64,000 nt of DNA from Glandiceps talaboti (lineage: Eukaryota; Hemichordata; Enteropneusta; Spengelidae), in NCBI RefSeq assembly GCF_964340395.1, contig NC_135549.1:1754501-1818500 (forward strand), read 5' to 3'. Each line of letters opens with the position of its first letter. The first letter of the stretch is position 1. Positions 1-64,000 of the stretch are shown one piece after another. The notes under the pieces were generated by a model, which was not told the origin of the DNA, searched no databases, and worked only from the letters and a program-made list of their open reading frames with translations. The position numbers and the translations under genes were made by a program.

Positions 1-1818
1 CCAACAATGTCAGAAAGCAATTGTAGTAACAAAGGAGGCATGCCGCCATCGACATTAACATTGTACTAAGGTAGTTTAACCAAAGTTTTATGTAAGTATT
101 TTCATATGTGCCAGAGTAAAAAGTTTGTAAACTCAGTTTGGGTTACTTTAATGAAGCTAGATACCTTGACAAAGTAGCTTTCGTGAATTTCTGAGTAAAG
201 ACAGGTTCTTCATCTACTCTGGTTTACTTCAGTGCTATACGGAGGTTGTACCGGAAGAACTAGTGGTATGTAATTGACGGTTTAAACTAAAAATATGGAT
301 GTATCATTACGACTCATTTGTCTTCTTTTGTATATTTTGATGAGTACAACAGATTGTCATCTATATAAAACATGCTTGATGAATGACTTTTGATACTAGA
401 ATTCTTTGATTGAATATGTCCATATTTATCTTGAAAAGATATTATATTCTAATTTTATTATAGTTAAACCCCTTCCAACCCATAATCTACAACTATCACT
501 CATTATTGGCAGATTAGACTGTAAGACTTGTCGCGTCGTTCATCCCTCACCGGTCTCCTTGAGGGATTGCCGGATGTGTAAGGGCGCCGTCACGGCGTTG
601 GGAGTTTGGCTTTGCGACTTTCGTATGATAGTTATACATCATAAACCATGCTTCTGAGTATTTCACCCTCTTTTAAAGACAGCATACACCAACATGTTTT
701 CAGAAAAATATATATATTTTATTTACATTCATGAAGTTCATTACATATATCCGCAATGATATCATTTCGAAGAGTTATGAAGATCTTCAGCTTATACACA
801 TAATTTATTGTGTGTATGATATGCAATCATCAACTGTGCCTGTAACATTGAAGTAGAATTCGTATGTGTACCAAACACATACATTTCTATTTGTGTTGAG
901 CGTATAATGCCTCTAGTACTAAATTACCGAATATCTTACAGTAGACTGTCAGTCAATAATATGTTAGTTACAGAACCTAGTGCTAGTGAAACACTATTAC
1001 GAAATTCATTGATAATATTTTAAAGGCGGAAAGAAAATTTGCATAGATGAAGTTAACTCTTGTATATTTGTATTTTCTTTCTCACTAGACATAATTTTGC
1101 CTTGTCGTCCTCTCTCAGTACGTTCAGTGTACCGGCTTATGTTGAAGATGACATAGAAACCCGACTGGCTGCGAGAGGTGTCATGATTTCTTAATGTCAA
1201 TTTTTTTACAACTATAACTTTTGTTACATACCATTCTTATGATACATTTGCCTTCTTACGAGCAAGCTTTAAAATGGCAACAGTTTTCAGCTAAAACAAT
1301 TGGTCCCTGAGTGACATTCTTGTATAAATTACACGTACATCAAACTCAATAAGGTTTGATGCATTCACTAATGTTTGTCATGTACGCCAAACCAAAAGTA
1401 CCATTTGCATATTTAAATACAGCACTGACGAAGGTAGTGAACGGAAATTTCCTTTGACAAAGAAACAAAGCGTCATGATTTTGTTAGGTAGCATGTGACC
1501 AGTTATCCAAAGTTTCTTTATGCACTTCTCCATCGCATAGTGGTAATCCATGGTGTGAAGATTATAGTACCTTGATTCATGATATCACTTGCTGTTCGAA
1601 AAGTAATAACTTACATGAATTTACATTTCTAAACTATATGTGTTCTAAAAGCACACGGCAAACAGTGCCAAGTCTAAAGTAGTCTTCAGTCAGTAAACAC
1701 CTTAATTTACATGGTACTTACATGTCACATGACATGTAAACTTTTCACCTGTACTGTGTTTAAATCGTGGAAATCCGTAATATTCTGACGTCAAGAGAAT
1801 GAAATGAATTCATCGTTA
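1..1818. other. Intergenic DNA, one dispersed repeat
   Basis: I see no coding exon here. The only recognisable item is a GC-rich dispersed repeat at about 515-625, listed separately. The rest is AT-rich unique-looking sequence downstream of the minus-strand ninjurin-like locus 1. Confidence 0.5.
515..625. repeat. GC-rich ~100-bp dispersed repeat, copy 1
   Basis: This stretch (AGACTGTAAGA, then GTCG-GTC, CTCACCGG, GATGTGTAAGG, CGTCACGG) matches a second diverged copy at about 39630-39732 block by block in the same order and orientation. It has no poly(A) tail and no convincing tRNA A/B boxes. It may be a SINE-like element or an old structured RNA-derived repeat. The class is unknown. Confidence 0.5.
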
Positions 1819-3685
<1,867 letters not shown>

Positions 3686-3863
3686 GATGCTGAAAGTGAA
3701 ATAGAAACTTAGATAAGAATAACATCTGTGATGGAAAAGGAGCTAGGTGTAGTAATAAGGTAAAAACGTGATATGTCCCATAATTCCTTTGCATACCCCA
3801 CTTCCTGTTGGTGTATTGAGGGAAGCCCAACTGACAAAGTGAAATACACAATGATTAAGCTTA

Positions 3864-4576
3864 CAGCCAATTTCAAGTTACCGTTCACAGTCTGTTTGAT
3901 ACCAATACAAAACTACTTTATTCTACACTAAGATAGCAAGGTCACAATTTCTTGCTGCATTTTGTCTATTACTGTGAAATATACCATTTAAACCGACGAC
4001 TTGACGCAGACACGCGAGCGCGCGCCAATATACCATTTAAACCAACTGCGACTTGACGCAGACACGCGAGCACGCGCCAATATACCATTTAAACCAACTG
4101 CGACTTGACGCAGACATGCGAGCGCGCGCCAATATACCATTTAAACCGACTGCGACTTGACACAGACACGCGAGCACGCGCCAATATACCATTTAAACCA
4201 ACTGCGACTTGACGCAGACACGCGAGCACGCGCCAATATACCATTTAAACCAACTGCGACTTGACGCAGACACGCGAGCACGCGCCAATATACCATTTAA
4301 ACCAACTGCGACTTGACGCAGACACGCGAGCACGCGCCAATATACCATTTAAACCAACTGCGACTTGACGCAGACACGCGAGTGCGAGCCAATATTTTGG
4401 CGTTTGCATTTGATGTCTACATGGTGGCATTTTAGACCATTTTGTTTAGACAAAATGTATCAAGAAACAGTATTCTTTCAATCTTGCTATCTTAAAGTGT
4501 AGCATGTGCAGTTTCTTATTGGTTTCTGTGTGGTTGTATCAAACAGAGCCTGTGAACGGTAACTTAAAACGGGCTG
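3864..4576. mobile_element. TIR element (TA-type) carrying a 52-bp minisatellite
   Basis: The two ends are inverted copies of each other. The left end starts CAGCC, then AAGTTACCGTTCACAG, and continues past CTGTTTGAT to AAGATAGCAAG. The right end is its reverse complement, ending GGGCTG, so the arms are roughly 85 bp. A TA precedes the left end and CA follows the right, consistent with a worn TA duplication (Tc1/mariner-like). The core is a tandem array with no coding potential. A second family member is at 40270-41991 with a different tandem array. Confidence 0.75.
3981..4396. repeat. 52-bp minisatellite, ~8 copies
   Basis: The unit begins ATACCATTTAAACC and includes GACTTGACGCAGACACGCGA. 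The first copy is 49 bp and the following spacings are 52 bp. Variation is mostly at CG dinucleotides (GCGCGC versus GCACGC). It forms the core of the TIR element 3864-4576. Confidence 0.92.
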
Positions 4577-4758
4577 CATGTGTCGTGTGTAGGAATAAAT
4601 CCTCTCTCGAAACACATCCAGCTTATTGGTACAAGTAAAACCACTCTACAACTCTATCAGCTGAATTTGATGTTCTCTTGATCTTCGTTTTCAAACAGGA
4701 CACAAATATGAATTTAGATCGAAAAACAAAAAGGGTATTAAGGCCAAATCCAAATTAA

Positions 4759-5263
4759 CCTGCACTAGCTGCAACAGGGACATTTTTTTTTCAAGAAATA
4801 ACCAAAGGTATATTCACTAATAATTGGTCAGTTATTTATCAAAAGACATTGTATCTGTTAATTAGTGGTCAATATTATTTGTGGGTGGTGTTGCCTAAGC
4901 TTGTTTTGAATCTCTCGCCACTTTCAAACCGTACTAGTTGTACAGTAACCGGATACTGCAGAAAACCACCATATATGAAAATTGTTAGAATACCAATAAT
5001 TAGATATTTCATATGTTAATTGTGGTCGGTATTATCCATAAGCAGTGCAGAAACGGGTTGAAATGGTGATAGCCGTTGAGGGCGCAGATTTTTGGGTGCG
5101 GACCCAAAAAGCAAAACGATTTGATTTATCGTGTATACAGCTAGAAGACATGTTTTTACTCATTGGTGATGCGATACTGTTAATGGTGTACATTATTATA
5201 AATTATTGTACCTAACACAACATTTTCGAAAAAAAAACCGTTCCTGTTGCAGCTAGTGCAGCT
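4759..5263. mobile_element. TTAA-flanked MITE
   Basis: The 505-bp element is flanked by TTAA on both sides (4755-4758 and 5264-5267). Its ends are inverted repeats built on CTGCACTAGCTGCAACAGG, extending through a T-run. TTAA duplication points to piggyBac or Kolobok superfamilies. No transposase is present, so it is non-autonomous. Confidence 0.7.
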
Positions 5264-5543
5264 TTAAAGGCTTGCATGTAGATTTTGATTACAAGTTGGT
5301 CCTTAGACTAACGAGGAACAGACCCATGTTATTGACCATATACCATTCCACTGAGTGGGCAAAACGAATAAAATTGCCATTTCCTGTGTGTATATTTATA
5401 GCAAAAATACGTGTATTTATTACCACATGACTAACACAATAGCCGTAGTGGTATAGATTGTAATGTTAGGTCGTACGGAAATCATCCCGTGATGTCATAT
5501 GATATCTATTTTAGAATAGACTTTCATATACTCACTGTACTAG

Positions 5544-5604
5544 GAAAATAAAATTGCAAAAAAAAAATTGCAAAAAAAAAAAAAAATTGCAAAAAAAAAT
5601 TGCA

Positions 5605-5697
<93 letters not shown>
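5544..5697. repeat. (A)nTTGC repeats followed by (TA)n
   Basis: Several A-runs separated by TTGC lead into about 45 TA units. The same TTGCAAAA-then-TA signature recurs near 59815-59845, suggesting a shared repeat origin. Confidence 0.9.
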
Positions 5698-5699
<2 letters not shown>

Positions 5700-6813
5700 C
5701 ATAGTGAAATAAAAGTATCGGATAATGGTTTGTTCTGGTAAAATGTTTGTTCGGGGCGGCATTGGTGAACTTGTTGAGTAGCCTGTGGGTACAGTGTAAA
5801 ATAAACTCGGCGTTTGTAATCAACTCTATACATGTACCACCATGTACCAACGCATAGCTGGGTTACCATGCCTTCCTACCAATTTGAAAACAATGAGACG
5901 ACAAGACTTTGATATTTGACTATTGAGAAATTAAGCAACAAGTAGTGTGATATATGTTTAAATCAATCAAACAGAGTTTAAAAAACGTCCAAGTTTGATT
6001 GTCGCTTATATTATGTGTAACTAAATGTTATTTTTGAAGTAAGGGCGATCCTTATTTGTTGACGAATGTCCTCTACACCATGTGGGTGGAGGGTCTATGT
6101 CTACACGTACCATCAAAATTTGTAAAATATCGGCCTTGAGATGACTACGCTGTATCATTTTGACTGGTCGCTTGGATCGAAGAATTCTAATTTTACGTAA
6201 CATCAATTTCAACTTACATGTAGTAATTTTTACATTTGCAATGATCATGAAGAAAGAGTCCACGTCTATTTTGGTCCACAACAACAGCGGACAACCATCA
6301 ATGACAACTTCAGGCCACCAACACCATAGTGGTCTGAGTGGTATCTCATTAAATGACACATTTGCAGTGATCGTGAATGATGAAATTTGGTCGAGAACAA
6401 CGACGGACAAATACAATGGGAGTTGGATATCAACGTGTTTGAACTTGAACTATGAACTTACCTGCAAGTCGTATAATACAAAACCTATTAACTACTGCAC
6501 GCCTTGTACAATGTACCGCTCGTCAGCTCCGTGGTCGTGATGTGTCTGATGTGAGTATATAGTCACAAGTGTCGTTATAACTTCACTTGATGCATGTCAA
6601 ATAGCCAGGGTTACTTTGCTCCTAATGAATTACGTCATATCATCGGCATACGTCGTCGGGACTCCCCAGTTCGTACCAGACCAAGTTCATACGTATGCAC
6701 GCCCACGCTATCAAAACACGAGTGAATGCTCAACGAACCGCCCACAAGGTCTACGTTGGGAATTTCCGTATATCAACATATTGAACGAGACACTTAGACA
6801 CACAAATAAGATT

Positions 6814-7044
<231 letters not shown>

Positions 7045-8196
7045 GTGGCAGTAGCGTAGATGCTATCCCTGGCTTCGAATATCTTCTCTCATCTAGCAAT
7101 GAGGGGGAAGGACAACTGAAAATTCACAGAATCAAAATGTCAGTTAGGATAGCGGATCATAGTATTGTAGCGTACGGTTAGTCTATCACACACGCACATG
7201 AATCAGTGTATATGAATATTTAAAAAAATGTTTAGTATTTCATACAGATGATCTTTGAGTGTCTGTAGTCCTCCAGTTCCACAAGGCTAACACCAGGGAA
7301 CACTAGGTATACTGCAGAGGTATACTGGATCACAGGGGCACGGGAAGTTTGTGTGAGATGACGTAGTGTATTATGTAATTTATATGTACTCCTTTACATG
7401 TTTACAGACTGTAATTCATCCGGGCTATTCATAAGCTTCCGGCCGTACGTATAATGGTGATAAAGGTTGACGAATGTCAGAGAATGTTATCGAATAGCAA
7501 ACAACACCCACTGCTAGATCCGGTCTGTAATAATCCCATCAATTCATTGTAATTTGGCAATTTGGCGCCTCCCCCTTGTAAATTTAAGGCTTCCACGGAA
7601 GCATGTGAATGTGGCACAGTTCGGTGTTTTGAATAAATACCATGTATACCGTCACGACCAGGCTGAGGTTCAAGGAAAGTGATGTCTTCCATTCATGGAA
7701 AGTGATGTCTACCATTGATCATTGTTGATACAGCTTGTAAAATGGAAGTGGTGGGATCAGGCAAAAATGTAGTCTTGCTGCTAGACGTTCGGGCTTTCTT
7801 TCGATACTATAAGCGAACGAAGTTCGCAGTGAGGGCTTGCCCGAACACATCCTCGGTAGCGATGTTCGGTCGTGTGTCGTATTCTATCGGAAGAACATCC
7901 GAGGTCTAGCAGATAGACTAGCAAAAATGACCCTCCCCTAATTTCCACATTCTAAAATATGCCCTCCCGGCCCAAAGGGCCGATTTGTAAAATGTAACCC
8001 ACCCCTAATCCCCCCTTGTAATTACTGAAGGCTTATATTGACATATGTATTGCTCAGGAGTATGACGTCATCTACTAGCCACCAGTCGTGTACTACTATA
8101 GAACACCCATTGTAGAAGATATTGGAATTCCGGGGTTTAAACAGAGGCGACCACATGCAATATGTGTCAGAGTAGCAGCCTAGAATCCAGTCGTTT

Positions 8197-8266
8197 GGGG
8201 ATTAAAATGTTCTTGCTTTTCTCCTAAGACGTCGTATTAGGAGAAAAGTGAGAGCAAAATCCCCAC
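8197..8266. repeat. Short hairpin / foldback sequence
   Basis: TGGGGATT and TGCTTTTCTCCTAA on the left pair with TTAGGAGAAAAG and AATCCCCA on the right around a GACGTCGTA loop. It may be a small MITE. No target duplication was resolved. Confidence 0.5.
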
Positions 8267-8386
8267 ATACATACATACATGCATACATACATACATACAT
8301 ACATACATACATACATACATACATACACACACACATACACACACACATACATACATACATACATACATACATACATACATACACAC
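8265..8386. repeat. (ATAC)n microsatellite
   Basis: Tetranucleotide tract with short ACAC interruptions, directly next to the poly(T) end of the LINE fragment. Confidence 0.97.
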
Positions 8387-9985
8387 TTTTTTTTTTTTTT
8401 TTTTTTTTTTGAGATGTCTACAGGATTACCCCATTTACAGGCACTCTGAAATTGGAAAAGACTAAAATATATTCAATATTTACAAAACTAGTAAACATAA
8501 AAATGAAATAAAATAAAATAAAATAAAATAAAATTACAGAATCTACCGTTAAATTCACTCATCAATAATTCATTTAGGACATTTTTTCTAAAAGTACTGA
8601 GACTGGAAAATATGTCAGCGTTTTGCAAGGTATTGATAAAATTGAAGGTCCTAGGTAAAAACGGGTTTTTCCTTTGAGTAGAATTAAAACGTGCGATTTT
8701 AAAAGTGTAGTGGGAACGGAGATTCCTGGAGGGCACACGAAACGGAACATTGGCAACAATATACGTTGCGTTAAAAGAGCCATTTAAGCATTTATATATA
8801 AAAAAAACCTGCATCCAGCAATTTCCTACGAGATTGAAGACTTGAATATTAAAATACTGACAAAGATTACTGTAATCGAGGCTAAGCCTTACTCCTTTAC
8901 TATGGAACGATTTTCCAAAATAAAGGTAGTTGAGAAATTTATGCTGGACTCTTTCAATTTTAGTGATTAAATACTTCTGATGGGGTGACCAAACTTGTGG
9001 ACAATACTCTAGTTGACTCCGTACAAGCGATTTGTATAAATTAAATGATACAAGAACTGTCATGGAAATGCTAGCTTGCAGGTACGCTTTATCACACAAA
9101 CTAGCCTGTAAGCCTTTATGATGATGTCCTGAATATGTAACTCCCAGCTTAAATTAGTTGAAAGGACAACGCCAAGATCTTTGACTTGGTTTACACGGTC
9201 GATTTTGATGCCGTTAATCGTATACATTTTGCATTTATGAGGATGAGTCTTCTTCCTATAAAGTAATCACATTACATTTCTTCAAATTAAGTTTGAGGTG
9301 CCACAGTTTGGACCATTCAGAAACGTTATTAAGATCATTGTGTAGTCTAAAACAGTCTAGATCATTAAAAATTGTCTTAAAAATCTTGGAGTCGTCTGCT
9401 CACAGCAAACACTCAGACGACTTAAGAACATCGGAAAAATCTTTAATATACATACTAAAAAGAAGTGTACCCAAGATGGAACCCCGAGGTACACCTGATA
9501 TAACCTTTTGCCATGTAGAAGAGGTACCTCCAATGACAACACGCTGTAGTTGATTATTTAAATAAGAACGAAACCATTCGAGAAGACATCCACTAATACC
9601 ATGGGCTTTCAACTTGTGTATGAGAAGCAGATGGTTAACAGAATCAAATGCTTTCTAATAATCAAGGTACAGTGTATATACTTGTCTGCCCCTTATCAAG
9701 TTCACTGCTTATAAAGTCAGTGTATTCGACAAGATTCGTGGTAGTTGATCGACCCTTGAGAAATCCATGTAGGCAAGAACTAATGGAACTCTCAACATGC
9801 GCATAGACTGAGTGGAATATGACCTTTGGCAAAAACTTTGCTGACTATAAACGGCAGTAAAGAAATAGGACAATAATTAATGAAATCAGATCGCAGACTT
9901 GACTTAAATACAGGAACAACATGGGCCTTTTAAAAAAAGTGATGGAAAAACTCCAGAATTTAAGACATACATACATATGTTTAGT
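8387..9985 (-). mobile_element. Decayed non-LTR retrotransposon (CR1/Jockey-like LINE), 5'-truncated
   Basis: Read on the minus strand, this encodes the C-terminal half of a LINE reverse transcriptase. Visible parts are YLDYQKAFDSVNH, then WFRSYLNN, then SGVPRGSILGTLLF, and further on YKSLVRSQLEYC and VWSPHQKYLI typical of CR1/Jockey-type ORF2. The frame changes and stops show it is dead. The catalytic YADD block is not intact. A 24-base poly(T) at 8387-8410 is the poly(A) tail in element orientation. The upstream boundary is approximate. Confidence 0.8.
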
Positions 9986-10767
9986 GTGTCCCATCATGCA
10001 TCAAACTTCGCAATAATTGGATGAGGAAAAATGACATATTCACACGTGTAAGTCTCAAATGGATTATGGCAAATGAGACAAACCATTCCACTATAACTAC
10101 AACATTTTTCATTAATTTGAAATATACATGTACGATATAATTTGAAATCCGTATGATGGCATATTATTTTTATAGAGTGGGAGTGTTACCCTATCCTCCT
10201 CGAAACACCCACACAACACAACTGATGTTAGGAAACGCGACCTTTGACCTTTTAAATGTAAATCTGTAGTGCTTGAATGGGACCATGTGGATGATAAGTG
10301 GGTATTGTGGAAATTTGTTTCGGTATTACCGAAAGCAACTATACAGTGTTGTATAACTTGAAAAACGAAATCATGTAAAACAACATCATGTATACAAAGT
10401 CCTTGTTTGAATCTCAACTCAGGGTTACAATTTCTAAAATGAGTAGTTCGAGATTCAATGTCTAAAATTATGGATGTTATTCGTAAGATCAAACAATTAA
10501 TATTCTCATAAATACACCGAATAATGATTGAAAAGCCCTCTACATTCTGTCGGCCATCTTGGAACTTCTTGGGACAACTTATGATTTTAAAAGTCATATG
10601 AATTAGCTAATTGATTACTTTAATAACTTTTGTGAAAATGTTTAATTCAGTTCCTTGCTATATGAATGCTGTTGCCATGGTAATCTCAGCCTGAGATTGG
10701 ACTTAGGGAAAGTAACATGGCAGAGTCGTATGTACAGGTAAATATCTTGTGCCAGTTGTATTATATG

Positions 10768-12077
10768 TCATTCAATAGGACCAGAGTACGACGCAATGAA
10801 AATGTTTAATATGGTGATTATGAAGACCACTAAGAGAATGATATTGCTCAATATGACCGCGATATAGCGGGCTTTATCCTTATTGATATTAAGTCGCATC
10901 TTGCTGAATAGCAAAAGTCCAACAATCAACAGAAAACACAGAGAGATAGCCAACAGGGTAACTAACAATTCGTAGTAATCCAAACCAAAGTCTAATCGAC
11001 GTCGAATCAAAATTTTCAAAAATGAAGAATTGGCCGTAATGGCTGTGAAAACCAGACATGTCTGGGCTATTGTCGTTTTCATGCTGTATATGTTATAGTC
11101 AAAGTCTTCTTGCTTCGGCGGCACGTGCTGTCAACAAACAAAATTAAAACAATCATATATACAGTTTTAAGAATGTCTTTTCTACAAATTTGGCAAGGGA
11201 GTATTTTAACACGAGAATCTGAACAAGCTTGAAATTATCAAAATGTCTGAAACACGAATGATGCCACACACACACACACACACACGCACACACACACACA
11301 CACACATACACACACATACACGCGTACGTACGTACATACATACATACACATACATACATACATACATACATACACACACATACATACATACATACATACA
11401 TACATACATACATACATACATACATACATGCATACGTACATACACACACATACATACATACGTAAGTACGTACGTACGTACGTACGTACATACATACATA
11501 CATACATACATATATTAAATTCGATTCGGGAATTTGTAGGAGGTTTTGTCATTTCTAGTCACTTTGTATCTCATTTGATTAAATCTGAATAATGATCGTA
11601 TCTAGTTTGGAAAGTAATGGCTATCACCGACGATTTCTCCCACCCTCTGCCTTCTCAATTAGAACTATTGCCTTCAGACTGGCGCTATAGAATGCCACTT
11701 GCCCACAAGAATTTATTTTGATGTGTACGACTGGTTACAAAAGACGGAAGGAAAACAAGTCACGACGTTCCCTATATCAATTACAGAGGCAAAACAGGCC
11801 TGTGTATTACTTTAAGTAGCTCATAGTCATATTCATTCCTTTTGGCTCCACGACTGGGACTTGGCGCTTGTGTGTATGTGTAGAAACGTGATAATCTAAA
11901 GAAGTCGAGCATCAAAGTAATTACTTATGTCTTCAATCAGACCAGAACATATATTTACAAGAGATAAGAAATAAGTGTCACGTGACCTACTTCATCATTG
12001 TCTATTATTGTCATAGTAGTTTTTGGAGCGTTAGATGGTTTACTTGGACCAGCGTTAGTCTCCGGCAATTCTGCCAT
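10768..12077 (-). CDS. Ninjurin-like protein, locus 2 (2 coding exons)
   Basis: Predicted 148-residue ninjurin-family protein. Exon 1, 11991-12077 (29 codons), starts MAELPETNAGPS and ends TMTIIDNDE at a GTAGGT donor. Exon 2, 10768-11127, follows an acceptor with a TTTTGTTTGTTGACAG tract and is in phase. The core shows Y-S-M-K-T-T-I-A-Q, ITANSSFLKIL, a first hydrophobic helix, KMRLNINK, and a second helix ending NIFIASYSG. The Lys-Lys of the YxGKKT motif is reduced to Met-Lys, and the acidic residue of the following helix is missing, as in loci 3 and 4. Probable 5'UTR splicing precedes the ATG (acceptor-like TTGTACAG). Family assignment is firm. The biological role is inferred. Confidence 0.85.
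11263..11512. repeat. Compound CA / ATAC / ACGT microsatellite
   Basis: CA units grade into ATAC and GTAC tetranucleotides. It lies just upstream of exon 2, inside intron 1 of ninjurin locus 2. Confidence 0.97.
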
Positions 12078-12769
12078 ACTGCTACTTGATGCTTTGAGTC
12101 TGTACAATGATAAAGAATGGATGAACAGTTAATAATGGATAAAACTACTCAAATTAGATGTTGTGTTCGGGAAGTAGGACGGGAAGATAAAACTGCATGG
12201 GTAGGACCTAACTATCTTGGATGGATGTAGATACTAGTGGGTTACCCAGACTCAATTGCGGGCTCTCTGACTTAGTAGAGGAAGTCGGAAAGCTTGGGTA
12301 ATCTGGGTAACCGAGACTGAAACTAATGAGGCGTGATTATGAATGTTTACCGTGTTTTGGATATACAATGTGAAATTCAAGGATTCTGACAGAGTGGGAA
12401 AGGCAGGGTCCTCGGATAACACGTTAAATTTACTTTATTGACAATAGGCTACACTTAAAATAAAAATGGAATATTTTATTTCATGATATTCATCAAACAT
12501 TTTGGGTTTAAAGAGTCGAACAACTGTTTCACAAGGTTTGCGTCAGAATTCAATGTCACCATTGGAGTAGACTTCAAACTTTAGTAAGCTGTCTAATAGG
12601 TTTACATGGAACATACGCCATCTAGTGCCCAAACGATGAAATCTATCGGTCAATGGAGGCTATTGTGGACTTAATATTTTGTATAAAAGATGAATTACAT
12701 TTACAACGGTCTTGGTCATTTTATTTGGTATTTTGTATCATGAATGTCAAAGTCTGATTCTCCTCATAC

Positions 12770-12970
12770 TTCCCTGGTCCTCCCCTACATTCCCCCTCAA
12801 TCCTCGATCTCCCTACATACCCTGTCAATCCGTGGTCCCCCCCCCCTCACATTCCTCATCAATCCCTGGTCTCCCTACATTCCCAGTCAATGCCTGTCAT
12901 CTCCCTACATTCCCAGTCAATGCCTGTCATCTCCTTACATTCCCAGTCAATGCCTGTCCTCTCCATACAT
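12770..12970. repeat. ~30-bp minisatellite, degenerate
   Basis: Pyrimidine-rich units around CTCCCTACATTCCCAGTCAA are repeated about six times, the last three nearly identical. Confidence 0.8.
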
Positions 12971-13448
12971 TACCCTGAGTGCCAGTTTTGTATACTTAAC
13001 ACTGTTGGTATTTATATAGTAAGAATTGTTTGACGTGTTTGGACTCATAGGTAATATTGTAATGGTGATTGTTGCTGTAGCGGTGTAAATTATATACAAT
13101 ACAACATGATACAATAAGAAACTAGGTACATAAAATTTAAATTAAGATACACATTTCAAATATTAGTTCATTTTCGAGATATCCTTTGGAAAGAAGATAG
13201 GAAACTCTCTATCGCAATGTGCAATGGCAGACACCATATGAAATCTGTCTCAGTGGAATAGAGCTGAAAATGTCGCCCGTCTGTGACGAAGTATCAGTGA
13301 AGCCACTCCTTGTTGGCTTTGTACGGCGTTGTTGTTAAGAGCAGTGCCATTTGTGCCAAATCGCTGTCAAAAACTGTTTTCAATTTGAAATGTTTTCGTC
13401 ACTTGTTTGACTCGATCACAATTGTGGACTACAAACACAATCCAAGTT

Positions 13449-13498
13449 TTTGAACAAACAAACAAACAAACAAACAAACAAACAAACAAACAAACAAA
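13449..13498. repeat. (CAAA)n microsatellite
   Basis: About 12 tetranucleotide units. Confidence 0.96.
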
Positions 13499-14140
13499 GG
13501 AGTCATCATGTTGTCAATGACAACCAAAGACAACAAACTGCAGGAACTACATTATTGACACCGACCGTTCCAGTTGATAAAATGTACGCAAAAAACCCTG
13601 CGACTTGTACGACCTCTGACGTCTGGAGAGTGGCAGTGTCAGAATTACTACTCTAAACTGACATAAGGTACCTTTAGAATAGAATTTAGCGATGACAATA
13701 CTATCAAAGGATCAATCTGTTCGTGACAAGAATTCTGTTTAAAATCACTTTGTACTACTAGAACCCTCCCTTGAGGCCTTAACAACGATTGAACATACTC
13801 TGTGTATTTCTTTTACTTTATTTCAGGATTCAAAACTTTACAAAATTGAAGTGGGGTCCAGCGAGATGTGAGATATTTATTCATGGCACGGTGTCAGTGG
13901 CTATATGATTGATGTTCAATACTATAGCAGTGCTTTAAACAACATTTTAAATACTGTATTTGTACCTGACTAGTCTAGTGGAGTTAAAAATGCAGCCATT
14001 TTGATGGCTTTTGTGTCAACTCAGGACATCTTTGACGTTAAATCTAGAAACTTCATTGTCTATCGGATCATGGTGCTATTTGTTGGACGTTATTCTTGGT
14101 ACCTGACAGGTCCATAGATTAGAAACCAAATATCAGACAC

Positions 14141-14325
14141 GTAAACATATTGGTTGTTTATTCTAGTGAACAGAAGGGTTGCTTTGGTGAATCAGACGTA
14201 CACTACTAAATCAGTCCAGTAGACTAAGTAGGCGTAAACATATTGGCTGTTTATTCTAGTGAACAGAAGGGTTGCTTTGGTGAATCAGACGTACACTACT
14301 AAATCAGTCCAGTAGACTAAGTAGG
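14141..14325. repeat. 93-bp tandem duplication
   Basis: Two adjacent copies beginning GTAAACATATTGG at 14141 and 14234 differ by about one base, indicating a recent duplication. Confidence 0.93.
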
Positions 14326-14926
14326 TATACATGTAACATTAAATGAAATAAACATCTCAATACAATTCATTAATCTGTGTTCTTTGTTCTTTCATTTCTT
14401 CAGTTGCCTATAAGGCAGAATGATGCCCATGGCCCAATTTTCCTGAAAACTAAAGTATTGTAAAACTTGAAAATGGCAAAATAAATTTCTGGATTCACCA
14501 TCTTGTTTTCAAGGACATTGACAATCTTTTATTTCCACATAGTTACTTTATAATACACTAGTGTACTCGGCCGTCATTCGTGATTCTAAAATGGTTTAAT
14601 TTTAATTATGTTGACCCCTATTTAAAAAACGTAACCCTGACTGTTTTTCTTGATTTTAACTGCGGGTGGATTTGAGTTTTCTTGCACAAAGTAACAACAA
14701 AAGATTACTATTTTTCCAAGTTATCCTGTTTACTGCTGTGTTGACATATATCGTTTAATAGCTGGTTGTACCTCCTTGCCCTGTATGTTTGCTGCGCTGT
14801 TGAGATATATCGTTAGCTGGGCGTACCTCCTAGCCCAAATATGAGCAGTGCCCAAGTGTTGAAGAAGCAAGAGGAAACCGCATTGTTCGGCAGCGGGGTC
14901 AACATGAGCATCACCCTAATACCTTC

Positions 14927-14928
<2 letters not shown>

Positions 14929-14957
<29 letters not shown>

Positions 14958-15053
14958 CATACATACATACATACATACATGTACATACATACATACATAC
15001 ATACATACATACATACATACATACATACATACATACATACATACATACATACA
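14929..15053. repeat. (ATAC)n microsatellite
   Basis: About 31 tetranucleotide units with one GTAC interruption. Confidence 0.97.
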
Positions 15054-15567
15054 GACCTAGTTAAATTTTAATCAAACCCAGCCGAAGCTTGGCGGGTCCA
15101 AACTAAGACTGCACCGACAACCCAGGGTTAGGAGGTATGGCCAGCTAACAATATCTCTCGACAGCGTAGTAAACAGGATATTTGTAATTACATACTTCGT
15201 TCAAGTTAAGGAATATTTATGTGTTTCAATTCTTATTCCTATTGATGTAGAGTACTTTAAAAAGTCGATGCAAATAATACAAATATATAAAATCCAAAAT
15301 AGTGAAAAAATAATGATAAAAGTAATACAAAAATGAAATATGTCAGAACGAATTATCACTGCCTGGAAATCTACAGGTAGGATGAGTACACAGTGAGCTA
15401 TATGAATCTACGAGCCTACGTTCACTATAGACTCTACAATGTGTCCAAAAAAATTCTTCTTCACTTTAGACACCAGTTTCAAACTTGAAAGGAACACGAC
15501 CATGTATTTACCAATACTTTGGAAATCTTGTCTTCAGACCAAATTTTACTGAAATGAAGGGTGTCGT

Positions 15568-15720
15568 CATAATAATAATAATAATAATAATAATAAATTT
15601 ATATAGCGACTAAAATCATAGAGACAGTGATCAGAGCCACTTAAAATACATAAAAAGTAAAAAAACACACCTAAATTCTAGATCTAAGAGAAGGCAAGAT
15701 TAAAAAGATGTGTTTTCAGC
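15568..15720. repeat. (AAT)n plus dispersed-repeat-like tail
   Basis: About nine AAT units are followed by TTTATATAGCGAC and, 110 bp on, AAAAAGATGTGTTTTCAGC. This arrangement resembles a short interspersed repeat seen widely in invertebrate DNA, from memory and unchecked. Confidence 0.4.
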
Positions 15721-17291
15721 ATACGCCATGACACCCAGGTTACATATAAATACCCTATTGTTAGATAGCAAATAACAAATTCGTACATGGTGTTGTATAC
15801 TTACTTATTTCTAAGTAAACAAGAAAGCCGGTGTTGTATTTCAAGATATTTTTAAACGGTTTGAGGATTTAGCATTCCCATGTATAAAATTAATGTTTTA
15901 AAAATTATAATTATGTGGTCTTTTCATTCCTGTTCGAATTGACAGATTTAACCAATGACGTCACTGCCCGTTTAATCATTGTAGATTACCAAGTCGAATT
16001 ATATCAGTTACATATCCATCCCTTTGAAACGTCATCAAGATAAAATGTGTCTTATTAAATTGATAATACAAAACGAACTGAGAAGCTGTGCTGTTACATG
16101 ACGCAGAACAATTCGTGTAACTGGCGTTGTGCACTGGCAATCATGACACTGAAGGCAGCGCCTGTCAGTGCACGAGTGTGAGTGTGCGGTGTGGCATGGA
16201 GAATGTACAACCAGTCCGTAAATCAAGACGTCACAAGCTTTATTTTCTGGCTGTATATAAAATGTATAAAGAACAATGAATAGAGAGACATGGAAGGCGT
16301 TCATTCCCGTTTATGAACATGTTGAACACGACTTTTTTCATTGTGGCCATTCTGTGTCATGACTAATAATGGCCGGAGAATGCTGGCATTCTGACACTTG
16401 GTCATAACTTTCGAACACCGTATCAAAATCAATGAACCCTGGTGCTATCGATGACAATTCATACCTCTAAAAAGTTTGGTCCAAGAGACCCTCATTCAAT
16501 GATGCTGTGCCTATTACTACTTACAGTAATCACATCATAAATATATCAATCAGTCCACATCTTCCTGTTCATCCTTAAAACGTGCCGAGGCCTTGTTCGG
16601 ATTTCGTAGAATACAAGTATTTTACACAGTGACATTCAAACATACTGTAAAGTTAAATATGAGAAACGGACACAGGATCTAGGAATCCCCAAGTCCCAAC
16701 TATGAGACAGATTTTCTCTCTCATGTGACATTACTTCACCTGTATTGACATCAGGTTAAATCAAAGACACTGGTATGTTGTCTAACTTTATAATGTGTAA
16801 TCATGTCGTCCACTAAACTGTTCGGATATACATGGATGGCTGTGAGACCACTAAAAGAAGTGGTCTGAGTGGTAACTAGGGTAGTTTTCAATATACAATG
16901 TCAAGAATAACACACAAATACAAATACATATGCACATATACACTTACCTTTAGAGGTGATGGAAATTTCTCACGTCCACTGGTGTTAGAACCGTTCAATG
17001 TTGACAATGCGAGGAAGTTGTTGATGCTAATACGAGTACGATGCTGTGTAAATGGCGTCTGGAGTCACAATTACAATGTAGTCACATAGCGTGCAAAAAT
17101 TTGTTGTGTTGAATGGACCGTCGACGGGATTGACCTGAGGCATATTGGTCTAGTATTATACTTACCTGTATTGTCAGTCTATCATGGCTGTCGAGTCTCT
17201 GTGTTTCATGTTTGAACATTTTCTTGTCTACTTTTATCATTTTCGTTCGTCATACTTCCATTTATTTCTTAATTGACCTGTTACAGTACCT

Positions 17292-17295
17292 GTAT

Positions 17296-17366
<71 letters not shown>

Positions 17367-17367
17367 T
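17292..17367. repeat. (TTTA)n microsatellite
   Basis: About 19 uninterrupted tetranucleotide units. Confidence 0.97.
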
Positions 17368-19415
17368 GTACCTTTACTCGGAAATAGGACCTTATTGTAG
17401 AAAGACGAAAAACTTGAGATGGCATTTATTTTAAGGGGACATGTCAAAAACGTAAATAATCCTAGCAATGTGATTTGCCACTTTTAAGTAAAATTGCGAA
17501 TCGTAAGAATTGATGCCCCCTTCTAGATACTTATTCAAATGTAAGTTTAAATCGAACGGGCTGATAATACATGCAAAAGTTGAAATGTGTTAAACCTGAT
17601 CTGCCACGGAACGCCAACTTTTATTCTTCGCAGAATAAGCAATGCCTGTGTTTACACTTCATTCGACAAAACACACGAAACAACACCGTTTGAAGATGCA
17701 TTAACTCTTTATTATAAGGTTACTTAATTTTTTCCATAGACTTGGAGTGAAGGGTGCATGACATCTCTCTCTAAACAAGTGAGGATTTGTTTACTTAAGT
17801 TATGTGTAATTGCATTAAGATAGTGAACCTAGAGAAAGGTAGAACACCACAGTTTGTTAAAAATATACAGAAATAACATTAAATAACCTCATAATGCTAC
17901 TTATTTTAATTTCATGCATCATTGTTTCTTCAATATATTTTAAAAGGTAAATATTCACACTATGTACCATATTTTCACTTGGAAAATTAATTTGAGGCCA
18001 TTTGTGAACGAAAGATAAATATTCTTGTTCGACTTTAGTACACTTAACAAAGAGTTTCGATACAGATCGATACCGCTGTTCCTGATCATTCTTTTAGACT
18101 ATGTTAACTTGTAGATCAAAATGTTTCCGTGTATTGTGAATATTATATGTAACTTCACTACCTCTACACAATATTTGCATATTACAATGTCTTCCACATG
18201 ATTGGCTCTAACGTGCGTGGGATTTTCATAGTTGACAATGTCTCTAGAGTGTATTTTGAATTTAACAGAAGTATGTAACTATCATTACATTAGAGACTGG
18301 ACACAAATAACATGGGAGGGGCCAGTGTTCTTGAGAACTTCATGCAGTGCATGAAAAAGATTGACCCTCCCAAAGCCTTTCACATAAATTACCGATCCTC
18401 CCCTGAGAATACAAGTATCTGTGATAAAAAAATATAATTGCACAATAGTAGTCCTCCCCCAAACAATTGTGTAATTTGTGTCCTGTCCCTTAAGTGGTCT
18501 CCGAAGTGTCTTCATAATGGAACTATATGTGTGTGCTTGATTTTGTTATTGATATTAATCAGACTATGCTCTTGTCCTTTAAGCAGATATACATGTAATT
18601 CTTTGGCCCAGTGCCAGTGTCTTTATTGTGACAAACTAATCAGCAAAAATGAGCATCAACAAAACCATCACAGCCCTAAATGAAAATACTTAAATACTAC
18701 ACCACGTCTCCTTCCGTCAAGGCTCATCATGCTGTCACAATACTAACTATCAGCTAACATTTAGCAGTGTATATGTTGAATAAACATGATAATGGTGTGT
18801 ATAAAAATATCGGTGAACTTTACAGAGTAAAAAATTTCTTCTCTGTATACTTTCAAAAGTATTCTGAATGGGCAAGAGAATTCGGTTCTGGATAGCTCAG
18901 GTCAAAGTTATCTTTACAAATATTTGCATGTGCTGTCAAATGTAAACAGTAAAATACAGGTTGAGATAATCACTTCAAATTATAATTAACATAAAATTCC
19001 CAGCATTTTAAAAATAGTATTATCGCTGAAGAATGCATCGCTCTGTCATGTCAAATGTAAGGAGGACGGACTATGTATGCTTGTCATGCTATGCGGGTAG
19101 TTATAATACTAGCTATTCCTTTGTACTCGTACTTCTCAACCCTGGTACTCAAACAATGTAGGCATCCTTATTTGCTTGAGCAGCTACTACCACTAGTATT
19201 TGAAACAACGATAACTGGTGACTTTCTAACAAATTATATGACTTTCTGTATAACATTTTCTTTGCCACTGAATGTCCAAGAGGACTGGTCCTCACCAGAA
19301 TTGATTACTGCTAGGCTTATTGTGTGTAATTGTTATGTTTCTGGTGAAATAAAATTCACTTTAATTCATATAATTCCATTACAAGGGTTTGAACTGTGTT
19401 AGTATTGTGTTGTTG

Positions 19416-20199
19416 TTAATCCATAGGACCGCTGAATGATGCAATGAAAATGTTAAATATTGTGGTTATGATTATAAAGAGTAAGACTGTGTCATTCACT
19501 CGGTCAGCTATTTTTAAGTGTATCACTTTGTTGATGTTAAGTAACAATTTAACGAATAGTAAACCTCCTATCACTACACTTAGTATGAGTGAAAATGACA
19601 ACAAAACAACCAACAACTCATAGTAATCGGGATTATCGATGTTTGGATTTAGGTGACGATGTACCAGTATTCGTAGATATGCTGCATTCGATGTAAGTAC
19701 AGTCAATGTCAGAAAGGCTTGGCCAATTGTGTTCTTGGCTGCATAGAAGTTATTGTCAAAATCATAGGCGCTTTGTGGAGTGTGGTCGACAGGTTCTTCA
19801 TCCTGTCAAACAATGATATTATTGTCAGGGTTATGTCCAGTGCTCGACAATGTTCTAATCGAACACAATAAGAACATGCAAAATTATAATGTATGTATAA
19901 TTAGATAATTATTTAAGATGCATCCTTTGATAAATTCCAAAAAAAACCAAAATCTTATAACTGACTACATCAAGCACATCAAAAGTTTTTTAAAAATCGT
20001 TTTAAAAGTATTTGACTACATGCGTCCCTCACTAATTATTTACATATTTTACTCGATACTTCACCATTTCAATTCATTTTATCACAACCAATGTAAAACA
20101 GATCATCCAAGCTAACATGATAGTGTACACAGATACACGAACACAGACAGATAGACCGACAGACAAAGGAACAGACAGACAGACACAAGCGCACGCACA

Positions 20200-20254
<55 letters not shown>

Positions 20255-20632
20255 CCAGTCTTAGTATGGCATATTGCCAACATGTGTTACTACAATAGGC
20301 CTACAGAGTGTCTCGTCACTGTCCTACACAGATTGGCTCAGTAAAGAATTGCATGTCTATGAATTTTAAAAAACACATACATTTATTTGTTTATACTAAC
20401 TACGTCAAATACTATGACTTGATAGATAAAGTCAAGCTCCCAGAGAGCGTTATCGTAAAGTACGTTTTACGTCACTGTCGTAAGTACACAGTTTTACGAT
20501 AATGCTCTGTAGTAGTACTGATACAGACCATAATTTACAACTCACTTCAGTTGTGTCTATAATCGTTATTGCAGGTTTTGGTTTTTCTGGTGCTTCACTA
20601 GGACCGACCTTGGACAGACTCTCCTTTGACAT
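19416..20632 (-). CDS. Ninjurin-like protein, locus 3 (2 coding exons)
   Basis: Predicted 157-residue ninjurin-family protein. Exon 1, 20546-20632 (29 codons), starts MSKESLSKVGPSEAP and ends TIIDTTE at a GTGAGT donor. The ATG sits two bases after a strong acceptor (TTTCATTTTTCTCTTCCACATAG), so a noncoding exon lies upstream. Exon 2, 19416-19802, begins DEEPVDHTPQSAYDF after a TTTGACAG acceptor. The core has YAAKNTIGQ, LTSNAAYLRIL, a first membrane helix, KLLLNINK, and a second helix ending NIFIASFSG. The Lys-Lys motif is Lys-Asn here and the following Asp is Thr, so the NINJ1-type salt-bridge residues are not conserved. A donor-like site near 22259 (AAGAAG/GTGAGT) may end its 5'UTR exon. Confidence 0.87.
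20199..20249. repeat. (CA)n microsatellite
   Basis: About 25 CA units inside intron 1 of ninjurin locus 3, preceded by a degenerate ACAG-rich tract. Confidence 0.97.
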
Positions 20633-20802
20633 GTCTATGTGGAAGAGAAAAATGAAACTTAGATAAACCGAAGTTAAAAGTTTTTTCTGTCGTTTGGACA
20701 AGCAAATTGATACGAAAATTAGCTGACCTTAACTACAAGGAAGTGCATGATGTCTTGAATAAGAACCAACGACATGTATTGTCAACTATAGCATGTACTT
20801 GG

Positions 20803-20943
20803 CATAGGGAACGCAGGCTCAGTTAGTTTTATTTCCAAAAACAAACAAACAAACAAACAAACAAACAAACAAACCAAACCAAACCAAACAAACAAACACA
20901 CAAATAACAACAACATTAATAAACAAACAAACAAACAGACAAA

Positions 20944-21002
<59 letters not shown>

Positions 21003-21268
21003 ATACAAACATCAACAATAGAGTAATCACAAATCAGTATCAACAATAATGAATGTTTGACAGTATCAAGAATTAGTATATGTGTTCCTACATGCAGAAT
21101 AGTCACAATTCCTGGGGTATTTGGAATTGTGACTATTTTGCATATAGGAAAACATGCACTCACTAATTCTTGATACTTCATTATTGTTGATACTGATTTG
21201 TGATTACTTGTTGATGTTTGTCAGTATTTATTTATTTGGTTTCGTAAACAAACAAACAAACAAACAAA

Positions 21269-21327
<59 letters not shown>

Positions 21328-21348
21328 ACTGAATCTGAGTTCCCTGTG
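20803..21348. mobile_element. hAT-type foldback MITE, 8-bp TSD
   Basis: The 546-bp element is bounded by the direct duplication GTACTTGG (20795-20802 and 21349-21356). Its ends are inverted repeats: CATAGGGAAC with CAG and TCAGTTAGTTT on the left, and the inverse of CACAGGGAAC with CAG and TCAGTTAGTTT on the right. A second pair of long arms around TAATCACAAATCAGTATCAA, about 85 bp each, folds about 21105. The AAAC, AAAT and CA microsatellites lie inside the arms. An 8-bp duplication with CAxAGGG ends fits hAT. No transposase is present. Confidence 0.78.
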
Positions 21349-22456
21349 GTACTTGGTAGTCGTGAAAGATGGGTTGAAATTTAGTTTATATTTCTAATGA
21401 GACGCAGGTAACATCAACAAATTCGTTATTTTAAAGACACGAAACGTGATGATTTATTACGTTGTCACGGACAACGTATAACACAACAACTAAAAAACAG
21501 CCAGCACACGTTTCTATTATATAGCAAAAGAATGTGTAGCGGGGATAGGCATGATTTAGGTGTCACATTTCTTTATGTTATGTTATAATGTGGCGACGCA
21601 GAGTTGACGGACAGTGTATAGAGACAGTGTATACAGTGTATACAGTAAGTATACAATGCCTTTATGATATGACGCCAATCACATCATTAAATCTTAAGTT
21701 GTTTTTTCCCTGAAAGCCTGGAACCATTTTGTTCTATTCAATGTTCTTTATTTGCTATGAATCCCATACTGACTTTGCATTACAGAGTGTATTTGTAGAG
21801 GAAACTATTCACATGTACCGATATAGTGGCAAAAAATGCGACACAATAAAATCTGCAATGCAAAATATGGCATGGCGTGATTTACCATTGAAATGACAGT
21901 GTCCATTGACAACAGTACGACGGAATACTCGAGTCAATTCACTTCCTTGTGCTTCTTCGGTGGCAGACTTTCAACTCGTCAAACAACTTGACAAATGCTG
22001 TTTTGTACAACCGAACGATCAACAAATAAGACATAACTTAAGTTAAAGCCCGATTCCAAATATCAAAGAATCCGAACTAAATACAGAATTCCAAACTTAA
22101 TGTCTGTCAGTAATCCATTGTATAATACAAGAATGTGTGTACACGTACACATAAACAAAGGAGGTTGACTACAGAGTTTTCAGCTTCCATGTCACACTAT
22201 CTTGCTTTGCCAATACTAAGTTGTAGATCGAACAGTCGTTGTAAACATGGATACTCACCTTCTTCGTCAACGGAAAGGCTAGAAAACTATTGTCGATTTA
22301 TTTTGGCGCTGATGTGACAGGAGGAAGTTGGTGTTGACTCCTTCTGCCAGACTGGTACTCTGTCGATATAAATCTCACAATGGTTCACATGCACAATAGC
22401 TTGTTGTGTTATCTTAACTCAGGACAATAGGAATGGCCCAAAGTACAGATGCATTG

Positions 22457-22558
22457 TACCAGGACATGTATTGCATATACTGTACACCACAGGTAAACTG
22501 ACATGTGTACCAGGACGGGTATTGCATATACTGTACACCACAGGTAAACTAACATGTG
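22457..22558. repeat. 51-bp tandem duplication
   Basis: Two copies of a unit beginning TACCAGGAC and containing GTATTGCATATACTGTACAC. Confidence 0.85.
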
Positions 22559-22879
22559 TTGTCTTCAATTGGATCTCTTTGTACCGTGACACATGCAATG
22601 ATGTCAAGTTGTACTAAGTGCTTTATGTTTTATGTGTGTAGAAGGAAAAGCCATCCTTCGAGATGAATAACTAATTGGTCCTGAAAATACCAGATGTAAT
22701 ATCTATGAGAGTAATGTCCCCTTTCTGCTCAGCTTTCTTGTTGCCTTTTTGTTATATATATAATTAAAAAATGATAAATAAAAGCAATGGGTTATCACAA
22801 CAGTTTCAATGAAACTTCAGTAGCAATAAACAACAGATATGTTTGAATCATGTGATCTGGTTTTACTGGATAGGCCTAC

Positions 22880-23040
<161 letters not shown>

Positions 23041-23436
23041 GATGGAGGGGAGGAAGGCCAAAGGAAAGGGAGTATAATTATTTGATAACAATCACTAAAG
23101 AGTGTGGAATAAAACGTTGAATGTACAATATTTACCAAATCCTTACTAACTTTACGGTTCTTTTCGAAGAATCTTGCCCAAGCTATCAGACGAACTATCA
23201 AGATCAGTGAGCCTGGTCACAAGGTTTCATGTTGAGAAAGACACAATAAAGATAACACAAACATCACTTGCATGAGGCATAATTTCTTGAAGTTCAAACA
23301 AAATCCGTGGCCAGCAGCCAACTGATCTGTTTCTTTCATGCAGTTATTATTCAATAACATAAGTAATAGTACATATGGATAATCTTGAGCCTAATTGTAG
23401 TCGCATAAACCATTAGTAAAAGACACAAACACACTA

Positions 23437-23482
23437 ACAAACAAACAAACAAACAAACAAACAAACAAACAAACAAACAAAC
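23437..23482. repeat. (CAAA)n microsatellite
   Basis: About 11 tetranucleotide units. Confidence 0.95.
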
Positions 23483-24067
23483 ACAAACACAAACACATAA
23501 ACAGAGTCAAGAATTTATTTGAATTATCAATTTTTTTTTGTATAATAAAACTGGAATTTTTCAGTTTCCTTTTTCCCCTCCAACTAAAGATGACAATATT
23601 TAGTCTTCTCTTCTAACTTAATATTCAATCTCCTTATTCACTGAATATAAAGACACGCTGTCCCTATCCCGTACCTAAATGAAAACACCTCTAACGTTTA
23701 ACATAACTACTATGTTATCAGTTACCCCGAGAAGGGCTGTAATTCCATGGTGGAACCACTCACTGAGGTGTAACAGTTACCCCGAGAAGGGTTGTAATTC
23801 CATGAATTATTTGGTCAGTTTTAACAGTTTAGTGAGAAGGGTCAGGTCGTCAATTTATACTAAATTTAAGTACTAAAACAATACATTCACTTAATTATAC
23901 TTTTAATTATATGAATGTGAATTAGCCTCGCATTGTGCATACATGTCTTGATTATGAATATCATATCTAATATAGATAGATAATATTCAAGGCAAAAACG
24001 TCCCGAGGCAGTTCCTTCGTATAATCCTAATACATTGAAGTTCCCGGATGATATTTTGCAGCAACAA

Positions 24068-24659
24068 TCAGATACTGCTAAAAGCAGCTAAAAAAATATT
24101 ACATATAGTTATTATCATAATGGTGAACGTTACAGCATCATTCACTTTGCTGGATATCTTACGTTGTGTCACTCGATTGATGTTAAGTCTTATCTTTATA
24201 AAAAGTAAGGTGCCAACTATGAGCTGACAAGCCAATGAAATCGATACAATAATGACTAATAATATATAGAAATCTACGTTTCCTTTGTAAGATTGTTGGT
24301 CTATCAATATTTTCAAAAATGATGCATTAGCCAGTATTATAGACAGGTTCATTAACACTTGTGCAACTGTAGTCTTCATGATGTAGTGGTTGATGTCAAT
24401 GTCACTTTCCTTCTGTAAACGTGCCTCGTCAGGCTGGACATCCTAAAAAAACACAATTATAGATATTTATTAAAATCCGTAGCTTTCCGTTTTATACCAG
24501 TATTTTTTAATAATCGTATTTTATATCAGAGGTTTTGAGAAATGAAGAGGGCAAAGATGGCGAATATATTTCGCGTTATTTAAAATTTATGAATCAAATG
24601 ACATGACAAAATTAGTTATCTATGTTTATACAGATAGATAGACAGACGGACAGATAGAC

Positions 24660-24694
<35 letters not shown>

Positions 24695-24908
24695 AACGTA
24701 CGTATACACAGATAGTAGGCACTGACGTAGGTCTATATATTTTATGTGTAAAGACTAAAGTTATGAATTTTTCATGTGATCTTACTTCTTCGTTGTCTAT
24801 AATTGTAACAGTTGTCTTGGTTACGTCATCTTGTGGACTAGGGTGAACTCTTTTCGTTGATGACGATAGAATAGGGTTAGGGTTGTCTATAAGGCTTTCT
24901 TTCGACAT
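24068..24908 (-). CDS. Ninjurin-like protein, locus 4 (2 coding exons)
   Basis: Predicted 165-residue ninjurin-family protein. Exon 1, 24786-24908 (41 codons), starts MSKESLIDNPNP and ends TVTIIDNEE at a GTAAGA donor. The ATG lies just after a pyrimidine-rich acceptor (TTTTTTTCCCCAG), so a noncoding exon is upstream. Exon 2, 24068-24442, begins DVQPDEARLQKESD after a T-run plus AG. The core shows HYIMKTTVAQ, ILANASFLKIL, a first membrane helix, KIRLNINR, and a second helix ending NIFLAAFSS. The MSKES start and TIID-x-x-E end match locus 3, so loci 2-4 form a subclass. Lys-Lys is Met-Lys and the following Asp is Asn. Confidence 0.87.
24632..24693. repeat. (ACAG)n microsatellite
   Basis: Imperfect ACAG/ATAG tetranucleotides inside intron 1 of ninjurin locus 4. 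Confidence 0.93.
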
Positions 24909-25363
24909 GTTGGATCTGGGGAAAAAAATGAAAGGAGAAATGACAGACTTGTTTTTCTTACTGTTATGTATACAGACTTGTTTTATACTGGTCATATATA
25001 CAGACTTGTATTTTTTACTGGTCGTGTATATTGGTCTTATTTTAAAAAATGGCCAAATCCTGAATCAACGAGAAACTGAGACTTTACACTTTCATGGCTT
25101 TTATTGTCTTGTATTCACATAGCTAAGTTATGTACGATGAAAGTATTTGTGTAATCATGATCTTTCATTGACTACTACAGTACTGTGAACATTTAAACAG
25201 AATATTCTTTCTATCTCTATGATCATTGTACCATAGTCCTACTGACTGTTACAGTAAGAGTTTTCATTTATACTATCTGCAGCATTACAGTACATGACAA
25301 AGTACTTTATTCGTATACATGTATATCATTTGTTCTGGTCTCACTAGTCCTGCTCTCAGACGG

Positions 25364-25537
25364 AGTAAGGGGTTCGATTCTGACAATGTCCAAGGAGAGG
25401 GACATCGTCAAAATTGAATGAAGTAAGGGGCTCGATTCTGACAATGTCCAAGGAGAGGGACATCGTCAAAATCGAATGGAGTAAGGGGCTCGATTCTGAC
25501 AATGTCCAAGGAGAGGGACATCGTCAAAATCGAATCC
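25364..25537. repeat. 58-bp minisatellite, 3 copies
   Basis: Units begin AGTAAGGGG at 25364, 25422 and 25480 and contain TTCGATTCTGACAATGTCC. The TTCGATTC element mimics a tRNA T-arm but there is no tRNA fold. Confidence 0.93.
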
Positions 25538-26074
25538 TGACATTCACAGGCTGCAAAACAGGACTATGGTTTCATTGGATGTCAATTGCAATTTAACCAG
25601 GTAAAAGGTTTGTCGTTAGTATCAAAGATTTTAATCAAGCGAAAGTTGTTTGGTCGTGAACAGCAGTGTTTTGTTTCTAGTAGCCTGCTGTTACACACTA
25701 CACCATTATACGTGCGGCAAAGTTAACACAGAACGAATGGCGTTGTTACTACATGTATGCACATGAATAGCACGATGTTTGTAAACTGAGTGTACATGAA
25801 TGGCAATGCTACAGTGCATGTAATCTGACGTCAAGAATACAGGTTGTCCAGAAAACGGCTTGATTACAAAAGAAGTCTATGTTTGTAGTTATGGTAACGA
25901 CTTTGTAGACCATAGACCCTCCACCAACGTTGGTTGTGTACAATGCATAAATACAAGTGCAATGATCACGTGATTATCTATATTATGTATATGTATATAA
26001 CTACTATTCTGATCTGAGATAATGGATACGTTGTATTAACAGTTGATAAATAATGGCACCTGAACGATTGTACG

Positions 26075-26142
<68 letters not shown>
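26075..26142. repeat. (TCTG)n microsatellite
   Basis: About 17 tetranucleotide units. Confidence 0.97.
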
Positions 26143-26143
<1 letters not shown>

Positions 26144-28039
26144 TCCTTCTTTCGTTGTTTTGAATACAAACAAAGATTGACGCTTCTTTAGACGCCCTCC
26201 TGTATTGGGCCAAATTCTGATGCATTTACGTTGGTTTTTGAGACTGCGATAATTCGGAATAATTTGTGAAATAAACCAAGGTGTGAGTAAGAAAGGTTGA
26301 AACTACCGGCAAGTATTCGGACTGACCATGTTTGGCTAAGTGGCTAAGAAGTGTGTGTATATTAAGCAAGTGAAACCAACAATTACAAGCTGTATATGCA
26401 TATAATATTTCCTTTTCCGGTTCTGTGTGCATGTGTTTTTGTAATATACTAGTATAGGAAAAAAGACAAACACACTACCGGGATTGAAAACTTGGAACCA
26501 GGACATGAGTGGCGACTTGTGTTAGAGAGAAAAAAGTAGTTATATGTGAATACCCACCTTCGTTTATATAACTGATTCGTCAAAGTCCATTGCGATAATC
26601 TAAGGTGTAGGTCGCTAACACAAGGACGTTGATCCTTATACTTTCGGTAGGGATATACTAGTAAAGCTGTTCTCGAGTACTTTGCAAAACGTACGTGTCA
26701 AAGGTCATACGAAGGTAATACAGCTCCACGTTTTAAAGACAGACAGTATACCCGTATTAATTATTGCTAGCCTGGAGAGGAGACTGACATATGACATGCA
26801 TGCCCCAAAGTGATGTCGTACTTGCTGACATTTTGTTCAAGATTTATAATACTTTTTTCTGATTCACATTGTTTAGACTCTATTGTTCTCAGTTTTGAAC
26901 AACTCAAAATTGAAAGGCGGCCAAACTAGGGTAATACTAATAGCGTGAGGTCAAGGACTCAGTTCATCACTGTCTAAAGATTACATCAACCATATCAAAT
27001 CACATATAGAGTCCACAATGCTCAAAATTCCTTTACATAAAATACATTTTTTTAAAAAATCAACCATTAATTTGCTCATTCGTAATTTTTATTTTGTCTT
27101 CAATGAAGCTACCCTTGTCAATCGGAAACAACGCCGATATTAAAACTAGAATAATGCGTGTTTGCTAGTTACATCGTTCAGAAATGTTATTTGTAAGGCG
27201 ACTTTCTCAGTCTCCTATGTACGTGCCATCGTGTTGTACATATATACAAAGTATTTCAATGATGTGTGGCTCTTTGCCAAGAATTTCAAAGGTTCGATAG
27301 AAGGTTTGATTTTCTGGGGTGAGTGACTGGTAGAGTAAGAAGCATGCGTATAAGTGTTAACGAAAGTCAAGAAATGAACCATTATCAACATTTCAATTTA
27401 CACAGACAAAATTAGACCGTGTTAAATTAACGTTCTGCTCTTTATATATTCAAAGATTGGAACACATACATGTATCTCTACAAAGTCTAAAATACACTCA
27501 AAATACAAACAAATATTATATAGCAGTTTCACAAATTCCATCAAAATAGGTTCCTATATTATATCCCATTATCTCAGAGTCTAATAATAAGTAAAGATAG
27601 CTACATTCGCATATTCGTGTTTTAGCATGACGATTGTTAGTTATACGTGGCGTCGGAACAGGCCTGACAAAATAGAAAAAAACAATACTTGCCAAGTACT
27701 TTTTTTTCTGTGCGAGGGCGCTCTATACTACGAAATCTGAATTTCAAACGGCAAAAATTGCACACAATCATTGAACATTTAAATATTAGCCTAAATTTTC
27801 TTCCATAATAATGGCTTCTTATTCTTTTGAATAGTAGTCAAGTTCCTTCATTGTGTATTGTTGTTGCATAAATATAATTACTACATGTATATGAGATTGG
27901 TGTTAGGTTCAGGAAACAATAACTTGTCACTTGTAAATCAGTATGAACGGTGGTCTTGCTTTATTTCTCAATACAATTTCAGAAACCAAAGTATAATTAA
28001 ACGGCAAATAAACATCCCTTGAATACAAATATATGTTTT

Positions 28040-28087
28040 TTGAGTGAGTGAGTGAGTGAGTGAGTGAGTGAGTGAGTGAGTGAGTGA
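28040..28087. repeat. (GAGT)n microsatellite
   Basis: About 12 tetranucleotide units. Confidence 0.95.
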
Positions 28088-28171
28088 GAGCGATGTAAAT
28101 GTAAGTTGCCAACGCTTTGGCAGTACACAAAAAACTCGATATACATTTCCATTGGTTCATCTTTTCTACTA

Positions 28172-31100
28172 TCACGTTGGTGTCACATAAGTGGCTTCCA
28201 CACTTCCGTTCGTCTCATCTGCAGTAGCAGGAACACTACTGAATGCGGAGATAAAGATATTTATAATAGTGACAAATACAGTACAGTTTTCGCCTAAGCT
28301 CTCGCCTCAATTCGCGTTCGCATCGCTTCAGCTTCGCTTTCGCTTCGCCTCAATCTCAAGTTTACGGGAGTTCGCTTCAATTAAACATCGCTTTCACTTC
28401 GCTTCCTTTTCGCGTTGAGTTCGCATTCGCATCGCACCCCATTCGCATCGCGTCAACTTTGTTTCTGAATCGCATTGTGTGGAACATGCGCTATTATACC
28501 CACATATTTGCATGATAAAGGATTTGAAACGAAAAGTATAGATCATTACGGCTACTAAAATTATGCGGGGTTGTACTTTACTTTTCTGTCTACGGCACGA
28601 TAACCCTTTTGGTTAAATTTGCGTTAATAAATCAGGGCATGCCTTTTGACGCTCCGCTCGCCTACCGCTCGCGCAAATTAAAATCCACGAGAGCGATTTT
28701 CCACTCGCGTGGGCCTCAAACAACCTGTACAACAGCCTGATGTTATTTTATATCATTTTTCAATATGTGGTTACCATAAAAATCAACGTTTATTCGGTAA
28801 AATTACGTGGTGGGAGCGTGGAACACTTCCGTGTTCATAATCGTCGATCTCCAGCTGAAGTCAGCGCTGTCATTCATGACCTATTTATGTATCTGAAATT
28901 TGCATTGTACTACCCTTATATGGGAAAAATAGTGACGTATTCGAAGCGGGACATGCATGATGTCATGGCATATCATGAATATTGATCAGCTCAGTATACA
29001 GGGAGATTTCAACTTTCGCATCATTGCAAATTGCGCAATTACGATTGATACGATGACTGTTTGGAGTTCTCGTTTTCAGCAATCCATCGATGAGTTTAGT
29101 TTTAAATTCCGATCGGCCTAGTTTTGTTAGAACGTGGTTTTGGAGACCATCCTACGTGAATGTCTCCTCCGGAACATGAACAACAACTGCGATTTATAGT
29201 TGCTACACAAAGTACATGTCCAGAGTTCCGACAATAGCTTGGCGATGTTTTGGAGTTTTGAAAGAATGACAGTAAAATATTATACGATTGATTATTTTAC
29301 AAAATAAAAATAAAACTAATCTGTCGATATTTCTCGTGCAGTTTTCAGAGAAATTCCCGGGCTTTTATTTCATAATCTCCAACACGCAGTTTCATTGTTT
29401 TTGTCCGATGATCTATTCAACTGCCGACCACGTCTGTTTTACGGTACCTCCATGACTTTATCGACTGCTGTAACATATAAAATATTTGCTCGAATTTTCG
29501 CCTTGTCGTGATTTCTAAAACAAAGTAGGTCTGCTTCTCAGACATGAACGGATCTCGCTACTTTAGTCGGCGACACCGGTCGTCCGTGTGCAGGTACTAG
29601 GTGGGGTTACGTGTGTTATTGTCTCGGATCGAGTGAATGGTTACAAATTAGTCAAATTAGCAAGCAATTTAACGTCGCATTGCAACTTTAAACAGATGAC
29701 AGCATTACGGTCGTTTCGATAAATTGTCAATTTGGTACGTAGTTTGGCGTTTCGCTACATACTGTTGGACGTTTCACTACATTATTAGCCCATTATATAT
29801 TGCGGTGTTCGTGACCTATGAGGAACGTAGGACATCGTAGTGTACCGGGTTTTCTGCAAAGAGGACTTGTGTTTATCACCACTTTATTTTTGCTCACCAC
29901 TGTGCAATTGCTTTTTCTACATTTGTTAACATGTGTATGTTAGTGGTTTGTACAAAGGGATCGTCCCGTTTGTAAAATCGATTTGACTGGTCATTCCATT
30001 TAATTGTTGTGACAGTTGTGGCCGTGTTCACGGCACCGGCCGACCAACTCTAGCGGGGACGATTTGGTAATTGGGGACAATATAACGCACCACCCCCTAA
30101 TAAATCCATGCATAGAACCTATCTCAGAATTTTGAGTTTTAGGTTTGTAATGTGCGTAACAGCTACAGAATTCACGACGGACAGCAGTGAAAACAGATAT
30201 GCAAATACTGTCACACCTTTCACAGTATCGCTTCACCTTCATTGTTGTTTGACGTGAAGCGACCTTCATTGTTTTTTGATGCGATGCGAACATGAAGCGA
30301 AAGCGAAGCGAAATGACTGCGATGCGAATGCCGTCATGAAGCGATTCCAAGTTACGAAGCGAATTGATTGAAGCGATAATGAGGCGATGCGACTGCGAAG
30401 GCGAAGCGAAGCGAACGCGAAAAATGCGACAGCTTAGGCGAAAACTGTACTGTATGATCATCAAGGTGGCACAGTCATTGAATCTATCGGCAATTCTTTG
30501 GTCCTCGACTTTGTTGATGTCAAGACGAATCTTCACAAAGAGTATCACAGCTGTGGTCAGTTGTAGTGTAATGGATAGTATCAGCAAGGTAACCACTAAA
30601 ACAAAGAAATCTGGCGTCAATCCCATCCAGTGGTGTTGTAGAATTAATTTCAAATGCGATGCATTGGCTGATATCAACGCTAAATCAAACAGTGCTTGGG
30701 TGATGGTCTTTTTACCGGCATACGTATTGGCATCAAAGGCATCTTTCACTGTCGGAGGAACGTCACTATGTTTGGATGAAGCTTGCGAGTGGGCTTCGCT
30801 TGTTTCGGATACATTCTTTAGAAAGGAAGAAAGTGGAAAAAAAACATTGTAATTTGAGAACTAAATTGTAAGCGCGACTTTCACCAAAGTCTGAATAAAG
30901 GAGCAAGGTACATCACATATACATCTCATGTGCAAGGTCTATACTATAACCTTGGTAGTGTGAGTTTACATGTACGTTTTGAAGACATTGTAAAGAAAAG
31001 TAACCATTTGAACAGTAAGCTTACTCCTCGCCATACGGAGTTGGTTGGCAATTATGAACATGTTATAATATCATTTTCATATCGACGCCCGGATGTAAAG

Positions 31101-32083
31101 AATTTGCACCACGTCATTGATCGATTGTAATATAATAATAGAACAAATGACATACTGATAGAACAAATATTTGATGGAATAATTCAGACTATTTGGTATA
31201 ACTTTTAAACTTTATTAACACTGGAAGATGAAGAAAGTGTGGATTGACGTATAGGAATTTCTGAAGAACAAGATAACCGTAACAAGATACAACATGTCGC
31301 TCCGCCCTCATCTGCTTTCTTTTATTTGAGAGGAATAGAACAATGGACGACGGCGCCAAGACATGACGTATGTGACAATCAAAGACAGGTTGTACTCGGT
31401 AATTCTGATATCTTTTATATAATAATTCTCACCCTGCTATCAAGAGACTCACTCGGAAACATATAGACTACTAATATTGAGACGTAACATAACAATATCA
31501 CAGGGTTCACATACGTCGTTTGAAGTGCCGCCATTTATCCAGTACAAACTTCATAACATAGCAATATCACACACGTCGTTTGAAGTGTCTTACTGGTACA
31601 AACGTTATGTTACAGTTAACGAGACACTATGTGATACATGTTGTTTGACCAACCTGACACGTTCACCTCGGATTGAACCTTATCACAAGTATTTGTCTGT
31701 CAACAAGTGTGCCACCAAATACAAATAATGTTTTTCTCACACATCACAGGGACACGTAGTATTGCTTAGATTGCTGTTATCCTAAGGAAAGTATCACACA
31801 AGTCCTACTACAAATGTATTATACACTCTATGCTATATTAGTGATTTTTATAGATACAGGTACGGGACATATAGACAAGTCACAGCATTAATATATTTGG
31901 AGCTTGTAGACAACAAGCTAAGAAATAATGCGTGTCCCTGTGGCGTTGGCTGTCCTTCGTATATATTCAATACTTCGTACTTACATCTTCTTCACTTCGC
32001 ATATCGATTAGTGCGATGTCTGGGCTTGCAGGGTTCTCTTCGACACCTCTCTCACTGCGGTCACCTTCCCCACTACCTGCCAT
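28172..32083 (-). pseudogene. Ninjurin-like locus 5, interrupted by a DNA transposon
   Basis: Exon 1 is 31985-32083 (33 codons, MAGSGEGDRSERG to MRSEED, donor GTAAGT). Exon 2 starts at 30815 (NVSETSEAHSQ) and runs through FDANTYAGKKTITQ, LISANASHLKLIL, the first membrane helix and KIRLDINK. In the second helix, after DCATLMI, it meets a transposon at 30452. The rest of the exon (VTIINIFISAFSSV to stop) lies beyond the element at 28172-28276. Counting the TA target once, the two pieces total 468 bases, a multiple of three, with no other lesion. The uninterrupted gene would give 188 residues. As it stands, translation continues into element sequence to a stop at 30000. It is a near-duplicate of locus 6. 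The insertion looks recent and may be polymorphic. Confidence 0.85.
28279..30452. mobile_element. pogo/Tigger-like non-autonomous DNA transposon, 2174 bp
   Basis: The termini are inverted repeats of about 27 bp with one mismatch, starting CAGTACAGTTTTCGCC. They are flanked by a TA duplication (28277-28278 and 30453-30454). The empty site is seen in paralogous locus 6 at about 35075. CAGT ends, TA target and subterminal clusters of GCGAAG/TTCGCATCGC-type motifs resemble pogo/Tigger elements (Tc1/mariner superfamily). No transposase-like protein is readable inside, so mobility would need a helper. The only open frames are short and unrecognised. Confidence 0.85.
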
Positions 32084-32503
32084 TTCAGATATATTTCTTT
32101 AATATTCGTGATTAAACTGGAAAATGAAATAAATAAAATAATGTATATGTGTGTTAATGTTTATCGTTTACAAATAGAAGGTCATAGTGTGACTAAGAAG
32201 TGGCGTTGGACGCACAAACAACGAACGTCCTTGGAAGCTTCCAAGTGTACACGACTCGTAACTACGGAATTCTAATATTTAAAACAATGATAATTACGGA
32301 TGTCATTAATAATCAGTCTCCGCCAAGAAAACAAAGTTCCTATTTTAAGACTGTCATCTTCGACTGATTGATATACCAAGTTCAATTCTGGTCCCATGTA
32401 ATGCAATAAATCGATGGTTGTGATTCCTAAAATAGACATGATAAAGTTTCGACCCTGAATAGTTTTATGAAATGACGTCATTTTCATAAAATGAGTGTCT
32501 GCA

Positions 32504-32656
32504 TACACACACACACACATACATACATACATACATACATACATACATACATACATACATACATACATACACACATACATACATACATACATACACACAC
32601 ATATGTATACACACATATACACACATATATGTATACACACATATACACACACATAT

Positions 32657-32733
<77 letters not shown>
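32504..32733. repeat. Compound (ATAC)n/(CA)n/(TA)n microsatellite
   Basis: ATAC tetranucleotides give way to ATACAC and CA units, and finally about 30 TA units. Confidence 0.97.
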
Positions 32734-32736
<3 letters not shown>

Positions 32737-32886
32737 TTGGTAGTACTGGAACTCTTTCTTGGTTGTAACTCGGAGTTTCACGCATTGTGCGATCATCAGA
32801 CAATATATATATATATAGTTTTGGTAGTACTGGAACTCTTTCTTGGTTGTAACTCGGAGTTTCACGCATTGTGCGATCATCAGACA
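32734..32886 (-). repeat. 84-bp direct repeat with hammerhead-like core
   Basis: Two near-identical copies, 84 bp apart and separated by TA repeats. On the minus strand each contains CTGATGA, then CGCA-CAA-TGCG, then GAAA, then ACT-CCG-AGT, in the order of a type I hammerhead ribozyme. UUGU/ACAA (copy 1) could close stem I. The base pair next to the core in stem II would be U-U rather than G-C, which weakens the case. This could equally be part of a dispersed repeat without ribozyme activity. Confidence 0.45.
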
Positions 32887-33019
32887 TATATATATATTGT
32901 GTTAAAACCGTACAAGGTGTCGTTGGAAACCATTCTAGATTCGTGAATGAATATTCTGCAATCTGTTGAAAATATTGAAGTCATATGGAATTATATATAT
33001 ATATGCGTTATATACTTAC

Positions 33020-33170
33020 CAATATTATGACGTCGTTGTAGAGAAATCTCAATATCTAACACTGTATATGTACATGGAATAAACAATAACGCCAAAATCG
33101 ATGTCCGCAATACGTTACTTTCTGAATGGATTTTACTTACTGATGACTTGTGGTGGAACACTCTCACTAT
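33020..33170 (-). other. Predicted noncoding exon 1 (5'UTR) of ninjurin locus 5
   Basis: A strong donor (GTAAGT) lies immediately after 33020 on the minus strand. A matching acceptor (ATTTCATTTTCCAG) lies 30-40 bases upstream of the ATG at 32083. The 5' edge is set only by the expected distance from the TATA box. Locus 6 has the same arrangement. Confidence 0.5.
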
Positions 33171-33196
33171 ACTAGGGTAGCCGAGGTGACAAATCA

Positions 33197-33204
33197 TTTA
33201 TATA
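33197..33204 (-). promoter_or_regulatory. TATA box of ninjurin locus 5
   Basis: TATATAAA on the minus strand, in a context (CCCAGCATGC, TGTAACC, TATATAAA) almost identical to that at 37153 upstream of locus 6. Conservation across the duplication supports a core promoter. Confidence 0.6.
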
Positions 33205-33258
33205 GGTTACAATGCATGCTGGGTAATATCAAATGTTAGCTACATATACGTCACACCT

Positions 33259-33268
33259 GGGAAATTCC
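33259..33268. promoter_or_regulatory. NF-kB/Rel-type site upstream of locus 5
   Basis: GGGAAATTCC fits the GGGRNNYYCC consensus and sits about 55 bp upstream of the TATA box. Equivalent sites occur upstream of locus 6. Binding is inferred. Confidence 0.45.
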
Positions 33269-34989
33269 AGCTTATGAGTATTCCCAAAGAGTAAACTGAC
33301 ATACTATACCATAAATAGCACATCGATACTTTCGTCACCGGAAGTAACCCTTTGTGTACGTGTCTAGTCGCACACGCTACACAATAACTATAACTGTACA
33401 ACATCGACATGTAATGATGACAAGTAGAACTTGTCACAAATAGACCTGTGGAGAATAACGTCATCTATTTACTGTAACTTAACACTGGCCTGCCTACAGG
33501 ACACTGAACTAAACCCAGTCCATACCGTGCACATCGATACACATATCTATACATGTATTAACAATGGTAAATAAAACTACTGCAAAAATTAGTTCAGAAA
33601 CTATACGACGTGTCCGAGTTACAGTATATTTCTCAGAAAATTCACCCAGGACAAATATAGATATAAGCACTTCCTTCTCCAGGAAGTTAAGGTGGGAGTG
33701 GGGTGGAAAACTGGACTAATAGTTTAAATTGGGCATTAGAAAGTTGCAAAACTACACGTATATGTCCACGTTATAGTAAACTCATTTTGGTGAAGGTGGT
33801 GTGTACAATTAGCTATATAGGCTAAGCAAACAAAATGTATGACAAGGCTGAAGAGATCAGGTAAACAGGTTTTACTTGTGACGTGACAGCATACACGTCC
33901 ATCCCGCTGAAATTTACAGCCACCTGATACATACAGGTCATTGCGTTCCAAGGACTACGGCCCAATGTGCAACAGATTATAAAACTACAAACAAAAATAC
34001 AAAACATGAGCGTTTACAGATCAGGTTTTTGTAGGTGATTTATTAATTATCACTTTTCTTCTCGAAAATTTTGAAAACAAATGTCCATAGGTTACATATG
34101 GGCGTAATTGTGGTCACTTGGGTGCCGCTAGCTCCTTCAATGTTATTGCCTGATATCACTAACTCTCAAAGAAAACTCTTGTGAACAATTTTTTGTTACC
34201 AACTCCTTAAGCAAAGATACATAACCAAATGTGACATGTATGAGTACAAACTGTGTTTTACTGTAATTATGTGGCCCAGGTTTACCTTCCAATTCAGAAG
34301 TATTGGTACGTAACAGTATAAGCTTGGCGTTCTATGGGATGTTAGTTCAATTACTCTCAGCCATAATTTATCCTCAGTGTCGACATGAATATAGGCAAAC
34401 GACCACATTCCCCAACTACCGCCTTATTGGTTGCACTTCGTGGAAGACCTAAAAATATCCATTTCCTCTGTACGTTGTCAACTTTGCAAAATATTGATAA
34501 CCCCGAATAGGGTAATATAAGTAGAATCATAATATGAATACCTGGTAAAAGCGTCAAAGTGCTTTATTCGCTGAAATATGAAATAAGTACAGTTTCAATG
34601 TGAAACAAAGGTAACTCCTAAAACATATAGTTACACAGATGTTTCCCTATACATGTGGAATGTTCCTAGGTTTCCTTATTTATATTTCAAATAGTAATAC
34701 TATATACATGCCGATATCAATGAATAATGTAACACGATTGGAACTATCTCATTCTATCGTATCACACTGTATTGTTATCCCTTCACGTTGCTATATTGTC
34801 GGTGAAGTTATTTTCGCAGACACACTTTGATTTCTTCTCTGCGAATAAAGTACATATATACAATGTACATCTACTAGAAATGTAAAGACCTTCGACGAAC
34901 TGTTTGAACCCTGTTTATTGTAATGTAATACAATTCTAACTTTGAACCGTAAACGAACAGTTATTCCAGTCCTAGTTTGTTCCAAGGAC

Positions 34990-35601
34990 TCATGAAGGCG
35001 TACCGCTGGTCTCGTCTGCAGTAGCAGGGACACTACTGAATGCGGAGACAAAAATATTTAGAATAGTGACAAATACGATCATCATGGTGGCACAGTCATT
35101 TAACCTATTGGCAATGTTTTGGTCCTCGACTCTGTTGATGTCAAGACGAATCTTCACAAACAGTATCACAGCTGTTGCCAGTTGTAGTGTAATGGATAGT
35201 ACCAGCAAGGTAACCACAAAAACAAAGAAATCTGGCGTCAATCCCATCCAGTGGTGTTGGAAAAGTAATTTCAAATGCGATGCATTGGCTGATATCAACG
35301 CTAAATCAAACAGGGCTTGGGTGACAGTCTTTTTACCAGAGTACGTATTGGCATCAAAGGCACTTTGTATGGTGGAAGAAATATTGCTATGTGTGGACGA
35401 ATCTTTTGAAGGGGTTTCGCTAGTTTCGGATGCATTCTGTAGAAACGAAAATAAAACCAGTGATGCAATGTGAGTAAGGTGCGTAAATCGTTTGTACGAT
35501 TATCCAAAAATCCTGTTTGACGCCAGTGATTTATCACTTTTCATTACAAAGAGAACAATTTAGTTTCTCCTTTATACGAATAAATGACATCTCCATGTAT
35601 C

Positions 35602-35658
<57 letters not shown>

Positions 35659-36237
35659 TGACTATAAACATATTCCCCTTTTGATTTTAATGAAAAGATA
35701 ACAAGGAATGGATGGAATAGTTGTCAAATGAATTTATCAAAATTGCAGGTAATACTGAATACATTTAACTGAATCAGATAAAAACTTGGTACTGTTATCA
35801 ATTAAAAAAACACATTTTGCCAACTAACTCTGCAAATTTTTATGATATTACAAAATATGTGACAGTACGTGTAATTTGAGTGTTTGCCAGAGTGTGAGTA
35901 CAAACTTCATGGTCACGTGACGACATCGATGTCCTATCTTTGATAAGGCATACATGTAAACTAATGGCAATTTGACCGTCAGTCGCCGGGAGTACTGTCA
36001 CATCGGACTGAACCACGTCAACAATTATTGGATGATTACCAATATTTTGAAGCGTTCATATTGCAAAAAGAAAGAGTAACCATGGTAACAGAGAATTAGT
36101 ACGTATTCAGACTATTTTAAACATTACTTCGTACTTACATCGTCTTCACTTCGCATATCGATTAGTGCGATGTCTGGGTTTGCAGGGTTCTCTTCGACAC
36201 CTCTCTCACCGCGACCACCTTCTCCACCACCTGCCAT
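34990..36237 (-). CDS. Ninjurin-like protein, locus 6 (2 coding exons)
   Basis: Predicted 181-residue ninjurin-family protein. Exon 1, 36139-36237 (33 codons), starts MAGGGEGGRGERG and ends IDMRSEDD at a GTAAGT donor. Exon 2, 34990-35436, starts NASETSETPSKDSS after a TTTTCGTTTCTACAG acceptor. The core has FDANTYSGKKTVTQ, ALFDLALISANASHLKLL, a first membrane helix, KIRLDINR, and a second helix ending NIFVSAFSS. Both Lys of the KKT motif and the helix Asp, matching NINJ1 residues needed for polymerisation, are present. It is nearly identical to locus 5 and is the intact member of the pair. A noncoding exon ending at 36967 and a TATA promoter lie upstream. Role in adhesion or membrane rupture is inferred from the family. 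Confidence 0.9.
35603..35656. repeat. (CA)n microsatellite
   Basis: About 27 CA units inside intron 1 of ninjurin locus 6. Confidence 0.97.
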
Positions 36238-36966
36238 TTCAGATATCTCTTTTATTCGTGATTAAGCTGGAAAATGTAAATAAATAAAATGAAATAAAAT
36301 GAAATAAATTTATCGTTTATCATTTACGAATAGTATACCATCATAGTATGAGTAAGAAGTTGTGGGGAATTTACAAACAACGTCCTGGACACTCTTTAAT
36401 AATTGCCACATTTAATGGGGGAAATACCAGTGTAAACAGTTACCTAATACTTTTTTAAAAACCCAGAAAACCCCAATGACAATTATTTATATCAACATTT
36501 TGAGTAATAATCTTTGTCCGTCAAGAAATATCGTCCTTTTCTTCTCTTTCTTTGCTAGATATTACTAATTATACCCAAATTATACCCTCTAAAAAATCGG
36601 GCATATTTAACAATTTCATATATCTGATTCAATCGTGACGAATGTCCATCTCACACAGGCAAAGAGGGAAGTCGTGTAAATAGATACACTGAACGGTTTC
36701 GATCATTGAGTTGGTTATTCGTTTTGGATGACGTCATTACCCTACATAGAAATATGCGATGATAAATGCTTACACACTCAGTCGAATGTTTATCATTGTG
36801 TGGCGTACTAGTAAAGCTGTGCAAGCCATTTTCGAGTTGAAAAAAAAAAAACTTGCTAAATTTGTACATGAACGAAATCAGCGTTTAAAAAAAATACACA
36901 TGGAATCAATGTGCAATCCAACATTGCTGTAATACTATATCACATGTGTAACCTTTACATACTTAC

Positions 36967-37125
36967 CGATGTTTTGGGGTCGTGTAAGTGTACGCCCGGG
37001 ATGTACGTACGCTCGAGCTACGGATGAAATGTTGTACAAAGAAGATGAAAAAAAAATACTCTTTTAGGTTTGTGATGTACGTAGTGCGTTGATTTCTAGT
37101 GACCGATGTCTAAACACTTTGCACT
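36967..37125 (-). other. Predicted noncoding exon 1 (5'UTR) of ninjurin locus 6
   Basis: A GTAAGT donor follows position 36967 on the minus strand. The matching acceptor (TTACATTTTCCAG) precedes the ATG exon at about 36269. The upstream limit is estimated from the TATA box. Confidence 0.5.
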
Positions 37126-37152
37126 TATGAGTAGCCTAGGTAACAAAGTCAC

Positions 37153-37160
37153 TTTATATA
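37153..37160 (-). promoter_or_regulatory. TATA box of ninjurin locus 6
   Basis: TATATAAA on the minus strand in the same conserved context as at locus 5 (CCCAGCACGC, TGTAACC). Confidence 0.6.
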
Positions 37161-37186
37161 GGTTACAGTGCGTGCTGGGTAAAAGC

Positions 37187-37280
37187 AAGGACTGGCTTTT
37201 CTTAGAAGGCGGGGAATTCCGGGTAAAACCATGGTAAGACCAAGGACTAGCTTTCATAAAAGGCGGGGAATTCCGGCCCA
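37187..37280. promoter_or_regulatory. Duplicated segment with two NF-kB/Rel-type sites
   Basis: Two ~54-bp tandem copies each carry GGCGGGGAATTCCGG. The inner GGGGAATTCC (37211-37220 and 37265-37274) is a perfect palindromic Rel consensus. They lie 50 and 105 bp upstream of the locus 6 TATA box. Confidence 0.5.
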
Positions 37281-37965
37281 AATGACACATCACACTGTGG
37301 GAGTAATTAACAGTACAACACTTTCATCACCGGAAACACTGACGTGTACGTGTTTTGTGTACGTGCCTGGTAGCACCTTCCAGACAACACTCAAACATCC
37401 AAAGTAAAGAATACAGCTACAGCAACATTGAAGTAAAAGTAACCACACAACATATAACTGTATCGATGATATGACGTATACTAGTTGGCATGGCTACATT
37501 TATAAAATCTCTAGATGTTGAAAACTCAAAAAACCAAAACACCCTATGCACTTTTTACATCAAGGAGTCAAAAACCACACACGTTCAACCATATTTCACC
37601 TATCCTCCAAACTCTACACCCGTTGCCTGTGTAGCCATATAATGCTAGTGGTATGAGCTTCAGGATACACTACCAACATTACAAAATCCACTTTCCTGAC
37701 ATACAAAGCATGACAAAGCTCCAGTCTACATCAGGTTCTCCAAAGTTACACACTGACGCTCTCCTACATAGGAGATTTCTACTTTCAATACAATTCAAAA
37801 CGAATACAAACGGTACCGCACATTTTCAAACAGCACGCCCGTAGACTATGAAATTCTTTAGTATTGGACATGCGACAATCATCAAATTTGACCACTTTAA
37901 AAGACACCGTATTGGCGTCATTCAAAAGTACTATAGTTCTGGAGTCTGACGTGTTATGATTTTTC

Positions 37966-38007
37966 TTTGGATTAGATTAGATTAGATTAGATTAGATTAG
38001 ATTAGAT
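37966..38007. repeat. (ATTAG)n microsatellite
   Basis: About eight pentanucleotide units. Confidence 0.95.
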
Positions 38008-38264
38008 GAAAAGTGACCCCGATTCCCCATTAGTCTTTATGTTGGGTTCGTTTCTTCATGTGATGGTGAGTTGAATACATATTGTGTGAATTAAGGTTGT
38101 GAAGGCCGAACAGGTCTAGTAAACAAGCAATTGTCACGTGACGACGTACATGTCCTCGTGACCTGAGTCTGATTTTTATCTCATCATTCGCGAGCTGTAC
38201 GTAGTATGTATTTGCACAATGCTGTGTGTGTGCATGTGTGTATTCAAAATCATTTGCTAGATTT

Positions 38265-38557
38265 ATTATAACATAACATAACATAACACAACATAATATA
38301 ACATAACATACAGTAATGCAATAATCTAATCTAATCTAATCTAATCTAATCTAATCTGATACAACATAACATAACATAAAGTAATGTAATGCAATAATCC
38401 AATCCAATCCAATCTAATCCAACATAACATAACATAGCATAACATAACATAGCATAACATAACATAACATAACATAACATAACATAACATAACATAACAT
38501 AACATAACATAACATAACATAACATAACATGACATGACATAACATAACATAACATAG
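38265..38557. repeat. (ACATA)n/(AATCT)n pentanucleotide cluster
   Basis: Alternating blocks of ACATA and TCTAA/TCCAA pentamers. The AATCT block is complementary in type to the ATTAG tract at 37966. Confidence 0.95.
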
Positions 38558-38667
38558 GCTATCTTTGCTGCGTTGGTTCACAAATATTAACAATGCTACT
38601 GTTGACGTAAATGTTCAAATAATATCCCATATCCCATATCATGTGAAACCTGTCTGGTTTAATAGTC

Positions 38668-38792
38668 TTCCCACTCCACAACTCCTGTCGATACCATCAC
38701 TCCACAACTCCTGTCGATACCATCACTCCACAACCCCTGTCGATACCATCACTCCACAACTCCTGTCGATACCCACAACTCCTGTCGATACC
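38668..38792. repeat. 26-bp minisatellite, ~5 copies
   Basis: Units of CTCCACAACTCCTGTCGATA plus ACCATCA, the last copies shortened. Confidence 0.88.
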
Positions 38793-38836
38793 ATAAGCAT
38801 CACACAAATGCAGTATCCTTGGATCAAGTGTATGTA

Positions 38837-39053
38837 CAATCTGATTAAAATCCGATGTGGTGAAAGCGGCTAGATGTCCTTATTTACCTCTATTCATCGT
38901 GTTGTGACGTTTGTTTTGTTCGGAGTGATCGCCGCCTTCCCCCTTCTTGGGAAGGCGGCGATCACTCCGAACAAAACAAACGTCACAACACGATGAATAG
39001 AGGTAAATAAGGACATCTAGCCGCTTTCACCACATCGGATTTTAATCAGATTG
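38837..39053. mobile_element. Perfect palindromic MITE, 105-bp arms, 9-bp TSD
   Basis: Two 105-base arms (38837-38941 and 38949-39053) are exact reverse complements around a 7-base loop. Flanks are the 9-bp direct duplication GTGTATGTA (38828-38836 and 39054-39062). Ends are CAATCTGATTAAAATC and its inverse. The same end sequence occurs at 62342 in the SET-gene intron. Long TIRs with a 9-bp duplication suggest a Mutator-like (MULE) MITE. Perfect arms suggest very recent insertion or copy correction. Confidence 0.85.
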
Positions 39054-39629
39054 GTGTATGTATAACTCTAGATTTCCATATCAAACCTTATCTACGATCA
39101 GACTCATACTATAGTATACGAGAGAGGTATTTGTAAAGAGCATGCGCAAAGAGATTGCTCGTCGAGACTATAGTTTATGTAGGATTTATTTATATCAATG
39201 GATGTGTTATTGAAAAGTTGAATATTAATCCCAGGAGCGAATTTTTTGTTAGACTTCCACCACCACCGGCTAAACACGATTAAAATAATTTCAACACGAA
39301 ACAACACTATCGACCCCTAAAAACGGGAAAGCTACAGTGTTCCAATTATAAAAATTTAATCGAATAAAACTTCTTGATAGTCACAGTGATATAAATGTAC
39401 ATTTAAATCAATTATCATATTGATCACGTTACTAGAAAAGATCAGACAGGAATGGCGGCCATTGTGGTATGAAATATTTACATAAATGACGGCGATTCTA
39501 AATTCGTTTGGCGTTCATGTACACATTCATTCTAGTAAATATACAAAGTTTATCTAAAAAATTTACATTATACAATTAATGTAATAATTGATGAAATGTC
39601 CTAGACTATAGGGCTACATCTTAGACTGT

Positions 39630-39732
39630 AAGATACGTCGTGTCACCCCGGCCTCACCGGCCTTCTCTCTCTCAAGAGGGGTTTTCCAATGTGTGAGGAC
39701 GCCCCGTCACGGAGTACCTACAGACTCGGCTG
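39630..39732. repeat. GC-rich ~100-bp dispersed repeat, copy 2
   Basis: Shares AGACTGTAAGA, CTCACCGG, ATGTGTGAGG and CGTCACGG blocks with 515-625 in the same order. The copies are diverged. Confidence 0.5.
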
Positions 39733-40269
39733 TATCTCAACGCTATCCATAATTCTACAGTATGCAAATAAAAGGGGACGATTCAAATTGTAAAAAGTGG
39801 GGATTTCTCGAGTCTGTGCGTCCAATCTGTTCGGGTCTTAGTCACGTGACACAGTGCATAAAATTATTGCGACCAAACACTTATCCTTCCGTAGTTTATG
39901 GCAAACATTCCTCTCCATGTTCTGTCGAATCCATTCTGATCTGATGCAGGAATGCTGATAGAAACTCTTTTTCTTTTTCATCTTTATTTCCTTCGTATTT
40001 GTTATTTTTTCTCGTTTGTTTTTATTTTGTCGTTCTGTTTATGTTGCGAATTTTCACGTTCTCGAAAAACATTATGAAGCATGCTTGGAACCTAAGTTAT
40101 TATTAATATATCTAAGTAAACCATCAATTACATGCATGTGTATTCATCATAACTGCTGATACGATCTACTCTACAGCCATCGTCGCAAACCACGGCCTGT
40201 TTTACGGCACCGTTCTCACTGGGAAGTGTAGTGGAAGAAAAAACAGCCCTGGTTTGCGAAAATGCTGTA

Positions 40270-41991
40270 CAGCCCATTTCACATTAGTGTTCACTGGCTC
40301 TATTTCAAATTGATACAATCACGCAGACTTGAACCAACCGCAATAAGAAACTGCACATTCTACACCTTTAATAAGATAGCAAGATTGGACGAATACAATT
40401 TCTGTGACATTTTGCTTAAATAACCTAATGTGCCACTATCAAGTCCTGATGTCACAACATTGGCGTACATGTGTTTGCATCTAGTGTGCCCCTACCAAGT
40501 CCAGACGTCACAACATTGGTGTACATGTGTCTGCATCTAGTGTGCCCCTACCAAGTCCAGACGTCACAACATTGGCGTACATGTGTCTGCATCTAGTGTG
40601 CCCCTACCAAGTCCAGACGTCACAACATTGGCATACATGTGTCTGCATCTAGTGTGCCCCTACCAAGTCCAGACGTCACAACATTGGTGTACATGTGTTT
40701 GCATCTAGTGTGCCCCTACCAAGTCCAGATGTCACAACATTGGCATACATGTGTTTGCATCTAGTGTGCCCCTACCAAGTCCAGACGTCACAACATTGGT
40801 GTACATGTGTTTGCATCTAGTGTGCCCCTACCAAGTCCAGATGTCACAACATTGGCATACATATGTCTGCATCTAGTGTGCCCCTACCAAGTCCAGATGT
40901 CACAACATTGGCGTACGTGTGTCTGCATCTAGTGTGCCCCTACCAAGTCCAGATGTCACAACATTGGCGTACGTGTGTCTGCATCCAGTGTGCCCCTACC
41001 AAGTCCAGACGTCACAACATTGGCGTACATATGTTTGCATCTAGTGTGCCCCTACCAAGTCCAGACGTCACAACATTGGTGTACATGTGTCTGCATCTAG
41101 TGTGCCCCTACCAAGTCCAGACGTCACAACATTGGCGTACATGTGTTTGCATCTAGTGTGCCACTATCAAGTCCAGACGTCACAACATTGGCGTACGTGT
41201 GTCTGCATCTAGTGTGCCCCTACCAAGTCCAGACGTCACAACATTGGCGTACATGTGTCTGCATCTAGTGTGCCCCTACCAAGTCCAGATGTCACAACAT
41301 TGGCGTACATGTGTTTGCATCTAGTGTGCCCCTACCAAGTCCAGACGTCACAACATTGGCGTACGTGTGTCTACATCTAGTGTGCCCCTACCAAGTCCAG
41401 ATGTCACAACATTGGCGTACATGTGTTTGCATCTAGTGTGCCCCTACCAATTCCAGACGTCACAACATTGGTGTACGTGTGTCTACATCTAGTGTGCCCC
41501 TACCAAGTCCAGACGTCACAACATTGGCGTACATGTGTTTGCACTAGTGTGCCCCTACCAATTCCAGATGTCACAACATTGGCGTACGTGTGTCTGCATC
41601 TAGTGTGCCCCTACCAAGTCCAGATGTCACAACATTGGCGTACATGTGTTTGCATCTAGTGTGCCCCTACCAAGTCCAGATGTCACAACATTGGAGTACA
41701 TGTGTTTGCACTAGTGTGCCCCTACCAATTCCAGATGTCACAACATTGGCGTACGTGTGTCTACATCTAGTGTGCCCCTACCAAGTCCAGATGTCACAAC
41801 ATTGGCGTACAAGTGTCTGCATCTAGTTGCAGTTCATGTGCATTTAAATGGTTTATATAATTTAGACAAGATTATTGCATGAAATAACATCTTGTTTTCT
41901 TAACCTGTAGTATATAGATTTTGCAGTTTCTTGTTGGTTTCTGTGTGGTTGTAGCCAACAGAACCAGTAAACACTAACATGAAATGGGCTG
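40270..41991. mobile_element. TIR element (TA TSD) carrying a 56-bp minisatellite
   Basis: The ends are inverted: left CAGCCCATTTCA, CTGCACATTCTACACC and AAGATAGCAAG; right the inverse of CAGCCCATTTCA with GAAACCAACAAGAAACTGCA. TA flanks both ends (40268-40269 and 41992-41993). The ends are homologous to those of 3864-4576, so the two are one family with different cores. No transposase. Confidence 0.78.
40432..41826. repeat. 56-bp minisatellite, ~25 copies
   Basis: Units begin GCATCTAGTGTGCCCCTACC and contain GACGTCACAACATTGG. Most differences are C/T or G/A at CG sites (GACGTC/GATGTC, GGCGTA/GGTGTA/GGCATA). A few units lack two bases. Open frames through it are artefacts. Confidence 0.95.
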
Positions 41992-42039
41992 TAAAACTAT
42001 TTTATGTATAAAAACGTTGACTGGTCACCAACATTTACC

Positions 42040-42856
42040 TCAATAGCCTACACTGAAAGTATCAATAAACACATTGATAACAGAAATGGCCAGTATCAGA
42101 AATGTTGCCCAATTATTCATTTTGTCAGCACGTTTTGCCTCTTCTTCCACGCCGATGTTCAATCTAAATTTATAGAAGAGGAGGGAGGCTGTTACCAACT
42201 GTAGGATGATTGACAGTACGAGTAAAACAAAAATGAGTATAAAGAAATCTGGAGTCGTGCCTGACAATTGCTTTTGAAGGATTATTTTCAACTGAGCAGC
42301 ATTATTTGATAATAAAGTTACATTGAACAGTACTTGGGTTATCGTCTTCTTGCCGGAATAAGTATTGGCATCAAAGCGAGTTATCTCAGGTTGTTTTTTA
42401 GATACATCCTGTAGAGGAAGGGAAAAGATGAAAAATAGTACTTTACAAAATATTAGATAAACTGTGTTAGGCTTACCGTTTATAACCCATTGTCTACATA
42501 GAAAAGAAGTTACATCATACTATGATGTATGTGAGGTGTTCTCTCTGTTATGAGTTCAAATCCCTTTATCACGTGACGTGTGCTCAGCCAATGAAACGAT
42601 AAAACAGCAGCACTGTACATATTATGTATATGTCTGTCAATATACACCTTGGAGTGGACTACAATGGTTCATTACATAGTCTATAGTCTAAAATCTCGAA
42701 GACAAAATTGACAAGTTCTAGTGTATGTGTAGATACTAGTAGTCTGCTTACGTCACTGTCAGTTGGAATTTGGGGTTGATCGTCCACGAGGATGTTCATC
42801 TCGTCATCTTCGTGTCCATGATTGAGTTGACCACTTTCACTAGCTTTATGTGTCAT
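42040..42856 (-). CDS. Ninjurin-like protein, locus 7 (2 coding exons)
   Basis: Predicted 157-residue ninjurin-family protein. Exon 1, 42752-42856 (35 codons), starts MTHKASESGQLNHG and ends PTDSD at a GTAAGC donor. Upstream is an acceptor (CTTTATTTTCAG), implying a noncoding exon. Exon 2, 42040-42408, starts DVSKKQPEITRFD after CTTCCTCTACAG. The core has FDANTYSGKKTITQ, LLSNNAAQLKIIL, a first membrane helix, KFRLNIG, and a second helix ending NVFIDTFS. The Lys-Lys pair is kept. The helix Asp is Asn (LFNVTLL). Its last helix has an unusual Asp near the end. Belongs with loci 1, 5 and 6. Confidence 0.88.
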
Positions 42857-43552
42857 GGTGGTTTTAATGCCTTTAGTTTATTTTAAAATCAAAACCTGAA
42901 AATAAAGTTGAAACGGCTATCATTACATTAGGCCTATTGATCAGTTTGAACTGGTTCGATTTACAATCGTACATTAATTTTCACGGTCTGCTTTTAAATC
43001 TTTGCATTTCACTTTTGGCACAACGCCAACGAATTCTGGCGACTCTCCATCGCAAATTGTTATGTAAGCAGACAGACTTGAATACCTGGAAATGTCAAAA
43101 AGTAGGACAAGTCGTTGTCCTTCGTTACTTCCTCTTACGTTTCGAAGAATTTCGACATTTTAATACCCCCCTCAAAGATGTATGTTTTCCTTTATATAAT
43201 TAATACGTAATAGATTATGTGCCAATAAAAGAGGGGGCGTAGCCCCCGAATTTTTTGCACATAACCCTACCGAACGCGTTGTCTATCTTACTTTATTGGC
43301 TCCCCTAAGAAAGAGTGGGTTATGCCTCCATATAACCAACCGAAATCAAGGCTTCTGACTGACCAAGTACAGTCAGTCATATGCAAAATAGGGTGCTAGG
43401 CACAGGCAATTTTTTTTTTATACAAGTGAGGCAGGTTACATTTTACGACTCTGCGAGGTCACCCTGAGTTTATAAGCTGTTTACTCGTTGAAGTGAAAAT
43501 ACTTATACACTGTATATAAAAACCTATGATATTCTAGACTAATATAATGTAA

Positions 43553-44915
43553 TTATCAATGCATGCCTTCTATCAACATAGAACTTAAACTTTTGAAACA
43601 CTACACCCATTTGATAATTAGTGAAAGCAAAACTGAAGCTTTCGTCCATAACAGTAGACTTATTCACCAGTCTGATGTTTTCTGGGTTGGTCACATATCT
43701 AAGCGCTGTCATGTGACAGAGTGGCCGGACCATTTGTGAAAGTTGAAAACGACTCCCGCCCTTTACATGTAGACAAGATTTAGACTTCCTACAAAACGTT
43801 CAAACCAACGTTTGTCATCTTCAAGTGCTTATCTTATGACGTTGGCACACTGTATGAATATGTTTTGAAACTTCTGAAATTGCGATACTTGGACACGCCG
43901 GTGTTCCGCGAAACGTGTGTCAGTTATCATGATTATTAATGTTCGCCTTCACACGTGATTTCATAGATAGGCCAGCTGACATCCTGTATCCTGGTCTTGA
44001 CCAGAAATTGCCGACGAGTATTAGGCTGGAGTCAGAATTTACAGCGAGGGGGGGGGGCGCTTGGGAGCGGGGGGGGGGGGAGGCATACACAAATATATTG
44101 CAAGGCTGCCACCCAACTCATCACTGAATATCGGTTTTAGAAGGTATTGTGGTGAAGCTGCGAGAAATATTTTAATTTACTCGGTAAACGACCGCTCCCA
44201 AGGTTTAATTTGGTTCAAATTATTAAATCATGAGCAAAATATTTCGGGCCCCACCTTTCAGACCACCAGAATTTTCATGGCTTCCCTTTTGAACCCTCAA
44301 TTTTTTTCAGGCCCCCCGCTCCCCCCTGCCGTAAATTCTGACTCCAACCTTACAAGGTTTGAAATGTAACTTTATACCATATGACCCAGATGTCTATTTC
44401 AGTTGACCGGCGGGGCATTGTGTGTTTTATTCTTCTCTTGGTGTACTGCACTTCTTTCCTTTCTGGACGCCAAAGCTTTGGTAATGGCCCAGTATGGGTA
44501 GCCACATACGTCAAGTTCCTAACTTATGGATGTCTTCCTTCTCTGAAACGCGATCATCACGTTCGGTTGCAACAGTGTCGGCTCTATGATGGCGTGTCCT
44601 AATAAAACCAATATTGTGCATGTGATCTATGGGATGGTGTGACCCGAAATTGAGATAGTGATCTGTATGGTTGCTTTACGGTATATTAACATGACCTCAA
44701 TATGTCTGGGTCACTTTTAACTTTCACACATCTGGTATGCCATTTTTTGTCACATGATTCCAGTGCTGAGTCATGTGACCATCCGAGAACATGAGACTGG
44801 TGAACAAGTCCACAGGTGGACGAAAGCTTCAGTTTTGCCTTCACTAATTATCAACCATGTGTAGTCTTTCAAAAGTTTACATGTAAGTCCTATAAGGTCG
44901 TGCATCAATATGCCT
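43553..44915. mobile_element. Large inverted repeat (foldback-like) with nested MITE
   Basis: Arms at about 43553-43741 and 44745-44915 are diverged inverted copies. Both carry GGACGAAAGCTTCAGTTTTG, CACTAATTATCAA and TTTCAAAAGTTTA in inverse orientation. A TTA-flanked MITE sits between them. The arms contain a degraded hammerhead-like string (CTGGTGA...GGACGAAA), as in Penelope-like element termini, but no reverse transcriptase is seen. Confidence 0.5.
44024..44349. mobile_element. PIF/Harbinger-type MITE, TTA TSD
   Basis: The 326-bp element is flanked by TTA (44021-44023, 44350-44352). Ends are GGCTGGAGTCAGAATTTACAGC-type inverted repeats with adjoining G-runs (C-runs at the right). A 3-bp TTA duplication fits Harbinger. 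Confidence 0.72.
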
Positions 44916-44983
44916 TCTATTATGACATTTATTACAGTTGTCGGGATACCCTGGACATTTTAATATGTATAATAACTTACGTC

Positions 44984-45719
44984 ATTGGATCGTTCACGAG
45001 TACCTTTTGAATGTGACCAAAAATTACGTTATGAATTGGATCGTTTACGAGTACCTTTTGAATGTGACCAAAAATTACGTTATGAATTGGATCGTTTACG
45101 AGTACCTTTTGAACGTGACCAAAAATTACGTTATGAATTGGATCGTTTACGAGTACCTTTTGAATGTGACCAAAAATTACGTTATGAATTGGATCGTTTA
45201 CGAGTACCTTTTGAATGTGACCAAAAATTACGTTATGAATTGGATCGTTTACGAGTACCTTTTGAATGTGACCAAAAATTACGTTATGAATTGGATCGTT
45301 TACGAGTACCTTTTGAACGTGACCAAAAATTACGTTATGAATTGGATCGTTTACGAGTACCTTTTGAACGTGACCAAAAATTACGTTATGAATTGGATCG
45401 TTTACGAGTACCTTTTGAACGTGACCAAAAATTACGTTATGAATTGGATCGTTTACGAGTACCTTTTGAATGTGACCAAAAATTATGTTATGAATTGGAT
45501 CGTTTACGAGTACCTTTTGAATGTGACCAAAAATTATGTTATGAATTGGATCGTTTACGAGTACCTTTTGAATGTGACCAAAAATTATGTTATGAATTGG
45601 ATCGTTTACGAGTACCTTTTGAATGTGACCAAAAATTATGTTATGAATTGGATCGTTTACGAGTACCTTTTGAATGTGACCAAAAATTACGTTATGAATT
45701 GGATCGTTTACGAGTACCT
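44984..45719. repeat. 51-bp minisatellite, ~14 copies, open in two frames
   Basis: Units of ATTGGATCGTTTACGAGTAC plus CTTTTGAAYGTGACCAAAAATTAYGTTATGA. The 51-bp period keeps two plus-strand frames open for 270-292 codons. The variable bases are only AACG/AATG and TACG/TATG, which are CpG transitions. No signal peptide, domain or splice context suggests a gene. Confidence 0.93.
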
Positions 45720-46729
45720 AGAAACCCGCGTTATTTTATCTCTTTCACATATTATCGCCAAATATGTCAATATTATCGATATTTTGTTATATTCTGAAAC
45801 AAATCTCGGGTCATAAATGTCTCCTCAAATGCTATGATCAGAATTCAGTGTGTTTCGAACACCTCGCTTCGTTTCAAAGCTGACCCCGCGGCTTCCCTGT
45901 CCGAATCCGATACTGAATGGTATCGCATAGAAAATAATACATATACAATACATTCACATTTTCTGATTTATTCAGTCTTTCTATTGTGATCAGAAGTGCG
46001 TATTTTTAATCAGCTGACACTTCAACATAGCACCAGATACTTTTGGTCTCAAAATTAGTTTTATTTCAACGGCATAAGGGGACCGTCCCCTCCCTGACCC
46101 ACCCCTATCGGTCGCTCTGCTCCTTCGTTCACTGTTCCCCGTCGATCATGCGACACATTAGATAAATAATGTAATGACACACTGACTATTCATCCCGCCA
46201 TCTATATATTTGTACATGTAATGAGTGCAAGATCTAGAGTCATTTTGGTAGATACCGTTCTGAAATTAGGAAGACCTTCCATCAACTTTCCAGTCAAATG
46301 TACACGTGTAATTCGCAAATTCTGTTTTCTTTATCATAAAGTTTTTTTTAAATTTATCTTCGTCTACTTATTTTTCCCATAAACTGTGTTGGGGAAAAAA
46401 CCCTTTTTCACTACAATCTTAAAATATTGAACGCTAAAAATCCTACCTGATCTGAATTCCAATGTCTGCTTGGCACAGAACGATACCAAATACAACAATA
46501 TCAGTATAGATACACTAGTACAACACAGCGGTGTGTGCAGTGGTCGATGGCTGTAATACATGTAAGTCTTGATTATACACGATATATTTGGAAGGATCCC
46601 TGGACGTTTTGTTGGCACTCAAGATTAGTCGAGCTAAAGTATGATGTGTGGGTGAACATTACACAAACCCGTGATCACAGTTTACCTATGGTCGCGACAG
46701 CCCGCATGAGATTACAAGAGATAAGTTTA

Positions 46730-47093
46730 GGCCTAATAAAAAAATAATTGTGTGGTTCCGGTTATACTCAATTTTAAAACAGAAGGGGTAGGTAGAGATT
46801 TTTATTTTATTTTATTTTATTTTTTTTCATCTGTGAGTGTCTAGTTCAGGTTATCCATTGTTTTCAAAATGGTCTCTGTGTTGTTTATTTCTTCCTATCA
46901 GATGTGAAGCCATTACAGATTGGAAGAACAGTTTTATATTGTTTTTATTTTTAGTTAATGTCAGTTTCCGCATCCACTATTTCTTGCGACACTTCACAAT
47001 TTTATTTTTTTTTCGAATACGTAAAAAAAGTTTAGGGTCGGCAGTGAAAATCTAGGGGGTCGGGTAACCGAAACCAAGCATTTTTTGTAGGCC
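46730..47093. mobile_element. MITE, TTA TSD, GGCCTA ends
   Basis: Flanked by TTA (46727-46729, 47094-47096). Inverted ends begin GGCCTA, an A-run, then TTGGTTTCGGTTA. One end recurs at 59711 in a dystroglycan intron. The TTA target suggests Harbinger. Confidence 0.65.
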
Positions 47094-47378
47094 TTAGCAT
47101 GCTGCGACATCAACTCAAGTCCCGCAGACAACCGAAAAATGCAATCTGCATATCTGGCAATCCGCCAATCGGCTATTATTTGTATTACTAGTAGCCTACC
47201 CGTAGACGTGTGGGACTAACGCTCTTACACTATTTCTGCTATCCTTAAACTGACATTTTTTTTGGTGGGGGGGGGGGGGGGGGGGGGTTGAACCATTGTA
47301 GTTCTCATCCGACAAAAACGGCTTTACTTTTGATGGAAGCTGTTTCGTACATATGAAATTTCTAACATCATTGAAGAC

Positions 47379-47495
47379 ATTCTTATAAAATCGGTAGCGA
47401 TGTCATACCCCGCCTACTCACACACAACATTTTGGTGCTGGTTTGGTGTTGTGTGAGTAGGCGGGATATGACATCGCTACCGATTTTATAAGAAT
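47379..47495. mobile_element. Palindromic MITE, ~49-bp arms
   Basis: ATTCTTATAAAATCGGTAGC and following bases are matched by their inverse, with two short differences, around a 17-base loop. The 117-bp hairpin has no resolved target duplication. Confidence 0.7.
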
Positions 47496-48686
47496 ATCGC
47501 CAATCCCTATAATAACGTCATTGTTCTGTATTAAAACCGTCATAGACAAGAATAAAACCGTTTAGGAAAGGAATAACAGTTTACAAGCGACTGTGATTCA
47601 ATCATATCATATGCTGATTAGGTATGTAAGGTGAACATGAGTGACATATTAAGATCAAGTACTTTTCTAACAAATAAAATTTAATTTGAGATTATTCAAT
47701 TTAAGACCATTTCATAGTGCCAATAAATACAGAATAGGTTTAACAGCATTAAATAACAGTAAGTATAAAATATGTAACACAGTTCTTGTAAGTTCTGCAA
47801 ATCATTCACATTCGTGACGGGTACATGGCGCTACAGAACTAGTAGAGCGCCCTCTATCACTACACATGTACAGTACTCTTAATAAATTTTAATTCCATGA
47901 TCATCAGGCCACAAAGGTCCTAATTATATTAATTACCATCACAGTTATTTCCACAATTCATGATCATGTCATTCTAGAAGCTTATACACATAAAACCATA
48001 ATTACTGTACATTTTAATTATTTTTCATCACATTTTTGCTTGCTGAAAAAAATACAAGTTACAACAATGCTTTACTGAAAACCCTTCCATCCTTCTTATT
48101 AGCTGTTTTGTTGACAGTGTACTGTGTAAACTGGCTTGATTTCTGTAGGTCACCAGTCACGAACCAAGAATGGACACAACTATTTGGCATCAATTGATAG
48201 ACTTTGATTACAAGGTAATCATACATACTTCAGGTAATACAAAAACATAAATAACATGAATTAAAAGTAAAACAAATCTCATTCCATTCACAGCCAACTA
48301 TCTGAAAAGCCAATATCTTGACAGCTCACTAACACAATGCTGCAGTCTTGAGTCCCTAATTAAAGTTGTTCAAAGTGAGATATTATTATAAATTAGTCTG
48401 CAACCATTTCCTTCTCATGCTAATTCAAGTGAAAAGATGTAAATAAATAGAATACAAGACCCATAGGAGAATCCAAACATATAACAATGTACTCTAATAC
48501 AATGTATCTTGGTTATATATCTATAAGTTAACAATTCAATTTGACACACGCAAGATATATTACATGGATAAAAATAGCACATATATAAAAAATACAAAAA
48601 AGGAATTATTTCACTTTGCATATATTTTAGAAAAAGTTGTTGTCATTTTCTTTTTAAAGTTAGCATTGTAAGAAAAATTGTTCTGG

Positions 48687-49930
48687 TTATATTTTTGAAG
48701 TCTCAAACTGATCTGGGTTATATGGAGGGGGTAGTCTGTATCCTGGTGGTGGGGCATTATAGTCTGGGGGAGGTGTATATGCTGGTGGGGGCATTGCTGG
48801 GTGAGGTGGTAAATCCTGCAATTGGTAGAGTACATCATCAGGAAAGGGAATGTCTACATCAGGGTAGGGTGGTAGTCTGTATGGTGGTGGTGATGGAGGA
48901 CTAGCTTCCTTTATTTCAGGTGGTGGTGGTCTTGGTGGTGGTGATGACAGGAATGGTGAAATGTCATTCTTCAAAATAGCTGGTTGTACTGGTTTCTGCT
49001 TCTCTTTGAGTTCTCGTTCGTCTGGTAAAATAATTGGTCTTCTGTCTTGTACGTACATTGGTTTCTCAGCTCTCAAAAGGAATTTACTTCCCGGGCGTTT
49101 TCTTCGGTACATGTAGCAGGCCAAACAGCCAAGTAGAAGCAATATAATGACAATAACAATAGCTGGAATGACTGCTTTTTCCCATTTAGGCCTCTCGGAT
49201 GACACAGGTATAGGCACAAATACTGAATCAGTTGGTGTTGGTGTAGGGACAGGTGGTCCACATGCTCCGAGTAGCACTTGATCAACTCCAGTGACGATAA
49301 ACTCAGGTTGCATTGCTAGTTGGAATTGCTGTGTCACTTCCCCAGATTTTGAGGTGAACTTAGCATACAGCCTCAGGATTGCATTCAAGTCACACTCATC
49401 AGTTGGGAAAGAGTTATTGGAGAAGGTCCATACTGTTGACCCTTCTGCAATGGAACCAACCGTGATAAACCGACTATCACTATTTCTCTGATACTGAGAT
49501 ACCTTTGATGCGACTTCATAGCGATTCCTTCCTTTAGCCATAAAAGTAGAATAGTCATTCTGAAAAGTGATAACAAACTGGTGCGAAAAGACAACATCAG
49601 GTTCTGGTTGTACAACAATCTCCAATGCATCATGTGCACTTTGCCCGACTGAGTCTCTAGCCAACAGCAAGTATTCAACAGGCCTAGTGGTGTAATCTTC
49701 TGCAAGAGGTACCCCATATATCATCTGTCTACTATCATCAAATTGAAGCCATGATGATTCTAGTAGAGGCTGACCTGACATAGTCAATAGGACAAGTTGT
49801 AAATTTCGAGTAGGACCATCTTCATAGTCATAGAACGCATCAGCTGGTATCATATACTCAAGTACATATCCTACCGTTATGTAGATTTGGTCAATGTGGT
49901 TGATAAGTAATGGTCTTTCATCAACAGCAG
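48687..49930 (-). other. DAG1: Dystroglycan exon 4: second module, TM helix, cytoplasmic tail
   Basis: Begins AVDERPLLINHIDQIY after a TTACTTATGTTACAG acceptor. Encodes the membrane-proximal cadherin-like and SEA-like domains with GSIAEGSTVWTFSNN (cleavage Gly-Ser), the Cys pair 1146/1190, the transmembrane helix IPAIVIVIILLLLGC, and a Pro-rich tail ending PPPYNPDQFETSKI. The tail motif PIILPDE resembles the vertebrate PIIFADE region. Confidence 0.95.
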
Positions 49931-52900
49931 CTGTAACATAAGTAAAGAAGACACATGCAATCACTTGTTATGTCACTTTCAGGGATTCATATCACCTATT
50001 TCATTTTTTCCAACTTCTGGGAAAAAACTGAAATTTTACATTTTACAAATGATTTAACATCAACATGGTAACACTAGTAGTAACAGTAAGCTGAAGATAT
50101 GATGAGAACTCTCATGGTAACACTAGTAGTAACAGTAAGTTGAAGATATGATGAGAACTCTAATGGTAACACTAGTAGTAACAGTAAGCTGAAGATATGA
50201 CGAGAACTCTCATGGTAACACTAGTAGTAACAGTAAGCTGAAGATATGACGAGAACTCTCATGGTAACACTAGTAGTAACATTAAGCTGAAGATATGATG
50301 AGAACTCTCATGGTAACACTAGTAGTAACAGTAAGCTGAAGATATGATGAGAACTCTCGTGGTAACACTAGTAGTAACATTAAGCTGAAGATATGATGAG
50401 AACTCTCATGGTAACACTAGTAGTAACAGTAAGCTGAAGATATGATGAGAACTCTCATGGTAACACTAGTAGTAACATTAAGCTGAAGATATGATGAGAA
50501 CTCTAATGGTAACACTAGTAGTAACATTAAGCTGAAGATATGATGAGAACTCTCATGGTAACACTAGTAGTAACATTAAGCTGAAGATATGACGAGAACT
50601 CTAATGGTAACACTAGTAGTAACATTAAGCTGAAGATATGATGAGAACTCTCATGGTAACACTAGTAGTAACATTAAGCTGAAGATATGACGAGAACTCT
50701 CATGGTAACACTAGTAGTAACATTAAGCTGAAGATATGATGAGAACTCTCATGGTAACACTAGTAGTAACATTAAGCTGAAGATATGATGAGAACTCTCA
50801 TGGTAACACTAGTAGTAACATTAAGCTGAAGATATGACGAGAACTCTCATAGTAACACTAGTAGTAACATTAAGCTGAAGATATGACGAGAACTCTCATG
50901 GTAACACTAGTAGTAACATTAAGCTGAAGATATGATGAGAACTCTCATGGTAACACTAGTAGTAACATTAAGCTGAAGATATAATGAGAACTCTCATGGT
51001 AACACTAGTAGTAACATTAAGCTGAAGATATGATGAGAACACTCATGGTAACACTAGTAGTAACATTAAGCTGAAGATATGATGAGAACTCTCATGGTAA
51101 CACTAGTAGTAACATTAAGCTGAAGATATGATGAGAACTCTAATGGTAACACTAGTAGTAACATTAAGCTGAAGATATGATGAGAACTCTCATGGTAACA
51201 CTAGTAGTAACATTAAGCTGAAGATATGATGAGAACTCTCATGGTAACACTAGTAGTAACATTAAGCTGAAGATATGATGAGAACTCTAATGGTAACACT
51301 AGTAGTAACATTAAGCTGAAGATATGATGAGAACTCTCATGGTAACACTAGTAGTAACATTAAGCTGAAGATATGACGAGAACTCTCGTGGTAACACTAG
51401 TAGTAACATTAAGCTGAAGATATGATGAGAACTCTAATGGTAACACTAGTAGTAACATTAAGCTGAAGATATGACGAGAACTCTCGTGGTAACACTAGTA
51501 GTAACATTAAGCTGAAGATATGATGAGAACTCTCATGGTAACACTAGTAGTAACATTAAGCTGAAGATATGACGAGAACTCTCATGGTAACACTAGTAGT
51601 AACATTAAGCTGAAGATATGATGAGAACTCTCATAGTAACACTAGTAGTAACATTAAGCTGAAGATATGATGAAAACTCTCATGGTAACACTAGTAGTAA
51701 CATTAAGCTGAAGATATGATGAAAACTCTCATGGTAACACTAGTAGTAACATTAAGCTGAAGATATGATGAAAACTCTCATGGTAACACTAGTAGTAACA
51801 TTAAGCTGAAGATATGACGAGAACTCTCATGGTAACACTAGTAGTAACATTAAGCTGAAGATATGATGAGAACTCTCATGGTAACACTAGTAGTAACATT
51901 AAGCTGAAGATATGATGAGAACTCTCATGGTAACACTAGTAGTAACATTAAGCTGAAGATATGATGAGAACTCTCATGGTAACACTAGTAGTAACAGTAA
52001 GTTGAAGATATGATGAGAACTCTCATGGTAACACTAGTAGTAACAGTAAGCTGAAGATATGACGAGAACTCTCATGGTAACACTAGTAGTAACATTAAGC
52101 TGAAGATATGATGAGAACTCTCATAGTAACACTAGTAGTAACATTAAGCTGAAGATATGACGAGAACTCTCATGGTAACACTAGTAGTAACATTAAGCTG
52201 AAGATATGACGAGAACTCTCATGGTAACACTAGTAGTAACATTAAGCTGAAGATATGATGAGAACTCTCATGGTAACACTAGTAGTAACAGTAAGCTGAA
52301 GATATGATGAGAACTCTCATGGTAACACTAGTAGTAACATTAAGCTGAAGATATGATGAGAACTCTCATGGTAACACTAGTAGTAACAGTAAGTTGAAGA
52401 TATGATGAGAACTCTAATGGTAACACTAGTAGTAACAGTAAGCTGAAGATATGATGAGAACTCTCATGGTAACACTAGTAGTAACATTAAGCTGAAGATA
52501 TGATGAGAACTCTCATGGTAACACTAGTAGTAACAGTAAGTTGAAGATATGATGAGAACTCTCATGGTAACACTAGTAGTAACATTAAGCTGAAGATATG
52601 ATGAGAACTCTCATGGTAACACTAGTAGTAACATTAAGCTGAAGATATGACGAGAACTCTAATGGTAACACTAGTAGTAACATTAAGCTGAAGATATGAC
52701 GAGAACTCTCATGGTAACACTAGTAGTAACATTAAGCTGAAGATATGACGAGAACTCTCATGGTAACACTAGTAGTAACATTAAGCTGAAGATATGATGA
52801 GAACTCTCATGGTAACACTAGTAGTAACATTAAGCTGAAGATATGATGAGAACTCTCATGGTAACACTAGTAGTAACATTAAGCTGAAGATATGATGAGA

Positions 52901-55900
52901 ACTCTCATGGTAACACTAGTAGTAACATTAAGCTGAAGATATGACGAGAACTCTCATAGTAACACTAGTAGTAACATTAAGCTGAAGATATGACGAGAAC
53001 TCTCATGGTAACACTAGTAGTAACATTAAGCTGAAGATATGACGAGAACTCTCATGGTAACACTAGTAGTAACATTAAGCTGAAGATATGATGAGAACTC
53101 TCATGGTAACACTAGTAGTAACATTAAGCTGAAGATATGATGAGAACTCTCATGGTAACACTAGTAGTAACATTAAGCTGAAGATATGATGAGAACTCTC
53201 ATGGTAACACTAGTAGTAACATTAAGCTGAAGATATGATGAGAACTCTAATGGTAACACTAGTAGTAACATTAAGCTGAAGATATGATGAGAACTCTCAT
53301 GGTAACACTAGTAGTAACATTAAGCTGAAGATATGATGAGAACTCTCATGGTAACACTAGTAGTAACATTAAGCTGAAGATATGATGAGAACTCTAATGG
53401 TAACACTAGTAGTAACATTAAGCTGAAGATATGATGAGAACTCTCATGGTAACACTAGTAGTAACATTAAGCTGAAGATATGACGAGAACTCTCATGGTA
53501 ACACTAGTAGTAACATTAAGCTGAAGATATGATGAAAACTCTCATGGTAACACTAGTAGTAACATTAAGCTGAAGATATGATGAAAACTCTCATGGTAAC
53601 ACTAGTAGTAACATTAAGCTGAAGATATGACGAGAACTCTCATGGTAACACTAGTAGTAACATTAAGCTGAAGATATGATGAGAACTCTCATGGTAACAC
53701 TAGTAGTAACATTAAGCTGAAGATATGATGAGAACTCTCATGGTAACACTAGTAGTAACATTAAGCTGAAGATATGATGAGAACTCTCATGGTAACACTA
53801 GTAGTAACAGTAAGTTGAAGATATGATGAGAACTCTCATGGTAACACTAGTAGTAACAGTAAGCTGAAGATATGACGAGAACTCTCATGGTAACACTAGT
53901 AGTAACATTAAGCTGAAGATATGATGAGAACTCTCATAGTAACACTAGTAGTAACATTAAGCTGAAGATATGACGAGAACTCTCATGGTAACACTAGTAG
54001 TAACATTAAGCTGAAGATATGATGAGAACTCTCATGGTAACACTAGTAGTAACATTAAGCTGAAGATATGATGAGAACTCTCATGGTAACACTAGTAGTA
54101 ACAGTAAGCTGAAGATATGATGAGAACTCTCATGGTAACACTAGTAGTAACATTAAGCTGAAGATATGATGAGAACTCTCATGGTAACACTAGTAGTAAC
54201 AGTAAGTTGAAGATATGATGAGAACTCTAATGGTAACACTAGTAGTAACAGTAAGCTGAAGATATGATGAGAACTCTCATGGTAACACTAGTAGTAACAT
54301 TAAGCTGAAGATATGATGAGAACTCTCATGGTAACACTAGTAGTAACAGTAAGTTGAAGATATGATGAGAACTCTCATGGTAACACTAGTAGTAACAGTA
54401 AGCTGAAGATATGATGAGAACTCTCATGGTAACACTAGTAGTAACAGTAAGTTGAAGATATGATGAGAACTCTCATGGTAACACTAGTAGTAACATTAAG
54501 CTGAAGATATGATGAGAACTCTCATGGTAACACTAGTAGTAACAGTAAGTTGAAGATATGATGAGAACTCTCATGGTAACACTAGTAGTAACAGTAAGCT
54601 GAAGATATGATGAGAACTCTCATGGTAACACTAGTAGTAACAGTAAGTTGAAGATATGATGAGAACTCTCATGGTAACACTAGTAGTAACAGTAAGCTGA
54701 AGATATGACGAGAACTCTCATGGTAACACTAGTAGTAACATTAAGCTGAAGATATGATGAGAACTCTCATGGTAACACTAGTAGTAACATTAAGCTGAAG
54801 ATATGATGAGAACTCTCATGGTAACACTAGTAGTAACAGTAAGCTGAAGATATGATGAGAACTCTCATGGTAACACTAGTAGTAACATTAAGCTGAAGAT
54901 ATGATGAGAACTCTCATGGTAACACTAGTAGTAACAGTAAGTTGAAGATATGATGAGAACTCTAATGGTAACACTAGTAGTAACAGTAAGCTGAAGATAT
55001 GATGAGAACTCTCATGGTAACACTAGTAGTAACATTAAGCTGAAGATATGACGAGAACTCTCATGGTAACACTAGTAGTAACATTAAGCTGAAGATATGA
55101 CGAGAACTCTCGTGGTAACACTAGTAGTAACATTAAGCTGAAGATATGACGAGAACTCTCATGGTAACACTAGTAGTAACATTAAGCTGAAGATATGATG
55201 AGAACTCTCATGGTAACACTAGTAGTAACATTAAGCTGAAGATATGATGAGAACTCTCATGGTAACACTAGTAGTAACATTAAGCTGAAGATATGACGAG
55301 AACTCTCATGGTAACACTAGTAGTAACATTAAGCTGAAGATATGATGAGAACTCTCATGGTAACACTAGTAGTAACATTAAGCTGAAGATATGACGAGAA
55401 CTCTCATGGTAACACTAGTAGTAACATTAAGCTGAAGATATGATGAGAACTCTCATAGTAACACTAGTAGTAACATTAAGCTGAAGATATGATGAGAACT
55501 CTCATGGTAACACTAGTAGTAACATTAAGCTGAAGATATGATGAGAACTCTCATGGTAACACTAGTAGTAACATTAAGCTGAAGATATGACGAGAACTCT
55601 AATGGTAACACTAGTAGTAACATTAAGCTGAAGATATGATGAGAACTCTCATGGTAACACTAGTAGTAACATTAAGCTGAAGATATGATGAGAACTCTCA
55701 TGGTAACACTAGTAGTAACATTAAGCTGAAGATATGATGAGAACTCTCATGGTAACACTAGTAGTAACATTAAGCTGAAGATATGATGAAAACTCTCATG
55801 GTAACACTAGTAGTAACATTAAGCTGAAGATATGATGAGAACTCTCATAGTAACACTAGTAGTAACATTAAGCTGAAGATATGACGAGAACTCTCATGGT

Positions 55901-58900
55901 AACACTAGTAGTAACATTAAGCTGAAGATATGATGAGAACTCTCATGGTAACACTAGTAGTAACATTAAGCTGAAGATATGATGAGAACTCTAATGGTCA
56001 ATCATTTTGATTTCAATAATTAATTAAATAGTTCAGTTTCTGTTGCAAAACAATTTCTCAACTAGATGTACATTGAAAGTCAATCCAAGTTATATTACAG
56101 GGTTTCTTAATATTATATAATATAACACAAGAAGGGAAGGAAGCCAAACACTTTGTTGATACAAATCAATGGCATAGAAACTGACACTCTACACGGTCAG
56201 AAGTGTACCCTGATAATGTACACATAGAACTGAAGTAAACAACAATATTTATACTTACGTTGTGTTGGTGGCACACTGCTTGAAACAATCACACTAGTAG
56301 ATACAGCTGATGGTGTTGGTGTTATAAATGGTTCTAAACTTGAACTTAAAATGGTTGTACTAAACATAGATGTCACTGGTAATTCTACTGTTGAGCTCTG
56401 TACAATTGACGGTGTAACTATAGGTGTGCTAGTGATGACTAATGGAGTACTTGACACTTCAATGAATGGTGTGCTGGTTATGAACACAGGGATGCTGGAT
56501 GATGTCGGGATGCAGGCATCAAAGACACGTAGCAATACTTCCAGGACTACAAAGTCTGGCATTAATGTATGATTAAAACTGTCTTGTGGATAACCACTAT
56601 CATTTGCCATTCTAGAATACAGTGCAAACACTTGTTCTCTGTCACAAAATACTGGACTCAAGGTAGTATTATGAAATGTGAATTGAGTTGAAGAAGGGTT
56701 GACATAGCTGTCTGCAATCTCATCCACTGCAATGCTGGCTGTGTTTGGATCATTATACAACTCCAGTATTTTCTTAGCTAGGCGATATCTTGTACTGCCC
56801 AGTTTCAAAAACTGTGGATAGCTCAAGTCTAAAGACAGTATAAATTGGTGATTGTATGTTTCATTAACTGGCCTTGGTTTGATGTACACATTGAATGTGG
56901 ACTGTGTGGTTAGTCCCTCTGAGTCAGCAGCTATCAGACGGAACTTGGCTGGAGATAATGAAAGATGTTCTTCCAATGGTATACCATACATTAGTAGTTT
57001 ATCTATGTCAAACTGAATCCATGATCTCTTGGTGAGTGGTAGTCCTGAGATGGTCCTCAAAGAAAGTTGAAGTCGGTCAGTTAGACCTTCCTCTGGGTCA
57101 TAAAATGTTCCTAATGGAACAGTGAACTCTAGTATGTATCCAACTGTTACTTCCAAGTCTTGGACCGGATTAAGGATAATTGGAGGCTGGTTGATGGGTT
57201 CTGAAAATGATTCATAGTGGCATAATTACTAAATAATTAATACAAAATCAGTGCAGAAACCAGAACCAATTAACAGAACTATACATAGTTACATATATGG
57301 CATGCAGTGGTTATAGAATATACATCTACTGCACTTTTTGCAGAACAAATAGCATGTACATTTCACAACTATTTTATTTGAATCTTTTGAAATACAGGTA
57401 TCAGTCCCTGAGCTATGTTATACAACACATGTACTTTCTGTTTTGCATCGGTTTTTCACAGATGTGAATTCAAGTATAATAAATTTTTCAAATATATTTG
57501 GGTAATGAATGATGAGTACTGTAAAATCATGATAATTGTGTTTTGATTAAATAATATAAATATTTACCTGGTGTAGTTGGTATCATGCTGCTTGATACTA
57601 CCGCACTACTGGTTGCTGGTGATGGAGTGGGTGATGGTACTATGGGAGTGCTGCTGACAATGTCAGATGTGATCACAACCTCAGAAGAACTAAATAACAT
57701 ACTGGATGTCAACGCTGGCGTTGGAGTACTAGACAATGGTGGCAAACTGGTCACTTCCATTGTTGGTGTAGGTGTTATGATCATGGATGATGTAACAGGA
57801 AAACTGGTTATCACCGCACTGCTACTTACTTCTGAAGGTGACGGAGAGGGTGATGGAGAGGGGGAAGGTGAAGGTGATGGTGAAGGTGAGGGGGAGGGAG
57901 ATGGTGATGGAGAGGGGGAGGGTGATGGGAGGACGGAACTGCTTGTTGATGTGCTAGAGCTGGTTTCTTCCACGGCTGGAGTTGAAGTCATGACAATGGG
58001 TACTGAAGATGAAGTAATGGAGCTTGTTGAAATGATGGGAATTGAACTTGTACTTGGAGTGGAAATTAACACTGTGCTTGTAGCTGGTAATACTGTCGAA
58101 GTCTCTACTGGTATTATAACAGATGAAGATGGTGTCGACAACAGTACCGATGATGTAGTAGGTACTACAAGGGAACTAGTCTCTGTTATTTCTACAGACG
58201 ATGATATGTCAATGGGAGTAGAACTAACAAGTTCTGGTGTTGAAGTCAGTACTTGGGTGGTTGATACAACTGAACTACTTTCTTCTACTAAAGATGACGA
58301 AGTCTCAACTACAACTGAGCTACTGGTTTGTTTTATGATTGACGATGTCAGAATCACTGGTGATGATGATTCCAATAAAAATGTGGTTGTTTCTATAGGA
58401 GGAAGGGTTCTTGTTAAAGTGACAGTTGCAATGGTAGAGCTAGTACTTGGTTTGAGACTTGAACTTGTGGCAGCAGGAATACTTGATGACATAGCAATAG
58501 TACTTGTAGACACAAGAGCTGTTGGAGTGCTGACAGTTACTGTAGGTGTAGGCATAGGAGTACCAGCTAGGCCTGCCTGTATTTGTCGCTTCTTTCTCAT
58601 TACTGGATCTTCTCTAGATTTCTTCATTGAAATATGCCAACCAATGACTGGAAACCCGATGACATCTGTCAGTCTGCCACTTTTTGCATTGTGCTCAATC
58701 ACCATCGAAAAGTCTTGTACTTTTTTGAACAGTCCACAACTAAGCTGCCAAGAGATTTCAATGCCCCATGCATTCCTCAAAACATTCTTTGGATCGGCAT
58801 TACCAGGACCGGCTGCTAGAACTGAATTGTCCAGAAGTTGCCCTATCACAGCACTTTTCCTGTTTGTCAATGTTAAAGCACTTGAATCCACAGAAAGAAA

Positions 58901-60214
58901 GTCTGCTAATAAAGTGAGTAAATTAACTCGTTGTACTCCACTCAGTTTAGTTAAATCACAGTCTACAATTAGTGTTGCTAATGTTCTCTGTGTACCTGGG
59001 TTGCACTTTTTAGGAGTCCTACTATGCAGATTTTGATTATCTTTCTCATAATCCTTCAAGGGTACAGCTCTAACCGGGTTCAAAGGTGACCCGGCATAAG
59101 TCAATGATTGGTCATTATCAAACAACCTTACATCCAATAAGAAAATGTCAGTGACAGTTCTTGATAATTTCTTATCATATCCACTGGCAGCTGTTACACT
59201 TATGTATGTAAAGCCTTCATCCTTCACAAGAGGAACTCCATATAAAGTGTTGGTTTTATTATCAAACTCCAACCATTTTGGAAGTTTATCACTTCCTGCT
59301 TCTGTTACCTGGGTAGAAGAATTAAGACAAAGAAAAGTAATGAAATCTTAGCATTCATGCACAATGAAAATTTTAGTTTTATCCTCTAACCGAAGCAATT
59401 CAAGAAATTCTGTACACATGACATGTATAACACTTTTGTTTTTAATCTATTATCAAACTCCAACCATTAAAAATTTAAAAATGAGAATTAGTAAGTTTTA
59501 TCACAAAACTACCATATAATAAAGTCTATCATTCCTGCTTCAATGAGCACCTAATTAATGAAAAGATATTAGAATGACTATGAAAATATTAGCATTCGTA
59601 CACAATGTGCATCTGTCTAATTTTTATACTGCTGGTATCCTTTACTCTAAAACCCATCAGATTAAAGAGGAAGAGATTCTTATTACAGATTACAAAAAGG
59701 TGTTTTATTAGGCCTAAAAAAAAAATAATTGTTTGGTCCCGGTTACCGACCCCACCTAGCTTTTCACTGCCAACCCTAAACTGTATTTTACATAATTGAG
59801 AGAAAAAAAAATAAAATTGCAAAAATTGCAATATATATATATTAAAGCATATATATATATACAATGTCAGACCACTATATTCTTTTAGTGGTCTGAGGTA
59901 CAATATATTATGTATTTATACACAATGACAAAAGTGAGGTCTGGTTACTGAATCCAAAAATGATTCTTCTCGATTCAAAATATTTGTTTTTGACTCACCC
60001 TGTAATATGTCACATTTCCTTTGAAAGCACCTTTTAGAGGCAAAGTGTACTTGAAAACCTTGCCAACCACAGTATGTACATCTGGTAAACCATTCAAAAT
60101 TGTTGGTCCATCATCTGATTGTTCTTTACTCACTGAAGAGGCTGATGGCCAGCACCAGGCAACATGTATTATAAAAATAATAAGTTTGATATGTGAATAT
60201 TTAAAATTTGCCAT
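48687..60214 (-). CDS. DAG1: Dystroglycan, complete, four coding exons
   Basis: Extracellular matrix receptor linking laminin-type ligands to dystrophin. Exons: 59999-60214, 57568-59308, 56259-57200, 48687-49930 (4,143 coding bases, 1,380 residues, phases 0, 1, 1). Order: signal peptide (about 1-25), cadherin-like domain (35-135), S6-like alpha-DG N-domain (174-304) with AGPGNADPKNV, furin site RKKR at 310-313 followed by QIQAG and TPMPTPTV, Ser/Thr/Pro mucin region (324-652), a first cadherin-like plus SEA-like module (665-883), a second one (970-1190), transmembrane helix (1220-1240), RRKR, and a tail with five PPxY motifs for dystrophin WW binding. The autoproteolysis Gly-Ser is kept in the second module (1130-1131). 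Vertebrate dystroglycan is about 895 residues with one membrane-proximal module, so this form is enlarged. No transcript confirms the model. Confidence 0.93.
49931..56258 (-). other. DAG1: Dystroglycan intron 3, mostly minisatellite
   Basis: A phase-1 intron of 6,328 bases, 94 percent of it the 49-bp array. The remaining ~400 bases flank the splice sites. Confidence 0.9.
50065..55993. repeat. 49-bp minisatellite, 121 copies
   Basis: Units of ATGGTAACACTAGTAGTAAC, then AKTAAGYTGAAGATATGAYG and AGAACTCTM. First and last starts (50065, 55994) differ by exactly 121 x 49, so there is no net length change. Variants are confined to a few positions. Shared variant patterns recur 1,813 bases apart (37 units), and again 735 bases apart (15 units), which shows block duplications inside the array. 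Confidence 0.97.
56259..57200 (-). other. DAG1: Dystroglycan exon 3: first (extra) cadherin/SEA-like module
   Basis: Flanked by phase-1 introns on both sides. Encodes PINQPPIILNPVQDLEV, a cadherin-like domain (YILEFTVPLGTFYDPEEG, MYGIPL), a SEA-like domain with its Cys pair (838/882), and a short Ser/Thr/Pro stalk. Where the other copy has EGSTVWTF this one reads PSSTQFTF, so the autoproteolytic Gly is absent. Confidence 0.93.
57568..59308 (-). other. DAG1: Dystroglycan exon 2: alpha-DG N-domain and mucin region
   Basis: Acceptor TTCTTCTACCCAG. Completes the first cadherin-like domain (WLEFDNKTNTLYGVPL), encodes the S6-like domain, the RKKR furin site, and about 330 residues of Ser/Thr/Pro including a run of about 17 Ser-Pro pairs. 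Donor GTAAAT. Confidence 0.94.
59711..59795. mobile_element. Partial copy of the GGCCTA-ended MITE
   Basis: TTA followed by GGCCTA, an A-run and TTTGGTCCCGGTTACCGACC, matching one end of 46730-47093. The other end is missing. It lies in dystroglycan intron 1. Confidence 0.55.
59999..60214 (-). other. DAG1: Dystroglycan exon 1: signal peptide
   Basis: 72 codons from MANFKYSHIKLIIFI, a hydrophobic signal peptide ending near CWPSA, then PDVHTVVGKVFKYTLPLKG, the start of the first cadherin-like domain. Donor GTGAGT in phase 0. The start is the first ATG of the open frame. Confidence 0.88.
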
Positions 60215-61952
60215 TGTTGTCAGCTTGACTGAATCTCTGGATGTGGTATATCCTTTCCTGACATTGTATTCTTCTTTACATGTCCATTACAGGATCTAAC
60301 CTTGTTGGTGATTTGAGATCCAATCATTCAATTGAGGATACATCATCATCAATGTTTAGCTTCTTGGCATTATGTGTGTCCAAACTTCTTGGAATCTGTG
60401 CACAGAAATGGGAAAAAAATGAACACTACAGAATCTATGTCTTAATTGTCAAGATTTATTGTAGATCTAACAGCTGATTTATTATTTGCATGACATGTCA
60501 CATGGGAATGTACTGTCAACAAATTTATTCAACATTAAATATTAGCAGAAAGAAATATTTTTGGCCTTTGGTGCTACTTTTTAAAATTTGTAGTCAATTT
60601 GATGATTTATTCTGGCTTTGACAAGATTAGTAGACATAGATTTGATGGAATATATTACTGTTAATTTTAAGAGCACACAATTTGTTTACCAAAGGTTTGC
60701 ATTTGGTGTCTCAGTCAAGAAAACATTGACTTTAAATAATACTTTCACTTATTCTGTAATTTTATAACAATAGACTGCTGTATGTTGATAACAAAGAATA
60801 AGTGTCACTTTTCAAAACAAGTCACAACATGTTAAAAAGTTAAAGAATTTAGCACAAGAAGTGTCCTATTGTTACCCAAATAATTCCGCCATTTAAATCT
60901 CCTTCGAATATACCTGTGTTGGGGCATTTCAGTACCGTACGAAATCATAAATATTCGATAGTATTGTATTCATCGTTGCTATTCTAACCACACCTAACAT
61001 CAAATCTAGCATGCTATGAGTCATAACTATCCCTCCCTTCACTTGAAACGCGAATATTGTGTACATGTTTATTTACTTTCACTTGTTGCAAAATGATAAT
61101 ACCAAAAACACCGTTAAATTATTATGCAATCTCATAAAAACCACCACTCTGTTGCGCAAAACATTTAGATATTTGAAGATACCACGCATTCAAGACAAAT
61201 TCCGTTGCTATAGATACCCAAACATTCTAAGAGAGATAAATTGCAGTCATATTTACGTACCTTTTACTCAGCCGCCAGCTAGCGTCAGTTACCCTTGTCG
61301 AGGATTTCACCTTAGCGGTAAATTTACCCATCATGCTATATAACTACATCGGGATGCAGTATTGTGTAACTATCATTGACTGTAGACGAAGGTAGCTATT
61401 ACAGTTGTCACATGAGCTATTTAACTGTAATCTTATATTGATAAATATTGTAATTATGAATTTTAAAGCATTGTACAATACAATATCGAAAAAAAAGTAT
61501 TTACCATGTACCCAGTCACAGCGGCCGACACCATAACGCTTTGCGTTTGGGGAAAGAAAACACAAACAATTAAGCGCGCAATGGCGGCCTACTACGATTT
61601 TGCAGACAACTTTAGCATGCATCGTTACGAATCCGAGGTGTAGATTTGATGTGGAATGACCGTAGTGTTTTACTAAATCTCCCTCTGTTGGGGTATCGAT
61701 ACTGAAGTGTCACTGTGTGTACATGTAGCTGTAGGCCAAGCCCAAACTGTACTAGTACTGTACTGTACTCCATGATCCAGGGGATTGAACCTCAGCTCAT
61801 TGTGTTTATGACTAGTTCACTGTACATACATGTGTCAGTGATACAACGTTATCGTCGTACCCCTACTATCTTTGCAAAAATAGTGTGGACGGTCATTCCA
61901 CATCTATGGCCTAATCTTGAACCTTTGATTAGAGAACTTGACGTTATCAAAT
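60215..61952. promoter_or_regulatory. Head-to-head intergenic region of dystroglycan and SET-SLOG gene
   Basis: 1.7 kb separate the two divergent start codons. The segment 61500-61640 is richer in CG and includes GCGCGCAATGGCGGCC. A minus-strand TACATG/GTAAAT at about 61506 could be the donor of a dystroglycan 5'UTR exon. No TATA box is obvious. A shared CpG-type promoter is plausible but unproven. Confidence 0.4.
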
Positions 61953-64000
61953 ATGGACATGACAGATGTGTGTAAAGGCGAAGAAAATATATCGGTTCAT
62001 GCAGAAAATTTTGTTGATGGTGAATATTTACCAGAGATAAAGGTTGGTTAGCAGGTTGTTCATGTTGTTAGTCTTTGTATTTGATAGTACATGACATTTC
62101 AAGCAGCACAGTTTGACATGCATTTATAATCTTAGCAAAGTATGGAGTAACCTGTTTATGGTGAATGACTGACTCCAATAACTTACATTGTGTTGTATAT
62201 GAGAGATTACAAGGTATCACTAGACCACTTTCAACAGGCTAGTACATAAAAATAGGTTAGGGAGTGATTTGACATAGGTTTTGCAAGACTTTATATTTGA
62301 AGAAAAAGTGATTAATTTTACCAGATATGTACCATTGTGACCAATCTGATTAAAATCCGATGTAGATGTCGGCTAATCATTCATTGCTATTTTACCTTTG
62401 TTATTTTGCTTGAATTGACCTTCGTAGTACATGTTTACGTTTTTAGCTCGATCATCTCCTCTGCATCTGAACATGCGCCCATACAAACGAATTTCAGTTC
62501 ACTGAGCCACACATGCAGTATAAATAGACATACATGTAGCTTGCTCACCAACAAAAACAGTAAAACTCTCTCTCATTCAATTTTTCAGTACACCCCATTC
62601 AATGTGACAGGACCAGGATGTGAGTATGATCCATGTGAAGTAATGTATGCAGGTTGTGAATGTCAACAAAAGTCTTGTGGTGATGACTGTCCATGCATAC
62701 AGCGATCCCTAGGTCAAAGTTATGATGACAAGGGGTGTCTTCTGTCTTCCTCCCAGACTAATTCTAACAGTAAACCAGTACTAGAATGCAACAGTTCTTG
62801 TACATGCAGCACGTTGTGTACAAGCAGAGTTGTACAAAATGGGATCAAGTTCAGGGTAGAGGTCATTCGCACAGAACAGAAGGGATGGGGCCTCAAAGCT
62901 CTGGAGAATATTCCTAGAAATCGGTTTGTGTGTGAGTATGCTGGGGAGGTGCTGGGTTACAAGGAAGCACATAGAAGAGCTGTCAATATGACTGAGGATG
63001 ATCCTAATTATATTCTGATCTTGAAGGAACATTTACAGAATGGGAAAGTTATAAAAACCTGTGTTGATCCAACATATGTAGGCAATGTTGGTAGATATAT
63101 TAACCATAGCTGTGATCCTAACTTGTATATGGTTGCTGTGAGAATTGATAATGAAGTCCCAAAGTTGGCTCTCTTTGCAAAACGTGAGATTTTGGATGAG
63201 GAAGAGTTGAGTTTTGACTACGCAGGAGGCATCAATGAAATAGACATCAATGAAATGAACACTTTATGTGATGATACACAAAGTTGCAATGAAAGTGACA
63301 CAATGTGTGCAGAAGAAAATAGCAAGTACAAAAGTAGTAGTAGTACAAAAACTGCAAATATCAAGTCAATTAAAAGTCCTAACAAGCCATGCTACTGTGG
63401 TGCTGATGCATGTAGAGGACTCTTGCCATTTGATAGTGAACTTTATGCTGAGCTTGACGTTCAGAATGCTAGTCAAGCAGAAGTTGAAAATGGTGAAGCC
63501 GAAAATGAACAGTTCTTGAAAGGGGAAAATGATGATGATTATGATTTGTGGAAAGACGAACTTCCCAATGATATTTTCCTACAGCTTACCAGTCAACTGG
63601 AAACCAAATATGAGGGCGCTATGTATGTGAATCATTCTGGTGGTGCACTTGGCAGTGACTTGTTTTGGCAAAAAATAGGTTGTAAATATGGAATTCGGAC
63701 ACATGCTTATTCATTTGAAGGTCACAGTCAGAATAACCCAGCAAGGGTAGAACTGAGTAGCCAAGACTTGAAACAAGCTGATGTACATGTACACAAAGCC
63801 AATAAAGTTTTACATCGGATCTTTCCAACACAGAGTAACTTTATCAATAATCTGTTGAGGAGAGACTGGTTTCAAGTTAGAGATACAGAGTGTGTGTTTG
63901 CAGTTGGTAAAATCACAAAGAACAGGAGAACAGTGGAAGGAGGCACAGGTTGGACTGTTCAAATGGCCGTCGATGAAAGAAAACCTGTGTATGTTTTTGA
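61953..64000 (+). CDS. SETMAR: SETMAR-type histone methyltransferase fused to a SLOG-like domain (3' partial)
   Basis: Exon 1, 61953-62042, encodes 30 residues (MDMTDVCKGEENISVHAENF) and ends at GTTGGT. Exon 2 starts 62589 after TTTTTCAG and is still open at the window end, 500 residues so far. Pre-SET Cys cluster at about 40-105, SET domain at about 117-245 with KGWGLKAL, FVCEYAGEVLG, GRYINHSCDPNL and EELSFDYAGG, then a ~45-residue Ser/Asn-rich insert and post-SET CYCGADACRG near 297. All cofactor and catalytic motifs are present. The closest family I know is SETMAR's SET half (H3K4/K36 methylation reported). After a short acidic linker the frame enters HSGGALGSDLFW, VHKANKVLHR, LLRRDWFQVRD and VEGGTGWTVQMA ... 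KPVYVFD, the pattern of a SLOG/YspA-type nucleotide-binding Rossmann domain. There is no mariner transposase. Confidence 0.88.
62043..62588 (+). other. Intron 1 of SET-SLOG gene with MITE end
   Basis: A phase-0 intron. At 62342-62363 it carries the same 22-base end (CAATCTGATTAAAATCCGAT...) as the palindromic MITE at 38837. A second end is not visible. Confidence 0.7.

Follow-up and report, generated by a model that had tools for sequence, protein, structure and literature searches.

The window analysed here, a 64,000-nucleotide stretch of the genome of the enteropneust Glandiceps talaboti, carries at its end a gene on the (+) strand that joins a SETMAR-type methyltransferase to a SLOG domain. 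We consider this architecture, and the identity of both domains, to be very probable. Exon 1 (61953–62042, coding for MDMTDVCKG..EIK) is the start of P0042, the 541-amino-acid database gene model of this same gene, and aligns with the Ptychodera SETMAR protein P0047. It is followed by a GT at 62043, and intron 1 (62043–62588, GT..AG) is defined by the sequence and by P0042. From 62589 an open frame runs without a stop codon to the window end at 64000. It encodes the pre-SET and SET regions in exon 2 (62589–63304; Pfam SET at about 62883–63221, with NHSC and ELSFDY motifs), a 72-nucleotide in-frame stretch (63305–63376), the post-SET cysteines with the SETMAR C-terminal sequence LPFDSELY (63384–63446; alignment with Ptychodera, Saccoglossus, Branchiostoma and others), an acidic linker between the two halves (63462–63611; open and coding-like) and most of a circularly permuted SLOG domain (63612–64000; assigned by phrog_768, coral-like matches and the fold of a coral homologue). 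This single frame codes past the conserved SETMAR end into GGALGSD...VEGGTGW...KPVYVF. A sequence-only reading of the window had described it as uninterrupted through the pre-SET, SET and post-SET motifs and through GGALGSD, LLRRDWFQVRD, GGTGWTVQMA and KPVYVF, all of which are present. The C-terminal part of the SLOG domain lies beyond 64000 and its end is supplied by P0042 (C-terminal sequence ...GIGTRDLPERGKAAIREVFMKTFGH), in which both domains are whole.

Up to position 64000 the sole difference between P0042 and the open frame is that P0042 lacks 63305–63376, which leaves the frame intact, and a scripted enumeration of introns found this to be the only one that yields P0042. The stretch has GT..AG ends, a poor pyrimidine tract and non-coding-like codon use (in-frame log-odds −0.13). 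Because P0042 removes it as an intron, the two domains do not strictly share an exon in that model, which qualifies the earlier description of a fusion within one exon. P0042 was predicted from the same DNA and is therefore not independent evidence for the fusion.

The rest of the window includes three dystroglycan-type frames on the (−) strand (48690–49964, 56200–57156 and 57530–59272), with DAG1 (E 8.8e-13 and 4.9e-9) and alpha-dystroglycan N2 (E 4.1e-20) matches and with segments that are rich in serine and threonine or consist of SP repeats. Between dystroglycan-type frames lie about 121 tandem copies of a 49-bp unit (50064–55998; 97% matches, strong strand asymmetry). Two further (−) frames (1822–2376 and 30003–30749; E 6.8e-30 and 1.3e-21) belong to the Ninjurin family. 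Minisatellite arrays with units of 43–56 bp occupy 2610–3495, 3978–4395, 40425–41827 and 44984–45719, two of the four having repetitive open frames in more than one frame.

The SETMAR type of the SET half, proposed earlier, is borne out by the Pfam SET match (E 3.9e-22 for the 470-amino-acid in-window part of exon 2), by the post-SET cysteines and by human SETMAR (3bo5) as the best PDB sequence match (E 1.8e-79). The pre-SET region scores 28.9 bits in the in-window part, just under the cut-off of 29.1, and 35.4 bits in P0042, above it. Pre-SET, SET and post-SET are most similar to SETMAR, and most named rows among the matches listed are called SETMAR (a few are “hypothetical” or “SET domain-containing”). 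The nearest SETMAR proteins among these matches are those of Ptychodera flava (61%), Branchiostoma belcheri and Saccoglossus kowalevskii (52% each), followed by two further Branchiostoma (49–50%). Pfam finds pre-SET and SET in P0042 and no channel domain, which sets the protein apart from the TRPM LSDAT family, while NCBIfam gives a weak SET-region match to AnkI/LegAS4, far under its cut-off, and nothing for SLOG. With the NHSC and ELSFDY motifs conserved as in other SETMAR proteins, the SET half is predicted to be a lysine methyltransferase.

The annotated SETMAR proteins of Ptychodera (306 amino acids) and Saccoglossus (325 amino acids) stop soon after the post-SET region. The SET protein search gave 296 proteins of 258–822 amino acids; three of the 120 listed are longer than 380 amino acids, namely P0042, P0060 (the transposase fusion of primates) and P0086, which is extended at its N-terminus. 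When the SLOG part was searched among proteins of 258–822 amino acids, five of 149 candidates were accepted as matches: P0042, three coral-like frames and P0046. Apart from P0042 none of them has a precomputed Pfam domain, and no second SETMAR–SLOG fusion was found among these five. As the SETMAR proteins of relatives are SET-only and P0042 is the sole fused SLOG match, the fusion looks specific to this hemichordate lineage within the proteins searched. Among the papers listed by an open-access literature search, none concerned a SETMAR–SLOG fusion or an animal SLOG beyond TRPM, and the hemichordate genome paper (PMC11175523) makes no mention of SETMAR in its main text.

The linker was examined with a codon log-odds model trained on the SET and SLOG parts of the gene. 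It scores 0.345 per codon in frame (63450–63629) and −0.278 and −0.849 out of frame; the in-frame values of SET (0.334) and SLOG (0.317) are those of the training parts themselves. Of Markov resamples of the 53-codon linker (63462–63620), 2.3% are free of stop codons; for windows of the same length from 59500–61900 the figure is 6.5%. The open linker frame is more than chance. It bears on the alternative that SET and SLOG seldom occur in one protein, being separated by alternative splicing, early polyadenylation or an internal promoter. The AATAAA at 63801, the ATTAAA at 63369 and the modelled 72-nucleotide intron with its poor acceptor tract would suit such a separation, and the exon may hold a stand-alone start; the lack of a stop codon between SETMAR and SLOG, the coding codon usage of the linker and the joining of both halves in the one gene model, predicted from this same DNA, make it improbable. 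Contamination or an assembly join is likewise thought unlikely, because the SLOG part is in frame with the SETMAR exon and has coral relatives, and because P0042 sits on a contig of 35.9 Mb (35,921,338 bases). No repeats were found around the SET–SLOG junction. Homology of the linker with the N-terminal extension of the coral proteins was tried and rejected, since 137 of 500 shuffles were as good in a local test, and 637 of 5000 (35 residues) and 1295 of 5000 (first 30) in anchored ones.

The in-window SLOG part matches phrog_768 with an E-value of 6.4e-11. A SLOG Rossmann-like fold is supported by the predicted structure of a coral homologue, whose Foldseek match is 3imk (E 1.1e-3, rmsd 6.0, TM 0.39 by query), no match to that model reaching E 0.001. 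3imk is a putative molybdenum carrier that we take to belong to PF12694. The resemblance, together with the motifs GGALGSD and GGTGWTVQMA, agrees with the SLOG-like domain first read from the sequence. A profile of the SLOG alignment found no SLOG chain among PDB sequences (best of 8 hits, NOD1 CARD, E 0.0074). The full-length P0042 model (mean pLDDT 57.0 over the SLOG half) is uninformative on this domain because MAFFT probably laid SLOG rows on SET columns, as in the sister alignment. The motifs are circularly permuted in a cpYpsA-like manner, the GGxxGxD half coming first and the GIGTR half last (alignment A2), and the absence of DprA, LOG and YpsA chains among the fold matches listed is uninformative for a fold so permuted. 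Matches to PF12694 stay under its cut-off (4 of 31 relatives, best E 0.11), so the domain is classed as cpYpsA-like and not as a Pfam member. For DprA in linear order, the protein of the window has no match and the best of 31 relatives (E 5.9e-4) falls short of the Pfam cut-off; rotating the domain creates a DprA match in three of four proteins (E 1.6e-4 for the window, 0.014 and 0.1), none at the cut-off. PADLOC returned nothing for P0042 and the coral protein P0007. LOG phosphoribohydrolases carry the motif PGGxGTxxE, whose equivalent reads EGGTGWTVQ in the window and EGGTGWAVQ in the coral-like rows shown; the absence of this catalytic signature favours binding over LOG-type hydrolysis.

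With SLOG alone as query, 40 of 45 candidate proteins match. Twenty-eight of them (222–255 amino acids) are 54–63% identical and cover 86–98% of the in-window SLOG part. Two are named, from Dendronephthya gigantea and Montipora foliosa, and the others are called coral-like because they group with these; the remaining 12 matches have 176–202 amino acids. Over the domain, identity is 52–56% for 15 coral-like rows, 45% for crAss-like and 30–43% for other rows. That the coral homologues are stand-alone proteins would fit a SLOG domain that is a passenger with its own task, to which fusion gives only a promoter and a partner, the halves having no influence on each other. A long and acidic linker and the single fused protein among the five SLOG matches are in keeping with this as well, while the lost stop codon and the coding-like linker speak against it, and we find it rather unlikely.

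Beyond animals, tblastn detected the SLOG domain in 61 of 50,697 phage records and in no plasmid record. One scan of IMG/VR yielded 14 loci and a second 15, with at least one contig common to both. Among 84,980 prokaryote species genomes at least two distant relatives (25–26% identical) were found, a lower bound since the scan relied on one peptide pattern. Of 34 loci (L001–L034), 19 have the domain within a stop-to-stop frame or an annotated gene longer than 1,000 amino acids; the set still contains duplicates, with three entries from phage Pylas and several others that hardly differ among themselves. It spans residues 4063–4200 of gp38 (4,328 amino acids) of the crAss-like phage cr113_1 and residues 984–1112 of the annotated virion RNA polymerase of Pylas, where the best virion-RNA-polymerase family stretch begins at 1099; it is inside giant proteins at L022, L004, L007, L034 and L035. 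The giant hosts include, besides the Pylas polymerase and the crAss-like protein, a 2,331-residue protein with a virion-structural PHROG. A survey describes viral SLOGs as typically stand-alone (PMC9503650), in contrast to these giant proteins, and our open-access search found nothing on a virion RNA polymerase with a DprA-like domain. In crassviruses, large polymerase-associated proteins travel in the virion as cargo and have been proposed to enter the host by ejection (PMC10172136). Some phages carry the domain inside giant virion-type proteins, which may be passed into the host when it is infected. Stand-alone phage forms occur beside or near thymidylate synthase, beside deoxynucleoside monophosphate kinase (Phosso) and, in Atu_ph07, with one gene between SLOG and NAD synthetase.

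The SLOG of Caulobacter phage Cr30 adjoins a recombination endonuclease subunit and a T4 gp47 homologue. This neighbourhood, the DprA-like annotation of the phage relatives and the DprA match of the rotated window domain would suit a SLOG half that is a DprA-like nucleic-acid tether and no nucleotide sensor, aiming the methyltransferase at DNA in parallel to the transposase of primate SETMAR; in human SETMAR it is the transposase part that targets the methylase to DNA (PMC6326780). The same reading is favoured by a jumbo-phage survey, which names members DprA/Smf and suggests single-stranded DNA binding (PMC7824862). Against it, the fold match is a putative molybdenum carrier and not DprA (a linear aligner being handicapped by the permutation), and the DprA-like label rests on homology annotation. 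We regard a tether as unlikely, a little more so than a passenger.

Phylogenies were computed for three sets of SLOG rows. In a 73-row tree (leaving out P0023, P0024 and eight duplicate or overlapping loci, with L014 dropped as split) the window and 29 coral-like rows form one clade (97/97). In a 62-row tree, with five phage records added and 16 rows thinned, the animal clade was not recovered and the window, the long row P0041 and phage L041 met at an unresolved node; constraining the animals to a single group cost 2.6 log units and was not rejected (p-AU 0.434), and joining the window to the two crAss rows was weakly rejected (p-AU 0.042). The animal clade returned (100/99.7) in a 55-row tree from which seven long or poor rows, P0041 included, had been removed, a choice made in the light of the 62-row tree. 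A shared animal ancestry with the anthozoan proteins is likely from these data. The immediate source looks to be an animal gene also present in anthozoans, and not a fresh bacterial transfer; it may be an old animal gene lost many times or one transferred between animals. The outside kin of the animal lineage are phage proteins, so the remote source was probably a phage-type gene. The joining of a SLOG domain to the SET module, as first suggested, is thus supported, and a bacterial source, put forward there as possible, looks less likely, the nearest named non-animal relatives being phages.

We propose that, within a single lineage of hemichordates, the stop codon of a SETMAR orthologue was lost and the gene became fused, via the acidic linker, to a complete permuted SLOG domain. 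The SET half would methylate lysines like other SETMAR proteins, and we infer that SLOG is the sensing or targeting half of the enzyme. Since nucleotide binding is frequent among SLOG folds, a small ligand may direct the enzyme: the SLOG half would bind a small adenine nucleotide, the leading candidate being derived from ADP-ribose or NAD, and the ligand-bound form would change its oligomeric state or shape and so gate or place the methyltransferase. Viral SLOGs have been assigned mainly to a YpsA-like clade and predicted to act on or sense ADP-ribose derivatives, and some, joined to enzymes of nucleic-acid metabolism, are putative sensors (PMC9503650); the SLOG-bearing ThsA is activated by cADPR isomers (PMC11204291), and an ADP-ribose site has been reported for the TRPM SLOG (PMC13143021). 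That a ligand controls the methyltransferase is a tentative part of the proposal, somewhat short of even odds. We give the explanation as a whole (an orthologue fusion, an animal and phage-type SLOG, and a ligand-gated or ligand-placed methyltransferase) a probability of roughly 0.45. A more speculative extension, which we rather doubt, is that an animal domesticated a phage-type SLOG as a ligand-responsive switch for a lysine methyltransferase acting on chromatin or protein, linking an NAD- or ADP-ribose-derived signal of infection, stress or DNA damage to methylation.

On the proposed reading a foreign domain would have been added to the C-terminus of SETMAR on at least two occasions, the transposase in primates and SLOG here, and this small methyltransferase would stand out as one that repeatedly takes up modules for targeting or sensing. 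The gene would also represent an animal branch of a SLOG family found here otherwise almost only in phages, and it offers a concrete protein for asking whether a nucleotide ligand controls a lysine methyltransferase.

The SETMAR of anthropoid primates (P0060) has a related SET half and a foreign domain at the C-terminus, and SLOG is indeed joined after the SETMAR C-terminus, the same end as had been noted for the primate fusion; the primate gene joins the Hsmar1 mariner transposase whereas the gene here joins SLOG, in separate events in different phyla. TRPM MHR1/2 (LSDAT) is likewise described as an animal SLOG fused to another functional domain (PMC13143021); its partner is an ion channel, unlike the SET domain here. 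The cpYpsA/putative molybdenum carrier family (PF12694; 3imk) shares the fold and the permuted motif order, but is too distant in sequence for a confident Pfam match. The “DprA-like” phrog_768 proteins (cr113_1 gp38, the virion RNA polymerase of Klebsiella phage Pylas and jumbo-phage forms) have the same permuted SLOG domain, stand-alone or within proteins of thousands of residues, at the identities to the window given above. The closest group by domain sequence is that of the stand-alone anthozoan SLOG proteins, which have no SET domain: those of Dendronephthya gigantea (LOC114515684, P0007; 255 amino acids) and Montipora foliosa (P0029; 224 amino acids) are 55% and 53% identical to the window over 190 columns.
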